A DNA stretch of 64,000 bases. It comes from an uncultured Brevundimonas sp. GTDB lineage: Bacteria; Pseudomonadota; Alphaproteobacteria; Caulobacterales; Caulobacteraceae. Positions 1-64,000 of this stretch are shown piece after piece; the first letter of the stretch is position 1; each line of letters opens with the position of its first letter. The stretch spans positions 1-64,000 of the forward strand of contig NZ_CALMZS010000083.1 of NCBI RefSeq assembly GCF_937870815.1. The letters are read 5' to 3'. The position numbers were made by a program, and so were the translations under genes. The notes beneath the pieces were generated by a model that was not told the DNA's origin, did no database searches, and saw only the letters and a list, made by a program, of their open reading frames with translations.

Positions 1-39
1 CAGCGTCAGCAGCAGCCCCGCCAGCGCCAGCCGCCTCAC
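1..39 (-). CDS. 5' end of a CDS cut by the window edge (signal-peptide-like)
   Basis: Only the first 13 codons are visible. A GTG start overlaps the TGA stop of the next gene upstream (GTGA). The translation, MRRLALAGLLLTL, has two arginines followed by a hydrophobic run, as in a signal peptide or membrane anchor. The overlap suggests translational coupling to the secreted protein at 36-716. The function cannot be told from this fragment. Confidence 0.5.
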   Translation of the reverse strand, partial: MRRLALAGLLLTL

Positions 40-716
40 GACCCGCCCCCGCCGATCAGCCGCAGCCCGGCGGCGAACAGGATGGCGTCCGCCTCGGCGC
101 AGTCCGGCGCCCCCTCGCAGATGAAGGTGACATTATAGGCGGCCCCGAACCGGCTGAAGGTCACATCGACCCCGTATTCGGTCCGCTCCGTGCGGATGTT
201 GGTCAGGCCCCGGGCCCGGGCCTGCGCCAGCGCCCGCCCGGCGGCGTCGGGAACCTGGGCGGCGGCGATCCGGGGGCCCGGGGCCGCCGTGACCGGCGCC
301 GCCGGGGCGGTCGGCCGAGCTGGCGCGCCCAGCGGCGACTGGAAGGCCATGGTCGCCCCGTAGATCTCGATGATCTGCTCGCCGCGCTGCACCGTCAGCA
401 TGTAGAAGCCGTCGCCGCCGTCGAACTCGGCCGAGGCCAGCAGGGCCGGGTCGGCGGGGGCCAGCACCGGCACGGCCGAGGCGTTGACCCGCCGCATGAA
501 GTCCGGGCTCTTGCCCTGCGCCAGCACCCCGCGCAGCCGCGCCGCCACGGGGTCCTCCCGGGCCTGCGCCAGCGCCGCGTTGTCCGCCCGGCTGGGGGTC
601 AGGGCCACCCGGGTGGCCGCGACCGGCGAGGGCGGCGGCTGCTGCGAGGTGGCGACGCCCGCCACGGCGGCGGCGGCGATCGCGCCCCCGGCCAGGGCCC
701 AATTCCGGATGCTCAT
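36..716 (-). CDS. Hypothetical secreted protein, Ala/Pro-rich
   Basis: 226 aa starting at MSIRNW. I chose this start over the ORF-track start because a GGGAGGGAG ribosome site lies just upstream of it. An N-terminal hydrophobic stretch (about residues 7-25, AIAAAAVAGVA) looks like a signal peptide. A Pro/Ala-rich linker (about residues 125-150) separates two small globular parts. The C-terminal part holds two cysteines (FICEGAPDC) that could form a disulfide, and ends in GGGGS. No family is recognised. It reads divergently from rpsB and is coupled to the partial gene at the window edge. Confidence 0.6.
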   Translation of the reverse strand: MSIRNWALAGGAIAAAAVAGVATSQQPPPSPVAATRVALTPSRADNAALAQAREDPVAARLRGVLAQGKSPDFMRRVNASAVPVLAPADPALLASAEFDGGDGFYMLTVQRGEQIIEIYGATMAFQSPLGAPARPTAPAAPVTAAPGPRIAAAQVPDAAGRALAQARARGLTNIRTERTEYGVDVTFSRFGAAYNVTFICEGAPDCAEADAILFAAGLRLIGGGGS

Positions 717-784
717 GGTGAACTCCCTCCCGAGCTTCACCATAGCGCCGTTATGCGACGCTGGCGAGATGGACGCCGCGCCGC

Positions 785-813
785 TTGCCTTTTCCCCCCA
801 TCCGGCCTACATG
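785..813 (+). promoter_or_regulatory. Candidate promoter of rpsB-tsf
   Basis: TTGCCT (785-790), a 17-nt spacer and TACATG (808-813) fit the Caulobacter-type -10 (TANAW). This leaves a leader of about 110 nt before the rpsB start, long enough for an S2 autoregulatory leader, though I did not recognise a defined fold. Confidence 0.35.
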
Positions 814-931
814 CCCGCCCACTTCACACGCAGGCGTGGCGCGGTCAGGGAGAAATCCTGTTCGCTCCATTCCGAGGGCTCCGGCCTTTACAGCGCCTGC
901 GGCGGATCAATCGGATAAAGGACGACCCCTC

Positions 932-1852
932 ATGGCCCTGCCAGATTTCTCCATGCGTTCGCTGCTCGAGGCCGGCGCGCATTTCGGCCACCAGACCCAC
1001 CGGTGGAACCCGAAGATGGAGCGCTACATCTTCGGATCGCGCTCGAACATCCACATCATCGACCTGTCGCAGTCCATCCCGCTGCTGCACCAGGCCCTGG
1101 TCGCCGTGCGCGAGGTCGCCGCCAAGGGCGGTCGCGTCCTGTTCGTCGGCACCAAGCGCCAGGCCGCCGACCCGGTGGCCGAGGCCGCCCAGCGCTGCGC
1201 CCAGTACTATATGAACAACCGCTGGCTCGGCGGCACCCTGACCAACTGGCGCACCGTCTCGGGCTCGATCGCCCGCCTGCGCGAGCTGGAAGGCCTGCTG
1301 GAAGCCGGCGGCGAGGGCCGGGTCAAGAAGGAGCTGCTCAACCTGCAGCGCGAGAAGGAAAAGCTCGAGCTGTCGCTGGGCGGCATCAAGGACATGGGCG
1401 GCATCCCCGACATCATGTTCGTGATCGACACCAACAAGGAGGCCATCGCCATCCTCGAGGCCCGCAAGCTGAACATCCCGATCATCGCCATTCTCGACAC
1501 CAATTCGGATCCGGACGGCATCACCTATCCGATCCCGGGCAACGACGACGCCGCCCGCGCCATCCAGACCTATTGCGACCTGATCGCCGACGCCGTCCTC
1601 GACGGCCTGGCCGCCGGCGCCGCCTCCTCGGGCGTGGACCTGGGGGCCTCGGTCAATCCGGAAGAGCCGATGCTGCGCGAGGCCAGGGCGCCGAAGGCCG
1701 CCCCGGCCGATGAGGCCGTCCCGGCCGGCGCCGAAGGCGTCGCCGCCGAGCTGGAGGCCGCCGCGGAACAGCCCCCGGTCGCCGACGAGGCCGCCCAGGA
1801 AGCGACCTCGGACGCCAACGACGCCGTCGAAACGGAGCCGGCCCAGGTCTGA
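932..1852 (+). CDS. rpsB: 30S ribosomal protein S2
   Basis: Component of the small ribosomal subunit, needed for S1 binding. The start at [19 protein letters not shown] matches the family and follows an AAAGGA site; the ORF-track extension upstream is not real. Family landmarks are [28 protein letters not shown] and the late PDIMFVID segment. At 306 aa it is longer than the roughly 240-aa E. coli protein because of an acidic Ala/Glu-rich tail after about residue 245, as in other alphaproteobacteria. It is followed by tsf after 91 nt, the usual rpsB-tsf pair. Confidence 0.97.
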
Positions 1853-1943
1853 TCGGCCTCGTCCGCCCGACGGCGAACTGAATACGCGGCCGGGCCCGGC
1901 GGGGCCCGGCCGTTCCCGCATACGCACACTCCAGGAGACTACC

Positions 1944-2885
1944 ATGGCCGAGATCACCGCCGCCCTCGTGATGGAACTGCGCGCCAGGTCCGGCGTCGGC
2001 ATGATGGACTGCAAGAAGGCCCTGCAGGAGACCGGCGGCGACCTCGACGCCGCGATCGACTGGCTGCGCGCCAAGGGCCTGTCCAAGGCCGCCAAGAAGG
2101 CCGACCGCGTCGCCGCCGAGGGTCTGGTCGCCGTGGCCTCGAAGGAAGCCGGGGCCGGCGAGATCGGCGCCGCCGTCGAGTTCAACGCCGAGACCGACTT
2201 CGTCGCCCGCAACGAGCTGTTCCAGAACGCCGCCCGGAAATTCGCCGAGCTGGGCCTCGAGCACGCCACCGTCGAGGGCCTGCACGGCGCCGAACTGGAA
2301 GCCGGCAAGACGGTCCAGGACGAGGTCACCCAGCTGATCGCCACCGTCGGCGAGAACATGCAGCTGCGCCGCGCCGCCCGCCTGTCGGTCGACGAGGGGG
2401 TGGTCGCCTCCTATGTCCACAACGCCGTGTCGCCGGGCCTCGGCCGCATCGGCGTGCTGGTCGCCCTGCATGGCGGCGGCGACAAGGCCGCCCTGCGCGA
2501 GCTGGGCCGCAAGATCGCCATGCACGTGGCCGCCACGGCGCCGCTGTCGCTGAACACCGACGACCTCGACCCGGCGACCATCGAGAAGGAACGCCAGGTC
2601 CTGACCGAAAAGGCCAGGGAAGACGGCCGCCCCGAGAACATGATCGACAAGATCGTCTCGGGTCAGATCGCCAAATTCCAGAAGGACGTGGTGCTGACCA
2701 AACAGCCGTTCGTGATGAACCCGGACGTGACCATCGAGCAGCTGGTCGCCGACACCGGCAAGGAATTGGGCGCGCCCGGCCTGCACCTGGCCGGCTTCGT
2801 CCGCCTGGCGCTGGGCGAGGGCGTCGAGAAGGTCGAGGGCCCCGACTTCGCCGCCGAAGTCGCCTCGATGACCGAAGGAAAATAG
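1944..2885 (+). CDS. tsf: Translation elongation factor Ts
   Basis: Nucleotide exchange factor that reloads EF-Tu with GTP. 313 aa from an ATG preceded by AGGAG. The N-terminal UBA-like domain carries [12 protein letters not shown], followed by the conserved [13 protein letters not shown] core (about residues 75-90). The rest is the usual coiled-coil and C-terminal module, and length is normal. It is co-transcribed with rpsB and ends 33 nt before a strong intrinsic terminator. pyrH and frr, which often follow tsf, are not here. Confidence 0.97.
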
Positions 2886-2917
2886 GCCCGTCTCCGCTCC
2901 GGCGACGGTTGATCGAA

Positions 2918-2950
2918 GGGGCGGGCGGCCCGGGTCGCCGGCCCCTTTTT
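2918..2950 (+). terminator. Rho-independent terminator after tsf
   Basis: GGGGC and GGCG pair with CGCC and GCCCC around one G-G mismatch, followed directly by TTTTT. It lies 33 nt after the tsf stop and closes the rpsB-tsf unit. Confidence 0.8.
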
Positions 2951-3057
2951 CGCGGGCCGGGCGGGTCGCCGCCGCCGGCGACATCGACGGCGACCGGGCC
3001 GGAAGGCCGCAGCGAACCGGCCTTCTCCCGCGCCGCCGGACCGGCTAAGTCCTCCCC

Positions 3058-3483
3058 ATGATCGGAAGACTGAACCACGTCGGCGTCGCCACCCCGTCCA
3101 TCGAGGCCAGCGTCGCCCTGTACCGCGACCTGCTCGGGGCGACCCGGGCGCAGGCGCCGTTCGACCTGCCGGCCCAGGGCGTGCGGGTCTGCTTCATCGA
3201 CCTGCCCAACGCCCAGATCGAGCTGATCGAGCCGCTCGGCGACGACAGTCCGATCCACGGCTTCCTCGCCAAGAATCCGAAGGGCGGCCAGCATCACGTC
3301 TGTTTCGAGGTCGAGGATATCCTCGCCGCCCGCGACGACTTGCGGGCGAAGGGGGCGACCATCCTCGGCACGGGCGAGCCGCGCATCGGCGCCCACGGCA
3401 CGCCGGTCCTCTTCGTCCATCCGAAGGACATGGGCGGGGTGCTGGTCGAGCTGATGGAAACGCCCAAGGACGGAGCCCACTGA
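3058..3483 (+). CDS. mce: Methylmalonyl-CoA epimerase (VOC superfamily)
   Basis: Interconverts (R)- and (S)-methylmalonyl-CoA, linking propionyl-CoA breakdown to succinyl-CoA. 141 aa, the normal length for a two-module vicinal-oxygen-chelate fold. Metal and catalytic positions are visible in LNHVGVATPS, in QIELIEPL, in GGQHHVCFEV, and in the closing VLVELME glutamate strand. The TGA stop overlaps the ATG of the DUF1467 gene (TGATG), so the two are likely co-translated. Methylmalonyl-CoA mutase is not in the window. Confidence 0.92.
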   Translation: MIGRLNHVGVATPSIEASVALYRDLLGATRAQAPFDLPAQGVRVCFIDLPNAQIELIEPLGDDSPIHGFLAKNPKGGQHHVCFEVEDILAARDDLRAKGATILGTGEPRIGAHGTPVLFVHPKDMGGVLVELMETPKDGAH

Positions 3484-3761
3484 TGGACATGCCCATCGGT
3501 CCGGTCACCATGCTGGCCATCTACATCGTCTGCTGGTGGGTGGTGCTGTTCGCCGTCCTGCCGCTGGGCATGTCCCAGGGCGCCCAGGACCGTCCCACCG
3601 ACGGGGCCCAGTGGGGCGCCCCGGCCGACCCGCGGCTGAAGCGAAAATTCCTCACCACCAGCTGGGTGTCGCTGATCGTCTGGGCGGTGGTCATGGGGCT
3701 GATCCTGATCGGCTGGATGCCGCTGCCCGACCTGGCCCCGCCGGCCGGGGTCAGGCCGTGA
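3483..3761 (+). CDS. DUF1467 family small membrane protein
   Basis: 92 aa with two predicted transmembrane helices, about residues 8-28 (AIYIVCWWVVLFAVLPLG) and 60-80 (VSLIVWAVVMGLILIGW), joined by a polar loop with DPRLKRKFLTTSW. This matches the alphaproteobacterial DUF1467 family, often found between an epimerase gene and proS. Function unknown. Its start overlaps the mce stop by one nucleotide. Confidence 0.85.
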   Translation: MDMPIGPVTMLAIYIVCWWVVLFAVLPLGMSQGAQDRPTDGAQWGAPADPRLKRKFLTTSWVSLIVWAVVMGLILIGWMPLPDLAPPAGVRP

Positions 3762-4069
3762 CCGATCGCCTGTTCCTCCAGGCCCGCGCCGTCGTCCCCC
3801 ACCTCGCCGCCCGTTACGGCGTCGGAAGGCCGCATCCGTGAGCAGGGGCTAGGGTCTGGGGGCTAGGGTCTAGGGATCCGCCGAAGCTGGCAGCCGCATG
3901 CGACCCAGTCCGCCTTGGCCTGTCTCAAGCGCCAACCCTGCCTCCTGACCCTAGCCCCCTAGCCCCTAGCCCCTAGCCCCTAGCCCCTATTCCCTTTCTC
4001 GGCCTAGCTTTCGCCCCGCCGTCCCGGCTAAAGCTCGTCCCCCCACGCCTCCCACGCCGGATTCCGCCC
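3762..4069 (+). other. Intergenic stretch before proS
   Basis: 308 nt without a convincing gene. Most of it is a repeat structure of CTAG-containing heptamers (see the repeat entry). A 27-codon GTG ORF (3758-3841) overlaps the DUF1467 stop as GTGA but has no recognisable product. No clear promoter for proS was found. Confidence 0.6.
3844..3994. repeat. Inverted arrays of CTAGCCC heptamers
   Basis: The right arm (3949-3994) has about five near-tandem CTAGCCC units. The left arm (3844-3876) carries the complementary GGGCTAG/GGTCTAGG units. The arms are separated by about 72 nt of ordinary sequence and could fold into a long imperfect hairpin. CTAG is usually rare in proteobacterial DNA, so clustering it this densely is unusual. 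Confidence 0.75.
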
Positions 4070-5386
4070 ATGCGCCTGTCGCGCTACTTCCTCCCCACCC
4101 TGAAAGAAGCGCCCTCCGACGCCCAGATCGTCTCGCACCAGCTGATGCTGCGCGCCGGCCTGATCAGGCAGGAGGCCGCCGGCATCTACGCCTGGCTGCC
4201 GCTGGGGCTGCGGGTGCTGAAGAAGATCGAGCGGATCGTGCGCGAGGAGCAGGAGCGGGCGGGGGCCGTCGAACTGCTGATGCCGACCCTCCAGCTCGCC
4301 GACCTGTGGCGCGAGTCGGGCCGCTACGACGCCTACGGCCCCGAGATGCTGCGCATCACCGACCGCCACGAGCGCGAACTGCTCTACGGCCCGACCAATG
4401 AGGAGATGATCACCGACATCTTCCGCGGCTTCGTCAAGAGCTACAAGGCGCTGCCGCTCAACCTCTTCCACATCCAGTGGAAATTCCGCGACGAGCGCCG
4501 CCCCCGCTTCGGCGTCATGCGCGGCCGCGAATTCCTGATGAAGGACGCCTACAGCTTCGACATCGACGAGGCCTCGGCCCGCCGCGCCTACAACCGCATG
4601 TTCGTGGCCTACCTCAACACCTTCGCCCGCATGGGGCTGAAGGCCGTGCCGATGCGCGCCGACACCGGCCCGATCGGCGGCGACCTCTCCCACGAGTTCA
4701 TCGTCCTCGCCGACACCGGCGAGAGCGCCGTCTTCTGCGACCACAAGCTGGTCGAGCTGCCCGCCCCCGGCGCCGACGTCGACTGGGACGACCTGCAGTC
4801 AATCGTTGATCAGCGAACCTCGCCCTACGCCGCCACCGAGGAGATGCACGACGAGGCCCGCTTCCACGCCGAGACGGCCGAGGGCGACCGTCTCTCGGCC
4901 CGCGGCATCGAGGTCGGCCACATCTTCTATTTCGGGACCAGATACTCGGAGCCGATGAAGGCCCTGGTCGCCGGCCCCGACGGCCGCGACGTCCCGGTCC
5001 ACATGGGCAGCTACGGCGTCGGCGTGTCGCGCCTGCTGGGCGCCATCATCGAGGCCAGCCACGACGAGGGCGGCATCGTCTGGCCCGACGCCGTCGCCCC
5101 CTTCGACGTCGTCGTCATCAACCTGCGCGCCAACGACCAGGCCTGCTCGGCCGCCTGCGAGGACGCCGTGGCCCGGCTCGAGGCCGCCGGCAAGGACGTG
5201 CTCTACGACGACACCGACGAGCGTCCGGGCGGCAAATTCGCCACCGCCGACCTGATCGGCGTGCCGTGGCAGCTGACCATCGGGCCCCGGGGCCTCGCCG
5301 ACGGCGTCGTCGAGCTCAAGCGCCGCGCCACCGGCGAGAAGGTCTCCATCCCCCTCGACGTGGCCCTGGCGAGGCTGACCGCATGA
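4070..5386 (+). CDS. proS: Prolyl-tRNA synthetase, short alphaproteobacterial type
   Basis: Class II aminoacyl-tRNA synthetase that charges tRNA-Pro. At 438 aa it lacks the roughly 180-aa INS editing domain present between motifs 2 and 3 in E. coli ProRS, as is normal in alphaproteobacteria. Visible are [21 protein letters not shown] (N-terminal), the GPTNEEMIT motif, motif 2 around [17 protein letters not shown], and motif 3 [13 protein letters not shown]. The C-terminal anticodon-binding domain begins near [10 protein letters not shown]. It is the first gene of a proS-lolC-lolD run; the lolC ATG overlaps its TGA. Confidence 0.96.
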
Positions 5387-6687
5387 CGGACGCGACGGCG
5401 CCTGTGAAACCGGTCAAACCGGCCGGGCCCTTTTCGGCCTGGGAGTTCGGCCTCGCCCTGCGCTATCTGCGGGCCCGGCGGCGCGAGGGCGGCATCGCCC
5501 TGATCGCCGTCATCTCCTATGTCGCCATCGCCCTGGCGGTGATGGCCCTGATCGTGGTGATGAGCATCATGGCCGGCTTCCGCAACGAGCTGCTCGACCG
5601 GATGCTGTCCTTCAACGGCCACATGTACGTCGAGGGCCGGATCCTCGTCGATCCCGACCGCGACGCCGCCCTCGCGCGCATCGCCGCCGTCCCCGGGGTG
5701 GTCAGCGTCACCCCCCTGGTCGAGAGCCAGAGCATCGTCCGCGCCGCCGGCGTCACCACCGGGGCCCTGGTCCGCGGCATCCGCCCGCAGGACCTCGGCT
5801 CGATGCGGTACGTCAACGACAGCCTCGCCGGAGAGGCCCGGCGCAGCTTCGGCCAGGGCCCGTACGGGGGCGACGACGTCCTGATCGGCAAGGCCCTCGC
5901 CGACGGCATGGGGCTGCGCGTCGGCGATCCGGTCACCCTCTATTCGCCGACCGGCGCCGGCAGCGCCATCGGCAACCTCGGGGGGCTCGAGAAGACCTAC
6001 CGGGTCGGCGGCCTGTTCAGCTCCGGCGCCGCCGATTTCGACCGCGCCTACATCTTCATGCCGCTGGAGCAGGCCCAGCTGTTCTTCGCCAAGGAGGGCG
6101 TCTGGGACGTCGTCGAGCTCAAGGTGGCCGAGCCGGACCGCGTCGGCGACCTGCTGCTCCCGGTCCGCGAGGCGGCGGGGCCCGGCGCCGTCGTCAGCGA
6201 CTGGCGCGACCGGCTGGCCGCCTTCTGGGGCGCGCTCAAGGTCGAGCGGGTGGCGATGAGCATCATCCTCGGCCTCGTGGTGGCCATCGCCGCGCTCAAC
6301 ATCATCTCCGGCATCGTCATGCTGGTGAAGAACAAGACCCGCGACATCGCCATCCTGCGCACCGTCGGGGCCAGCCAGTCGTCGATGCTGCGCATCTTCT
6401 TCATCGCCGGCGCGGCCATCGGCGTGGCCGGCACCGTCACCGGCCTGGTCCTCGGCCTGGTGTTCTGCCTGAACATCGCCGCCATCCAGCATTTCCTCGA
6501 ATGGCTGTTCCAGGTCCGGCTGTTCGACGCCGATGTCTATATGCTCGAGGCCATCCCGGCCGAGGTCGACCCGTGGGACGTCGTCTGGGTCACCCTGTGG
6601 TCGGTGTTCATGTCCTGCGTGGCCAGCCTGCTGCCCTCGTGGCGGGCCGCCCGGATGGATCCGGTGGAGGCCCTGCGCTATGAATAG
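5383..6687 (+). CDS. lolC: Lipoprotein-releasing ABC transporter permease, LolC/LolE family
   Basis: Inner-membrane part of the Lol complex, which extracts outer-membrane lipoproteins and passes them to LolA. The true start is [11 protein letters not shown], with ATGA overlap to proS; the longer ORF is out of context. 434 aa. TM1 is about residues 40-65 ([20 protein letters not shown]), then a large periplasmic MacB-type domain, then three C-terminal helices with the FtsX core ([33 protein letters not shown]). Only one permease gene is present beside lolD, so it may work as a homodimer (LolF-like) unless a second copy lies elsewhere. Confidence 0.9.
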
Positions 6688-7387
6688 CGCCCAGCCCGTC
6701 CTCTCGGTCCGCGGCGTCACCCGCACCTATGACTCCGCCGCCGGCCCCCTGACCGTGCTCAAGGGCGTCGACCTCGACGTCATGCCCGGCGAGGTCGTCG
6801 GCCTGATCGGCCCGTCCGGCTCCGGCAAGTCGTCCCTGCTGCACGCCGCCGGCCTGCTGGAGCGGCCCAGCTCGGGCGAGATCCGCATCGACGGCCGCGA
6901 CGTCGGCGACCTGCCCGAGCGGGCCCGCACCCACATCCGCCTGGCCAGCATCGGCTTCGTCTACCAGTTCCACCATCTGCTGGCCGAGTTCGACGCCCGC
7001 GACAACGTCGCCCTGCCGCTGCGCATCGCCGGGGTGAAACAGGCCGAGGCCCGCGCCCGCGCCGCCGAGGTGCTGACCGCCCTCGGCCTCGGCGAGCGGC
7101 TGAGCCACCAGCCGGCCCAGATGTCGGGTGGCGAGCAGCAGCGCGTCGCCGTCGCCCGCGCCCTGGCCAACCGCCCGCGCCTGCTGCTGGCCGACGAGCC
7201 GACCGGCAACCTCGACCCCGCCACCAGCCAGACCGTGTTCGAGGCCCTGCACGACCTGGTCAAACAGACCGGCGTCGCCGCCCTGATCGCCACCCACAAC
7301 ATGGAGCTGGCCGGCCACATGGACCGCGTCTTCGCCCTCAAGGACGGCCATCTGGAGGAACGCCCGGCCAAGAGCCACGAATACTGA
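6680..7387 (+). CDS. lolD: Lipoprotein-releasing ABC transporter ATPase
   Basis: Cytoplasmic ATPase of the Lol complex. 235 aa from [10 protein letters not shown]; the ATG overlaps the end of lolC by 8 nt. Walker A is GPSGSGKSS (about residues 43-51), the Q-loop region is VYQFHHLLAEFDA (LolD-typical), the signature is MSGGEQQRVAVARAL, and Walker B is LLLADEPTGNLD, followed by the H-loop ATHN. It is the last gene of the proS-lolC-lolD unit and is followed by a structured repeat. Confidence 0.94.
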   Translation: MNSAQPVLSVRGVTRTYDSAAGPLTVLKGVDLDVMPGEVVGLIGPSGSGKSSLLHAAGLLERPSSGEIRIDGRDVGDLPERARTHIRLASIGFVYQFHHLLAEFDARDNVALPLRIAGVKQAEARARAAEVLTALGLGERLSHQPAQMSGGEQQRVAVARALANRPRLLLADEPTGNLDPATSQTVFEALHDLVKQTGVAALIATHNMELAGHMDRVFALKDGHLEERPAKSHEY

Positions 7388-7399
7388 CGCCGGCGGCCT

Positions 7400-7465
7400 G
7401 TCTCCTCCCTGTCGGCAAAGCGAACGGGGAGGGGGACCGCGAAGCGGTGGAGCGGTGGAGGAGAC
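7400..7465. repeat. Structured palindromic element between convergent genes
   Basis: GTCTCCTCC (7400-7408) pairs perfectly with GGAGGAGAC (7457-7465). Inside is a small ACCGC-GAA-GCGGT hairpin. It sits between lolD and the oppositely oriented small gene at 7468, so it could serve as a bidirectional terminator. The inner wording resembles REP-like intergenic elements of alphaproteobacteria. Confidence 0.55.
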
Positions 7466-7467
7466 CC

Positions 7468-7584
7468 CTATTTCTTTCCCGGAACCTGGGTGAAGGGCGA
7501 GGTCCCCACCGACACCGCCGGCTTCGGCTTCTCCGCCTTCGGCTTGCGGATTTCCTTGTTGCTGCGCGCTTGACCCTTGGCCAT
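7468..7584 (-). CDS. Small Lys/Pro-rich conserved hypothetical protein
   Basis: 38 aa from MAKGQARSNKEIRKPKAEKPK, with an alternative start three codons earlier (MTVMAKGQ, 7593). Strongly basic in the first 23 residues, then a neutral SVGTSPFTQVPGKK tail. Small proteins with this MAKGQxRSNKExRKPKxEK pattern recur in alphaproteobacteria, to my knowledge without a known function; the charge suggests nucleic acid or ribosome binding. The longer ORF-track version runs into the SOS promoter region and is unlikely. Confidence 0.7.
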   Translation of the reverse strand: MAKGQARSNKEIRKPKAEKPKPAVSVGTSPFTQVPGKK

Positions 7585-7683
7585 GACCGTCATCCCGCGA
7601 CGCCGGCCCGCCGGAAGGGCGGATGTCTGGCGGCGTCGGCTGCCGACAGCATAACAGACCCGCGCGCCGGGCGGCGAATGGTC

Positions 7684-7712
7684 TTGACGGGAACACAACA
7701 AGAACATAGAAC
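7684..7712 (+). promoter_or_regulatory. Promoter of the small SOS peptide gene
   Basis: TTGACG (7684-7689), a 17-nt spacer and TAGAAC (7707-7712). The -10 fits TANAWC, the housekeeping -10 core of Caulobacter. Predicted transcription starts near 7719, giving a leader of about 24 nt. LexA boxes overlap the spacer and the -10. Confidence 0.75.
7691..7705 (+). promoter_or_regulatory. LexA box 1 (GAAC-N7-GAAC)
   Basis: GAACACAACAAGAAC is an exact match to the alphaproteobacterial direct-repeat LexA operator, GTTC-N7-GTTC read on the other strand. It lies in the -35/-10 spacer, where bound LexA would block RNA polymerase. Confidence 0.8.
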
Positions 7713-7723
7713 ATTACCGGAAC
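7709..7723 (+). promoter_or_regulatory. LexA box 2 (GAAC-N7-GAAC)
   Basis: GAACATTACCGGAAC is a second exact match, 18 bp downstream of the first. It overlaps the -10 element and the predicted start site, so two LexA dimers could occupy the promoter. Confidence 0.78.
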
Positions 7724-7742
7724 ACGCGAGGAGGAGGCCGTC

Positions 7743-7838
7743 ATGGCGCGTTGGGTTCGGGATGGATTGTCGCTGGCGTCGTGCGGCGGCTTCGTCTGGG
7801 TGATGTGGCAGGCGGCCCTGCTGGCCACAGCGGCCTGA
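7743..7838 (+). CDS. sidA: SOS-induced 31-aa membrane peptide, SidA-like cell division inhibitor
   Basis: Too short for the ORF track. A strong GAGGAGG site lies 6-11 nt before the ATG. The product MARWVRDGLSLASCGGFVWV continues into MWQAALLATAA: a basic N-terminus, then one hydrophobic helix (about residues 9-30). In Caulobacter crescentus, SidA is a 29-aa inner-membrane peptide, induced through LexA, that binds FtsW and FtsN and delays division during DNA damage. Here size, topology and SOS control agree, and the gene lies upstream of dnaE. I cannot align it to SidA, so the name rests on context and architecture. Another SOS-regulated micropeptide is the main alternative. Confidence 0.65.
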   Translation: MARWVRDGLSLASCGGFVWVMWQAALLATAA

Positions 7839-7893
7839 TGTGGATCGGGGAGCTGCAGGTCGCTGGACCCGAGGCCATTGCCCGCGCGCCCAT

Positions 7894-7963
7894 GTCGACC
7901 CTGCCGACTCCGCCACACCGAATTCCGGCGCCGACCCTGCCGACTCCGCCACTGCGTTTTTTC
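7894..7963 (-). repeat. Dispersed repeat, copy A (two units)
   Basis: Two units of about 27 nt (7894-7920 and 7930-7956) contain GAGTCGGCAGGGTCGGC-type cores on the minus strand. They are flanked by GAAAAAACG on one side and joined by GGCGCCGGAATTC. The same arrangement occurs at 21362-21440 in the opposite orientation. An 8-bp inverted repeat, GGCGCCGA/TCGGCGCC (7927-7934, 7962-7969), encloses one unit and could form a hairpin. Confidence 0.75.
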
Positions 7964-8090
7964 GGCGCCCGCCGGCTAATCCACAGCCGGTCCCCCGTCG
8001 CGCCGCCCCGTCCGCCGCTTTCGGGTGTCCCGGTCGCCCGCGATGTGAGACTCGGTTCATGACAGGCGCGCCGCCGACGAAGGACCCGGT

Positions 8091-11000
8091 TTGACCGAGA
8101 CGCTGAACAGCCAGGGCTTCATCCACCTGCGGGTCCGCTCGGCCTATTCGCTGCTCGAGGGCGCGATCAAGGCCGGCAGGGTCCCGCTGCTGGCCGCCGA
8201 CGCCGGCATGCCGGCGGTCGGGGTCGCCGACCGGGCCAATCTGTTCGGGGCCCTGGAGTTCAGCGAGGCGGCGAAGGGGGCGGGGGTCCAGCCGCTGATC
8301 GGCTGCGCCCTGCCGGTCACCGGCATCGGCGGCAGGATCGCCGAGCGCTGGGCGAAGACGCCGACCGTGGTCCTGCTGGTCCAGAACGAGGCCGGCTGGC
8401 TCAACCTCTCGGCCCTGTCGTCCTCGGCCTTTCTCGACGCCGGGGCGATGGACGAGCCCAGCGTGCCCTGGGAGAGGGTGGCGGCCCGGTCCGAAGGCCT
8501 GATCCTGCTGTCCGGCGGTCCCGACGGTCCGGTCGATCCGCTGTTCGTCCAGGGCCGGCCGGCCGAGGCCGGCGCCGCGCTGGCGGCCATGCGGGCCGCC
8601 TTCGGCGACCGGTTCTACGTCGAGCTGCAGCGCCACGGCCTCGCCTCCGAGCAACAGGCCGAGCGCGGTCTGGTCGACTGGGCCTATGCCCACGACGTCC
8701 CCCTCGCGGCCACCAACGACGTCCACTACGCCCGGGCCGCCCAGGCCAAATCCCACGACGCCCTGCTGTGCATCGCTGACGGCGCCTTCACCGGCCAGGA
8801 GGACCGCCGCCGTATCACCGGCGAACACTGGTTCAAGACCGCCGCCGCCATGCGCGAACTGTTCGCCGACCTGCCCGAGGCCTGCGACGCCACGCTGGAC
8901 ATCGCCCGCCGCTGCGCCTTCATCGCCCCGACCCGCGCCCCGATCCTGCCGCGCTTCGACGCCGGGGCCGGCCGCTCCGAGCCCGACGAGCTGATGCACC
9001 AGGCCCGCGAGGGCCTGAAGGAGCGGCTCAAACAGGTCACCCCGGCCGCGCCGGAGGAGGAGTACTGGAGCCGCCTCGAATGGGAGGTCGGCGTCATCCG
9101 GCAGATGGGCTTCCCCGGCTATTTCCTGATCGTGTCGGACTTCATCAAATGGGCCAAGACCCACGGCATCCCCGTGGGCCCGGGACGCGGCTCCGGGGCC
9201 GGGTCGCTGGTCGCCTGGGCCCTGACCATCACCGACCTCGACCCCTTGCGCTTCGGCCTGCTGTTCGAGCGCTTCCTCAATCCCGAGCGGGTCTCCATGC
9301 CCGATTTCGACATCGACTTCTGCCAGGAGCGGCGCGAGGAGGTGATCGACTATGTCCAGGCCCGCTACGGCAAGGACCGGGTGGCCCAGATCATCACCTT
9401 CGGCACCCTGCAGGCCCGCGCCGTGCTGCGCGACGTCGGCCGGGTGCTGCAGATGCCGCTCGGCCAGGTCGACCGTCTCGCCAAGATGGTCCCGGCCAAC
9501 CCCGCCAATCCCGTCACCCTGGCCCAGGCCGTCGAGCTGGAGCCGCGGCTCAGGGAGGCGCGCGACTCCGACGCCAACGTCGCCGCCCTGCTGGAGACGG
9601 CGCTGGAGCTGGAGGGCCTGTACCGCAACGCCTCGACCCACGCCGCCGGCATCGTCATCGGCGACCGCCCGCTGATCGAGCTCGCCCCCCTCTACCAGGA
9701 CCCGCGCTCGTCCATCCCGGCCAGCCAGTTCAACATGAAATGGGTCGAGGCCGCCGGCCTGGTGAAGTTCGACTTCCTCGGCCTCAAGACCCTGACCGTG
9801 CTGGATCGCGCCCGCCGGTATCTGGAGCGGCGCGGCGCCGCCCCGGACTGGAACGGCCTGCCGCTCGATGACCCGCGCACCTACGAACTGATGGCCTCGG
9901 GCCAGACCGTCGGCGTGTTCCAGCTGGAATCCCAGGGCATGCGCGACACCCTGCGCAAGATGCGCTGCGGCTCGATCGAGGAGATCACCGCCCTGATCTC
10001 CCTCTACCGGCCCGGGCCGATGGAGATGATCGACACCTATATCGACCGGAAATTCGGGCGGCAGGCGGTCGACTGCCTGCATCCCTCGCTGGTCGAGGTG
10101 CTGACCGAAACCTATGGCGTCATCATCTACCAGGAGCAGGTGATGAAGATCGCCCAGGTCCTGGCGGGCTACAGCCTCGGCGAGGCCGACCTCCTGCGCC
10201 GGGCCATGGGCAAGAAGAAGCAGGAGGAGATGGATTTCCAGCGGGCGCGCTTCATCAAGGGCGCCTCGGAAAAGGGGGTGCCGGAAGGGCAGTCCGGCGG
10301 CATCTTCGACCTGGTCGCCAAATTCGCCGGCTACGGCTTCAACAAGTCGCACGCCGCCGCCTACGCCCTGATCTCCTTCCAGACCGGCTGGCTGAAGGCC
10401 AACCACCCCGTCGAATTCATGGCCGCATCCATGAGTCTCGATCTCAGCAATACAGATAAACTGGCGGTTTTCTATCAGGATTGCCGTCGCTTCGGGGTGG
10501 CGGTGAAGGCCCCGGACGTGAACCGCTCCTCGGCCGATTTCGACGTGGCCTACGAAGGCGGCGTGGGGGCGGTTCTGTATGCGCTCGGCGCCATCCGCAA
10601 CGTCGGGCTGGAGGCGATGAAGCATCTGGTCGAGGTGCGCGAGACGGGCGGACGGTTCACCGACATCTTCGACTTCCTCGAACGCGTCGATCCCCGCAGC
10701 GTCAACAAGCGGGCGCTGGAGAACCTGGCCCGCGCCGGGGCCTTCGACAGTTTTCACTCGAACCGCCGCCAGCTGGTCGAACAGGCCGACACCCTGATGG
10801 CCTATTGCCAGAGCGTGGCGGCCGAACGCGCCTCGTCCCAGGTGTCGTTGTTCGGGGGCGACCAGGCCGGGGCCGCGCGGCCGCGGCTCAAGCCGGTCGA
10901 GCCCTGGGTCGGGCCCGAAAAGCTGGATCAGGAACTGGCCGCGGTCGGCTTCTACCTGTCCGGCCACCCGCTGGAAGACATGGCCCCGGCTTTGAAGCGC

Positions 11001-11546
11001 AAGCGCGTCACCTTCGTCGCCGAGGCCACCGCCCTGGCCGAGAGCGGCCATGAGGCCTTCCTGATGGCCGGCGTCGTCCGCCGCCGCCAGGAGCGGGCCA
11101 GCGCCAGGACGGGCGAGAAATTCGCCTTCGTCGCCTTCTCCGACCCGACCGGCGAGTTCGAATGCCTGTTCCCGCCCGAACAGCTGCGCAAATGCCGCGA
11201 GACGCTGGAGGTCGGGGCCTCCGTCATGGTCCGGGTCCGGGCCAAGTCCTCCGACGGCGAGGTGCGCTTCTTCGGCGACGACGCCAGCCGGCTCGACGCC
11301 CTGATCGACGACGGCCAGATGGGCCTGCGCATCCACGTCTCGTCCAGGGCCGCCGACCCCGTCGCCCTCAAGACCCGCCTCGACCGGGCGAAGGCCGACG
11401 GCAAGGGCGGGGAGGTGTCGCTGGTCGCCTCCCTCGACGGCCGCCGCGAGGTGGAGCTGAAACTGCCGGGCCGCTACCGTCTTGACGGCGCCCTGCGCGG
11501 CGCGTTGAAATCGGCGCCCGGGGTGGTGCTGCTGGAGGATGCGTGA
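8091..11546 (+). CDS. dnaE: DNA polymerase III subunit alpha
   Basis: Replicative polymerase catalytic subunit. 1151 aa from a TTG codon, with AAGGA 6-10 nt before it. The N-terminal PHP domain begins [20 protein letters not shown]. The palm carries the catalytic aspartates in [12 protein letters not shown] (about residues 404-415), and [12 protein letters not shown] and [13 protein letters not shown] are family blocks. Helix-hairpin-helix and OB-fold regions follow in the last 300 residues, and the end is a normal beta-binding tail region. Length and content fit DnaE1 rather than the error-prone DnaE2. The GFA gene starts inside its stop codon. Confidence 0.96.
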
Positions 11547-11902
11547 TGGCGGATATGAAAACCCATGCCGGAAGCTGCGCCTGCGGGGCCGTGGCCTATG
11601 AGGTCGACACCGGTCTGGACAAGCTGGTCGAGTGCAACTGCTCCCATTGCTACCGCAAGGGCTTCGTCCTCGCCTTCGTCCAGCCGGACGACTTCCGCCT
11701 GCTCAAGGACGGGCCGCAGACCGCCTACACCTTCAACACCCACAAGATCCGCCACCTGTTCTGCGACACCTGCGGGGTCCAGTCCTTCGCCCGCGGCGTC
11801 GCCCCCGACGGCTCGGAGATGGTCGCCGTCAACGTCCGCACCCTGACCGACATCGAACCCTGGAGCTGGACCGCAGAGCGCGTCGACGGGAGAAGCTTCT
11901 AG
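11546..11902 (+). CDS. GFA/CENP-V family zinc protein
   Basis: 118 aa with the cysteine pattern of glutathione-dependent formaldehyde-activating (GFA) proteins: GSCACGAV, CNCSHC and CDTCGVQSF, which bind two zinc ions. The fold is a small beta-tent. Most family members have no proven formaldehyde activity, so only the fold is assigned. The ATG shares a base with the dnaE stop (TGATG). The 3' end meets the minus-strand RNA methyltransferase gene tail to tail, with a 4-nt overlap. Confidence 0.88.
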   Translation: MADMKTHAGSCACGAVAYEVDTGLDKLVECNCSHCYRKGFVLAFVQPDDFRLLKDGPQTAYTFNTHKIRHLFCDTCGVQSFARGVAPDGSEMVAVNVRTLTDIEPWSWTAERVDGRSF

Positions 11903-12696
11903 CCCTGGTCCGTCACCGCATAGACCATGATCCCCGTGGCCACGGCCAGGTTCAGGCTGTCGGCCCGGCCGCGCATGGGGATTTTGACATTGACGTCGCA
12001 GGCGGCGGCCAGGACGTCGGTCAGCCCGGCCTGCTCATTGCCCATCAGGATCAGGGCCGGGCGCTGGAGGGCCGCCTCGCGATAGCCGACCGAGGCGTTC
12101 AGCCGGGTCCCGATCACGCTGCCGGGCCAGCTCTGCCGCCAGGCCAGGAACTCCGCCGCCGAGGCCCGGGCGATGGCCACCGCGAAGACCGAGCCCATGG
12201 TCGCCCTGACCGCCTCGACCGAATAGGGGTCGACGCAGTCGCCGATCAGCACCACCCCGCCGCAACCGGCCGCGTCCGCCGTGCGGATGATGGTCCCGAG
12301 ATTGCCCGGATCGCGCACCTGCTCCAGCGCCACCCAGCAGGGCGCCGACTCCGGCACGATGGCCGACAGCGGCGTATAGACCTGGTCGAACACCCCCAGC
12401 ACCGTCTGCGGATTGTCGCGCCGGCTGATCTTCTCGAGGATGGCGTGGGTCACCGCCACCACCTCGCCCCCCGCCGCCCGCGTCGCTGCCCGCGCCCGCT
12501 CCAGCAGCGGATGCGGCCGCGCCTCCTCGCCGACCATCAGCAGCTTCGGCGCCCGTCCCTGATCCAGCGCCTCGCCGATGAATTTCAGCCCCTCAGCCAG
12601 GAAGCGCCCGGTCGCCTCGCGTTCCTTGCGCATGTGCAGGGCGCGCACGGCCTTGACCGTCTCATTGGTCAGGGAGGTGATCAGCCGATCCGCCAT
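11899..12696 (-). CDS. TrmH/SpoU-family RNA 2'-O-methyltransferase
   Basis: SPOUT-class enzyme that methylates ribose 2'-OH in rRNA or tRNA using SAM. 265 aa from MADRLITSLTN. The N-terminal substrate-binding domain has RFLAEGLKFIGEAL. The knotted SPOUT domain shows motif 1 DPGNLGTIIRTADAAG, motif 2 ILMGNEQAGL and motif 3 IPMRGRADSLNLAVA. The exact target base is not predictable; RlmB-like and TrmH-like forms share these motifs. The start overlaps the stop of the upstream methyltransferase gene (TGATG). Confidence 0.9.
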   Translation of the reverse strand: MADRLITSLTNETVKAVRALHMRKEREATGRFLAEGLKFIGEALDQGRAPKLLMVGEEARPHPLLERARAATRAAGGEVVAVTHAILEKISRRDNPQTVLGVFDQVYTPLSAIVPESAPCWVALEQVRDPGNLGTIIRTADAAGCGGVVLIGDCVDPYSVEAVRATMGSVFAVAIARASAAEFLAWRQSWPGSVIGTRLNASVGYREAALQRPALILMGNEQAGLTDVLAAACDVNVKIPMRGRADSLNLAVATGIMVYAVTDQG

Positions 12697-13586
12697 CAGG
12701 CGCTCCACCGCGCGAAGAAGCTCAGCCCGATGGCCCGCCCGTCCGGCCCGTCCTCGGCCAGGGCCAGTTCGCCCCAGTCGATGACCCCGCCCCGGCCGTG
12801 CGTCGCCTCGGCCGTCAGATGCGCCAGCGACAGCCCCGAAATTCGCGCCGCATATGCGTTCAGCAACAGGAAGGAGGCCTCGTCCGACAGCAGGGCCGCA
12901 CAGTCCTTGAGCAGCCCCGGCAGGTCCTCGAACAGCCGCCAGACCTCGCCGGTCGGCCCGCGCCCGTATTTGGGCGGGTCGAGGATGATCCCGTCGTATT
13001 TCGACCCCCGCCGAACCTCCCGGGCCGCATATTTGCGCGCGTCCTCGACGATCCAGCGGATCGGCCGGTCCGCCAAGCCGGACAGCTCCGCATTCTCCCG
13101 CGCCCAGGCCACCGACTTCTTGGAGGCGTCGACATGAGTGACCTCGGCCCCCGCCGCCGCGCAGGCCAGGCTGGCCACCCCCGTATAGCCGAACAGGTTC
13201 AGGATGCGCGGCTGGCGCAGCCGGCGCACCCGCCCGTCCAGCCAGTCCCAGTTCGCCGCCTGCTCGGGGAAGAAGGCCAGGTGACGGAACGGGGTGAACC
13301 GGCTGGTGAAGCGCACATCGCGCCAGGCCAGCGGAAAGCTGTCGATCGGCTCGCCGGCGAAGCGCCAGCGACCGGACTCGTCCTCGTCGGTCGGATCGAA
13401 CACGGCGTCGGCGGCGTCGAAGGCGGCCGAATCGCGTGGCGACCAGAAGCACTGGGGCTCCGGCCGGACCACGGTGTGGCGGCCGTAACGCTCCAGCTTG
13501 CGGCCGTCGCCGCTGTCGAGCAGGGCGTAGTCCGGCCAGGCGCGGGTGACGAGGGTCTCAGGCGACGGATTGAGGCGCGGCGGCAT
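12696..13586 (-). CDS. Class I SAM-dependent (RlmI-like) rRNA methyltransferase
   Basis: 296 aa. The Rossmann methyltransferase core has motif I LNLFGYTGVASLACAAAG, an acidic turn VTHVDASKKSV and the catalytic-site motif LDPPKYGRG. These place it with the COG1092 23S rRNA cytosine-C5 methyltransferases, but it lacks the N-terminal PUA domain of RlmI. The N-terminal 100 residues (DYALLDSGDGRKLERYG) are typical of the shorter alphaproteobacterial form. It overlaps the 3' end of the glycosyltransferase gene by 29 nt and is coupled to the SPOUT methyltransferase. Confidence 0.85.
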   Translation of the reverse strand: MPPRLNPSPETLVTRAWPDYALLDSGDGRKLERYGRHTVVRPEPQCFWSPRDSAAFDAADAVFDPTDEDESGRWRFAGEPIDSFPLAWRDVRFTSRFTPFRHLAFFPEQAANWDWLDGRVRRLRQPRILNLFGYTGVASLACAAAGAEVTHVDASKKSVAWARENAELSGLADRPIRWIVEDARKYAAREVRRGSKYDGIILDPPKYGRGPTGEVWRLFEDLPGLLKDCAALLSDEASFLLLNAYAARISGLSLAHLTAEATHGRGGVIDWGELALAEDGPDGRAIGLSFFARWSA

Positions 13587-15048
13587 GGGCCGCAGATAGG
13601 CGGTTCGGCGCCGTCTCGTCCAGCGCGGTCGTCGCCGGCGTCGTGGCCGGCAGGGCGGTGTCGCAGCGGTGCCGGGTCTTGTCCCAGGCGAAGGGCTCGA
13701 TCACCAGCCGCCACCCGGCGTGAAAGGCGGCGAGGCTCTGCAGCGCCCAGTAGGCCGGCGCGGTGATCATGTCCACGGGTCCATAGGGCACGCCGGCCCG
13801 CCGCGCCCCGATGGCGCAGGACAGCCAGGCCGAGACCGCCCCGAGGACCAGCACGCCGAGGGCCAGGGCCGGGGTTGCGGGCGGCAGGCCGGCCATGGCC
13901 GCCACCAGGACGGTGGCCACGACCCAGGCGAGCGACGGTCCGTTGACCGAGGCCGACACGATGCCGACCCCCACCGTCATCAGCAGGGCGAAGGCCCCGC
14001 GCGCGCCGAGCCGCCACGGCCGCCGCGTATGCACGCCCCAGGTCTGCATATAGCCCTTCAGCCATCGCGTTCTCTGCGGCAGCCAGTCCGAGAGATCCCC
14101 GGGCGGCGTCTCCCAGGTCGGCCGCCCGAGCACCCCCAGCCGCCAGCCATGGGTCCACAGGCGGAAACCGAGGTCGGCGTCCTCGGTGACGTTGAACGGG
14201 TCCCAGCCGCCGACCTCGCGCAGCGCGTCGGCGCGGAAATGGTTGCTGGTGCCGCCCAGCGGGAAGGGCAGGCCGAGCCGCGCCAGGCCGGGCAGGGCGG
14301 TCTCGAACAGGCTGGCGTATTCGGCGGCGAATTGACGATCGACGAATGGAGACGCGCCCGCGCCGTGGCGCCGCCGGATGCGCAGCGGCGCCTGCAGGCA
14401 GGCCAGACGTCCGCCGCCGTCGTCGGCGAACCGGGCGGCCGCCTCGCGCAGCTGCAGCGGATCGGGCTCGTCCTCCGCGTCATAGACGGTCAGCAGCTCG
14501 CCGGTGACCCTCGAAAGGGCGCAGTTCAGGGCGCGCGGCTTGGTCTGGGGCCGGCCCGGCGGCGCGACCACGACCTCCAGCCACGGCGGCCGTCGCGCCG
14601 CCATCGCCGCGGCGAGGGTCGCGTCATCCTGCGGCTCGAGGACCAGCAGACCCTGCAGGCGCGCGGCCGGATAGTCGATGCGCGCCAGCCGGTCGACCAG
14701 CTGGTCGACGATCTCGGCCTCGTCGTGAAGGGGGACCAGAACAGTGTAGGACGGGAGATCGTCGGCGTGTTCGATTCTCCGCCCGTCCGGGGCGGCGCTG
14801 ACCATCACCAGCAGCACCTTCCATGCGGAAACGGTCAGGAAGGCCGCCGCCCCGGCCGCCACCAGGAGCGGCGCGACCGCGTCCGGGCGCAGCCGCAGCA
14901 GGACGCCCGCCGCCAGCACCGCGACGGCCAGGCCGATCCCCTGGCAGCCGGACAGCCCGCGCCACCCCGCGCTGCTCGCCCGGGGCGGTCCATAGTGCGC
15001 GGCGTCGCGCCCGCGATCATCCAGATCGCTGATCCCCGCCCGTCCCAT
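13558..15048 (-). CDS. Membrane-bound family 2 glycosyltransferase
   Basis: 496 aa. Two N-terminal helices (about residues 38-80) precede a GT-A domain with YTVLVPLHDEAEIVDQLV, the DAEDEPDPLQL nucleotide-sugar/metal motif, GGTSNHFRADAL, VTEDADLGFRL and QRTRWLKG (the QxxRW motif of processive GT2 enzymes). Three or four helices follow at the C-terminus. This is the architecture of polysaccharide or glycolipid synthases; the substrate is unknown. An in-frame TAA just upstream of the ATG fixes the start. Codon GC matches its neighbours. It is divergent from tetR. Confidence 0.85.
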   Translation of the reverse strand: MGRAGISDLDDRGRDAAHYGPPRASSAGWRGLSGCQGIGLAVAVLAAGVLLRLRPDAVAPLLVAAGAAAFLTVSAWKVLLVMVSAAPDGRRIEHADDLPSYTVLVPLHDEAEIVDQLVDRLARIDYPAARLQGLLVLEPQDDATLAAAMAARRPPWLEVVVAPPGRPQTKPRALNCALSRVTGELLTVYDAEDEPDPLQLREAAARFADDGGGRLACLQAPLRIRRRHGAGASPFVDRQFAAEYASLFETALPGLARLGLPFPLGGTSNHFRADALREVGGWDPFNVTEDADLGFRLWTHGWRLGVLGRPTWETPPGDLSDWLPQRTRWLKGYMQTWGVHTRRPWRLGARGAFALLMTVGVGIVSASVNGPSLAWVVATVLVAAMAGLPPATPALALGVLVLGAVSAWLSCAIGARRAGVPYGPVDMITAPAYWALQSLAAFHAGWRLVIEPFAWDKTRHRCDTALPATTPATTALDETAPNRLSAAHAAAPQSVA

Positions 15049-15144
15049 GGCGAAGGGTTAACGCGCCTCCTGGTCGTCGGCAAGCGGTTGGCGCGGGCGC
15101 GGGATTGCCGCTATTCAGGGGCCGCCGATCGGAGTCCCGCCCAA

Positions 15145-15777
15145 GTGACCGCCCCCGCCTCCCTCAATCCGCGATCGCAGCGCAAGCCCAAGGGCGAGGG
15201 TCATGCGCGGCGCGCCGAGATTCTGGCCGCCGCCGAGCGCATCTTCGTCGAGCACGGCTACGAGGGCGCGACCATCCGCAAGATCGCCGACGAGGTCGGC
15301 CTGTCGTCGACGGCCCTCTATATGCATTTCGCCGAGAAGGGCGAGATCCTCCACGAGATCTGCCGCCAGGCCTTCGCCGACCTGCTCGAGCTGAACACGG
15401 CCGTGATGGCCGAGCCCGGCGGTCCCGAACACCGGCTGCGGCGCATGCTGCGGGCCTATATCGACTTCGGCTTCGCCAATCCGAACGCCTACCGGCTGAT
15501 CTACATGACCCGCCCGGCCGAGCTCCGGCACGGGGCCCAGTCGGCCGCCCAGGAGATGGGCGCCACCCTGTACCGCTCGTTCGAGCAGGTGGTCGAGGAC
15601 GCCGGCGCCGGCGGGCGGCTGCGGGGCGACGCGCGCACCACCGCCCAGGCCCTGTGGGCCGGTTGCCACGGCCTGGTGTCGCTGATGATCACCAAGCCCT
15701 ATTTCGACTGGGTCGGGCGCGACGCCCTGGTCACCACCCTTCTGGACGGGCTGTTCGCAGGCCTGATGAAGCCGTGA
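15145..15777 (+). CDS. TetR/AcrR family regulator with WHG-type C-terminus
   Basis: 210 aa from a GTG with GGAG 10 nt upstream; the long ORF-track version is an artefact of an open frame. The HTH is TIRKIADEVGLSSTALYMHF (about residues 40-60). The C-terminal domain has ALWAGCHGLVSLMI, as in WHG-domain TetR proteins. It is the first gene of a four-gene run and overlaps the substrate-binding protein gene by GTGA. It may regulate the importer or the divergent glycosyltransferase. The ligand is unknown. Confidence 0.88.
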   Translation: MTAPASLNPRSQRKPKGEGHARRAEILAAAERIFVEHGYEGATIRKIADEVGLSSTALYMHFAEKGEILHEICRQAFADLLELNTAVMAEPGGPEHRLRRMLRAYIDFGFANPNAYRLIYMTRPAELRHGAQSAAQEMGATLYRSFEQVVEDAGAGGRLRGDARTTAQALWAGCHGLVSLMITKPYFDWVGRDALVTTLLDGLFAGLMKP

Positions 15778-16586
15778 GTCGCGGCGCGGCCGGGCTGGCC
15801 CTGACCCTGGCCCTGGCTGTCGCCGGCGGCCCGGCGCACGCCGCCGCTGCCCGGCCGCTGCGGGTGATGTCGCTCGACCAGTGCGGCGACCAGTACGCCC
15901 TGGCCCTCGCCCCGGGGGCGGAACTGGCCCTGTCGCCGCGCGCCGACGATCCCGATTCGTGGCTCCGCGAGGGGGCCAGGGGCCGTGCCCGCATCCGGCC
16001 GACGCTGGAGGCGGCGATCGCCTTCCGGCCCGATGTCGTGGTTCGCTACTGGGGCGGCGACGCCCGCCTGCTGGCCCGTCTCGAGGCGCGCGGCGTCCGG
16101 GTGGTGACCATCGCGGACGCCGCCGACTTCGCCGGCGTGCGCGACAACATCCGCTCGGCGGCGCAGGCGCTCGGGGCCCCGGCGCGGGGAGCGGCGCTGA
16201 TCGCGCGCATGGACGCCCGCCTGCGCGACGCCGCGCCGGCGCCGGGGACCCCCGGGCGGCCGGCCCTGTATCTGACCGCCGGCGGGTTCACCGCCGGCGC
16301 CGGCACCCTGGTCGACGCCATCCTGACGGCCGCGGGTCTGGTCAACCTGGTCCGCGCGCCGGGCTTCGCCCCGGTCAGCGTCGAGCGCGTCGTGCTGTGG
16401 CGTCCGGCCCGGTTCGTGCTCGCCTTCTTCGACCAGTCGCGCGCCGACTGGCGCGGGCCCGGACGGCATCCGGCCGTGCGCGCGGCGGCGAGGGACCGGA
16501 TCCTGGCCCGTCTGCCGGCGGCCAGCCTGACCTGCCCCGCCTGGTTCGCCGCCGACGCCGCCGCCCTGCTGAAGGCCGCCGGATGA
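15774..16586 (+). CDS. ABC importer substrate-binding protein (BtuF/FecB-like)
   Basis: 270 aa from GTG overlapping the tetR stop. A signal peptide (GLALTLALAVAGGPAHA) is followed by MSLDQCGDQYALALAP, a pattern common in COG0614 binding proteins for iron-siderophore, haem or cobalamin. RPDVVVRYWGG and the later helical backbone fit the class III binding fold. There is no lipobox, so it is likely a free periplasmic protein. It is coupled to the permease by ATGA. Nothing in the sequence decides between iron chelate and corrinoid. Confidence 0.85.
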   Translation: MSRGAAGLALTLALAVAGGPAHAAAARPLRVMSLDQCGDQYALALAPGAELALSPRADDPDSWLREGARGRARIRPTLEAAIAFRPDVVVRYWGGDARLLARLEARGVRVVTIADAADFAGVRDNIRSAAQALGAPARGAALIARMDARLRDAAPAPGTPGRPALYLTAGGFTAGAGTLVDAILTAAGLVNLVRAPGFAPVSVERVVLWRPARFVLAFFDQSRADWRGPGRHPAVRAAARDRILARLPAASLTCPAWFAADAAALLKAAG

Positions 16587-17575
16587 ACCGCGGCGCCGGT
16601 CGTCTCGCCGCCGTCCTGGCCGCGGCCATCGTCCTGGCGATGGGGCTGGCCGTGCTGTTCGGCGAAAGCGCCCTCGGCATGGCGGAGCTGGCGAGGGCGT
16701 TCACCGACCTGTCCTCGGGCCCGGCCGAGGTGCTGTGGTCGGTGCGCGCCCCCCGCGCCGCCACCGCCCTGATGGTCGGGGCGGCGCTCGGCCTGTCCGG
16801 CGCGGTGATGCAGGGGCTGTTGAGAAACCCGCTGGCCGACCCCGGGGTGCTGGGCGTGTCGGCTCTGGCCGCCCTGGGGGCGGCCGCGGCCATCGTGCTG
16901 GGCTGGGCGGCGCTGCCCGGCGCGGTCGAGACCGCGGCCCTGGCGGGGGCGGGCCTGGCCGGAGGGCTGCTCGTGCTGTTTTCGGCGCGGGTGCGCTCGC
17001 CCGAGGCCCTGATCCTGTTCGGCGTGGCCCTGTCCAGCTTCGCCGGCGCGGCCACCGCCCTGATCTTCAACCTGTCGCCGTCGCCGATCGCCGCGGCCGA
17101 GCTGATGAACTGGCTGCTCGGATCGGTGCAGAACCGCAGCTGGGTCGACGTGGCGTGGGTCACGCCGGCCGCCCTGGCGGCGGCGGGGCTGGCCGGCCTC
17201 GCGGCGCCCGGCCTGCGCATGCTCAGCCTGGGCGAGGAGGCGGCGCGGACCTCGGGCCTGCCGATGGGGCGGCTCCGGCTGCTGGCCCTGCTGGCGGCGG
17301 CGCTGGCCACCGGGGCGGCGGTCGCGGTGGCGGGCGTGATCGGCTTCGTCGGCCTGGCTGCGCCGCATCTGGTCAGGTCCGCGGTGCGCGGGGATCCGGC
17401 CCGGCTGCTGCTGCCGGCCGCCCTCGCCGGCGGGCTGATGCTGGTGCTGGCCGATCTGCTGGCGCGGCTGACGCCGACCGACCAGGAGCTCAAACTGGGC
17501 GTGTTCACCGCCCTGGTCGGCGCGCCCCTGTTCGCCGTGATCGCCTGGCGGGCGGCGCGGGAGTGGCGGCTGTGA
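16583..17575 (+). CDS. FecCD/BtuC-family ABC permease
   Basis: 330 aa with about nine to ten transmembrane helices. Family blocks: VRAPRAATALMVGAALGLSG, VMQGLLRNPLADPGVLGVS, a central WLLGSVQNRSW, and the coupling region VIGFVGLAAPHLVR followed by GDPARLLLPAALAGG. It forms the membrane channel for the importer. The gene overlaps the binding-protein gene by 4 nt (ATGA) and the ATPase gene by 4 nt (GTGA), so subunits are probably made in fixed ratio. Confidence 0.93.
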   Translation: MNRGAGRLAAVLAAAIVLAMGLAVLFGESALGMAELARAFTDLSSGPAEVLWSVRAPRAATALMVGAALGLSGAVMQGLLRNPLADPGVLGVSALAALGAAAAIVLGWAALPGAVETAALAGAGLAGGLLVLFSARVRSPEALILFGVALSSFAGAATALIFNLSPSPIAAAELMNWLLGSVQNRSWVDVAWVTPAALAAAGLAGLAAPGLRMLSLGEEAARTSGLPMGRLRLLALLAAALATGAAVAVAGVIGFVGLAAPHLVRSAVRGDPARLLLPAALAGGLMLVLADLLARLTPTDQELKLGVFTALVGAPLFAVIAWRAAREWRL

Positions 17576-18345
17576 GCGGGCTGGAGCTGGAGCTGGAGGC
17601 GGCGACGGCCCGGCTGGGCGGACGGACGGTGCTCGACCGGGTGTCCCTGCAGGTGGAGGCGGGCGAATTTGTCGCCCTGGTGGGGCCCAACGGAGCGGGC
17701 AAGTCCAGCGTGATCCGCGCCCTGGCCGGACTGCTGCCTCTGGCCGGCGGCCGGGCGAAGCTGGGAGGGACCGAGGTCGCCGCCCTCGGGCCGCGCGCCC
17801 GGGCGGAACGGGCCGCCTACCTGCCGCAGGAGCGGCGCATCGCCTGGAACCTGCCGGCCGTCGAGGTGGCGGCGCTCGGGGCTCCGTTCCTGTCGGCCGT
17901 CGACGCGCTCGGGCGGGCCCGGGAGGCGCTCGAGGCGGTCGAGGCCGGCCATCTCGCCGGGCGCGGCGTGGCCGAGATGTCCGGCGGCGAACGGGCGCGG
18001 GTGCTGCTGGCCCGGGTGCTGGCCAGCCCGGCGGCGGCCCTGCTCGTCGACGAGCCGATCGCCGGCCTCGACCCCGAGGCCCAGCTGATGGTGCTGGAAC
18101 GGCTCAGGGCGCGGGCCGACGCGGGTCAGGCGGTGCTGGCCAGCCTGCACGACCTGCCGCTGGCCGCGCGGTTCGCCGACCGGGCGGCGGTGCTGGACCA
18201 TGGCTCGGTGGCGGCGGATGCGGCCCCGATGTCGGCGCTGACGCCCGAAATCCTGCAGCGCGTGTTCGGCCTGTCGGCGCGGTGGGTCGACGGGCCCGAC
18301 GGGCCGCTGCTGTCCGCCGGTCGCCAGCCGCCTCAGGGCGTATAG
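17572..18345 (+). CDS. ABC importer ATPase (BtuD/FecE-like)
   Basis: 257 aa. Walker A GPNGAGKSS, Q-loop LPQERRIAWNL, signature MSGGERARVLLAR, Walker B ALLVDEPIAGLD and H-loop SLHD are all intact. GTG start, overlapping the permease stop. It powers the TetR-linked importer. Its last 13 nt overlap the 3' end of the convergent lytic transglycosylase gene. Confidence 0.92.
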   Translation: MSGLELELEAATARLGGRTVLDRVSLQVEAGEFVALVGPNGAGKSSVIRALAGLLPLAGGRAKLGGTEVAALGPRARAERAAYLPQERRIAWNLPAVEVAALGAPFLSAVDALGRAREALEAVEAGHLAGRGVAEMSGGERARVLLARVLASPAAALLVDEPIAGLDPEAQLMVLERLRARADAGQAVLASLHDLPLAARFADRAAVLDHGSVAADAAPMSALTPEILQRVFGLSARWVDGPDGPLLSAGRQPPQGV

Positions 18346-20387
18346 GGCCGAGGGCCCGCCGGCGCGCCCCGGCGCAGGTCGTCCGACAGGGTCAGAGGGG
18401 CCGAGCCGCCGTTCAGCCGGGCCTTGTAGACCGACATGTTCTCCATCACCCGCATCATGTAGTTGCGGGTCTCGGTGAACGGCGTGCATTCGATGAAGTC
18501 GACCGGGTCGACCTGGCCGCCGCGCGGGTCGCCGCACCGCGCCACCCACTGCGACGGTCGCGCCGGACCGGCGTTGTAGCCCACCGTGCTCAGCAGCATC
18601 GAGCCGCCGAAGCGGTTCATCAGGTCGCCGAGATGATAGCTGCCCAGCGTCATGTTGTAGTCCGGGTCCCACAGCCGCTCCGCCGAGAACGGCATGCCCA
18701 GCTGGCGGGCCACCAGGGCCCCGGTGGAGGGCAGGAACTGCATCATCCCCCGCGCGTCGGCGCTGGAGCGGGCGCGGGGGTCGAAACTGGATTCCTGGCG
18801 GGTGATGGCGAGGGTGAAGGCCAGCGGCGCGGCGCCCGGAACCTGGGGCGGAATGCGGATCGGGTACTGGCGTTCGGGCATCAGGAAGCCGCGCTGGCTG
18901 GCGGCCCGGCCCACCATCATGGCCGTGAAATCCTGGCCGTAGACGCGCGACAGATCCATCAGCAGGGCCAGTTCGGGGGCGCCCGGCAGGTCGTCGTCCA
19001 GCTGATAGGCGAACACCCGGAACAGGCTGGCCTCGCCGGTCTCGCCGAGGACGCGCAGGGCGCGGACCACTTCACTGGCCTCGAAGGCCGCCCGCTGGGC
19101 CTCGGTCGGAGCCGGATCGCCGGGCAGGGCGAGGGTGGTCACCCCGGCCTTCTCGGCGGCGAGCTGCCCGTAGAAGGTCTGGATGTGCTGCGCGCCGTTG
19201 CGATAGAATTCGATCGCGGCCGGGGTATTGCCCCGGGCTTCCGCCGCGCGCCCGAGCCAGTACATGGCCCGTCCCTGGGTGATCGGCGTCGACGACGACT
19301 GCCGCAGGATTTCGAAATGGGTGGCGGCCCGGTCCGGGTCGTTCAGCTTGGTCAGGGCCACCCATCCGGCGAAGAATTCGGCGTCGACCTTGCGCTCCCC
19401 CGAAGGGAAGCCGTGCCCGGCCATGGCGTCGTAGGCGGCCTGCCAGTTGCGCCGCTCCAGCGCGTCGAGGAAGTAGTTGCGGCGCTCCGTCCACAGGGTG
19501 TTCTGACCGTCCGTGTGGCTGGGCGCGGGGGGCAGGGCGGCGAGCAGCGGAAAGCCTTCGGCCTGGCGGCTCTGGGAACGCAGGATGCGCACCCGCTCCA
19601 GCGCGACGGCCGGATCCATCGCCTGGGCCGGGGTCAGTCCCGCGACCACGGCGTCCGGGCTGTAGGCCGAGCGCAGCGCCATCGCGGCTTCGGCCACGGC
19701 GCGGCGCTCCGGCGAGACCAGCTGGATCATGGCCCGCGTGGCCGGGCCGTGGGGGCCCGGCAGCAGCATGTCCAGCCGCGCCGCGTGGTCGGCCTGGGTC
19801 AGCCAGCCGCCCCAGCGGGTCAGGATGCGGGTCTGCACCGCCTCGTCGAACGAGCGGCGGCGCCACCAGTCGGTGATCAGCCGGCGGGCCTCGTCGGCCC
19901 GGCCGCGCTGCTCGAGCGCGTCGGCCAGGGCGACGGCGCCCTCGGCCGTGGTCGGCGGAGTCCGGGCGAACATCGACAGGGCCGCGTCCGGGCCCGCATA
20001 GGCGAGGTCCAGGGCCCGCTCGGCCGCGGCGCGCCGGCTCTCGCTCCGGGGCCAGCCGGCGAAGCGCGTCTGCGCCTCGGCGAGGTCGCCGTAGGGCAGT
20101 TGCTCGGCGGAGGTGTCGAGCAGGGCCCACTCCACCAGCTTGCGGGCGACCGGGTCGCCAATCTGCGCCGCCGTCGAGCGGGCCCCGAGGACGTCGCGGG
20201 CCCGGGCCCGGGCCAGGCCCTCGCGGAAAAGGGCGGCGTCCCGGTCGTTCAGCTGCCGCGCCTGCGCGCCCTGCGGCGCCACGGCCGAATACGGCGTCTC
20301 CTGCGTGACCAGCGAATCGGGCGCGGGGGCGAACAGAGCCAGGGCGGCCGCCAGACTGGTTGCGATCATGCCGTGTCCGATCCCCAT
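18333..20387 (-). CDS. Soluble lytic murein transglycosylase, Slt70-like
   Basis: Cleaves peptidoglycan between MurNAc and GlcNAc, forming 1,6-anhydro ends, in the periplasm. 684 aa; signal peptide near residues 7-25, starting at MGIGHG or at MIATSL (20369). A long alpha-helical superhelix precedes the C-terminal catalytic domain, which has ITRQESSFDPRARS (catalytic Glu), ADARGMMQFLPST and TVGYNAGPARPSQW. Domain order and size match Slt70. It is divergent from dapA. Confidence 0.93.
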   Translation of the reverse strand: MGIGHGMIATSLAAALALFAPAPDSLVTQETPYSAVAPQGAQARQLNDRDAALFREGLARARARDVLGARSTAAQIGDPVARKLVEWALLDTSAEQLPYGDLAEAQTRFAGWPRSESRRAAAERALDLAYAGPDAALSMFARTPPTTAEGAVALADALEQRGRADEARRLITDWWRRRSFDEAVQTRILTRWGGWLTQADHAARLDMLLPGPHGPATRAMIQLVSPERRAVAEAAMALRSAYSPDAVVAGLTPAQAMDPAVALERVRILRSQSRQAEGFPLLAALPPAPSHTDGQNTLWTERRNYFLDALERRNWQAAYDAMAGHGFPSGERKVDAEFFAGWVALTKLNDPDRAATHFEILRQSSSTPITQGRAMYWLGRAAEARGNTPAAIEFYRNGAQHIQTFYGQLAAEKAGVTTLALPGDPAPTEAQRAAFEASEVVRALRVLGETGEASLFRVFAYQLDDDLPGAPELALLMDLSRVYGQDFTAMMVGRAASQRGFLMPERQYPIRIPPQVPGAAPLAFTLAITRQESSFDPRARSSADARGMMQFLPSTGALVARQLGMPFSAERLWDPDYNMTLGSYHLGDLMNRFGGSMLLSTVGYNAGPARPSQWVARCGDPRGGQVDPVDFIECTPFTETRNYMMRVMENMSVYKARLNGGSAPLTLSDDLRRGAPAGPRPYTP

Positions 20388-20477
20388 TGCATCACGGTTG
20401 CGGCGCCGCCGCCGGCAACCTAACCTCCCACGCTTCGCCTCGGGCGTCGCCCATTTCCACGCAGGATCATCGTTTCA

Positions 20478-21362
20478 ATGACCGCCCCCTTGTTCAAGGG
20501 CGTGATCACCGCCCTGATCACACCTCTTCGTGACGGAAAGGTGGACGAAGCCGCCTTCCGGACGCTGCTGGAACGCCAGATCGCGGCCGGGGTTCACGGG
20601 GTGGTGCCGATGGGCACCACGGGCGAGAGCGCCTCCCTGCATCTCGACGAGCACAAGCGGGTCGTGGAGCTGTGCGTCGAGGTCGCCGCCGGCCGCCTGC
20701 GCGTGATCGCCGGCGCGGGCGCCTCGGCCACCGACAAGTCGATCGACCTGGTCCGCCACGCCAAGACGGTCGGCGCGGACGGCGCGCTGGTGGTGACCCC
20801 CTACTACAACCGGCCGTCGCAGGCCGGCATGGCCGCCCATTTCGAGGCCGTCGCCGAGGCCGTCCAGCTGCCGGTTCTGCTCTACAACGTGCCGGGCCGC
20901 ACCGGGGTCGACCTGGCCGACGAGACCGTGGCCCGGCTGGCCTCGCACCCGAACATCGTCGGCATCAAGGACGCCACCGGCGACCTGGCCCGGGTCAGCT
21001 GGATGCGGGCCCACATCATCGACCAGCAGTTCGACCTGATCTCGGGTGACGATTCCAGCTACCTCGGCCATCACGCCCACGGCGGGGTCGGGGTGATCTC
21101 GGTGACCTCCAACGTCGCCCCCGAGGCCATGGTGGCGCTGCACGAGGCCGCCGCACGCGGCGACTACGCCGCGGCCCGGGAGTGGCAGGACCGGCTGATC
21201 GGCCTGCACAGGGCCCTGTTCCTCGACAACTCCCCGTCGCCGGCCAAATACGCCCTGGCCCGGCTGGGCCTGTGCACCGAGGAGGTCCGCCTGCCGCTGG
21301 CCCCGACCGCCGACGCCGTGAAGCCGGCGATCGACCGGGCCATGGCGGAAGCGGGAGTCTAG
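20478..21362 (+). CDS. dapA: 4-hydroxy-tetrahydrodipicolinate synthase
   Basis: First committed step of lysine and meso-diaminopimelate synthesis: condenses pyruvate with aspartate semialdehyde. 294 aa TIM barrel. Landmarks: [34 protein letters not shown] (active-site Tyr and Arg) and the Schiff-base lysine in [13 protein letters not shown]. Normal length. It is followed directly by dispersed repeat copy B. Confidence 0.97.
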
Positions 21363-21440
21363 AAAAAACGGTGTGTCAGAGTCGGCAGAGTCGGCGCCCG
21401 GTCCGCGAAAATTCGGTGTGTCAGAGTCGGCAGAGTCGGC
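21362..21440 (+). repeat. Dispersed repeat, copy B (two units)
   Basis: Two identical 27-nt units (21369-21395 and 21414-21440) carry the core GAGTCGGCAGAGTCGGC, itself a doubled GAGTCGGC. They are 45 bp apart and preceded by GAAAAAACG. The layout (GAAAAAACG, unit, GGCGCC, spacer, AATTCGGTGTG, unit) matches copy A near dnaE, with a spacer 9 nt longer and the opposite orientation. It begins at the dapA stop. Confidence 0.78.
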
Positions 21441-21598
21441 AAATCCGACTCGCCGCGCGTCGCCGAAGCTGGAAGGTGTTCTGTCTCTGGAAGTCGGTCG
21501 GGCCATGGGCGCAGCATAAACCGGGCCTGCGTCAGAATCGGACGTAGGCCGGAGGCGACGGCTTCGCGAGCGCCGATGGAGCGTGTAGGAGGGCCGGA

Positions 21599-22069
21599 AT
21601 GGCCGCCGAGAAACCCAGGACCAAGGTCATCGCCGAGAACCGCCGGGCGAAATTCGACTATTTCCTCGAGGACCATACCGAGGCCGGGATCCAGCTGCTG
21701 GGCACCGAGATCAAGGCGCTGCGCGACGGCCGGGCCAATATCGCCGAATCCTATGCGGCGGTGGAGGGGCGCGAGATCGTGCTGATCAACGCCGACATCC
21801 CGCCCTACAAACAGGCCAACCGCTTCAACCACGAGCCGCGCCGGCCGCGGAAGCTGCTGCTGCACCGCAAGCAGATCGACCGGTTGATCGGCGCCGTCCA
21901 GCGCGACGGCCAGACCATCATCCCGATCCGGCTCTATCTGAACGAGGCGGGCAAGGCCAAGCTGGAGATCGCCCTGGCCAAGGGCAAGAAGCTGCACGAC
22001 AAGCGCGAGGCCACGGCCCAGCGCGACTGGCAGCGCGACAAGGCGCGGCTGATGAAGGAGCGGGGGTAG
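21599..22069 (+). CDS. smpB: SsrA-binding protein SmpB
   Basis: Partner of tmRNA in trans-translation, which rescues stalled ribosomes. 156 aa, intact. Landmarks: [42 protein letters not shown] and the basic tail [20 protein letters not shown]. The start follows GTAGGAGG. The last 41 codons lie in a 126-bp repeat found again at 23639-23764, the sign of integration into this gene with reconstitution of its 3' end. The tmRNA gene is not in the window. Confidence 0.96.
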
Positions 22070-22071
22070 GC
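21946..22071 (+). repeat. Left direct repeat of the smpB islet (attachment-site-like)
   Basis: 126 bp matching 23639-23764 with a single difference (22066 G versus 23759 T), which is silent in the SmpB frame (GGG/GGT). It covers the end of smpB and two bases past the stop. Confidence 0.92.
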
Positions 22072-22148
22072 CTTTCGAGAGCGGCGCGTTGACTAACCGG
22101 AGCGTTTCACCCCCTCTTGCCATCCAGGTATGGGTCTGAAGGGTCTCC

Positions 22149-23171
22149 ATGTTCTCGCAACAGCCTAACCGACCATGGGCCTCAGGCATGCTCGGCTTGG
22201 CCATTCTGACTGTCTCCGCTGAACCGACCATCTCCAGACAGGAGCCGCAGACCGCTGTAAGCCCTGATGAAGCCGCCAGGGGTGAAGCCATGGTCGTGCT
22301 TCCCGACGGCCGGAGGCTTCATCTGAAATGCAGTGGGACAGGCGAGCCAACGGTCATCCTGGACGCGGGGCTAGGGCTGGATTCCTCGGTGTGGACGCGA
22401 GTTCAGCCGGAGCTCGCCGAAATAACCCGGACCTGCGCCTATGATCGGGCCGGCTATGGCCAAAGCGATCCAGGACCGCTGCCTCGCGATTCTGCGCACC
22501 GCGCGAGTGATCTGTTGGGAATGCTCGAGGCCACCGTGGAGAATGGACCCTTTGTGCTTGTGGCCCATTCGGCGGCAGAGCTCACAGCGCGCATCGTCAC
22601 TGAACGGCGACCGGACCTCATAGCCGGGTTGATCCTTGTCGACCCGGGCGCCGACCTGGAGAGGTTGAAAACCATCGGACCGGTCTGGGCAGCCGCATAC
22701 GCCGCGGGACAGTCCGCCGCGCTCAAGTGTATTCGGGCCACGGCGGCTGGCGAAATGAGGCCGGGCAACCCCATCTACGTCGAATGCGGCTCTCCGCCCA
22801 CGGACGGTCCTCTGGCAAGCCGCGAGATGGCCGCCGCCGTTCTGTCGGAGAATGAGCCGGATTCGGCAGGGATCGATGAAAGACAGAGAGCCCAAGGCTC
22901 GCTGGGCGACGTATCCCTCATTGTCTTGACGGCGGAGAACAAGTTCGGGGCCAATGAAGGTGCCGCACCGGCCGAAACCCAGCCCTTGCGGCGAGCTTGG
23001 TCAGAGGCTGGTGCGATGATCGCAGCGTCATCGAGTCGAGGTGAACAGCGCATGGTTCCAGAAGCCTCGCATGTGATCCAGTTCGAGCAGCCGCAGGCCG
23101 TGATCGATGCAGTCAGGGACGTGGTGGAGAGGGCTCGCTCCGGGACGGAGAGCGGAGAGTCGACCTCTTGA
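22149..23171 (+). CDS. Alpha/beta hydrolase (islet cargo)
   Basis: 340 aa; substrate unknown. The oxyanion region is VILDAGLGLDSSVW, then CAYDRAGYGQSDPGP, then nucleophile elbow VLVAHSAAE (Ser, though the usual GHSxGG glycines are replaced). The catalytic His is probably in EASHVIQFEQP, and the acid near LTAENKFG. The first 30 residues contain a short hydrophobic run (GMLGLAILTVSAEP) that could export it. Codon use is less GC-biased than in neighbours, so it was probably acquired. Its TGA overlaps the TTG start of the next gene. Confidence 0.8.
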   Translation: MFSQQPNRPWASGMLGLAILTVSAEPTISRQEPQTAVSPDEAARGEAMVVLPDGRRLHLKCSGTGEPTVILDAGLGLDSSVWTRVQPELAEITRTCAYDRAGYGQSDPGPLPRDSAHRASDLLGMLEATVENGPFVLVAHSAAELTARIVTERRPDLIAGLILVDPGADLERLKTIGPVWAAAYAAGQSAALKCIRATAAGEMRPGNPIYVECGSPPTDGPLASREMAAAVLSENEPDSAGIDERQRAQGSLGDVSLIVLTAENKFGANEGAAPAETQPLRRAWSEAGAMIAASSSRGEQRMVPEASHVIQFEQPQAVIDAVRDVVERARSGTESGESTS

Positions 23172-23569
23172 AACGGATTGGCGCGATCTTTCTGACGGGT
23201 ATGGCGGCGGCCTGTTCATCGCAGGCACCCGCGCCGTCGGGCGCAGGCCTCTGCTGGCGAATGTTCGAAGTCGCTGAACAACAGCCCCGGTTCGAGATCA
23301 TCGCCCGCGATGTTCCCAACCTCGAAAGCTGTGCGGCCCAACTGGAGGGTGCGCGAATGATGGAGGGACGCCCGACATCGGGAGCCTACAACGGGCACTT
23401 CATCTTCGCGACCGAGGAACAGATAACCTCGGCCGCAGCGATAGATGGCACCCGAATTCGGGTCTTTGAGGCCGAGGACCGGCGGGAAGTACAGGAGGGG
23501 ATTCGGGCGCTCATCGAGCGCCAATCGTCGGTCGAACGCCCGTCCCGCGAGTTGACCTCGACGCAATAA
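23168..23569 (+). CDS. Small lipoprotein (islet cargo), function unknown
   Basis: 133 aa from TTG, overlapping the hydrolase stop (TTGA). The N-terminus [19 protein letters not shown] has a basic start, a hydrophobic core and a lipobox-like AAAC, so it is likely lipidated. The mature part has one more cysteine pair (GLCW and LESCAAQ) and a mixed alpha/beta pattern. No family is recognised. The coupling to the hydrolase suggests the two act together at the envelope. Confidence 0.65.
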
Positions 23570-23638
23570 GACTCCCGTCGCCGCCCACGTCCACTTGAAA
23601 ACCTCTTCGGACATCGCCGTCTTCGGCAGGCCCGTGTT

Positions 23639-23764
23639 GGCGGGCAAGGCCAAGCTGGAGATCGCCCTGGCCAAGGGCAAGAAGCTGCACGACAAGCGCG
23701 AGGCCACGGCCCAGCGCGACTGGCAGCGCGACAAGGCGCGGCTGATGAAGGAGCGGGGTTAGGC
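23639..23764 (+). pseudogene. Duplicated smpB 3' fragment (right direct repeat)
   Basis: Encodes the last 40 SmpB residues ([20 protein letters not shown] onward) and a TAG stop but has no start, so it is a remnant. It differs from the intact gene end by one silent base. Its stop overlaps the TAA of the convergent gene at 23759-23953 by 4 nt. This suggests that it is the original chromosomal smpB end, left behind when the element supplied a new one. Confidence 0.9.
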
Positions 23765-23953
23765 GACCGGCTGGGCGTCGAGGATGCCCGGCGTCGACGC
23801 CGCGGCCTGCTCCGCGCCCCAGGGCCCGAGCGACGGCGGGGTCCATTGCTGGACGACCATGGCCAGAATCGCGATCAGGGCGGCGATCAGCAGCGCCCAC
23901 ACCGCCGCCCGCCGTTCCTCGCGGGTGAACGCCTCCCGCTGTGCGCTATGCAT
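23759..23953 (-). CDS. Small single-pass membrane protein
   Basis: 64 aa with a strong GGGAGG site before its ATG. A charged N-terminus ([16 protein letters not shown]) is followed by a helix ([17 protein letters not shown], about residues 18-34) and an Ala/Pro-rich tail. N-in orientation is likely from the positive residues. Function unknown. In the pre-islet chromosome it would have been tail-to-tail with smpB. Confidence 0.65.
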
Positions 23954-24084
23954 GACAACCTCCCAGGTCCCGCCCGATCAACGCGGGGTCGGCGACGCCG
24001 TTCCTGGGAAACAGTCTACACCCGCGGACCCATGATTCGTGTGGCGCGGGAAACACGGTCGCCTCCCGGGCGACCGATGTTCGA

Positions 24085-24729
24085 TCACGCTTCGATGATC
24101 GCCCGCGCCCGCCGGAAGACCTCCTCGAACATCGCCGCCGTCAGCCGGCCGGTGTTCGTGTTCAGCCGCGAGCAGTGGTAGCTGTTGAGCAGCACATAGG
24201 GTCCGATCTCGGCCTGGGCCCCGTGGCCCGCCGCCATGGCGCCGGCCGGCCGCCCCAGCGCCTTCAGCACATTGCGGCGCGACACGTCGCCGAGGGTGAG
24301 GATGACCCTGAGCCGGGGCAGGGCGGCCAGGCGCGACCGCAGGAACGGCCGGCAGGCCGCCTCCTCGACCGGCAGGGGCTTGTTGCCGGGCGGGGCGCAA
24401 CGCACCGCATTGGTGATCATGCAGTCGACCAGTTCGAGATCGTCGTCGCCGTTCGGGTCATAGGTCCCGCGCGCGAAACCCGTCTTCAGCAGGGTGTCGT
24501 AGAGCAGCCGGCCGGCGTGGTCGCCGGTGAACGGCCGGCCGGTGCGGTTGGCCCCGGTCCGGCCCGGGGCGAGGCCCGCGACCAGCAGCCGCGCCCGCGG
24601 GTCGCCGAACGAGGGGGCGGCGCCGTTCCACCAGCCGGGGTTCTGGCGGGCGTTCTCGAGCCGGTATTCGACCAGCCGGGGACAGAGCGGGCAGTCGCGC
24701 GGCGCCTCGGGGGGGTAGGGGGGGGTCAT
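24085..24729 (-). CDS. Type-5 (UDGb-like) uracil-DNA glycosylase
   Basis: Removes uracil, and in this family also hypoxanthine and other deaminated bases, from DNA to start base excision repair. 214 aa. Cysteines in CPLCPR plus later ones (DCMITNAVRCAPP) fit a 4Fe-4S cluster. Motif I is GLAPGRTGANRTGRPFTGD, the family 5 form, and motif II lies in NSYHCSRLNTNTGRLT. Only the catalytic-motif reading distinguishes it from family 4. Upstream lies a REP pair. Confidence 0.88.
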   Translation of the reverse strand: MTPPYPPEAPRDCPLCPRLVEYRLENARQNPGWWNGAAPSFGDPRARLLVAGLAPGRTGANRTGRPFTGDHAGRLLYDTLLKTGFARGTYDPNGDDDLELVDCMITNAVRCAPPGNKPLPVEEAACRPFLRSRLAALPRLRVILTLGDVSRRNVLKALGRPAGAMAAGHGAQAEIGPYVLLNSYHCSRLNTNTGRLTAAMFEEVFRRARAIIEA

Positions 24730-24781
24730 GGTCGGGCTCTACCGTTCTGTTCGTCGCCGCGAAAGCCATCCCATTCCGGTC

Positions 24782-24912
24782 GTCATCCTCGGGCTTGACC
24801 CGAGGATCAGACCATCCGGTGCGCGGTGCATAGCTGGTCCACGCTATCAGGGCCGCCACAAACGCACAGCCTGAGGCCCCCTCTGATCCTCGGGTCGAGC
24901 CCGAGGATGACG
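24782..24912. repeat. REP-type inverted pair (REPIN-like)
   Basis: Two copies of a roughly 28-30-nt palindromic unit, GTCATCCTCGGGCTTGACCC and so on (24782-24810 and 24885-24912), face each other about 75 nt apart with one T/C difference. Each unit has its own internal symmetry (CCTCGGG/CCCGAGG). This unit is common between alphaproteobacterial genes. It lies between the uracil glycosylase and NYN genes. Confidence 0.8.
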
Positions 24913-24945
24913 GCGGAGGGTTGGGGTAGGCGAGGGACGAGGCCG

Positions 24946-25482
24946 TCAGCCCGCCCGCGGCCGGCCGATCTCCGGCAGCAGGTCCTGCAGCTCGACGAAG
25001 GCGTCGGCCTGGCGACGCAGCTCGTCGGCGATCTGGGGCGGCTGACTCCTCAGGGTCGAGACCACCGTCACCCGCACCCCCTTGGCCTGCACCGCCTGGA
25101 CCAGCCGCCGGAAGTCGCCGTCGCCGCTGAACAGCACCATCTGGTCCACGCGCGGCGCCAGCTCCAGCATGTCGACGGCGATCTCGATGTCCATATTGCC
25201 CTTGGTGCGCGACTGGCCCTGGGCGTCGGTGAAGCGCTTGACCGGCTTGGTCACCACGCTGAAGCCATTGTAGTCGAGCCAGTCGACCAGCGGCCGGATC
25301 GGCGAGAATTCCTCGCCCTCGATCACGGCGGTGTAATAATGGGCGCGAACCAGAACGCCTTTCGCGCGATACATCTCCAGCAGCCTGCTGAAGTCGAGGT
25401 CGGCGTTCAGCGCCCTGGCGGCGGAATAGAGATTGGCCCCGTCGATGAACAGGGCGATGCGCTCGGTCGGAAAAGGCGTCAT
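24946..25482 (-). CDS. NYN (LabA/DUF88) domain protein, putative RNase
   Basis: 178 aa from [18 protein letters not shown]. The PIN-like NYN fold is shown by the acidic residues in FIDGANLY (about residue 14), DIEIAVDML and LFSGDGDFRRLV, which would hold a catalytic metal. LabA-type proteins are thought to act on RNA; no substrate is known. The ATG lies inside CATGG, overlapping a possible folK start on the other strand, so the divergent promoters must lie within coding sequence. Confidence 0.85.
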   Translation of the reverse strand: MTPFPTERIALFIDGANLYSAARALNADLDFSRLLEMYRAKGVLVRAHYYTAVIEGEEFSPIRPLVDWLDYNGFSVVTKPVKRFTDAQGQSRTKGNMDIEIAVDMLELAPRVDQMVLFSGDGDFRRLVQAVQAKGVRVTVVSTLRSQPPQIADELRRQADAFVELQDLLPEIGRPRAG

Positions 25483-26038
25483 GGAAATCGGTTCCGCAAA
25501 CATGGACGTGCCGGTCGCCGTCGACATGGACGACGCCCTCGATCCGGACGACGCCGTCATCGTCGCGCTGGGCTGCAATGACAAGGGGGCCTGGCGCGAT
25601 TGCCGCGAGGCCCTGGAGGCGGCCCTGGCCCGCTTCCGCGCCGAGGGGATCGACGTGCTCAGGCGCTCGTCGTGGTGGCGTTCGGCGGCCTGGCCCGATC
25701 CCGACGACCCGCCGTTCCTGAACGGGGTGGTCATCGTCCGCACGGCCCACGATCCGCACGCCCTGATGGCCGCCCTGGGGCGGATCGAGGAGGCCTTCGG
25801 CCGGCGGCGCGGCCTGCGCAACGCGCCGCGGACCCTCGACCTCGACCTGATCGCCTACGGCCGGCTGAGCGGCGACCTCGACGGCCTGATCCTGCCGCAT
25901 CCCCGGGCGGCGGAACGCCGGTTCGTGATGGGGCCTCTGGCGGAGATCGCTCCGGAGTGGGAGCATCCGGGCGGCGGCCGGGCGGTCGATCTGGCCGATG
26001 CGGCGCCGGTCGGCAAGGACGCCGCCCCGGCGCGCTGA
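25481..26038 (+). CDS. folK: 6-hydroxymethyl-7,8-dihydropterin pyrophosphokinase
   Basis: Transfers pyrophosphate from ATP to the pterin, the step before dihydropteroate synthase in folate synthesis. 185 aa from [10 protein letters not shown] (GGAAAAGG upstream); MDVPVAVDM at 25502 is an equally plausible start. HPPK landmarks: [19 protein letters not shown], the [10 protein letters not shown] strand, [22 protein letters not shown] (metal and ATP residues) and [12 protein letters not shown]. folP and folB are not nearby. Confidence 0.9.
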
Positions 26039-26063
26039 TCGCCTCATTCCCGCCGATGCGGCG

Positions 26064-26092
26064 TTGCACAATGGCCTCCGACCCTATATTTT
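26064..26092 (+). promoter_or_regulatory. Promoter of rpoZ
   Basis: TTGCAC (26064-26069) and an AT-rich TATATTTT (26085-26092) give a spacer of 15-17 nt depending on the frame chosen. It lies 32 nt before the rpoZ start and is one of the few AT-rich patches in the region. Confidence 0.55.
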
Positions 26093-26123
26093 GTGCGGTT
26101 CTCTCCCGCGCTCGAGGAATTTC

Positions 26124-26483
26124 ATGGCCCGCGTCACTGTCGAAGACTGCATCGAGAAGGTGCCGAACCGTTTTGGTCTGGTCCTGCTGGCCGGGCACCG
26201 GGCCCGCTCCATCGCCAACGGCGCGCCGCTGACGGTCGATCGCGACAATGACAAGAACCCCGTCGTGGCCCTGCGCGAACTGGCCGACGCCACCGTCAGC
26301 CCGGACGAGCTGCAGGAGAACATCATCGTCACCCTGCAGCGGGTCGACGAACGCAGCGAAGCCGAGGACGAGGCCGAGACCGTCGCCCTGCTGGCCGAGC
26401 CGCAGCACATGAACATGGCCGAAGCCGAGCTGATCCGCGCGCTGCAGAGCGACCGCGACGGCGGCCAGGAGGAGCGGTACTGA
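26124..26483 (+). CDS. rpoZ: RNA polymerase omega subunit
   Basis: Helps assemble RNA polymerase and takes part in ppGpp binding. 119 aa from [17 protein letters not shown], with GAGGAA upstream. Conserved core: [14 protein letters not shown] and the [12 protein letters not shown] region. The C-terminus is longer than in E. coli and acidic, as in other alphaproteobacteria. It is directly upstream of spoT, the classic rpoZ-spoT arrangement. An AGGAGGAG at its 3' end may serve a downstream start. Confidence 0.95.
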
Positions 26484-26629
26484 CGGCCGGGCCCGCCAAC
26501 GGCATCACCATCCTGCCGGCGCGGACCTCGCCGCCCGCGCCGCCTCTGAAAGCTGCCAATCTCAACGATCCCGAGGGCGACCGTCCGGCCGCCGCCCCCG
26601 AGCCCGCCCCCGAACCCGCAAGGGCCCGG

Positions 26630-28786
26630 GTGCTGCGGCAGTTCGAACTGGTCGAGGCGGTCCGCGCCTATGATCCGACCGCCGACGAGGGCCTGCTGAA
26701 CCGCGCCTACGTCTATGCGATGAAGATGCACGGCTCGCAGCTGCGGGCCTCGGGCGACCCCTATTTCGCCCATCCGATCCAGGTGGCCGGCATCCTGACC
26801 GACTACCGGCTCGACACCGCCACCATCGTCACCGCCCTGCTGCATGACGTGGTCGAGGATACTTCGGCCACCCGCGACGACATCGCCGGCATGTTCGGAG
26901 AGGAGATCGCCTCCCTCGTCGAGGGGGTCACCAAGCTGTCGCGGCTGGAGCTCCAGGCCGAGCATACGCGCCAGGCCGAGAACCTGCGCAAATTCATCCT
27001 CGCCATCTCGAAGGACGTCCGCGTCCTGCTGGTCAAGCTGGCCGACCGGCTGCACAATATGCGCACGCTGCGGCATGTCAGGCCCGAGAAGCGCGAGCGG
27101 ATCAGCCGCGAGACGCTGGAGGTCTATGCGCCGCTGGGCCGCTCGATCGGCATCCATTCGATCGCCTCCGAACTGGAGGAGCTGGCCTTCGAGCACCTGA
27201 ACCCGACCGCCCGCACCGCCATCGAACGGCGGCTGGAGGCGCTGAAGCTGGAGCATGGCCGGGCCATCGACGGAGTCTCCCGCGAGGTCGAGCGGGTGCT
27301 CGAGGAGGCAGGGGTCCACGCCCGGGTCTTCGGCCGGCAGAAGACGCCCTATTCGATCTGGCGCAAGCTGCAGCGCAAGTCGGTGGGCTTCTCGTCCCTG
27401 TCGGACATCTACGGCTTTCGCGTCATCGTCGAGGCCGAGGACGACTGCTACCGCGCCCTGGGCGTGATCCACCGCGCCTGGCCGATGGTGCCCGAGCGGT
27501 TCAAGGACTTCATCTCGACGCCCAAGTCGAACAACTACCGCTCGCTGCACACCACCGTGGTCGGGCCCTCGGGCCTGCGCATCGAGATGCAGATCCGCAC
27601 CGACGCCATGGACCGGGTGGCCGAGGACGGGGTGGCGGCGCACTGGGCCTACAAGAACCACGCCTACGGCTTCGATCGCGAGGCCATGGCCGCCCAGGGC
27701 GGGCGCGACCCGCTGCAGAACCTGCGCCACCTCGTCCAGGTCATCGAACACGGCGAGGGCGGCGAGGACTGGGTCGAACACGCCAAGCTCGAGATGTATC
27801 TCGACCAGGTGTTCGTGTTCACGCCCAAGGGCGCCCTGATCACCCTGCCGCGCGGCGGCATGCCGCTGGACTTCGCCTATGCGGTGCATACGGAGGTCGG
27901 CGACACGGCGGTCGGGGCCAAGATCAACGGCGAGCTGAAGCCGATGCGGACCCAGCTGCAGAACGGCGACGTGGTCGAGATCATCCGCGGCTCCAGGCGC
28001 GAGATTCCGGTCGACTGGCGCTCGCTGACCGTGACCGGCCGGGCCCGCTCGGCGATCCGCCGCCATATCCGCACCTCGGAGCGCGGCGAATTCCAGAAGC
28101 TGGGCCGGGCCACCCTGGACCAGACCCTGACCCGGGCCGGCAAGGCCGGGGCCGCGGTCACCCTGCGGCCGGTCCTCGAACAGCTGGGCTTCGCCAATGA
28201 CGACGATCTCTACGAGGCCGTCGGCCGCGGACAGGTATCGGCGGCCCGGGTCGCGGAAATCCTGTTCCCGGGCCTCAAGGGCCGCCTCAAGGCCGGGCCG
28301 GACCGCAGGCGGATCGGCGACGAGCAGGCGCGGCTGTTCGTGCGCGGCGGCGGCCTGACCCCGGGGGTCAGCGTGCATTTCGGCCACTGCTGCTCGCCGG
28401 TGCCCGGAGACCGGATCGTCGGCATCCTCGGGCCCGAGGCCGGGCTGACGGTGCACACCATCGACTGCCAGCGGCTCGAGGACTACGCCGACGACGATTC
28501 GGTCTGGCGAGACCTGCAGTGGACGCCGCAGGCCGAGCAGGGGGCGGTGGCCGCGGCCCGCATCCGCGCCACCATCAAGAACGCGCCGGGGGTGCTGGGC
28601 CAGGTGGCGACGATCATCGGCGAGGCCGGCGGCAACATCCTCAACCTGGTGATGAGCCACCGCCAGCAGGACTTCTTCGACGTCGACATCGACCTGGAGG
28701 TCGAGGACGCCAAACACGCCACGTCCATCATGGCGGCCCTGCGCACCAACCCCTCCGTCGACACCGTCGAGCGGGCGCGGGGGTGA
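26630..28786 (+). CDS. spoT: Bifunctional (p)ppGpp synthetase/hydrolase (RelA/SpoT homologue)
   Basis: Makes and degrades (p)ppGpp, the starvation signal. 718 aa from GTG (MLRQFELVEAV). HD hydrolase domain: YFAHPIQVAGIL and ALLHDVVEDT (about residues 45-75). Synthetase domain: GRQKTPYSIWRKLQRK, FRVIVEAEDDCY and RSLHTTVVGPSG. TGS domain: VFVFTPKGALITLPRG. C-terminal ACT domain: APGVLGQVATIIGE. The frame stays open back to the rpoZ stop, where a CTG overlaps TGA behind AGGAGGAG, so a 50-residue extension is possible. The GTG start agrees with my memory of family members. Confidence 0.95.
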   Translation: MLRQFELVEAVRAYDPTADEGLLNRAYVYAMKMHGSQLRASGDPYFAHPIQVAGILTDYRLDTATIVTALLHDVVEDTSATRDDIAGMFGEEIASLVEGVTKLSRLELQAEHTRQAENLRKFILAISKDVRVLLVKLADRLHNMRTLRHVRPEKRERISRETLEVYAPLGRSIGIHSIASELEELAFEHLNPTARTAIERRLEALKLEHGRAIDGVSREVERVLEEAGVHARVFGRQKTPYSIWRKLQRKSVGFSSLSDIYGFRVIVEAEDDCYRALGVIHRAWPMVPERFKDFISTPKSNNYRSLHTTVVGPSGLRIEMQIRTDAMDRVAEDGVAAHWAYKNHAYGFDREAMAAQGGRDPLQNLRHLVQVIEHGEGGEDWVEHAKLEMYLDQVFVFTPKGALITLPRGGMPLDFAYAVHTEVGDTAVGAKINGELKPMRTQLQNGDVVEIIRGSRREIPVDWRSLTVTGRARSAIRRHIRTSERGEFQKLGRATLDQTLTRAGKAGAAVTLRPVLEQLGFANDDDLYEAVGRGQVSAARVAEILFPGLKGRLKAGPDRRRIGDEQARLFVRGGGLTPGVSVHFGHCCSPVPGDRIVGILGPEAGLTVHTIDCQRLEDYADDDSVWRDLQWTPQAEQGAVAAARIRATIKNAPGVLGQVATIIGEAGGNILNLVMSHRQQDFFDVDIDLEVEDAKHATSIMAALRTNPSVDTVERARG

Positions 28787-28879
28787 TCGCCGGCGGCCGG
28801 CGGCGGCGCCGAGCCCATGGGCGCCGAATGAGGCCGGGACGTCTTCTTTCGCGCCTGCGGCTGCGCTAGACAGCCCGTC

Positions 28880-29470
28880 ATGACCTCCGAAGACGTGCTC
28901 GAAGAATTCCGCGACGCCGGGGCCCTGCGCGAAGGCCATTTCGTGCTCTCGTCCGGCCTGCACAGCCCAGTCTTCCTGCAGAAGAATCTGGTGTTCATGG
29001 ACGCGGCCCGCTGCGCCCGGCTGTGCCGGGCGCTGGCCGAACGGATCACCGCCGCCGTCGGGCCCGTCGAGGCGGTCGTCTCGCCGGCCGTGGGCGGCAT
29101 CATTCCGGGTTACGAGACCGCCCGCTGGCTGGGCGTCCCGTCGATGTACGTCGAGCGCGAGGGCGGCGAGTTCAGGCTGCGCCGCGGCTTTCATCTCGAA
29201 CCGGGCCGCCGCGTGGTCATGATCGAGGACATCGTCACCACCGGCCTGAGCTCGCGCGAATGCATCGCGGCGATCCGGGCGGCCGGCGGAGACGTGGTCG
29301 CCGCCGCCTGCATCGTCGACCGGTCGGGCGGACGCGCCGACGTCGGCGTGCCGCTGGTGGCGCTGGCGACCCTGGACGTCCCCGCATACCCCGCCGACGC
29401 CCTGCCGCCGGACCTGGCCGCCCTGCCGGTCGAGGATCCGGGCAGCCGGCGGCTGGCGGGCAGGGGATAG
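28880..29470 (+). CDS. pyrE: Orotate phosphoribosyltransferase
   Basis: Converts orotate and PRPP to OMP in pyrimidine synthesis. 196 aa. Landmarks: [36 protein letters not shown] (flexible loop) and the PRPP motif [14 protein letters not shown]. No ribosome site is obvious, and TAGACA lies 8 nt before the ATG, so a leaderless transcript is possible. pdxJ follows after 4 nt. Confidence 0.95.
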
Positions 29471-29474
29471 GCCG

Positions 29475-30212
29475 GTGACCGCGCATGTCCGGCTGGGGAT
29501 CAACATTGACCATGTGGCGACCGTGCGGAACGCCCGCGGCGGCGGCCATCCCGATCCGGTCCGCGCCGCCCGCGAGGCGCTCGCCGCCGGCGCCGACGGC
29601 ATCACCGCCCACCTGCGCGAGGACCGGCGCCACATCACCGACGCCGACATCGAGGCGCTCAGCGAACTGTGCGCCGTCGCCGGCCGGCCGCTGAACCTCG
29701 AAATGGCCGTGACGGACGAGATGCTGGCCATCGCCCTGCGCCACCGTCCCCACGCCGCCTGCCTGGTGCCCGAGCGCCGCGAGGAGGTGACCACCGAGGG
29801 CGGTCTGGCGGTCGCCGGTCATGAGGCGCGCATCGTCCCGGCGGTCCGGGCCCTGGCCGAGGCTGGCGTGCGGGTCTCCCTGTTCATCGAACCGGCCCTG
29901 GAGCAGGTCGCGGCCGCCCACGCCGCCGGCGCCCAGGTGGTCGAACTCCACACCGGCCGCTACTGTCATCTGTCCGGGGCCGACCGGGCCGTCGAATTCG
30001 CCCGCCTGCAGGCCGCCGCCGCCCACGCCGCCGATCTCGGCCTCGAGGTCCATGCCGGGCACGGGCTCGACTATGAAACGGCGGCCGACATGGTGGCCAT
30101 CCCCGAGGTCCGCGAGCTCAACATCGGCCATTTCCTGGTCGGCGAGGCGGTGTTCGTCGGCCTGACCCACGCCATCCACCGGATGCGCGCCGCCATGGAC
30201 GCGGCCTCGTGA
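29475..30212 (+). CDS. pdxJ: Pyridoxine 5'-phosphate synthase
   Basis: Condenses 1-deoxyxylulose 5-phosphate with aminoacetone phosphate to make pyridoxine 5'-phosphate (DXP-dependent B6 route). 245 aa from GTG. Landmarks: [55 protein letters not shown] and HAGHGLDYE. pdxA is not in the window. Stop overlaps acpS start (GTGA), a linkage common in proteobacteria. Confidence 0.96.
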
Positions 30213-30610
30213 TCGTCGGCGTCGGCGCCGACCTGTGCGACATCCGCCGCATCCAGGCCTCGATCGACCGCTTCGGCGAGCGCTTCAAGCAGCGCTGCTT
30301 CACGGATCTCGAGCGGGCCCGGTCGGACCGCAAGCCGGACCCGGCGGGCAGCTACGCCAAGCGGTTCGCGGCCAAGGAGGCCTGCGCCAAGGCCCTGGGC
30401 ACCGGCATGCGGCGGGATGTCTACTGGCGGGACATGGGGGTGGCCAACCTGCCCACGGGCCAGCCGACCCTGCGCCTGACGGGCCACGCCGCCGACCACC
30501 TGGCGCGGCTGACGCCGGATGGTCACGAAGCGCGGATACATCTGACCCTCAGCGACGAACACCCCTATGCACTCGCCTTCGTGGTGATCGAAGCCTTGCC
30601 GATGGCTTAA
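30209..30610 (+). CDS. acpS: Holo-[acyl-carrier-protein] synthase
   Basis: Attaches 4'-phosphopantetheine from CoA to apo-ACP. 133 aa from GTG ([15 protein letters not shown]). Conserved residues: GADLCDI (Asp for Mg) and [16 protein letters not shown] (Glu and Lys of the active site), with [18 protein letters not shown] closing the fold. Translationally coupled to pdxJ. A 7-bp-stem hairpin lies before the next gene. Confidence 0.94.
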
Positions 30611-30628
30611 TCACGTTATACCGGTTCT

Positions 30629-30654
30629 GCCGCTGAAAGACCGCGGGCAGCGGC
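30629..30654 (+). other. Hairpin upstream of lepB
   Basis: GCCGCTG and CAGCGGC form a perfect 7-bp stem around a 12-nt loop. It lies 17 nt before the lepB ATG and directly before GGGGGACAGGG. It could modulate lepB translation or end the acpS transcript, but there is no U-run. Confidence 0.35.
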
Positions 30655-30670
30655 TGGGGGACAGGGTCAC

Positions 30671-31912
30671 ATGAGCGACGAGAACAAGCCGCACGACGCC
30701 GCGCACGGCCATGACGAGGCCGGAGCCCCTCCCGTCGAGGCTCACGACCATGACGACGGCCACGGCCAAGCTGAACACGCGCCGGCCGGGCCCGGTCACG
30801 ACGAGGCCGCGCCCCCTCCCGCCGAGACTCACGGCCACGACGACGGCCACGGTCCCGCCGAGGGGGACGGGGCCCAGGCCGAACCGGCCGCCTCGCCCCC
30901 CCCCGCCGAGGCGCACGGCGATGACGATCATGGCCACGAGGAGGCCGCGCCCGACGCCCATCCGGCCGCGGACGCCCACGCCCCCGATCCTGCCGGTCAC
31001 GAACACGAGGCTCCCGCCCAGCCGGCGCCCGACGCCCCCGCCGTGACGCCGACCGAGGCGACCGCCGCCGCCGCCTCCAGGCCGCCGGTGTGGAGCGACG
31101 CCGGCGACGCGCCCTTCGAGGACGTCGACGCCACCCCCGTCTATGCGCGCGGCAAGAAGGGCCGCAAGAAGGTGAAGTCGGGCGGCAGCGAGACCTTCGA
31201 GATCGCCAAGACCATCTTCTTCGCCCTGCTCATCGCCCTCGTGCTGCGGGTGCTGCTGTTCCAGCCCTTCACGATTCCGTCGGCCTCGATGGAGCCCAAC
31301 CTCTATGAGGGCGACTACATCGTCGTCTCCAAGTGGAGCTACGGCTATTCGAAGCACGCCATCCCGTTCAGCCCGCCGGTGTTCGAGGGCCGCCTGTTCG
31401 CCCGGGAGCCGAGGCGCGGCGACATCGTCGTCTTCAAGCTGCCGCGCGACAACCGCACCGACTACGTCAAACGGCTGATCGGCCTGCCCGGCGACCGGAT
31501 CCAGATGATCGACAACGTGCTGCACATCAACGGCGAGCCGGCCCGCGACGTGGTCGTCAGCGAGCGCGACGCCGCCAATATGTACGGCATGCCCGTCATC
31601 AGGGCGCGCGAGACCCTGCCCGACGGCAAGACCTTCATGATCCAGGACTACGGGCCCGGCAACGAGGCCGACGACACCCGGGTGTTCGAGGTGCCGCAAG
31701 GCTATTATTTCATGATGGGCGACAACCGCGACAACTCGATCGACAGCCGCTACGACCAGAGCGCCGACGGCGTCGGCCTGGTGCCGGCCGAGAACCTGAT
31801 CGGCAAGGCCGAGATCATCCTGTTCTCGTGGAAGCCCGGCGCCTCGCTGTGGAATCCGATCAGCTGGTTCTCGAAGGTGCAGCCGAGCCGGTTCTTCACC
31901 GTCCTCGACTGA
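30671..31912 (+). CDS. lepB: Signal peptidase I with a long His-rich cytoplasmic extension
   Basis: Cleaves signal peptides of exported proteins at the outer face of the inner membrane. 413 aa. Residues 1-112 contain 18 His with repeats such as HDHDDGH and HGHDDGH, mixed with Asp, Glu, Ala and Pro. A basic GKKGRKKVK precedes one helix (about 181-197). The catalytic domain follows: IPSASMEPN (Ser206), DYVKRLIGLPGDRI (general-base Lys) and MMGDNRDNSIDSRY. The positive-inside rule places the His-rich tail in the cytoplasm, so it is not part of the active site. Its stop overlaps the rnc start (TGATG). Confidence 0.95.
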   Translation: MSDENKPHDAAHGHDEAGAPPVEAHDHDDGHGQAEHAPAGPGHDEAAPPPAETHGHDDGHGPAEGDGAQAEPAASPPPAEAHGDDDHGHEEAAPDAHPAADAHAPDPAGHEHEAPAQPAPDAPAVTPTEATAAAASRPPVWSDAGDAPFEDVDATPVYARGKKGRKKVKSGGSETFEIAKTIFFALLIALVLRVLLFQPFTIPSASMEPNLYEGDYIVVSKWSYGYSKHAIPFSPPVFEGRLFAREPRRGDIVVFKLPRDNRTDYVKRLIGLPGDRIQMIDNVLHINGEPARDVVVSERDAANMYGMPVIRARETLPDGKTFMIQDYGPGNEADDTRVFEVPQGYYFMMGDNRDNSIDSRYDQSADGVGLVPAENLIGKAEIILFSWKPGASLWNPISWFSKVQPSRFFTVLD

Positions 31913-32628
31913 TGGGCGACCGGCGCGCCGAGGCGGTCGCGGCGCTGGCGCGCAGGCTCGGCCACGACTTCCGGGACCCGTCCCTGCTCGACCAGGCCCT
32001 GACCCACGCCAGCGTCGGCGAGGGGGCCGCGCGCGACGCCCGCGGCCGGCCGTTCCTCGACAACCAGCGGCTCGAGTTCCTCGGCGACCGGGTGCTCGGC
32101 CTGCTGGTCGCCGACCGGCTGATGCGCGATCTTCCGGACGCCGACGAGGGCGAGATGTCGTCCCGCCTGCACGCCCTCGTCGACAAGGCCACCTGCGCCC
32201 GGGTGGCGGAGGCGCTCGGCGCCGGCGACGCCCTGCGCCTGTCGCCCGGCGAGGCCAGGCAGGGCGGCCGCCGCCGCGAGGGCATGCTCGGCGACGCCAT
32301 GGAGGCCGTCCTCGCCGCGGTCTGGCTGGACGGCGGCATGGACGCGGCCCGGGCCGTGTTCGAACGGGCCTGGGCCGCCGAGCTGGCCGCCCCGCCGCGC
32401 AGGTCGCTGACCAATCCGAAATCGGCCCTGCAGGAATGGGCGCTGGGACAGGGGCGGCCGCTGCCGACCTACCGCGTCCTCGGGCGCGCCGGCTCGGACC
32501 ACGCCCCGACCTTCACCGTCGAGGCCAGCGTGGCCGGATATCCGCCCTTGACCGCGCAGGGTCGTTCGCGTCAGGACGCGGAGAAGGCGGCCGCCATCGG
32601 CCTGCTGCAGCGTGAAGGCGTGATTTGA
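31912..32628 (+). CDS. rnc: Ribonuclease III
   Basis: Cuts double-stranded RNA, including the rRNA precursor. 238 aa. Signature NQRLEFLGDRVLGLLVADRL holds the catalytic acids; EGMLGDAMEAVLAAVWLDGG is the second metal site. The dsRNA-binding domain starts NPKSALQEWALGQGRPLPTY and ends in AEKAAAIGLLQ. It is sandwiched between lepB and era with overlapping stop/start codons on both sides, the conserved lepB-rnc-era operon. Confidence 0.96.
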   Translation: MGDRRAEAVAALARRLGHDFRDPSLLDQALTHASVGEGAARDARGRPFLDNQRLEFLGDRVLGLLVADRLMRDLPDADEGEMSSRLHALVDKATCARVAEALGAGDALRLSPGEARQGGRRREGMLGDAMEAVLAAVWLDGGMDAARAVFERAWAAELAAPPRRSLTNPKSALQEWALGQGRPLPTYRVLGRAGSDHAPTFTVEASVAGYPPLTAQGRSRQDAEKAAAIGLLQREGVI

Positions 32629-33572
32629 CCGAGCCGGAAAACCCGCGGGCAGGCTTTGCGGCCATCATCGGCGCGCCCAACGCCGGCAAGTCCACCCTGG
32701 TCAATCGCCTGACCGGGACCAAGGTCTCGATCGTCACCCAGAAGGTCCAGACCACCCGCTTTCCGGTGCGCGGCATCGCCATGGAGGGCGAGGCCCAGAT
32801 CGTGCTGGTCGACACGCCCGGCATCTTCACCCCGCGCCGCCGGCTGGACCGGGCCATGGTCGCCTCGGCCTGGGGCGGCGCCGACGACGCCGACGTGGTC
32901 GTGCACCTGGTCGACGCCGCCTCGCACATCGCCGCCGCGGGCCGGGAAGGCCAGGCCGCCGACCGCCGCTCGGCCGAGGACACCGAAACCATCATCGCCG
33001 CCCTCAAGGCGGCGGGGAAACAGGTCATCCTGGCCCTGAACAAGATCGACGGCATGCGCCGCGACACCCTGCTGGCCCTGTCGCAGCAGATGTTCGACAC
33101 CGGCGTCTATTCCGAGGTCTATATGATCTCCGCCCTCGGCGGCGACGGCGTCGACGATCTCAAGGCGCGGCTGGCTCGCGCCATGCCGCCGGGGCCGTGG
33201 CTCTATCCCGAGGATCAGTCCGCCGACGTGCCGATGCGCGTGCTGGCGGCCGAGATCACCCGCGAGAAGGTCTATCTGCGGGTCCATGAGGAACTGCCCT
33301 ATTCGGCCGCGGTCGAGACCACGGCCTTCGAGGACCGGCCCGACGGCTCGGCCCGCATCGAGCAGACCATCTATGTCGAGCGCGACAGCCAGCGGCCGAT
33401 CGTGCTGGGCAAGGGCGGCCAGACCCTGAAATGGATCGGCCAGAAGGCCCGCGAGGAGCTGACCGTGCTGCTGGACCGGCCGGTGCACCTGTTCCTCACC
33501 GTCAAGGTCGACCCGAAATGGCAGGACAGCCGCGCGCTCTATGCGCAGTTCGGGCTGGACTACGACGTCTAG
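32625..33572 (+). CDS. era: GTPase Era
   Basis: Binds 16S rRNA and helps 30S maturation. 315 aa from a TTG overlapping the rnc stop. G1 is GAPNAGKSTL, the G2 region is TTRFPVRGI, G3 is VDTPGIF, G4 is LNKIDGM, and G5 lies around ISALGGDGV. The KH domain is near VLGKGGQTLKWIGQKAREEL. An insert rich in charged residues (AAAGREGQAADRRSAED) is present between G3 and G4. Last gene of the lepB operon, unless the serine hydrolase 4 nt later belongs to it. Confidence 0.95.
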   Translation: MTEPENPRAGFAAIIGAPNAGKSTLVNRLTGTKVSIVTQKVQTTRFPVRGIAMEGEAQIVLVDTPGIFTPRRRLDRAMVASAWGGADDADVVVHLVDAASHIAAAGREGQAADRRSAEDTETIIAALKAAGKQVILALNKIDGMRRDTLLALSQQMFDTGVYSEVYMISALGGDGVDDLKARLARAMPPGPWLYPEDQSADVPMRVLAAEITREKVYLRVHEELPYSAAVETTAFEDRPDGSARIEQTIYVERDSQRPIVLGKGGQTLKWIGQKAREELTVLLDRPVHLFLTVKVDPKWQDSRALYAQFGLDYDV

Positions 33573-33576
33573 CCCG

Positions 33577-34803
33577 GTGGCCCGCCTTCCCCGACAGAGC
33601 GGTGGTCGTCGGCGGCTGGCGATGGCCGTCCTCGCCGCCCTGTTCGTGCTCGCCGCCGGGCTGATCGCCTGGGCCACGGTGCGGCCGCTGCCGGAGGCGC
33701 CGGCTCCCGAGCCCCTGCCGCCGCGGCCGCCGCTGGTCGTGGTCGAGGACCTGCCGCAACTGGGCGAACAGCTGGAGCGCTGGGGCGGCTCGGGGGCCTT
33801 CACCGGCGGGGTGCTGGTGGCCAGGGGCGACCGGGTCCTGTTCCGCCAGGTCTACGGCTACGCCGACCGCGGCCTCGGCAAGCCGCTGGCGCTCGACTCG
33901 CGCTTCCGGCTGGCCTCGGTCAGCAAGCAGTTCACCGCCGCGGCCATCCTGCGCCTCGACGACGAAGGCGTGCTGTCGGTCGACGATCCGGTGTGCCGCT
34001 GGGTGGATCCGTGTCCTCCCGCCTGGGGCCCGGTACGGCTGCATCATCTGCTGTCGCACACCTCGGGCATTCCCGACCTGATGGCCCGGCCGGGCTGGGG
34101 CCTCCGTCGCGTCACCGCCGCGACTCCGGAGGAATTGACCGAGGATTCCGCCCGCTACGGCCTTCAGTTCCCGCCGGGGACCAGGGTCCGCTACGACAAC
34201 GCCGGCTACAATCTGCTGGGCCATGTGGTGCAGAAGGCCAGCGGCCTGCCGCTGCGGGACTATCTGCGCGAGGCCTTCTTCGTCCCCCTCGGCATGGCCG
34301 ACACCGGCTTCGAGGACGACGCCTCCGGCGTGGTCATGGGCTACGCCAACCTCGCCGGCGGGCCGACCCCGCAGCCGAACCACAACGTCAGCATCCTCTT
34401 CGGCGCCGGCGCCCTGTATTCGACTCTCGACGACCTGCTGGTCTGGAACCGCGCCCTGCACGGCGGCGGGCTGCTGGGCCCGGACAGCTACCGGCGGATG
34501 ATCGCCGATCACGCCCCCGCCGACACCCCCGACGAGCGCGGCCGACCGCGTCGCGACTGGGGCTACGGCCTGTTCGCCAACAGCCTGGGCCGGCGGGTCC
34601 GCCCCGATTTCCTCGACCGGCAAATCTACCACACCGGCAGCTGGTCCGGGTTCCGCAACCTGGTCGCCCACCAGCCGGACGGGGACGTGACGGTGATCGT
34701 GCTGTCCAACAACTACCACCAGCGCGAGGCGGTCTTCCTGTTGTCGCAGCAGGGCATGGCCGAGGCCCTCGGGCGGCCGTTTCCGACCGCCCTGGCGCGC
34801 TGA
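33577..34803 (+). CDS. Beta-lactamase-family (class C/PBP4*-like) serine hydrolase
   Basis: 408 aa from GTG 4 nt after era; MAVLAALF at 33622 is an alternative. One N-terminal hydrophobic segment (about residues 15-35) could be an anchor or uncleaved signal. Active-site motifs: ASVSKQFTAAA (SxxK), RYDNAGYNLLG (YxN) and YHTGSWSGF (HTG in place of KTG). This set is shared by D-aminopeptidases, esterases and PBP4*-like proteins, so the substrate is not known. Little reason to call it a resistance enzyme. Confidence 0.85.
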   Translation: MARLPRQSGGRRRLAMAVLAALFVLAAGLIAWATVRPLPEAPAPEPLPPRPPLVVVEDLPQLGEQLERWGGSGAFTGGVLVARGDRVLFRQVYGYADRGLGKPLALDSRFRLASVSKQFTAAAILRLDDEGVLSVDDPVCRWVDPCPPAWGPVRLHHLLSHTSGIPDLMARPGWGLRRVTAATPEELTEDSARYGLQFPPGTRVRYDNAGYNLLGHVVQKASGLPLRDYLREAFFVPLGMADTGFEDDASGVVMGYANLAGGPTPQPNHNVSILFGAGALYSTLDDLLVWNRALHGGGLLGPDSYRRMIADHAPADTPDERGRPRRDWGYGLFANSLGRRVRPDFLDRQIYHTGSWSGFRNLVAHQPDGDVTVIVLSNNYHQREAVFLLSQQGMAEALGRPFPTALAR

Positions 34804-34902
34804 GCGCCGGCCCTGGCCGCGGGCGCGCCGCCGCGAACGGATCGGACAAACGCCCCCGGCCGGGGCTAGACTGGGCCGACCGCAACCGTCGGGGAAACCG
34901 CC

Positions 34903-35364
34903 ATGCTCGCACTCGTCGCCGCCCTGGCCCTGTCCGCCGCACCGGCCCCGACGCCGGAGGCCGAGGTCGCCGCCGCCCTCGACGCCCTGCACGCCGCCGC
35001 CGCCAGCGCGGACGGCGCGGCCTATTTCGACCTGTTCACCCCGGACGCCCGCTTCATCGGCACTGACGCCGCCGAGCGCTGGACGCTGGCGGAGTTCCGC
35101 GCCTATGCCGAGCCCCATTTCGCGCGCGGGCGGGGCTGGACCTACACCCCGGTCGAGCGAACCGTGACCCTCGCGCCGATCTCCTGCCTGTGCGTCGCCT
35201 GGTTCGACGAGGTGCTGGAGAACGACCGCTACGGCGTGACCCGCGGCTCCGGCGTGCTGCGCAAGACCCGCGCGGGCTGGAGGATCGAGCAGTATGTGCT
35301 CAGCTTCGCCGTCCCCAACGACAAGGCGGCCGCCGTGGTCGAGGCGATCCGCGGGACGGAGTAG
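34903..35364 (+). CDS. NTF2-like (SnoaL/DUF4440-type) secreted protein
   Basis: 153 aa. The signal peptide is short (MLALVAALALSAAPAP), then comes the NTF2-like cone with AALDALHAAAASADGAAYFD, LFTPDARFIGTDAAERW and a C-terminal sheet ending RIEQYVLSFAVP. The family includes small isomerases and proteins of unknown role. A GGGGAAACC site precedes the ATG, with a possible TAGACT -10 upstream, so it probably has its own promoter. Confidence 0.75.
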   Translation: MLALVAALALSAAPAPTPEAEVAAALDALHAAAASADGAAYFDLFTPDARFIGTDAAERWTLAEFRAYAEPHFARGRGWTYTPVERTVTLAPISCLCVAWFDEVLENDRYGVTRGSGVLRKTRAGWRIEQYVLSFAVPNDKAAAVVEAIRGTE

Positions 35365-35420
35365 GCGGCCCGGAAAGCGGAACGTATGGCCAACTCCCGC
35401 CGTCCGGGCTAACGGAGGCG

Positions 35421-36161
35421 ATGGATTTCACCGACGACGCCTTCGTCCTCTCGGCCCGCGCCCACGGCGACACCGGCGTGGTGGTCGAACTGCTGACGGC
35501 CGGACATGGCCGCCGCGCCGCCTATGTCGCCGGCGGCGCGTCGCGGCGGATGAAGCCCTTCCTGCAGGCCGGCGCCCGGGTCGTGGCCGACTATCGCGCC
35601 CGCACCCCGGACCATCTCGGCTCGGCCCGGCTGGAGCCGGTGGGGGAGGGGCCATCCGCCCTGTTCGACGATGCGCTGGCCCTGACCGGCCTGGCCGCCG
35701 CCGCCGCGGTGGCGCAGGGGGCGCTGCCCGAGCGCGAGCCGCACCCCGGGGTCTTCCACGCCTTCGAGGCCCTGATGGCGGCCTTCGCCGTGCCGGAGGT
35801 CTGGCCCGCCGTCTTCGTGCGGTTCGAGGCCGGCCTGCTGGAGGAACTCGGCTTCGGCCTCGACCTGTCGCGCTGCGCCGTCACCGGAACCCTGGACGAC
35901 CTGGTCTGGGTCAGCCCGCGCACCGGCCGCGCCGTCAGTTCGGACGCGGGCGCGCCCTTCGCCGACAAGCTGCTGAAACTGCCGCCCTTCATGCTCGGCG
36001 CCCAGGCCGGGCTGAACGCGGGCGACGTCAGGGACGGTCTGGCGCTGACCGGCCATTTCCTCGAGCAGTTCGTCTTCCACCCCCAGAACCGGCCGATCCC
36101 GCCGGCGCGGGTGTGGATGATCGACAGGCTGGAGGATGAGCGGTGGGCGGATCAAGCGTAG
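35421..36161 (+). CDS. recO: DNA repair protein RecO
   Basis: Helps RecR load RecA on SSB-coated DNA (RecFOR pathway). 246 aa from MDFTDDAFVLSARAHG, preceded by GGAGG; the longer ORF is wrong. The N-terminal OB-fold shows ELLTAGHGRRAAYVAGG, and the middle has the helical bundle. The family's cysteine zinc site is mostly missing: only one Cys (SRCAVTG) remains, as often seen in alphaproteobacteria. Confidence 0.93.
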   Translation: MDFTDDAFVLSARAHGDTGVVVELLTAGHGRRAAYVAGGASRRMKPFLQAGARVVADYRARTPDHLGSARLEPVGEGPSALFDDALALTGLAAAAAVAQGALPEREPHPGVFHAFEALMAAFAVPEVWPAVFVRFEAGLLEELGFGLDLSRCAVTGTLDDLVWVSPRTGRAVSSDAGAPFADKLLKLPPFMLGAQAGLNAGDVRDGLALTGHFLEQFVFHPQNRPIPPARVWMIDRLEDERWADQA

Positions 36162-36186
36162 CCATATTGCTACGGCGGACCCCAAA

Positions 36187-36213
36187 TTCGTGATCGCCGC
36201 CCCTCGTCACGAA
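36187..36213. promoter_or_regulatory. Inverted repeat upstream of the TonB receptor (candidate operator)
   Basis: TTCGTGA (36187-36193) and TCACGAA (36207-36213) form a perfect 7-bp inverted repeat with a 13-nt spacer, about 75 nt before the receptor start. The flanks (AAATTCGTGA and TCACGAAATT) extend the similarity. No matching regulator is identified. Confidence 0.4.
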
Positions 36214-36288
36214 ATTGATGAACATCGTTCACCGCCGCGTCTTGGGCCGGGAATAGCCCGTGAGCCGCGCCATCGCGTCTCGATCCAA

Positions 36289-38640
36289 ATGGGGGCTAAA
36301 TTGACCGATCACCGTTTCCTGGCCGGAGCGTCACTGCTCGCCATCACCTTGGCGGGCGGCATGATGATGCCGAACGCCGCTGCGGCCCAAGCCGTCGCCG
36401 CCGGGCCGGAGGAGCCGTCGAACCTTGACGACATCGTCGTCTTCGGCCGCGGCGAAAGCCGTCAGCAGGCCTCGATCACCGAGGCCGCCATCGCGGCGGA
36501 GGTTCCCGGCACCAGCCCGCTGAAGGCCATCGAGCGCCTGCCCGGCGTCAGCTTCCAGTCCGCCGACCCCTTCGGCAACTATGAATGGTCGGCGCGCATC
36601 AGCCTGCGCGGCTTCAACCAGAGCCTGCTGGGCTTCACCCTGGACGGCGTGCCGCTGGGCGACATGAGCTACGGCAACCACAACGGCCTGCACATCTCGC
36701 GCGCGATCATCTCGGAGAATGTGGCCCGCGTCGACGTGGCCCAGGGCTCGGGCGCCCTGGGCACCGCCTCGAGCGGCAACCTCGGCGGCACCATCCAGTT
36801 CGTGAGCCGCCGCCCGGCCGAGACGTTCGGCCTGGACCTGGCCGGCACCTACGGCAGCGAAGAGACGATGCGCGGCTTCGTCCGCCTGGACAGCGGCGCC
36901 TTCGGCCCCGCCGACACCCGGCTGTCCCTGTCCTATGTCGATCACCGGAGCGAGAAGTGGAAGGGCGACGGCGAACAGAACCAGCAGCAGCTCAATTTCA
37001 GCTTCCTCCAGCCCGTCGGCCGCGGCGAGATCACCGGCTTCGTCAACCGCTCCGAACGGCAGGAGGAAGACTATCAGGACATGTCGCTGGAGCAGATCCG
37101 GCGCCTGGGCCGGAACTGGGACAACCTCACCGGCGACTATGCCCTGGCGGTCGGGATCGCCGATGTCTATCAGGCCAACCCCGGCGGCGACTGTTCGCAA
37201 CACGGCGGCGCGGGGACCAACAGCTATCCCGGCGGGGCGCAGTGCGTCGACGACGCCTATTTCAACGCCTCGGGCCTGCGCGACGACACCCTCGGCGCCC
37301 TGACGCTGAACTATCCGATCACGGACATGTTCAGGATTTCGGTGACCGGCTATGGCCACAAGAACGAGGGCCACGGCCTGTGGTGGACCCCCTATGTCCC
37401 CACGCCGGCCGGCGCGCCGGACGCGAGCGGAACGGCCATCGCCGATCCCAGCCCGATCTCGATCCGCTCGAGCGAATACGACATCGATCGCCGCGGCGTC
37501 ATCGCCTCGGCCACGCTGGAGATCGGCGCCCATGTCGTGGAGGGGGGCTTCTGGCTGGAGGACAACGACTTCGTCCTGGCGCGGCGCTTCTACGGCCTGG
37601 CGCGGCCGGCCCACAACCGCGATTCGCGGGCGTTCCAGGACAATCCCTTCTTCACCCAGTGGGCCTATGAATACGACACCCAGACCCGCCACCTCTACAT
37701 CCAGGACACCTGGTCGGTCACCGAAGCCCTGACCGTCAACGCCGGGTTCAAGGCGCTGAAGGTCGAGAACGCCGTCGACACGATCTCCGGCGAATACAAG
37801 ACCGGCACGATCGAGGCCGACGACAGCTTCCTGCCCCAGGTCGGCTTCGCCTTCGACATCAACCCCGACCATCAGGTCTTCGGCTCCTACACCGAAAACC
37901 TGCGGGCCTTCTCATCGTCCAACTTCCAGGGCCCCTTCTCGGCGTCGGCGGCGGGCTTCGCGGCGCTGAGGGACGATCTGGAGCCGGAAACCTCCAGAAC
38001 CTACGAACTGGGCTGGCGTTTCCGTTTCGACCAGCTCCAGGGTTCGGTCGCGGCCTATGACGTGCTGTTCGAGAACCGTCTGCTCGGCGTCGCCCTCGGC
38101 GCCTCGATCCTCGGCCTCGGCAGCGGCATCCAGAACGTCGGCTCGGTCAAGAGCCAGGGCTTCGAGGCCGCCGCGCTCTGGACCTTCACGCCCGCCTGGT
38201 CGGCCTTCGCCTCCTACAGCTACAATGACTCGACCTATGAGGACGACGTTCGCGACGGCGCCGGCGCCCTCGTCGCCGCCACGGGCGGCAAGAGCGTGAT
38301 CAATGTCCCGCAGACCCTGTTCCGGGCGGAACTGGCCTATGACGACGGCTCGCTGTTCGCCACCCTGGCCGCCGCCTATACCGGCGAGCGGTTCTCCAGC
38401 TATCTGAACGACGAGAGCGTCGACGGCTACACCGTGGCGGAGCTGACGGCGGGCTATCGTTTCGACGAGGCGTCAGGCTGGATGAACGGCACGGAGATCC
38501 AGCTGAACGTCACCAATCTGACCGACGAGGACCATATCTCGACCGTGGGCTCGGGCGGTTTCCAGAACACCGCCGGACGCCAGACCTTCCTGCCCGGCGC
38601 CCCGCGTCAGGCCTTCGTCACCCTGCGCCGTCACTTCTAG
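36289..38640 (+). CDS. TonB-dependent outer-membrane receptor
   Basis: 783 aa from MGAKLTDHRF, with a signal peptide ending at AAAAQA. A TonB-box-like DDIVVFG lies near the mature N-terminus. The plug domain has AIERLPGVSFQSADPFG and GFTLDGVPLGDM, and the barrel ends in AFVTLRRHF with the terminal aromatic expected for BAM insertion. The ligand is unknown; the following PhoD-like phosphatase hints at an organic phosphate compound. A strong terminator follows it. A possible operator lies upstream. Confidence 0.92.
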   Translation: MGAKLTDHRFLAGASLLAITLAGGMMMPNAAAAQAVAAGPEEPSNLDDIVVFGRGESRQQASITEAAIAAEVPGTSPLKAIERLPGVSFQSADPFGNYEWSARISLRGFNQSLLGFTLDGVPLGDMSYGNHNGLHISRAIISENVARVDVAQGSGALGTASSGNLGGTIQFVSRRPAETFGLDLAGTYGSEETMRGFVRLDSGAFGPADTRLSLSYVDHRSEKWKGDGEQNQQQLNFSFLQPVGRGEITGFVNRSERQEEDYQDMSLEQIRRLGRNWDNLTGDYALAVGIADVYQANPGGDCSQHGGAGTNSYPGGAQCVDDAYFNASGLRDDTLGALTLNYPITDMFRISVTGYGHKNEGHGLWWTPYVPTPAGAPDASGTAIADPSPISIRSSEYDIDRRGVIASATLEIGAHVVEGGFWLEDNDFVLARRFYGLARPAHNRDSRAFQDNPFFTQWAYEYDTQTRHLYIQDTWSVTEALTVNAGFKALKVENAVDTISGEYKTGTIEADDSFLPQVGFAFDINPDHQVFGSYTENLRAFSSSNFQGPFSASAAGFAALRDDLEPETSRTYELGWRFRFDQLQGSVAAYDVLFENRLLGVALGASILGLGSGIQNVGSVKSQGFEAAALWTFTPAWSAFASYSYNDSTYEDDVRDGAGALVAATGGKSVINVPQTLFRAELAYDDGSLFATLAAAYTGERFSSYLNDESVDGYTVAELTAGYRFDEASGWMNGTEIQLNVTNLTDEDHISTVGSGGFQNTAGRQTFLPGAPRQAFVTLRRHF

Positions 38641-38654
38641 TCCGCCTGCCCGGG

Positions 38655-38692
38655 ACGGGGCGTCCGGTCGCGGACGCCCCGTTCTGGTGTTT
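38655..38692 (+). terminator. Intrinsic terminator between the receptor and phosphatase genes
   Basis: A perfect 12-bp stem, ACGGGGCGTCCG with CGGACGCCCCGT, and a 4-nt loop, followed by a moderately U-rich tail (TCTGGTGTTT). It lies 14 nt after the receptor stop and 20 nt before the phosphatase start, so it may set the ratio of the two products by partial read-through. Confidence 0.72.
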
Positions 38693-38711
38693 CACCCCCA
38701 AGGAGCCTCCG

Positions 38712-39821
38712 ATGACCGGAATTTCCAGACGCGGCCTCGTGGCCGGAACCGCGACGGCCGGCCTGGTCGCGGGCGCGGCCCGGGCGGCCCGGTCCGACCC
38801 GCATCCGCTGTCGGAGCGCGCCCTGACCCGCATCGCCTTCGGCTCCTGCGCCCGCAGCGACAAGCCGCAGCCGATCTGGGACGCGGTGCTGGCCGCCCGG
38901 CCGGACCTGTTCATCTTCCTCGGCGACAACGTCTATCTGGACACCCGCAACCCGGCGGTGATGCGCCGCAAATACGCCGAGCTGGCGGCCCAGCCCGGTT
39001 TCCAGCGGCTGAAGGCGACCGTGCCGATCCTGGCCATCTGGGACGACCACGATTTCGGCGAGGACGACGCCGGCGTCGACTATCCGATGAAGGAGGAGAG
39101 CCGCCGCCAGTTCCTCGACTTCTTCGGCGAGCCCGCCGACAGTCCGCGCCGGACCCGCGACGGCATCTACACCGCCCATGTGTTCGGCCCGGCCGGGCGG
39201 CGGGTGCAGATCATCCTGCCCGACCTGCGCTGGAACCGCACGCCGCTGGTGCCGCTGGAACTGGGCGGTCAGGACTATGAGGCCTGGATCGAGAAGCGGG
39301 CCGAGGCCGGCGAGCCGACCCCCGGCCCCTATATGAGGAACCCCGAGACCACGGCCACCCAGCTGGGCGAGGTGCAGTGGCGCTGGCTGGAGGAACAGCT
39401 GTCGGTTCCGGCCGACGTCAGGGTGCTCGGCTCCAGCCTGCAGGTGGTGGCCGATTTCGCCGGCTGGGAGGGGTGGATCAATTTCGCCCACGATCACCAG
39501 CGCCTGATCGCCGCCATCCGCGACAACCGGGCCAACGGCCTGATCTGCCTGTCGGGCGACACCCACTACGGCGAAATCTCGCGGCTGGACGTCAATACCC
39601 CCTATCCGCTGTGGGACATCACCTCTTCGGGCCTGACCGAGGTCTGGCCGGTGACGCCGCCCAATGCGCTGCGGGTCGGCGAGGTCTACCGGGAGCAGAA
39701 TTTCGGCCTGCTGACGCTCGGCTGGGGCGACGGGAGTCCGACGGTCCTGGCCGAGATTCGCGACGTCAACGGCGCGGTCCGGCTGCAGCAGGCGATCCGG
39801 GTCGGCGATCTGACGGTCTGA
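38712..39821 (+). CDS. PhoD-like alkaline phosphatase/phosphodiesterase, Tat-exported
   Basis: 369 aa. The N-terminus MTGISRRGLVAGTATAG is a twin-arginine signal, so it is exported folded with its metals. The metallophosphoesterase core has FGSCARSD, FLGDNVYLD, WDDHDFGEDD (metal ligands) and SGDTHYGE. This fits the PhoD family, which uses Fe/Ca to release phosphate from phosphomonoesters or diesters. It is the likely partner of the TonB receptor upstream. A pho box was not found. Confidence 0.88.
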   Translation: MTGISRRGLVAGTATAGLVAGAARAARSDPHPLSERALTRIAFGSCARSDKPQPIWDAVLAARPDLFIFLGDNVYLDTRNPAVMRRKYAELAAQPGFQRLKATVPILAIWDDHDFGEDDAGVDYPMKEESRRQFLDFFGEPADSPRRTRDGIYTAHVFGPAGRRVQIILPDLRWNRTPLVPLELGGQDYEAWIEKRAEAGEPTPGPYMRNPETTATQLGEVQWRWLEEQLSVPADVRVLGSSLQVVADFAGWEGWINFAHDHQRLIAAIRDNRANGLICLSGDTHYGEISRLDVNTPYPLWDITSSGLTEVWPVTPPNALRVGEVYREQNFGLLTLGWGDGSPTVLAEIRDVNGAVRLQQAIRVGDLTV

Positions 39822-39885
39822 TCCGTCCACTGCGGGGCGGTCGAAGGGCTGGACTGGCAGATCGATTCGCCCGATTCACACCCCC

Positions 39886-42087
39886 ATGACCGTTCACACC
39901 CCGCCGCCCGAGGGCGGACGCATAATCGACGAGCCGATGAGCGAGGCGCTGTCGCGGCGCTATCTCGCCTACGCCCTGTCGACCATCACCAACCGGGCCC
40001 TGCCGGACGTGCGCGACGGCTTCAAGCCGGTGCACCGGCGCATCATGTACGCCATGCACCAGATGCGGCTGAACCCGCAGGCGGCGGCGCGCAAATGCGC
40101 CAAGGTCGTCGGCGAGGTCATGGGCGGCTATCACCCGCACGGCGACGCCTCGATCTATGACGCCCTGGTGCGGTTGGCGCAGGACTTCTCGCAGCGCTAT
40201 CCGCTGGTCGACGGCCAGGGCAATTTCGGCAATATCGACGGCGATAACGCCGCGGCCATGCGCTACACCGAGTGCAAGCTGACGCCCGCCGCGGTCCTGC
40301 TGATGGAGGGCATCGACCAGGACCCGGTGGACTTCCGGCCCACCTATGACGACCAGGACGAGGAGCCGGTCGTCCTGCCCGCCGGCTTCCCCAATCTGCT
40401 GGCCAACGGCTCGTCGGGCATCGCCGTCGGCATGGCCACCTCGATCCCGCCGCACAATGTCGGCGAACTGATCGACGCCTGCGGCCTGCTGCTCGAACGG
40501 CCCGAGGCGAGCATGGAGGACCTGGCCCGGATCGTGCCGGGCCCGGACTTCCCGACCGGCGGGGTGGCGGTCGAGGGCCACGCCGCCATCCTCGAGGCCT
40601 ATGAGACCGGCCGGGGCGGGGTGCGGCTGCGCGCCCGCTGGGAGACCGAGGAGCTCGGCCGCGGCGTCTGGCGCATCGTCGTCACCGAAATGCCCTACCA
40701 GGTGCAGAAGTCGAAGCTGATCGCCGACCTCGCCGACCTGATCGAGACCAGGAAGGCCCCGCTGCTGGGCGACGTGCGCGACGAGTCGGCCGAGGACATC
40801 CGCCTGGTGCTGGAGCCGAAATCCCGCGCCATCGAGCCCGGGGTGCTGATGGAGAGCCTGTTCAAGCTCTCCGATCTCGAGGTCCGCTTCCCGGTCAATA
40901 TGAACGTGCTGGACGCCGCGGGCACGCCGCGGGTGATGGGGCTGAAGGCCTGCCTGCAGGCCTTCCTCGATCACCGCCGCGAGGTGCTGGTGCGCCGGGC
41001 CGGCTGGCGCATCGACCGGGTCGAGAAGCGGCTCCACCTGCTGGAGGGCTTGAGGATCGTCTTCCTCAACCTTGACGAGGTGATCCGCATCGTCCGCGAG
41101 GAGGAACAGCCCAAGGCGGTGCTGATCGCCCGCTTCGGCCTGACCGAGGCCCAGGCCGACTTCATCCTCGACACCCGCCTGCGCCAGCTGGCGCGGATCG
41201 AGGAGATGACGATCGAGAACGAATACAAGGCATTGTCGAATGAACTTGAAACTCTGAAATCGCTGTCGTCGTCGCCGGCGAAACAGTGGAGGCAGATCGG
41301 CAAGGACCTCGAGGCGGTCCGCAAGGCGCTGGTCTCGCCCCGCCGCACCACCATCTCCGAGGCGGTGGACAGTTCGGCGCTGGCCCCGGCCGAGGCCTTC
41401 ATCCCGCGCGAGGCGATCACGGTGATCCTGTCCGGGCGGGGCTGGATCCGCGCCGCCAGGGGCAAGGTCGACGACCCGTCGGAACTGAAGTTCAAGGAGG
41501 GCGACAGCCTCGCCTTCCTCGTGCCCGCCTTCACCACCGACAAGCTGCTGCTGGCGGCCTCGGACGGCCGCATCTTCACCATCGGCGCCGACAGGCTGGC
41601 CTCCGGACGCGGCCACGGCGAGCCCGTGCGGCTGATGATCGGGCTCGACGAGGGGGCCGGGATCGTCAACCTGCTGGCCCATCAGCCGGGCGGCCGGCTG
41701 CTGGTGGCGTCCAAGGCCGGCTATGGCTTCATCGCCCCCGAGGACGGGCTGCTGGCCCAGAAGCGCGGCGGCAAACAGGTGCTGAACGGCGAGATGCGCG
41801 CCGCCATCCGCGTCGCCGGCGACCATGTCGCCACGATCGGCGACAACCTCAAGGCCCTGATCTTCCCGCTCGCCGACCTGCCCGAGATGGCGCGCGGCAA
41901 GGGGGTCAGGCTGCAGTCCTACAGACAGGGCGGCCTGGCCGACGTGACCGTGTTCGACGGCGCCCGCGGCCCCGAATGGGTCGACGGCGGCGGCCGGCGG
42001 CGCAACTGGCCCGACTGGAAGGACTGGCTCGGCAAGCGCGCCGGGGCCGGACGGCAGGGGCCGCGGGGGCTGCGCAAATTCAGGTGA
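39886..42087 (+). CDS. parC: DNA topoisomerase IV subunit A
   Basis: Decatenates daughter chromosomes with ParE. 733 aa. N-terminal DNA-cleavage domain: [43 protein letters not shown] and the catalytic Tyr127 in AAMRYTEC. The quinolone-determining region is the HPHGDAS stretch. The C-terminal beta-pinwheel is degenerate and shorter than in GyrA; no GyrA box was found, supporting ParC. Length is typical for alphaproteobacterial ParC. parE is elsewhere. Confidence 0.94.
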
Positions 42088-42166
42088 CGCCGATTTCACT
42101 ATCGGGTGTCGCGACGGCGCCCGATAATCACGGACGGCCGGCCCTCGGCCGGGACTGGAGACCGCC

Positions 42167-42745
42167 ATGCTGACCACCCTGATCGTCATCGCCGTCATCG
42201 TCGCCGTGGTGCTGTTCGTCGTCGTCGGGGCCTACAACCGGCTGGTCGCGCTGGACCAGCGCGCCGACCAGTCGTTCGCCGACATCGACGTCCAGCTGAA
42301 ACAGCGCCAGGATCTGATCCCCAATCTGGTCGAGACGGTGAAGGGCTACGCCACGCACGAGCGCGGCACGCTCGACGCCGTCACCGCCGCCCGCGCCGCC
42401 GCCGCCGGGGCCGCCTCGGTCAATGACAAGGTCCAGGCCGAGAACATGCTGACCGCCTCGCTGGGCCGGCTGTTCGCCGTCGCCGAGGCCTATCCGGACC
42501 TCAAGGCCAACACCAATTTCCAGCAGCTCCAGTCCGAGCTGTCGGACATCGAGAACAAGCTCGCCGCCGCCCGCCGCTTCTTCAACAACGCCGTCAGCGA
42601 GTTCAACGCCGTGCGCCGCCAGTTTCCGACCGTGCTGTTCGCCGCCATGGTCGGCTTCGGCCGGGACAAGCCCTTCTTCGACCTCGGCGAGGCTGACCGG
42701 GCGGCGATGAGCGCCGCGCCGCCGACGGTGAATTTCCGGGCCTGA
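42167..42745 (+). CDS. lemA: LemA family membrane protein
   Basis: 192 aa with an N-terminal helix (LIVIAVIVAVVLFVVVGAYN) and a periplasmic or cytoplasmic helical-bundle domain: RLVALDQRADQSFADIDVQLKQRQDLIPNL and NDKVQAENMLTASLGRLFAVAEAYPDLKAN. Function is unclear, but LemA is often encoded beside an M48 peptidase, as here 3 nt downstream, and the two probably act together at the membrane. Confidence 0.93.
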   Translation: MLTTLIVIAVIVAVVLFVVVGAYNRLVALDQRADQSFADIDVQLKQRQDLIPNLVETVKGYATHERGTLDAVTAARAAAAGAASVNDKVQAENMLTASLGRLFAVAEAYPDLKANTNFQQLQSELSDIENKLAAARRFFNNAVSEFNAVRRQFPTVLFAAMVGFGRDKPFFDLGEADRAAMSAAPPTVNFRA

Positions 42746-42748
42746 TCC

Positions 42749-43768
42749 ATGCGCGCGGTCGGGCTCCAGACCCACATCTGGGCGAACAACACGCGGTCGA
42801 TCCTGCTGCTCGCCGGCTTTCCCGTGCTGGTGGTCCTCATCCTCTATGGCGCGCAGCTGATCCTGATGGGCTTCGGCTTCCTGCCCGGAACGGGCCGCGG
42901 CCTGGGCGACGACATGGCCCTGGCCGCCTCGTGGCTGGGCTGGACCGTGCCGACGGCCCTGATCATCTCCGCCCTCTGGTTCACCATCGCCTGGTTCGGC
43001 AACCAGGCGATGATCGACGCCTTCACCGGCGCCCGCAAGGTCGAGCGGCGCACCGAGCCGGAACTCTACAACCTGCTGGAGAACCTCGCCATCTCGCGCG
43101 GGCTGCGCACCCCGACGCTGCGCATGATCGAGACCGACAGCCTCAACGCCTTCGCCACCGGCCTGCACGAGGGCCAGTACAGCGTCACCGTCACCCGCGG
43201 CCTGGTCAACGCCCTGACCCGCGACGAGCTCGAGGCGGTGCTGGCCCACGAACTGACCCACGTCATCAACAAGGATGTGCGGACCATGGTGATCGCCTCG
43301 ATCTTCGCCGGCATCATCAGCGTCATCGCCGAGCTGGTCTTCCGCGGCCTGGTCTATTCGCGCGGCGGCCGGCGCGACAACAAGAACGCCGGGCCGCTGA
43401 TCCTGATCGGCCTGGCCTTTGCGGTGATCGGCTTCGTGCTCGCCTTCGTCATCCGCATGATGCTGTCGCGCACCCGCGAGTTCGTCGCCGACGCCGGGGC
43501 GGTGGAGCTGACCAGGAATCCCGACGCGATGATCTCGGCCCTGCGCAAGATCGAGGGACGCTCCTCGATCAAGGGGCCGGACGAGGTCCAGCAGCTGTTT
43601 CTCGACAACCAGCCCGACGGCGTCGGCCTCGAGGGCCTGTTCGCCAGCCATCCGCCGATCCAGAAACGCGTCGACGCCCTGGTGAAATTCGGGGGAGGGC
43701 GCGACCCGGGGCCATGGGCGGGCGGGGCCCCCTCGGCCTACGGCGCCTCGGTTCCGGCGGCGGGCTAG
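42749..43768 (+). CDS. M48 family membrane metallopeptidase (HtpX-like)
   Basis: 339 aa. Helices near residues 18-40, 58-85, 185-205 and 220-245. The zinc motif is VLAHELTHVINKD, with the third ligand Glu in TREFVADAGAVEL. It is probably a membrane-protein quality-control protease in the HtpX/LoiP group. It follows lemA closely, a common pair. It ends tail to tail with bpt (4-nt overlap). Confidence 0.9.
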   Translation: MRAVGLQTHIWANNTRSILLLAGFPVLVVLILYGAQLILMGFGFLPGTGRGLGDDMALAASWLGWTVPTALIISALWFTIAWFGNQAMIDAFTGARKVERRTEPELYNLLENLAISRGLRTPTLRMIETDSLNAFATGLHEGQYSVTVTRGLVNALTRDELEAVLAHELTHVINKDVRTMVIASIFAGIISVIAELVFRGLVYSRGGRRDNKNAGPLILIGLAFAVIGFVLAFVIRMMLSRTREFVADAGAVELTRNPDAMISALRKIEGRSSIKGPDEVQQLFLDNQPDGVGLEGLFASHPPIQKRVDALVKFGGGRDPGPWAGGAPSAYGASVPAAG

Positions 43769-44520
43769 GCCAGCCGCTCCCAGCCCAGCCGGGTCAGGCG
43801 CTCGAGCGGCCGGAAGTCGGCCTTGTAGTCCATCTTGCGCGAGCCCCGCACCCAGTAGCCCAGATAGACGAACGGCAGCCCGACCGTCGCCGCCTGCCGC
43901 ACATGGTCGAGGATGGCGAAACGGCCCAGGCTGCGGGCCTCCATCGCCGGGTCGAAGAAGCTGTAGACCATCGACAGCCCGTCCGAGAGCAGGTCGGTCA
44001 GGCAGACGCCGACCAGGTCGCCGGGCCCGCCGTCGTCGGAGGGGCGCCGGTATTCGATCAGATGGGTCCGCACCGCCGTGTCCTCGACCATGGCCACATA
44101 GTCGAGCCAGCCCATGCTGCTCATGCCGCCGCCCGGATGGCGCCCGTGCAGATAGCGGCGCAGCAGGTCGAACTGCTCCACGGTGGCCTCGGCCTCGACC
44201 AGGTCGCGGGTCAGGTCGGCGTTGCGCTTCAGCACCCTGCGCTCGGACCGCGAGAAGCGGAACGCCGCCACCGGCAGCCGCACCGAGACGCAGGCGTCGC
44301 AGCCCTCGCAGGCGGGCCGGTAGGCGATGTTCTGGCTGCGCCGGAAGCCGGCCTGGGTCAGTTCGTCGTTGACATGGGCGCCTTCGCTGAACGGCAGGTT
44401 GGCGAACACCTTCCGCTCGGTCCGGCCCGGCAGGTAGGGGCAGGGGGCCACCGAGGTCATGTAGAAGCGCAACTGGCGCTGGGGTACGAGCCGGGTCACG
44501 GGCGACAGCTCCCCACCCAA
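43765..44520 (-). CDS. bpt: Aspartate/glutamate leucyltransferase (Bpt)
   Basis: Transfers Leu from Leu-tRNA to N-terminal Asp/Glu, marking proteins for ClpAP via the N-end rule. 251 aa. Landmarks: LRFYMTSVAPCPYLPGRTER, RPACEGCDACVSVRLPV (cysteine cluster), VYSFFDP and the C-terminal DYKADFRPLERL. The alternative, arginyltransferase (Ate), shares this fold, but bacterial members are leucyltransferases. The start may be an internal GTG (VTRLVPQ). Confidence 0.9.
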   Translation of the reverse strand: MGGELSPVTRLVPQRQLRFYMTSVAPCPYLPGRTERKVFANLPFSEGAHVNDELTQAGFRRSQNIAYRPACEGCDACVSVRLPVAAFRFSRSERRVLKRNADLTRDLVEAEATVEQFDLLRRYLHGRHPGGGMSSMGWLDYVAMVEDTAVRTHLIEYRRPSDDGGPGDLVGVCLTDLLSDGLSMVYSFFDPAMEARSLGRFAILDHVRQAATVGLPFVYLGYWVRGSRKMDYKADFRPLERLTRLGWERLA

Positions 44521-44623
44521 TTCCGACGACAGTTTGGCGCCCGCTTGTGCATGCGCCGATTTGGCCTCGCGCCGGCCTGCGCCGCAAGGCCCTTCGCCCG
44601 ACGCCAGAGCGACGGGCCGGCTG

Positions 44624-45526
44624 TCACAGGCTGGTGTCCGTCGGCAGCACCGGCGCCTCGCGCAACAGGACGATGGCGATGCGGCGGTTGCCGGCCAGGG
44701 TGGGATCGTCCGGATAGAGCGGGTCCGACCCGGCCTTGCCCGACACCTGGTAGACCCGGTCGGGGTCGACCCCGGCGGTCTGAAGGATCAGCCGCGAGGC
44801 GTTGGCCCGGGCCGAGGACAGGGTCCAGTCGTTGGGGCCGCTGGCCCGGTTCGAACCGGCCGCCGCCGAGGTGTGCCCGGTGACGGATATGCGGTTGGGC
44901 AGCTGGTTGATGACGCGCGAGATGGCCCTCAGCAGCAGCTGGGCCCGGGGGTTCGGCCGGGCCGAATTGGTCTCGAACATCGACCGCCCCTCCTGGTCGA
45001 CGAGCTGGATGCGGAGCCCCTCGGGGGTCTGGTCGATGATCAGCTGTTTGGACAGTTCCGCCAGTTCCGGCATCGACTGCATGGCCTGGCGCAGCGACTC
45101 GGCCGCCGACGAGAATTCCGCCGCCTCGCGCCGGGCGATCTCGTCGCGCAGCGCCGCTTCGCTGGCCGCCGCGAGGTTCGGGCTCTGACCGGCCTCGCGC
45201 GGCGCGTCCGGCGGCGCCTCGGGGGCCAGCTGGCTGATCAGCGACTGCGAGCCCGAGCCCTTGGCCCCGTCGTCGCCCAGAGAGGTGCCGCCGAGGATGC
45301 CGCCCGAGCCGGAGGTCGTCGCCGAGACGCTGGCCGGGGCGAAATATTCGGCGATGCCGCGCTTCTGTTCCGGGTCGGTGGTGTTGATCAGCCACATCAG
45401 CAGGAAGAAGGCCATCATCGCGGTCACGAAGTCCGCATAGGCCACCTTCCAGGCGCCGCCATGGTGCGCATGGCCGGCGACCTTCTTGACCTTCTTGATC
45501 AGGATCGGCCGATCACTCACCGACAT
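44624..45526 (-). CDS. motB: Flagellar motor stator protein MotB
   Basis: Stator subunit that couples ion flow to flagellar rotation and holds the stator to peptidoglycan. 300 aa from MSVSDRPILIKK; the ORF-track start is too long. The helix WKVAYADFVTAMMAFFLLMWLI carries the ion-carrying Asp32. A Gly/Ala-rich linker precedes the OmpA-like peptidoglycan domain with SVTGHTSAAAGSN and TLSSARANASRLIL. motA is not in the window, so the pair is split in this genome. Confidence 0.93.
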   Translation of the reverse strand: MSVSDRPILIKKVKKVAGHAHHGGAWKVAYADFVTAMMAFFLLMWLINTTDPEQKRGIAEYFAPASVSATTSGSGGILGGTSLGDDGAKGSGSQSLISQLAPEAPPDAPREAGQSPNLAAASEAALRDEIARREAAEFSSAAESLRQAMQSMPELAELSKQLIIDQTPEGLRIQLVDQEGRSMFETNSARPNPRAQLLLRAISRVINQLPNRISVTGHTSAAAGSNRASGPNDWTLSSARANASRLILQTAGVDPDRVYQVSGKAGSDPLYPDDPTLAGNRRIAIVLLREAPVLPTDTSL

Positions 45527-45666
45527 CGCAAGACTCGCACTCCCAACCCGTTGGCGCCACAGTCCCGGTTCGGCGTTAAGAAGTCGTTTGCGATACGCGC
45601 TCACCACGTCGGCCGGCGGCGAAATCCGGCCTTGCCGGGGGGGCGGGCCTCGCCTAGTCGTTCCGG

Positions 45667-46164
45667 GTGACCCCCGACACCCCGGACGAGTTCGATATCG
45701 CGGCCTACCGGCAGGCTCTCGGCGGTTTCGCCACCGGCGTCTGCGTCGTCACGGCCCACACCGATGAGGGGCCGTTCGGCATCACGGTCAATTCCTTCAC
45801 CTCGGTGTCGCTGAGGCCGCCGCTGATCCTCTGGTGCCTCGACCGCACCTCCTGGCGCCATGACGCCTTCGCCCGCGCCGACCGGTTCGCCGTCCATATG
45901 CTGCCGGTCGAGGACCGCGACATGTCGGATCGATTCGCCTGGGGCGTCTGCCGGCTGTCGTCGGATGAATTCGACAGCTCCAGCCCCGAGCCGCCCCGGC
46001 TCAAGAACGCCCTGACCCGGCTGGACTGCCTCGCCGGCGACCGCATCGTCATGGGCGATCACCTGACCATCGTCGGCGAGGTCCAGCGGTTCGAAACCCG
46101 CCCCGGCGACGCCCTGACCTATTACCGCGGCCGCTACGGCGCCGCCATCGAACCGGACAACTGA
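45667..46164 (+). CDS. Flavin reductase family protein
   Basis: 165 aa from GTG. Reduces FMN or FAD with NAD(P)H, usually to feed a two-component monooxygenase. Landmarks: ALGGFATGVCVVTAHTDEG, GITVNSFTSVSLRPPLILW (flavin site), FAVHMLPVEDRDMSDRFA and the C-terminal GRYGAAIE. No partner monooxygenase is in the window. The next gene, a dehydrogenase, starts 13 nt later. Confidence 0.88.
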   Translation: MTPDTPDEFDIAAYRQALGGFATGVCVVTAHTDEGPFGITVNSFTSVSLRPPLILWCLDRTSWRHDAFARADRFAVHMLPVEDRDMSDRFAWGVCRLSSDEFDSSSPEPPRLKNALTRLDCLAGDRIVMGDHLTIVGEVQRFETRPGDALTYYRGRYGAAIEPDN

Positions 46165-46177
46165 GGGGACGACGGGC

Positions 46178-47047
46178 ATGAAGATCGGCTTTGCGGGCCT
46201 GGGCGTCATGGGCGGGCCGATGGCGCGCCACCTTGTCGAGGCCGGCCATGACGTCGCCGGCTTCAACCGGTCGCCGGGCAAGGCGCGGGCCTGGGCCGAG
46301 GCGACCGGCGGCCGCTTCGCCGCCACCGCAGGAGAGGCCGGGACCGGCGCCGAGCTGTTCATCCTGTGCGTCGGCGACGACGACGACGTGCGCGAGGCGG
46401 TGGCGGCCGCCCTGCCGGCGTTGGGGGAGGGGGCCGTCCTTGTCGACCACACCACCGCCTCGGCGAAGGTGGCGCGCGAAATGGCGGAGCTGGCCTCGGG
46501 GCAGGGGGCCTTCTTCATTGATGCGCCGGTCTCCGGCGGCCAGGCCGGGGCCGAGAACGGCCAGCTCAGCGTCATGGCCGGCGGCGACGCCGCCGCGCTG
46601 GCGCGGGTCGAACCGGTCCTCACCCACTATGCGAAGGCGGTGAAACACATGGGCCCGGCCGGCTCGGGGCAGTTGACCAAGATGGTCAACCAGATCGCCA
46701 TCGCCGGCGTCGTCCAGGGTCTCGCCGAGGCGATCCATTTCGCCCAGGCGGCGGGGCTGGACACCGGGGCCGTCTATGAGGCGATCTCCAAGGGCGCCGC
46801 CCAGTCCTGGCAGATGGACAATCGCTGGAAGACCGCCGCGGCCGGTCAGTTCGACTTCGGCTTCGCGGTCGACTGGATGCGCAAGGACCTCGGGCTGGTG
46901 CTGGACGAGGCCCGCGCCAACGGCGCCCATCTGGCGCTGACCGCCCTGGTCGACCAGTTCTATTCCGAGGTCCAGGCGATGGGCGGATCCCGATGGGACA
47001 CCTCCAGCCTCGCGGCCCGGCTGCGGAAACCGGCCCGGACCGCCTGA
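46178..47047 (+). CDS. NAD(P)-dependent beta-hydroxyacid dehydrogenase (HIBADH family)
   Basis: 289 aa. The Rossmann motif GFAGLGVMGGPMARHLVEAG begins at residue 4. The family's substrate motif is DAPVSGGQAGAENGQLSVM, and the catalytic Lys lies in LTKMVNQIAIAG. Members oxidise 3-hydroxyisobutyrate, tartronate or similar, or reduce succinic or glyoxylic semialdehyde; this sequence does not decide. Probably in one transcript with the flavin reductase. Confidence 0.88.
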   Translation: MKIGFAGLGVMGGPMARHLVEAGHDVAGFNRSPGKARAWAEATGGRFAATAGEAGTGAELFILCVGDDDDVREAVAAALPALGEGAVLVDHTTASAKVAREMAELASGQGAFFIDAPVSGGQAGAENGQLSVMAGGDAAALARVEPVLTHYAKAVKHMGPAGSGQLTKMVNQIAIAGVVQGLAEAIHFAQAAGLDTGAVYEAISKGAAQSWQMDNRWKTAAAGQFDFGFAVDWMRKDLGLVLDEARANGAHLALTALVDQFYSEVQAMGGSRWDTSSLAARLRKPARTA

Positions 47048-47052
47048 GCGGC

Positions 47053-47859
47053 TCAGGCCGGCTCCAGCGCGGGTTCCGCCGCGGCCGCCGGCGCCGCGGG
47101 CCGGGCGTCGCCGAGGAATCTCACCTCTCCGGAGTGCATGAGCTTGACGGCGGCCAGCACCTTCAGGTCACCGGCGGCGATCGCGTCGGCCAGCGAGGCG
47201 TCGGCCACCGCCAGCTTTTCGGCGACGCGGCGGGCGTTCTCCTCGACGGCGCGCACGGCCATGTCGGCGGCGTCCGAGCGGCGGGCGTCCAGCACGGCGG
47301 GGATGATCGGCACGATCATCTCCTCCAGCGACGGATCGAGCGTCGCCTTGCCGTCGACGATGGCCTCGGCGGCGGCCACGGCGCCGCAGCCGGTGTGGCC
47401 CATCACCACCACCAGCGGGCACTGCAGGTGTTTGACCGCATAGACGATCGAGGCGAGGCCGCGCCGGTCCACCGTATTGCCCGCCACCCGGATGCTGAAC
47501 AGGCGGCCGAAACCCTGGTTGAACAGGATGGTCGGCGGGGTCCGGCTGTCGGCGCATCCGACAATGGTGGCGATCGGGTGCTGGCCGCCTTGCAGGCGGT
47601 CGAGATCGTCGGCCTTCACGTGACCCAGGTTGCTCTCGCCGCGCAGGAAGGCGGCGTTGCCCTCGCGCAACATGGCCAGGGCCTCGTCGGGCGAAGGCCG
47701 GGGCGCCACGAGGCCGCCGTCCTCGGCCGCGGGCTCCGCCGTCAGGTCCGGCTCCGGCGCCGGGTCCGGCGTTGGCGGCTCCGGCGGCTCCGGCTCCGGC
47801 GTCGGCGCGATCTCCCGGGGACCCGACCTGGCCTTTCCACGCCCGAACAGCCAACCCAT
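47053..47859 (-). CDS. Beta-class carbonic anhydrase with acidic Pro-rich N-terminus
   Basis: Interconverts CO2 and bicarbonate. 268 aa. Zinc ligands in VGCADSRTPP (Cys, Asp) and VMGHTGCGAV (His, Cys). An unusual 40-residue N-terminal stretch rich in PEP repeats (PTPEPEPPEPPTPDPAPEPD) comes after MGWLFGRGKAR; there is no signal peptide, so this is a cytoplasmic linker or spacer. GGGAGG precedes the ATG, and a 12-bp palindrome lies 21-32 bp upstream. Confidence 0.9.
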   Translation of the reverse strand: MGWLFGRGKARSGPREIAPTPEPEPPEPPTPDPAPEPDLTAEPAAEDGGLVAPRPSPDEALAMLREGNAAFLRGESNLGHVKADDLDRLQGGQHPIATIVGCADSRTPPTILFNQGFGRLFSIRVAGNTVDRRGLASIVYAVKHLQCPLVVVMGHTGCGAVAAAEAIVDGKATLDPSLEEMIVPIIPAVLDARRSDAADMAVRAVEENARRVAEKLAVADASLADAIAAGDLKVLAAVKLMHSGEVRFLGDARPAAPAAAAEPALEPA

Positions 47860-47879
47860 GACATCCTCCCGTAACGCCG

Positions 47880-47891
47880 TTAACCGGTTAA
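47880..47891. promoter_or_regulatory. Palindrome upstream of carbonic anhydrase
   Basis: TTAACCGGTTAA is a perfect 12-bp palindrome 20 nt before the carbonic anhydrase start. It contains TTAA half-sites but at the wrong spacing for a CtrA box (TTAA-N7-TTAA). Confidence 0.35.
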
Positions 47892-47978
47892 TGCCCGAAG
47901 GCGACGGGACTGTGAAGCCGGACGCGGTCGGCGGCGTCTGCGTCGGCGCCTACGGGGACAAGGTATGTAATATTAGGG

Positions 47979-47991
47979 TCTTGTCACAAGA
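47979..47991. promoter_or_regulatory. Palindrome in the AT-rich divergent promoter region
   Basis: TCTTGTCACAAGA is a perfect palindrome about a central C. It lies beside an AT-rich TAATATTA on the carbonic anhydrase side, so it is a possible operator for that promoter. Confidence 0.35.
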
Positions 47992-48024
47992 AGATCGACC
48001 ATACGCTAAAGACCTTTCGGAGCC

Positions 48025-48052
48025 TTGCCCTGGTTTTAATTGCGCATAATAT
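48025..48052 (+). promoter_or_regulatory. Candidate promoter of the DUF3606 gene
   Basis: TTGCCC (48025-48030), 16 nt, TAATAT (48047-48052), in an AT-rich patch unlike the rest of the window. It gives a leader of about 73 nt before the DUF3606 ATG. Confidence 0.5.
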
Positions 48053-48131
48053 CTCTTAGGCGCGATACTGACATGGAGCCTCTCGCCGACGGCGGCCTGT
48101 TCAGCTACCCTTCCGGGGCATAGGAGCGACC

Positions 48132-48314
48132 ATGGCGGGCCTGAAGGACAAGCGCGGCTTCATCGACAAGGACCGGCTCGACCTGTCAGAGCGTCAGGCG
48201 GTCGAATACTGGATGAAGCGCTGGGGCGTGACCCGCGACCAGATCGTCGCCGCCCACCGCAAGGCCGGCCGCATGGTCAGGGACATCGCCGCCGAACTCG
48301 GCAAGAAGCGCTGA
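48132..48314 (+). CDS. DUF3606 small protein
   Basis: 60 aa, MAGLKDKRGFIDKDRLDLSE and so on. The pattern DLSERQAVEYWMKRWGVTRDQIVAA with a basic tail fits DUF3606, common in alphaproteobacteria and often found as stress-induced small proteins of unknown role. The predicted two-helix layout would be HTH-like. It is alone between promoter and lpdA (convergent). Confidence 0.82.
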   Translation: MAGLKDKRGFIDKDRLDLSERQAVEYWMKRWGVTRDQIVAAHRKAGRMVRDIAAELGKKR

Positions 48315-48333
48315 GGTCGGCCGCGGCCCGCCC

Positions 48334-49737
48334 TCAGAGGTGAAGCACCCGCTGATAGGCGTCCAGCGAGGCCTCGTGCATGGCCTCGGACATGGTGGGG
48401 TGCGGATAGACGATGCCGTGCATCTCCTCCTCCGTCGCCTCCATGGCGATGGCGGTGACATAGCCCTGGATCATCTCGGTGACCTCGGCCCCGATCATAT
48501 GGGCGCCGATCAGCGCCCCGGTCCTGGCGTCGAAGATGGTCTTGACGAAGCCCTCGATCTCGCCGGCGGCCACGGCCTTGCCGTTGACCCGGAACGGGAA
48601 GCGGCCGACCCTGACCTCGCGTTTGGCCTCGCGGGCCCCCTGCTCGGTGATCCCGACCGAGGCCACCTGCGGCTGGGCGTAGGTGCAGCCGGCGATCGGC
48701 GAATGGATGTTGGGGGTCTTGTAGCCGGCGATGTGTTCGGCGGCGTGGATGCCCTCGTGCGAGGCCTTGTGCGCCAGCCAGGGCGCGCCGGCGCAGTCGC
48801 CGATGGCATAAAGACCAGGCAGATTGGTCCGGCAGTGGCCGTCGATGGTGATGTGGCCGCGGTCCATGGCCACGCCCAGCCCCTCCAGGCCGATGCCGTC
48901 GGTGTTGGCGGTGATGCCGACCGCCGAGATGCACACCTCGGCCTCCAGCGTCTCGGCCTTGCCGCCGGCCTCGAGGGCGACCTGGACGCCCTTCCCGCCT
49001 TTCGAGACCTGGGTGACCTTGCAGCCGGTGCGGAATTTCATGCCGCGCTTCTCGAACGCTTTTTGCGCGGCCTTGGAGACCTCTTCATCCTCGACCGGCA
49101 TGATCCGGTCGACCGCTTCCACGATCGTAACTTCCACGCCCAGGGCTCTGTAGAAGCTGCCGAATTCAATGCCGATGGCGCCCGAGCCGATGACCACGAT
49201 CGAGGCCGGCAGCTTCTTCGGCGCCATGGCCTCGCGATAGGCCCAGATGCGGTCGCCGTCGGCCTCGAGGCCGATCTGCGGGAGAGCCTTGGCGCGGGCG
49301 CCGACGGCCAGCATGACCGTCTTCGCCTCGATGGTGCGCGAACCGCCGGCCTTCAGGGCGACGACCACCTTCGGCGCGTCCCTGCCCCTCTCCAGCTTGG
49401 CCGAGCCCTCGATCACCTCGACCTTGTGCTTCTTCATCAGGAAGGCGACGCCCTTGTTCATCTGGGCGGCCACCCCGCGCGAGCGCTGGATGATGGCGTC
49501 GAAGTCGAAGCCGACCTTTTCGGCCGACAGGCCGTAGTCCTTCAGGTGCGACAGGCTCTCGTATTTCTCGCCCGACTTCAGCAGGGCCTTGGTCGGGATA
49601 CAGCCCCAGTTCAGGCAGATGCCGCCCAGCGCCTCGCGCTCGACGATGGCCGTCTTCAGGCCCAGCTGGCTGGCGCGGATCGCCGCCACATAGCCGCCCG
49701 GTCCCGAGCCGATGACGATGAGGTCGAATTCAGCCAC
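48334..49737 (-). CDS. lpdA: Dihydrolipoyl dehydrogenase (E3)
   Basis: Reoxidises dihydrolipoyl groups of the pyruvate dehydrogenase complex, passing electrons to NAD via FAD and a redox disulfide. 467 aa. FAD motif GSGPGGYVAAIRASQLG; disulfide GGICLNWGCIPTKALL; NAD-binding VIGSGAIGIEFGSFY; C-terminal His-Glu in HPTMSEAMHEA. It is 10 nt downstream of pdhC in the pdhA-pdhB-pdhC-lpdA operon. Confidence 0.96.
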   Translation of the reverse strand: MAEFDLIVIGSGPGGYVAAIRASQLGLKTAIVEREALGGICLNWGCIPTKALLKSGEKYESLSHLKDYGLSAEKVGFDFDAIIQRSRGVAAQMNKGVAFLMKKHKVEVIEGSAKLERGRDAPKVVVALKAGGSRTIEAKTVMLAVGARAKALPQIGLEADGDRIWAYREAMAPKKLPASIVVIGSGAIGIEFGSFYRALGVEVTIVEAVDRIMPVEDEEVSKAAQKAFEKRGMKFRTGCKVTQVSKGGKGVQVALEAGGKAETLEAEVCISAVGITANTDGIGLEGLGVAMDRGHITIDGHCRTNLPGLYAIGDCAGAPWLAHKASHEGIHAAEHIAGYKTPNIHSPIAGCTYAQPQVASVGITEQGAREAKREVRVGRFPFRVNGKAVAAGEIEGFVKTIFDARTGALIGAHMIGAEVTEMIQGYVTAIAMEATEEEMHGIVYPHPTMSEAMHEASLDAYQRVLHL

Positions 49738-49747
49738 GGTCTCTTCC

Positions 49748-51040
49748 TTACGCCAGCATCGTCACGGGATCCTCGATCATCGCCTTGAAGACCTGCAGGA
49801 ATCTCGCGCCGATCACGCCGTCGACGACGCGATGATCGCAGGTCAGGGTGACGGTCATCACCGTGGCCACGGCCAGCTGGCCGTCCTTGACCACGGGGCG
49901 CGGCTCCCCGGCCCCGACGCTCATGATCGCCCCCTGGGGCTCGTTGATGATCGAGGCGAAGGACTGGATGCCGAACATGCCGAGGTTGGACACGCTGAAG
50001 GTGCCGCCCTGGAATTCCTCGGGCTTCAGCTTGCGGTCGCGGGCCCGTTTGGCGAGGTCCTTCGACTCCGTGGCGATCTGCGACAGGGTCTTGGTCTCGG
50101 CCTTGCGGATGATCGGGGTGATCAGGCCGCCGTCGATGGCCACGGCCATGGCCACGTCGGCGTTGTGGTGCATCGCCAGGCCCTCGGGCGAATAGCTGGC
50201 ATTGGCCTCCGGCACCGCCTTCAGAGCCATGGCGCCGGCCTTGATGACGAAGTCATTGACCGAGACCTTGATCCCGTCCTTCTCGAGCAGGGCGTTGACC
50301 TTGGCGCGGGCGGCCAGCAGGCCGTCGATCTCGCAGTCGATGGTCAGGGGGAAATGCGGCACGTCGCGGAAACTGTCGGTCAGGCGCCGGGCGATGGCCT
50401 TGCGCATGCCGTCCAGCGGGACGAGGTCGTAGCTGCCGTCGGGGATGCCCATCTGGGCCAGCGACAGGACCTTGCGCGGTTCCCCGGCAAGCGACGCCGC
50501 GGCCGACGGCCGGGCGCCGCCCTTGCCGGCGCCCTCGACGTCGCGTTTGACGATGCGGCCGTGCGGACCAGTGCCCTTGATGGACTTCAGGTCGAGACCC
50601 GCCTGCGCGGCAAGGCGACGGGCCAGGGGCGAGGCGAAGATTCGTTCACCGTCGCCCTTCGCCGGCCCGGCTTTCGGAGCCCCGGCCCCGGCGGGCTCGG
50701 GCTTCGGCGTTTCGGCCCTGGCGGGTTCGGCTTTCGCCGGCCCAGCCTTGGCGGTCTCGGGCTCGGGCGCCTCGGCCTTCGGAGCCGGAGCGGTCGCGCC
50801 GCCCTCGTCCTTGAGCCGCGCGATCGGGGTGTTGACCTTCACCCCCTCGGAGCCTTCGGCCACGAGGATGTCGGTGATCTCGCCCTCGTCGACGGCCTCG
50901 ACCTCCATGGTCGCCTTGTCGGTCTCGATCTCGGCGATGACGTCGCCGGCCTTGACCGTGTCGCCGACCTTGACGTGCCATTTGGCCAGCACGCCCTCCT
51001 CCATGGTGGGCGACAGGGCCGGCATCAGGATGTCGGTCAT
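49748..51040 (-). CDS. pdhC: Pyruvate dehydrogenase E2, dihydrolipoamide acetyltransferase
   Basis: 430 aa core of the complex. Lipoyl domain at residues 1-80 with [19 protein letters not shown] (Lys of DKA is lipoylated), an Ala/Pro/Glu linker, a peripheral-subunit-binding domain ([18 protein letters not shown]) and the catalytic domain ending with [17 protein letters not shown] (His). ATGA overlap with pdhB. The first 65 residues are nearly identical to those of the lipoyl domain on pdhB, a sign of recent copying or gene conversion. Confidence 0.96.
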
Positions 51041-52434
51041 GCCATCACCTGTTTGACGGCCTTGATGATCTTGTCGGCGCCGGGCAGCGACAGGGCCTCG
51101 AGGTTGGCGGCGTAGGGCAGCGGCACGTCTTCCTGGTGGACCCGCAACGGCGGCGCGTCGAGCCAGTCGAAGGCGTGTTCGATGACCCGGGCCACGACCT
51201 CGGCGCCGACGCCCATCGGGCCCCAGCCCTCTTCCGCGGAGACCAGACGGCTGGTCTTCCTGACGCTCTCGACGACGGTTTCGTGGTCGAGCGGGCGCAG
51301 GGTGCGCAGGTCGACGACCTCGCAGCTGATCCCCTCCTCCGCCAGCCTCTCCGCAGCCTGCAGGGCGAAGCCGACCATGCGGCTGTGGGCGGTGATGGTC
51401 ACGTCGGTGCCCTCACGGCGGACCCTGGCCTTGCCGATCGGCAGGACGTAGTCCTCGACCTCGGGCACGTCGAACTCCAGCCCGTACATCATCTCGTGTT
51501 CGAGGAAGACGACCGGGTTGGGATCGCGGATCGCCGCCTTCAGCAGGCCCTTGGCGTCGGCGGCGTCATAGGGGGCGATGACCTTGAGGCCGGGGACGTT
51601 GGCGTACCAGGCGGAATAGTCCTGGCTGTGCTGGGCGCCGACCCGGCTGGCCGCGCCGTTGGGGCCGCGGAACACCACACTGGCGGTGATCTGGCCGCCC
51701 GACATGTACAGCGTCTTGGCCGCCGAATTGATGATGTGGTCGATGGCCTGCATGGCGAAGTTGAACGTCATGAATTCGACGATCGGCTTGAGCCCGGCCA
51801 TGGCCGCCCCGACGCCGAGGCCGGCGAAGCCGTGCTCGGTGATCGGGGTGTCGACGACGCGCCTGTCGCCGAACTCCTGCAGCAGTTCGCGGCTGACCTT
51901 GTAGGCCCCCTGGTACTGGGCGACCTCCTCGCCGATCAGGAAGACCTTGTCGTCGCGGCGCATCTCCTCGGCCATGGCGTCGCGCAGGGCGTCGCGGATG
52001 GTGGTCTTGACCAGTTTGGCCCCGGCGGGGATCTCCGGGTCCTTCAGCTCGACCTTCGGCCCGGCCGTCTGGGTCGACGCCTTCTCCGGATCGCCGGTCT
52101 TGCCCTCGGCCGCGGCCTTCGTCCCCGAAGTCCCCGAAGTCGTCTTCGCGCTGTCTCCGGTGTCCCCGGATCGGGTCGTCGAATTCGCCGCGCCGTCCTC
52201 ACCCGCCAACCGCGCGATCGGCGTATTGACCTTCACGCCCTCCGACCCCTCCGCCACGAGAATCTCCAGCACCTCGCCCTCGTCGACGGCCTCGACCTCC
52301 ATCGTGGCCTTGTCGGTCTCGATCTCGGCGATCACCTGGCCGGCCGCCACCGCGTCTCCCGCCTTGATGTGCCATCTGGTCAGCGTCCCCTCTTCCATCG
52401 TGGGCGACAGCGCCGGCATCAGGATGTCGGTCAC
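51037..52434 (-). CDS. pdhB: Pyruvate dehydrogenase E1 beta with lipoyl domain
   Basis: 465 aa. Residues 1-80 are a lipoyl domain ([23 protein letters not shown] site), followed by a Ser/Thr/Gly linker and the E1-beta domain with [34 protein letters not shown] and [16 protein letters not shown] lipoylated E1-beta is typical of alphaproteobacteria. Gap of 3 nt to pdhA and ATGA overlap with pdhC. Confidence 0.96.
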
Positions 52435-52437
52435 GGT

Positions 52438-53481
52438 TCAGGCCTCCACGTAGACGTCAGTGTAGAGTTCGGACGGATCCGGCTCCGGGCTTTCCTGGGC
52501 GAACTGCACGGCCTCGGCGACGATGGCCTTGACCTCGTTGTCGATGGCCTTGAGCTCGTCCTCGGTCGCGCCGGCCTGATCCAGCAGCATCTTGATGTGG
52601 TCGATCGGATCGCGGGTCTTCTTGACCTCGTCGACCTCCTCCTTGGTGCGGTATTTGGCCGGATCGCTCATGGAATGACCGCGGTAGCGGTAGGTCTTCA
52701 CCTCAAGGATGAAGGGGCCGCCCCCTTCCCTCGCCCGCCTGACCGCCCGCGCCACGGCGTCGCGCACGGCCAGCACGTCCATGCCGTCGACCTGCTCGCC
52801 GGGGATGCCGAAACTGGCCCCGCGCTGACTCAGGTCGGTCGTCGACGACGAGCGTTCGATGCTCGTGCCCATGGCGTACTGGTTGTTCTCGATGATGTAG
52901 ATGGCCGGCAGCTTCCACAGCTGGGCCATGTTGAAACTCTCATAGACCTGGCCCTGGTTGGCCGCCCCGTCGCCGAAATAGATGAAGCTGACCGAGTCGT
53001 CGCCGCGGTACCAGCCGGCGAAGGCCAGTCCGGTGCCCAGGGCGACCTGGGCCCCGACGATGCCGTGGCCGCCGTAGAAGCCGGTGGCGGTGTCGAACAT
53101 GTGCATCGAGCCGCCCTTGCCCTTGGACGAGCCGCCGATGCGGCCGGTCAGCTCGGCCATGACCGCCTTCGGGTCCATGCCGGCGGCCAGCATATGGCCA
53201 TGGTCGCGGTAGCCGGTGATGATCTTGTCATGGCCCTGGCGCACGCTCTCCTGCACGCCCACGGCCACGGCCTCCTGGCCGATGTAGAGATGGCAGAAGC
53301 CGCCGATCAGGCCCATGCCGTACAGCTGGCCGGCGCGCTCCTCGAAACGGCGGATCAGCACCATCTCGCGATAGAAGCGCAGCAGGTCCTGCTTCGAGGC
53401 CCCATTCCCGTTCCTGGGAGGCGTGTTGGGCGGTTTGGTCGCCTTGCTGGAATCAGCTTTGGCGGCGGGGGCTTTCGCCAT
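52438..53481 (-). CDS. pdhA: Pyruvate dehydrogenase E1 alpha
   Basis: Decarboxylates pyruvate with thiamine diphosphate. 347 aa; a disordered basic/Pro-rich N-terminus (residues 1-30) comes before DLLRFYREMVLIRRFEERAG. TPP motif GDGAANQGQVYESFNMAQLW, ending in IIENN, and the loop YRYRGHSMSDPAKYR (homologous to the phosphorylated loop of mitochondrial E1). First gene of the pdh operon. Confidence 0.96.
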   Translation of the reverse strand: MAKAPAAKADSSKATKPPNTPPRNGNGASKQDLLRFYREMVLIRRFEERAGQLYGMGLIGGFCHLYIGQEAVAVGVQESVRQGHDKIITGYRDHGHMLAAGMDPKAVMAELTGRIGGSSKGKGGSMHMFDTATGFYGGHGIVGAQVALGTGLAFAGWYRGDDSVSFIYFGDGAANQGQVYESFNMAQLWKLPAIYIIENNQYAMGTSIERSSSTTDLSQRGASFGIPGEQVDGMDVLAVRDAVARAVRRAREGGGPFILEVKTYRYRGHSMSDPAKYRTKEEVDEVKKTRDPIDHIKMLLDQAGATEDELKAIDNEVKAIVAEAVQFAQESPEPDPSELYTDVYVEA

Positions 53482-53594
53482 CCGTCATCTCCCGGCTGGG
53501 CCCCGGTTCCGAGACCTCTTGTCGTTACGGAAAGGGGCTTTAGCAGCCTTCGTTCCCGAAACGCAAAGCGCGCCGGCGACGCTGTAACGAAAGT

Positions 53595-53924
53595 TCACGC
53601 GGGCGGCGCGGCGGCGGCTTCCCGGACCGGCACGGAGACCCGGATGACGTAGTCGCGGGGGTCGGCGAAGCCGAGCACGGCCCGCGCCCTTTCCTCCAGC
53701 AGATCGCGCGACAGACTGTCGGCGCGCAGGTAGCGGACGCGGATCTCGAGGTCCCGGCGCTGTTCGAGAATACGGGCCAGCTGGGCCTCGCGGCGCAGCA
53801 GCATGGCGTCGCGTTCGCCGCCGCTCAGCAGGCCGCGCTCTCCGGTCAGGGCCTGAACGCCCAGATAGACGACCAGCAGCAGCAGCATGGCTGACGGGAA
53901 ATACGGCTTCATCCGCTCGGGCAC
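53595..53924 (-). CDS. FtsB/DivIC-family septum formation initiator
   Basis: 109 aa. A short N-terminus, one helix (MLLLLVVYLGVQALTG, about residues 13-28) and a coiled coil (LLRREAQLARILEQRRDLEIRV) followed by the family's ERARAVLGFADPRDYVIRV. FtsB forms FtsQLB, which activates septal peptidoglycan synthesis by FtsWI. It lies between eno and pdhA, a conserved position in several alphaproteobacteria. Confidence 0.88.
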   Translation of the reverse strand: MPERMKPYFPSAMLLLLVVYLGVQALTGERGLLSGGERDAMLLRREAQLARILEQRRDLEIRVRYLRADSLSRDLLEERARAVLGFADPRDYVIRVSVPVREAAAAPPA

Positions 53925-54051
53925 TGACGGACGCTCCTTCTGAGCGTGAACTCGTGATCAAGGAGTCCTGACCGAAAATGCCTAATGAACCGTAGCTTGA
54001 CCGTAGGACCCGCGACCCGCGCGCAACCGGCGGGGCGAGGCCGGGCCGGGT

Positions 54052-55404
<1,353 letters not shown>

Positions 55405-55412
55405 TCAAGACC

Positions 55413-56015
55413 TCAGGCGCAGCCCTCGACATACTGGATGCTGGGCCCGCCGCCGGCGATCGACTGTACGCGGCCGTCCTGCCCGATCTCGTATTTGAGG
55501 CCCCGCGCGGCGGCGCTCTGGTGATCGGTCGTCGACCAGACGGTGATGTATTCGGACGGCGCGTCCGCGTATTTGTGGGACATGACCTCGGCCGCGGCGC
55601 CGTAGACCCGCTTCACCTCGGCGGCGGTGTCGCCGACGTTGAGCGCACGGTCGGTCTCGACCGCGGCGTTGCGGCGGACCCAGACGCTGGTCAGAACGCC
55701 GTTCTCGACCATGGCCAGCAGGCCTTCGGGCGCGCGCTCCGGGCGGAACATGTCGCATGAGGCGGAATCGGGTCCGCCGACGGCCTCCGGATTGGCGTCC
55801 GGGCCAAGCGCCGCCTCGACCTCGGCGTGGGTCATGCCGATGCGCAAGGGGCCATAGCCTTGGGCCGTCAGCTTGTTGGCGGCGGAGACCGGCGTCCCGG
55901 GCAGCGTGGGCGCCGAAGCGGGTTCCGGCGGCCGGGCCGGCGCTTCAGGTTCGGCGGGCGGCGCGCCACAGGCGCCCAGCGACAGGACGGCGGCGGAAGC
56001 GACGAGGCGGTTCAT
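55413..56015 (-). CDS. Hypothetical lipoprotein
   Basis: 200 aa. The N-terminus MNRLVASAAVLSLGACGAPP has a clear lipobox (LGAC). After a Pro/Glu/Ala linker (about residues 20-45) comes a globular part with GYGPLRIGMTHAEVEAALGP, a motif seen in SmpA/BamE-like and related lipoproteins, and SCDMFRP plus a closing EGCA cysteine that could pair. Function unknown. It lies between rpmF and eno, all minus strand. Confidence 0.75.
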   Translation of the reverse strand: MNRLVASAAVLSLGACGAPPAEPEAPARPPEPASAPTLPGTPVSAANKLTAQGYGPLRIGMTHAEVEAALGPDANPEAVGGPDSASCDMFRPERAPEGLLAMVENGVLTSVWVRRNAAVETDRALNVGDTAAEVKRVYGAAAEVMSHKYADAPSEYITVWSTTDHQSAAARGLKYEIGQDGRVQSIAGGGPSIQYVEGCA

Positions 56016-56054
56016 GGAACGGCTCCAGCATGGGGTCGCCGGACAGAACGCACG

Positions 56055-56083
56055 AAAACGGCGCGCGAGACTATCGCGCGCCG
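56055..56083 (-). terminator. Rho-independent terminator after rpmF
   Basis: A perfect 10-bp stem, CGGCGCGCGA with TCGCGCGCCG, a 5-nt loop and TTTT in the minus-strand direction. It lies 44 nt beyond the rpmF stop and shortly before the lipoprotein start. Confidence 0.8.
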
Positions 56084-56126
56084 TGAAAGGCTTCGCCGGA
56101 CCTGACGGCCCGATCCGTCGAAAGAC

Positions 56127-56309
56127 CTAGTCTTCCTTCGGCGTCAGCACCTGGCGGCCGCGGTAGGTGCCGGTCTTCAGGTCGATGTGGTGCGGGCGCT
56201 TCAGCTCGCCCGTGTCCTTGTCCTCGACATAGGCGTTGGCGCCGAGGGCGTCGTGGGCGCGGCGCATGTTGCGACGCGAGGGCGATACTTTGCGCTTCGG
56301 AACGGCCAT
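56127..56309 (-). CDS. rpmF: 50S ribosomal protein L32
   Basis: 60 aa, [20 protein letters not shown] and so on, with [16 protein letters not shown] at the C-terminus. It has the alphaproteobacterial form without the zinc cysteines. The start is the canonical MAVPKRK; the longer ORF is wrong. It stands alone with its own promoter and terminator; plsX is not adjacent. Confidence 0.96.
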
Positions 56310-56397
56310 GTCCGTCTCAATCTTCCTAGGGTCGGGCGCCGGGAAAGCGCGAAAACAACTGCGGCGGCCCCCGAAAGAGCCGCCACGCGAGCGCGGG

Positions 56398-56426
56398 CTT
56401 ATGCCTGAACCGGACCGGGAGTTCAA
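56398..56426 (-). promoter_or_regulatory. Promoter of rpmF
   Basis: TTGAAC (56421-56426 on the minus strand), a 17-nt spacer and CATAAG (56398-56403). About 90 nt separate it from the rpmF start. Confidence 0.5.
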
Positions 56427-56478
56427 GTGTGTGTCCGGGTTCGCTACATATGAGACGCCCGCTTCCGCAGGGGCCCGG

Positions 56479-57009
56479 TCAGGCCAGGGCGCGCTCCAGG
56501 ACGATGAACTGCAGGTCGTCGCGGAGCGGCAGGCCGAATCGCGGATCGCCGTAGGGAAACGGCAGGGTCTCGCCGGTCGGCGCATAGCCGAGCCGCCGGT
56601 ACCAGGCGATCAGCGTGTCCCGCTGCGGCAGGACGGAGATGCGCACCCGGCGGGCCCCGAATCGCGCCGCGAGGGCCTGTTGCGCGGCCTCGACCAGCCG
56701 CCGCCCCAGGCCGCCGCCCTGCAGGGTCGGGCTGACCGCCAGCATGCCGAAATAGCCGGTTCCGGCGCCGCGGTCGGCGATCAGGACGCAGCCCGCCAGG
56801 TCGCCGTCCCGCCAGGCGGCGAGCATGGCCTGGGCCGGGTCGGCCAGAATGCCCGCCAGGTCCTCGGGGTCGGTGCGCTGGCCGGCCAGCAGGTCGGCCT
56901 CCGTGGTCCAGCCGGCCCGCGAGGCCTCGCCGCGGTAGGCGCTCTCGATCAGCCGGTGCAGGGCCGGGATGTCGGCGGCGACCGCGTCGCGGATGACGAT
57001 CTCAGTCAC
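56479..57009 (-). CDS. GNAT family N-acetyltransferase
   Basis: 176 aa. Acetyl-CoA fold with [22 protein letters not shown] at the N-terminus, the pyrophosphate loop [18 protein letters not shown] (Q/RxxGxG/A) and [31 protein letters not shown] at the C-terminal side. The acceptor is unknown. It overlaps the end of the FAD oxidoreductase gene by 8 nt and is the last gene of the lipA-side run. Confidence 0.88.
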
Positions 57010-58126
57010 GCAGAAGCGCGTCCGCCACCGCCTCGCCGATCGCCGGCGAACTGGTCAGGCCGGGGCTTTCGATGCCGAACAGGGCCATCAGCCCGTCGAT
57101 CCCGTGGTCGTCGCGGCCGCGCAGCTGGAAGTCCGGCTGCGGCTCCCCCGGCCCGTGCAGCTTCGGGCGGATGCCGGCGTAGTCGGGGGTCAGGGCCCCC
57201 GGCGGCAGCCCCGGCCAGAAGCGGCGGATATAGCGTTCGAACTCGGCCGCCTTCGCGGGATCGACCGAATAGTCCTCGGTCTCGACATATGAGAGATCGG
57301 GCCCGAACACGGCCTGGCCGCCCAGGTCCTTGCGATAGTGGGTCCCCAGGGCGCCGGGGATCGGCGGCGGATAGACCAGCCGCTCGAACGGGGCCTTGCC
57401 GGCCAGGCGGAAATAGACGCCCTTGCCGAAATGACCAGCCGGAATGCGGTCGGCCGGATAGCCGTCGATGCGGCGGGCGACGTCCTGGGCGGCCAGGCCC
57501 GGCGCCGTGACCAGCAGCCGCGTCATCAGGGTCGCGCCCTCCTCCCCCGAATCTGGCCCGCCCGCGGTGATGGTGAAGCCGCCGCCCGCCGCCGGCTCGG
57601 CCCGCTCGAACGGCGTCGAGACGACGACCGAGCCGCCCGCGTCCTCGATCTCGCCCTCGAGCGCCAGCATATAGCCGTGGCTGTCAAACACCCCGCTCTC
57701 GGGCGACAGGATGGCGGCCTGGGCGTTCAGTCCCGGCTCCAGCGCCCGCGCCTGGGCGCCGGTCAGATGCGCCAGCCCCTCGACCCCGTTGACGACCGCC
57801 TGTTCGAACACGGCCTCGATGCGGCCGACCTCGGCCTCGTCCGTGGCCACGACCAGCTTGCCGCATTTCCGGTAGTCGACCTTGCGGCTGTCGAGGAAGG
57901 CGTAGAGCCGCCGCCGCCCCTCGACGCACAGCCGCGCCTTCAGCGAGCCGGTCGGATAGTAGAGGCCGCCGTGGATGACCTCGCTGTTGCGCGACGACAC
58001 GCCCTGGCCGATGTGCGGCGCCTGCTCCAGCACCAGCACCGACAGGCTCCGCTTGGCCAGCGCCCGGCCGCAGGCCAGGCCGACCGCGCCGGCGCCGACC
58101 ACGACGGCGTCGAAATCGAAGCTCAC
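57002..58126 (-). CDS. FAD-dependent oxidoreductase, L-2-hydroxyglutarate dehydrogenase-like
   Basis: 374 aa from GTG (MSFDFDAVVVGAGAVGLACG), overlapping the RatA-like stop as GTGA. The FAD motif is followed by SSRNSEVIHGGLYYPTGSLKARLC, a stretch typical of the LhgO/L2HGDH group of the DAO superfamily, and ends with a second FAD contact GIESPGLTSSPAIGE. It probably repairs L-2-hydroxyglutarate made by side reactions; glycerol-3-phosphate dehydrogenase is less likely. Confidence 0.85.
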   Translation of the reverse strand: MSFDFDAVVVGAGAVGLACGRALAKRSLSVLVLEQAPHIGQGVSSRNSEVIHGGLYYPTGSLKARLCVEGRRRLYAFLDSRKVDYRKCGKLVVATDEAEVGRIEAVFEQAVVNGVEGLAHLTGAQARALEPGLNAQAAILSPESGVFDSHGYMLALEGEIEDAGGSVVVSTPFERAEPAAGGGFTITAGGPDSGEEGATLMTRLLVTAPGLAAQDVARRIDGYPADRIPAGHFGKGVYFRLAGKAPFERLVYPPPIPGALGTHYRKDLGGQAVFGPDLSYVETEDYSVDPAKAAEFERYIRRFWPGLPPGALTPDYAGIRPKLHGPGEPQPDFQLRGRDDHGIDGLMALFGIESPGLTSSPAIGEAVADALLRD

Positions 58127-58578
58127 GACTTCGGTCCGTAGAGATGCGCCGCCCGGGCCTCGAAACAATGCATCAGCCGGCCGACCGCGCGATCGAAATT
58201 GGCGTGCAGCAGACCGTCGAGCAGTCGCGACTTGAAGGCGAAGTCGATGAAGAACTCGACCCGCGTGCCGTCCGGGTGGGGGAAGAACTCCCAGCGGTTC
58301 TTGAGGTGTTTGAACGGGCCTCGGATCAAGCCGACCTCGACCTTGGGCGCATTGCGGTCATGGCGGACCCAGGTCGAGAACCGCTCCCTGAGGAAGGAGA
58401 AGCCGACCGCCGCCTCGGCGTCGACCAGGGTCACGCCCGGGGCCTCCTCCCGCTCGCCCCAGGCCCGCATCGCGCTGACCCACGGCACGAACTCCGGATA
58501 GGCGCGCACATCGGCGACCAGGGCGGCGAGCTGGTCGGGCGTGTACGGAAGGATTTTGGTGACACGGTGGACGGCCAT
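58123..58578 (-). CDS. RatA/Coq10-like START-domain protein
   Basis: 151 aa, MAVHRVTKILPYTPDQLAAL and so on. The SRPBCC fold has VADVRAYPEFVPWVSAMRAW and FKHLKNRWEFFPHPDGTRVEFFIDFAFKSRLL. Family members bind ubiquinone (Coq10-like) or, in E. coli, act as RatA on the 50S subunit. In alphaproteobacteria next to lipA, a ubiquinone-related role is more likely. The lipA gene lies upstream on the same strand beyond a REP pair. Confidence 0.88.
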   Translation of the reverse strand: MAVHRVTKILPYTPDQLAALVADVRAYPEFVPWVSAMRAWGEREEAPGVTLVDAEAAVGFSFLRERFSTWVRHDRNAPKVEVGLIRGPFKHLKNRWEFFPHPDGTRVEFFIDFAFKSRLLDGLLHANFDRAVGRLMHCFEARAAHLYGPKS

Positions 58579-58882
58579 CAGGCCATCCTCGCACTGGAAA
58601 GACGACGGCCTATTGTCATCCCGGAAGTCGCGAAGCGGCTATCCGGGACGGGTATTCGCTTCCGTACGATCCGCCCGGAGAGCGCGACAGCGTTCATCCG
58701 GGCGACAGTCAGGGACAGCCGAAGCCGAGGAGGGTGTTTCCGGCTGTCCCCCGGTTCAGCCCTGAAGGCCTGTCCGGGGGCATGGCGTTGTGAAGCCCTC
58801 GCCGTCCCGGATAGCCGCTTCGCGCCTTCCGGGATGACAAGCTGAGTGATTTCTCCCACGGCGGGAGACGCGGCCGAAATCC
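58579..58882. other. Intergenic stretch between ratA-like gene and lipA
   Basis: 304 nt with no credible gene; the ORFs crossing it are translations of a REP pair. The inverted repeats (see the repeat entry) fill most of it, with a further imperfect palindrome (GTTTCCGGCTGTCCCCC and neighbours) between the arms. Confidence 0.7.
58613..58840. repeat. Long inverted REP pair (REPIN-like)
   Basis: Left arm 58613-58650 (TTGTCATCCCGGAAGTCGCG and onward) and right arm 58803-58840 are near-perfect reverse complements over about 38 nt (one mismatch, T/G). Each arm is itself palindromic (TCCCGG/CCGGGA). They are separated by about 150 nt. This has the form of a mobile REP doublet or short MITE. Confidence 0.8.
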
Positions 58883-59857
58883 TCACCGCCTGTTTTGCCC
58901 CTCGCGCGCCGCCTTCAGCCGCGCGAAATCCTCGCCGGCGTGGTGCGAGCTGCGGGTCAGCGGCGAGGACGACACCATCAGGAAGCCCTTGGCCCGGGCG
59001 ATGGCCTCATAGGCCTTGAACTCGTCCGGGGTGACGAAGCGGTCGATGGCGGCGTGTTTGCGGGTCGGCTGCAGATACTGGCCGATGGTGATGAAGTCGA
59101 CGCCGGCCGAGCGCATGTCGTCCATCACCTGCATGACCTCTTCCCGCGTCTCGCCGAGGCCGACCATGACGCCGGACTTGGTGAACTGGTTCGGGTCGCG
59201 CTCCTTGACCCTCTGCAGCAGGCGCAGGGAGTGGAAATAGCGGGCCCCCGGCCGGATCTTCAGATACAGCCGCGGCACGGTCTCGAGGTTGTGGTTGAAC
59301 ACGTCGGGCCTGGAATCGATGACCAGATCGGCCGCCCCGTCCTTGCGCAGGAAGTCGGGGGTCAGGATCTCGATGGTCGTGCCGGGGGCCTGCAGCCGGA
59401 TCTGGCGCACCGTCTCGGCGAAATGGGCCGCGCCGCCGTCGGACAGGTCGTCGCGATCGACCGAGGTGATGACGACATGGTTCAGGCCCATCTCACGGAC
59501 CGCCAGCCCGACCTTGGCCGGCTCGTCCGGGTCCAGCGGCTGCGGCAGGCCGGTCTTGACGTTGCAGAAGGCGCAGGCCCGGGTGCAGGTGTCGCCCATG
59601 ATCATCAGGGTGGCGTGCTTCTGGCTCCAGCACTCGCCGATGTTCGGGCAGGCCGCCTCCTCGCAGACGGTGTGCAGGCCCTTTTCCTTCACGATGGCCC
59701 GGGTGGCGTTGTACTGGCCGGACCCCGGCGCCTTGACGCGCAGCCAGTCGGGCTTCTTCAACACGACGGTCTCGGGCCGGTTCTGCTTTTCCGGGTGACG
59801 CAGTGAGCCAGAGTCCTTTGGCGTCGTCTTCGTCAGGGTGTCGATCAGCGTGACCAA
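58883..59857 (-). CDS. lipA: Lipoyl synthase
   Basis: Radical-SAM enzyme that inserts two sulfurs into octanoyl groups on E2 and other lipoyl domains. 324 aa. Auxiliary cluster [12 protein letters not shown] and the radical-SAM motif CTRACAFC are intact, followed by the later conserved [10 protein letters not shown] and [16 protein letters not shown]. It serves the pyruvate dehydrogenase encoded nearby, which has lipoyl domains on both E2 and E1-beta. lipB is not in the window. Confidence 0.97.
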
Positions 59858-60023
59858 GGCGTCGCGGGCTCCGGCGTGGCGAAACCGCTATGTCGTCCTT
59901 CCGCGCGGCGAAGGCAAGGCGCGGCCCGGGTTCACGCCGGGCGACGCATCTTTTCAACCCTGAAGCCCCGCTCTAGTTTGCGCGTTCGGACAAGGCGCGG
60001 CCAACGCGTCACGGAGGATGTAT

Positions 60024-61577
60024 TTGCGCCTGCCCCTGGACCCCGCGGCCGTCGAGGAGACGATTTTCGACGCCCTGATCGCGGCCCGCGACACCTACGG
60101 CGACAAGGAGATACTGGAGGACCAGGACCGCAGGCCCCTGACCTATACCGGCCTGATCCGCGCGGCCTTCGTGCTGGGCCGAAAGATCGCCGCCATGACC
60201 CGGCCGGGCGAACGGGTCGGCGTCCTGCTGCCCTCGAGCATGGGGGTGGTGGTCACCTTCTACGGGCTGCACGCCCACGGCCGGGTCCCGGTGATGCTCA
60301 ACTTCACCTCGGGCGAGCGCAATGTGAAGGCGGCGATCGAGGCCGCCGGCGTCGGCAAGGTGCTGACCGCGAGACGCTTCATCGAACAGGCCAGGCTGGA
60401 GGAGCTGGTCGGCCAGATCGAGACCGTCGCCGAGGTGGTCTGGCTCGACGACGTGCGCCAGTCGATCGGCCTGCCCGACAAGCTGTATGGCCTGATGGCC
60501 GGGCTGATGCCCAGGCGGTTCCGGGCGAAGACGGAGCCCTCGTCGCCGGGCGTCATCCTGTTCACCTCGGGCAGTTTCGGCGCGCCCAAGGGCGTGGTGC
60601 TCAGCCAGTGGAACCTGGTCGCCAACTGCCGTCAGGTGGCCCAGCACATCGAGCTCAAGCCCGAATGGGTGGTGTTCAATCCGCTGCCGACCTTCCATTG
60701 TTTCGGCCTGACCGGCGGGGTGCTGCTGCCGCTGCTCCAGGGCATGAAGGCGTTCCAGTATCCGTCGCCGCTGCACGCCAAACAGATCGTGGAGCTGCTG
60801 CCGCAGGTGAAGGCCTCGATCCTGTTCGCCACCGACACCTTCCTCAACCAGTACGCCCGGGTCGCCGGTCCCGACGATTTCGGCACCCTGCAGTTCGTCG
60901 TGGCCGGGGCCGAAAAGGTCCGCGACGAGACCCACCACCTGTTCAACACCCGCTTCCGCGGCCTGAAGCTGCTGGAGGGCTACGGGGCCACCGAGGCGGC
61001 GCCGGTCGTGGCCGTCAACCATCCGGACCGCAACCGTCCCGGCGCCGTCGGCCAGATCCTGCCGGGCATGGACTGGCGGCTCGAGCCGGTCGACGGCATC
61101 GACCAGGGCGGCCGCCTGTATCTGCGCGGCCCCAATGTGATGAAGGGCTATCTGTCGGCCGACGATCCCGATGAAATCGAGCCGCTCAAGGACGGCTGGC
61201 ACGACACGGGCGACATCGTCTCGATCGACGAGGAAGGCTATGTCTGCATCCTCGGCCGGGCCAAGCGGTTCGCCAAGATCGGCGGCGAGATGGTGTCGCT
61301 GACCGCCGTCGAGGGCCTCGCCAGCGCCGTCTGGCCCGAGGCCCGGCACGCCGTGGTCTCCGTTCCCGACAGCCGCAAGGGCGAGAAGCTGGTGCTGGTC
61401 ACCGACCGCAAGGACGCCGACGTCGCCCGCCTGGCCGAGTGGGCGCGCAGCCACGGCGCGCCCGAACTGGCCGTGCCCAGGAAGATCATGCGCGTCGGCG
61501 AGGTGCCCGTGCTCGGCACCGGCAAGACCGACTATGTCGCCATCCAGCAGATGGTCGAGGTCGACAAGGCGGCGTGA
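60024..61577 (+). CDS. AMP-binding acyl-CoA/acyl-ACP synthetase
   Basis: 517 aa. Activates fatty acids through an acyl-adenylate. ATP-binding P-loop FTSGSFGAPKGV; A5 GYGATEAAPVV; motif WHDTGDIVSIDEEGYVCILGR; C-terminal Lys in TGKTDYVAI. The overall form resembles the synthetase half of Aas (acyl-ACP synthetase) without the acyltransferase. I placed the start at TTG 60024 because GGAGG ends directly at ATG 60018, leaving that ATG no spacing, whereas TTG has 6 nt. ATG 60018 remains possible. Confidence 0.85.
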   Translation: MRLPLDPAAVEETIFDALIAARDTYGDKEILEDQDRRPLTYTGLIRAAFVLGRKIAAMTRPGERVGVLLPSSMGVVVTFYGLHAHGRVPVMLNFTSGERNVKAAIEAAGVGKVLTARRFIEQARLEELVGQIETVAEVVWLDDVRQSIGLPDKLYGLMAGLMPRRFRAKTEPSSPGVILFTSGSFGAPKGVVLSQWNLVANCRQVAQHIELKPEWVVFNPLPTFHCFGLTGGVLLPLLQGMKAFQYPSPLHAKQIVELLPQVKASILFATDTFLNQYARVAGPDDFGTLQFVVAGAEKVRDETHHLFNTRFRGLKLLEGYGATEAAPVVAVNHPDRNRPGAVGQILPGMDWRLEPVDGIDQGGRLYLRGPNVMKGYLSADDPDEIEPLKDGWHDTGDIVSIDEEGYVCILGRAKRFAKIGGEMVSLTAVEGLASAVWPEARHAVVSVPDSRKGEKLVLVTDRKDADVARLAEWARSHGAPELAVPRKIMRVGEVPVLGTGKTDYVAIQQMVEVDKAA

Positions 61578-61666
61578 ACGCCCGAACCCCCTAGACTGCA
61601 ACAGCTTTGGTTTCGATACGAGCGGACGGCTCCGCCCTGGAGCGAAGACAGAAAGGTTCGACCCGG

Positions 61667-62068
61667 ATGACCCTGTTCTCCAATCTCGACGCCCACGCGG
61701 CCAAGGTCTTGTCCGGCCTGCGCATCGTCGCCGGTCTGATGTTCATGCAGCACGGCGCCCAGAAGATCTTCGGCTTCCCGGTCCCGGCCATGGGACCGTT
61801 CGACATCGCCAGCCAGATGGGCATAGGCGGGGTGCTGGAGCTGGTCGGCGGGGCCTTGATCGTGCTGGGCCTGTTCACCCGGCCGGTCGCCTTTCTGCTG
61901 TCGGGCATGATGGCGGTGGCCTATTTCCAGTTCCACCTCGTCCCCGGCGGCGTCTTCCCGCTCGTCAACGGCGGCGAGCTGGCGGCGCTGTACTGCTGGG
62001 TCTTCCTCTACCTCGCCTTCGCCGGACCGGGCGCCTGGGCCGTGGACAATGTCCTCAAACGCCCCTGA
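61667..62068 (+). CDS. DoxX family membrane protein
   Basis: 133 aa with four predicted helices: about residues 16-35 (LRIVAGLMFMQHGAQKIFG), 48-68 (IGGVLELVGGALIVLGLF), 73-90 and 102-122. The pattern fits DoxX/YphA proteins, of unclear function, sometimes linked to thiosulfate or quinone metabolism. MTLFSNLDAHAA is the chosen start (GAAAGG upstream). It converges with the dioxygenase gene with no gap. Confidence 0.88.
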   Translation: MTLFSNLDAHAAKVLSGLRIVAGLMFMQHGAQKIFGFPVPAMGPFDIASQMGIGGVLELVGGALIVLGLFTRPVAFLLSGMMAVAYFQFHLVPGGVFPLVNGGELAALYCWVFLYLAFAGPGAWAVDNVLKRP

Positions 62069-62824
62069 TCAGCCGATCCGCACCCCCGTCATCGAGATCG
62101 AGCCGCCCTCGATGACGTCGTTGAAGAAGCCGATGCCGTCGCCCGGCAGCCGCTGGGCGGCGACATAGAGCAGCGGCAGATAGTGTTCGTCGGTGGGCAC
62201 GCTCATCCGCGCCTCCTCGGCCAGTCCGGCCCAGTCGATCAGGGCCTCGTCGTCGCCGCGCAGCAAGGCCGCCTTGACCGCCTCGTTGAAACCCGTGGCC
62301 CAGGGATAGGCGTCGCCGCCGGCCCGCTTCCAGGCGCGCAGATTGTGGACGAAGTCGCCCGAGCCGGCGATGACCACACCCTCGTCCCGCAGCGGCGCCA
62401 GCCTGCGCGCGAGCTCGAAATGGCCGCGCGCGTCCAGCCGGCGATCCAGCGAGAGCTGCACGACCGGCACGTCCGCGGCGGGCCACGCATGGGCCAGCAC
62501 GGACCAGGTCCCGTGATCCAGCCCCCACTGCCCGGTCGGGACCGCGCCGGTGAGGTCCGAAACCCGCGCCGCCAGCGCCGGCGAGCCGGGCGCCGGGTAC
62601 CGGATCGCGTACAGGGCGTCCGGGAAGCCGCCGAAATCGTGGATGGTTTCCGGCTTCGCCTGGGCCGTGACCGCGGGCCCGTCGGTCTCCCAGTGCGCCG
62701 ACACCATGAGCACGGCTTCCGGCCTGCCGACCGCCTGGCCGATCTCGCGCCAGGCGGCCGCATGGGGACCGCCCAGCGCGTTCATCGGCGAACCGTGGCC
62801 GAAGAAGATCGCCGGCTGCCGCAT
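62069..62824 (-). CDS. DODA-type extradiol aromatic ring-opening dioxygenase
   Basis: 251 aa from [14 protein letters not shown]; the ORF-track start is too long. Zinc/iron ligands fit the 4,5-DOPA dioxygenase (YgiD) family: FGHGSPM (His), SAHW, DHGTWSVL, SGDFVHNL and TDEHYLPLLYV. Opens catechol-type rings; the natural substrate is unknown. The start overlaps the wrbA stop (TGATG), so the two are probably co-translated. Confidence 0.88.
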   Translation of the reverse strand: MRQPAIFFGHGSPMNALGGPHAAAWREIGQAVGRPEAVLMVSAHWETDGPAVTAQAKPETIHDFGGFPDALYAIRYPAPGSPALAARVSDLTGAVPTGQWGLDHGTWSVLAHAWPAADVPVVQLSLDRRLDARGHFELARRLAPLRDEGVVIAGSGDFVHNLRAWKRAGGDAYPWATGFNEAVKAALLRGDDEALIDWAGLAEEARMSVPTDEHYLPLLYVAAQRLPGDGIGFFNDVIEGGSISMTGVRIG

Positions 62825-63426
62825 CAGCCGAACAGCTTTTTCGCCGTCTCGGCCACATGGCGCCCCTGCCATCGCGCGCCCTCCAGCTCATTGGCGCTGG
62901 GCCTGCGCGAGCCGTCGGCGCCGGTGATGGTGGTCGCGCCATAGGGCGAGCCGCCGGTGATCTCGTCCATCGTCATCTGACCCTGCCAGGCGTAGGGCAG
63001 TCCGGTGATGGTCATGCCGTGGTGCAGCAGGGTCTGGATCAGCCCGATCAGGGTGGTTTCCTGGCCGCCGTGCTGGGTCGCGGTCGAGGTGAAGGCCGAG
63101 CCGACCTTGCCGACCAGGGCCCCCTTCATCCACAGGCCGCCGGTCTGGTCGAGGAAGTTGCGCATCTGCGAGGCCGCCGTGCCATAGCGGGTGCCGGCCC
63201 CGACGATGACGGCGTCATACTCCGCCAGGTCGTCGACCGCGGCGATCGGCGCCGCCTGGTCCAGCTTGTAGCCGCTCTGGCGCGCCAGCTCCTCCGGAAC
63301 CAGTTCGGGCACGCGCTTGATGTCGGCGGTGGCCCCGTCGACGCCGCGCGCGCCCTCGGCGACGGCCTCGGCCATGGCCTCGACGTGACCATAGGTGGAA
63401 TGATAGAGAACGAGGATTCGGGGCAT
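62824..63426 (-). CDS. wrbA: NAD(P)H:quinone oxidoreductase, type IV (WrbA)
   Basis: 200 aa flavodoxin-like fold that reduces quinones by two electrons. FMN site [53 protein letters not shown]; and [15 protein letters not shown] at the C-terminal side. [10 protein letters not shown] is the start. Coupling to an aromatic ring-opening dioxygenase gene suggests a joint role with catechol/quinone compounds. Confidence 0.94.
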
Positions 63427-63511
63427 GGGTCTCTCCGTTGGCTCGGCTGTTATCAGCAACAGAAACTGTAGCGGACATGGGGTCCGCTGACCAGCGGACA
63501 AGCCCTCCGGA

Positions 63512-63979
63512 TCAGGTTTTGATCCGCGGCCCCAGGGGACAGACCCGGTCGTAGAACTCCGGCGGCGCCGGGACCCCCTCCCCCCTCACCAGGCGGAAGC
63601 GGTGCTCCACGACCATCGCCTGCTGTTCGATGTTCAGGCCGGCCCAGCGACAGTCCATCCCGACCGGATAGGCATAGGCGGCGGGACGGTCCCCGGCCCT
63701 GATCTTGCCGGTCAACAGGTTGACGCCCTGCTGGGCCTGCCAGACGTGGGTCAGTTCGTGGATCAGCATGGCCTGGAGCTTCAGCGGCGCCGCCGCAATG
63801 TCCCCGGGCAGGGTCCGGCGCGGCCAGACGATCCACTCCCGGCCGAACCAGCGGCCGGGCACGAAGGCGCGGTTGAACGGCCACGGGGCCGTCAGCAGCC
63901 GTACGCTTTCGCAGCGAAGGGCGTCGCCGAAGGCCTCGCGGGCCAGGGAGGCTTCTGCGGGGGTCAGCGGGCGGATCAC
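63512..63979 (-). CDS. Hypothetical protein with HELTH zinc-binding motif
   Basis: 155 aa. The motif [18 protein letters not shown] has the HExxH of zinc metallopeptidases (His, Glu, His), but a clear third ligand is missing; a later EHRF could supply one. No signal peptide. The family resembles short DUF4157/Vgr-related proteins of alphaproteobacteria. The start codon is at 63979, 21 nt from the window end. Confidence 0.7.
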
Positions 63980-64000
63980 GGCGCGGCCCCGGTCGGCGCA

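Follow-up and report, generated by a model that had tools for sequence, protein, structure and literature searches.

Exported esterases of the PF12697 (Abhydrolase_6) type are proteins of ~300-350 aa with an N-terminal hydrophobic segment, DRAGYG and LVDP motifs and a nucleophile elbow of the form GHSxGG. Two known kinds of gene pair are relevant here. The operons of lipase-specific foldases (Lif) consist of the gene of an exported lipase followed by a coupled gene for a membrane-attached partner, and the Tle-Tli pairs of T6SS consist of adjacent hydrolase and lipoprotein genes.

We analyze here a small islet within a window of 64,000 nucleotides, the whole stretch of DNA considered, from a 3.04-Mb draft genome (233 contigs) of the genus Brevundimonas. 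Its only open reading frames encode an alpha/beta hydrolase and a lipoprotein. The gene order is that of a Lif operon, but the lipoprotein has only 133 aa and no match to the Pfam lipase-chaperone models. The adjacency of the genes is shared with the Tle-Tli pairs, from which the islet differs in having no T6SS (judged by the sheath gene, see below), a short generic esterase with its own probable signal peptide, and a lipoprotein of a core family. We compare the islet with the genomes of the genus (131 Brevundimonas genomes, namely the source genome and 130 others). The analysis supports the view that the two genes were acquired horizontally as a translationally coupled unit, which is found in one further genome.

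The Islet and Its Genes

The features of the locus are collected in Table 1. The third-position GC content (GC3) of the hydrolase and lipoprotein genes is 0.69 and 0.72, respectively, compared to 0.91-0.94 in smpB, orf64, UDG, dapA and relA, and the two genes are therefore recent arrivals with foreign codon usage. In comparison with EYE_349, dN/dS is 0.14 for the hydrolase, and the lipoprotein gives 0.20-0.22 when compared with N6CT and EYE_349, so that both are maintained under purifying selection. A preliminary description of this DNA had stated that the two genes are all that the islet carries. This holds for the open reading frames, but the remnant of a second UDG gene is also present.

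Table 1. Features of the islet and its immediate neighbors (positions in the window).
Feature	Position	Strand	Basis and remarks
smpB, intact	21599..22069	+	PF01668 E=9e-58, NCBIfam SmpB; last ~124 nt form the left repeat copy
Left copy of 126-nt direct repeat (smpB 3' end and stop)	21946..22071	+	125/126 identical to 23639-23764
Alpha/beta hydrolase, 340 aa, probable signal peptide	22149..23171	+	PF12697 2e-13, PF00561 1.6e-9; 69% match in EYE_349
Lipoprotein, 133 aa, TTG start, lipobox Cys16	23168..23569	+	Alignment; genus and family searches
Decayed 3' end of a second UDG gene	23582..23638	-	44/57 nt match own UDG tail; BLAST 2e-7
Right copy of smpB 3' end; without start, not a gene	23639..23764	+	Repeat comparison
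orf64, small conserved neighbor	23759..23953	-	45-73% identity in relatives
Uracil-DNA glycosylase (UDG) superfamily gene, right-hand core neighbor	24085..24729	-	PF03167 2.7e-26

The hydrolase scores 51.9 bits against PF12697, where the curated cut-off is 26.3, and it also exceeds the cut-off of PF00561. In an alignment of 16 homologues, the catalytic Ser and His correspond to Ser141 of the AHSAAE elbow and to His308, and Asp165 is a candidate for the catalytic acid. The protein thus shares the fold family and the Ser/His positions of the PF12697 esterases, together with their motifs and hydrophobic segment, while its elbow differs from theirs. AHSAAE is common to the hydrolases of the source genome and Brevundimonas sp. 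EYE_349, whereas the homologues mostly have GHSxGG, with AHSLGG in one genome (G542). Since AHSAAE obeys the small-x-Nu-x-small rule (A-H-S-A-A), the site departs only mildly from the usual form and is not broken; the unusual elbow pointed out in the preliminary description is real. The N-terminus is hydrophobic in both hydrolases, which is consistent with export by the probable signal peptide, and the protein is probably a secreted esterase. Apart from its EYE_349 counterpart, the closest homologues reach only 34-42% identity. Similarity to enol-lactonase and D14/KAI2-type hydrolases is weak (~50 bits against curated cut-offs of 255-430 bits), and a structure model based on two sequences had a pLDDT of 32 and could not be used.

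Coupling and Recurrence of the Pair

The stop codon of the hydrolase gene overlaps the TTG start of the lipoprotein gene by four bases (TTGA, 23168-23171), in keeping with the preliminary description, and a ribosome-binding-like stretch, GGAGAG, lies upstream. Elsewhere in the genus the pair is found once more, in EYE_349, at an unrelated locus. The gene order, the overlap and the TTG start are all kept there, and the overlap and start are therefore not due to chance. Among the 131 genomes, the hydrolase clade is restricted to these two, with the lipoprotein alongside in both.

In EYE_349, the pair is flanked by a thioredoxin-TPR (trx) gene and a prolyl-tRNA editing-like gene. The interval that it occupies varies among relatives, and in one of them (G038) an unrelated 173-aa protein fills the corresponding gap. 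We considered whether the pair belongs to a recombinase element in EYE_349 and rejected this, as the boundary of the 7.8-kb element lies just beyond the pair. The neighbors of the source islet are housekeeping genes. The pair is most likely an ordinary, rare, horizontally moving cassette that passes between species occasionally. Also in EYE_349 (L049:1-2713), a comM/yifB-like gene (ChlI domain) is apparently truncated beside a resolvase, and near it a second 7.8-kb element interrupts a prolyl-tRNA editing-like gene.

The islet-type lipoprotein has a wider distribution than the pair. It was found in five genomes, namely the source, EYE_349, N6CT (G168), G066 and G173, and in the last three it occurs without the hydrolase, so the partnership is not obligatory. 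The lone gene lies beside dnaB in G066, and in G173 between signal-peptidase-like and citrate-synthase-like genes, as read from the translations. On the N6CT contig, which stems from a MAG, it is located after smpB at the same locus as in the source, without the smpB repeat. Here the upstream region of the hydrolase, together with a start similar to the first hydrolase codons, is fused directly and in frame to the lipoprotein, an arrangement that is most simply explained by deletion of the hydrolase.

The Lipoprotein and Its Core Family

The preliminary description assigned the lipoprotein to no known family. No Pfam or NCBIfam family indeed matches it, but it belongs to an uncatalogued core family of the Caulobacteraceae, which a profile of 11 members finds in 247 of 249 genomes of that family. 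Single-sequence matches to the genus-wide copies are mostly between 1e-8 and 1e-16. The canonical copy lies between the gene of a conserved 221-aa protein and ssb at all 20 Brevundimonas loci inspected, and the source genome has its own such copy next to ssb (contig C212). The trio of the 221-aa protein, which is membrane-anchored and has no Pfam match, the core lipoprotein and ssb lies there at L051:5303-6984, and its order is the same at those 20 loci.

The islet copy shares with the core lipoprotein the lipobox cysteine, Cys29 and Cys55, E53, the GAYxGxFIF motif and the length. The identity is however only ~30-40%, and the islet copy has a shorter post-helix loop, no FLRxGG segment and a different C-terminus; it is moreover coupled to the hydrolase and located after smpB instead of next to ssb. 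It is a divergent relative of the core lipoprotein and not its orthologue, nor is it a degraded fragment. The alignment has 14 invariant columns, which include the lipobox cysteine C16 (the box reads AAC in the islet copy and LAAC in EYE_349) as well as C29 and C55, the invariance of which makes a disulphide between the latter two plausible. Structure prediction, as had been proposed, gave a weak model (pLDDT 58), for which a PDB fold search returned nothing below E=0.9; a sequence search of the PDB likewise found no relative. Our literature search on a lipoprotein upstream of ssb found nothing relevant. A family that is near-universal in the Caulobacteraceae may merit a family entry and a study of its function, and we consider the ssb-adjacent lipoproteins a more interesting lead than the pair itself, the novelty of which is low.

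Origin of the Flanking Repeats

The two 126-nt repeats differ at a single position (121). At the right border, the 57-nt decayed UDG 3' end comes first, followed by the smpB tail and then orf64. None of 2000 shuffles reaches the match of the remnant to the UDG tail of the same genome, and the 14 residues read from the remnant compare with the NTGRLTAAMFEEVF of the genome's own UDG. In relatives with an empty gap the order is smpB-orf64-UDG, with orf64 directly after smpB.

The preliminary description had the two genes at an attachment site, which would lie at the 3' end of smpB. Such a site would require an integrase. We searched the source genome for the tyrosine integrase domain (PF00589) and found no match on the contig of the islet, and the second smpB tail is absent from all 130 other genomes of the genus. 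In five relatives the stretch between smpB and UDG is occupied by other inserts or small genes, and none of these relatives has a repeated smpB tail; the same holds for N6CT, with the lipoprotein at this locus. The attachment site was therefore rejected as the main reading. Literature searches on smpB attachment sites gave nothing relevant. As a possible donor, we also considered the matches that span the junction (23612-23650, in six genomes), but these are weak chance matches, mostly to a LOG-family gene. As for the gap itself, the part between smpB and orf64 is a hotspot of small genes: four species (L060, L072, L075 and L079) each have an unrelated one there, and two of the encoded proteins are lipoprotein-like.

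A one-sided, illegitimate joining of an islet-bearing allele to an empty one fits these observations better than an attachment site. In this scenario, one allele would have carried the islet and ended in a UDG tail, and this end would have become attached, with no homology involved, to the smpB tail of an empty allele from the same species; the near-identical repeats and the UDG remnant would thereby be explained in one step. The proposed event resembles homology-facilitated illegitimate recombination, in which linear DNA integrates through homology at one of its ends while its other end is joined illegitimately (PMC3240628). The order of the recombination events is one that we infer, and in a draft of this kind a repeat-related assembly error at 23639-23764 is possible. 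A repeat-flanked islet beside smpB need thus not mark an integrase site, and the comparison of alleles points instead to a one-sided join.

Possible Roles of the Pair

We give about an even chance to the following explanation, in which an accessory exported esterase and a lipoprotein partner form a horizontally acquired operon that spreads without an integrase of its own. The small operon would have come from outside the species. It would encode an exported enzyme of the periplasm, a serine esterase or lipase, and, translated by coupling from the same mRNA, a small lipoprotein, probably of the outer membrane, which would descend from the ssb-adjacent core lipoprotein of the Caulobacteraceae. 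The lipoprotein would most likely be an envelope partner of the esterase, as an anchor, chaperone or local regulator, but could also persist without it, and recombination would carry the cassette into those gaps between conserved genes that tolerate insertions. The periplasmic location, the catalysis and the physical partnership are what we infer here. What counts against this explanation is that the pair occurs in two genomes only and that the lipoprotein is alone in three of five. Its main rival, which we regard as possible but considerably less probable, is that the two genes are independent passengers, the lipoprotein being an extra core-type protein with its own role in the envelope and the hydrolase merely linked to it in two lineages. 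The lone copies in N6CT, G066 and G173 and the ssb-adjacent core copies without any hydrolase agree with this. Two facts argue against it: the 4-nt overlap and the TTG start have been retained in both genomes although the loci are unrelated, and the hydrolase clade is never (in two of two cases) without the lipoprotein. That the hydrolase was acquired to detoxify or break down a specific xenobiotic ester, and is anchored at the surface by the lipoprotein, seems unlikely. The generic esterase family, the patchy distribution and the weak resemblance to enol-lactonase and D14/KAI2-type enzymes would suit such a role, but that resemblance is far below the curated cut-offs, and there are no catabolic neighbors.

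The remaining readings concern conflict and defence. A toxic periplasmic lipase with a lipoprotein as its immunity partner, similar to Tle-Tli, would account for the coupling and the horizontal movement of the two genes, and the N6CT lipoprotein, which survives under selection after the apparent loss of the hydrolase, could then be an orphan immunity gene. However, the T6SS sheath gene VipB is absent from all five genomes with the islet-type lipoprotein (a control detected E. coli VipB), the hydrolase is of a generic esterase family and has its own probable signal peptide, and the core copies of the lipoprotein have no hydrolase or toxin partner beside them; we thus consider this quite improbable. 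A related idea is in our view more doubtful still. In it, the core lipoprotein would repeatedly have been recruited to provide immunity against a lipase that exports itself, or to control this lipase, and the two would make up a compact pair for conflict or competition at the envelope, moving from one gap between housekeeping genes to another with no integrase. Least credible of all, with only a very slight chance, is that the pair acts against phages or excludes superinfection and is carried at an integrase attachment site in the smpB 3' end. Some phages make small envelope lipoproteins that block receptors, and the direct repeats do flank the islet. On the other hand, the repeat is unique in the genus, lacking even in N6CT at the same locus, and no tyrosine integrase was found on the contig. 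PADLOC gave no match for either protein, PHROG phage proteins gave generic esterase matches for the hydrolase and none for the lipoprotein, and searches of plasmids and phages found nothing for the lipoprotein, nor did those of plasmids, at 1e-30, for the hydrolase. With these results and the housekeeping neighbors, the defence module suggested in the preliminary description is not borne out.

One further observation concerns the DNA to the left of smpB. The dapA gene is followed by two tandem copies, spaced by 45 nt, of a ~34-nt sequence ending in TGTGTCAGAGTCGGCAGAGTCGGC (21362-21440). Pieces that match it occur at ~25 other places in the genome, often paired ~35-45 nt apart, and the sequence looks like a dispersed paired repeat.
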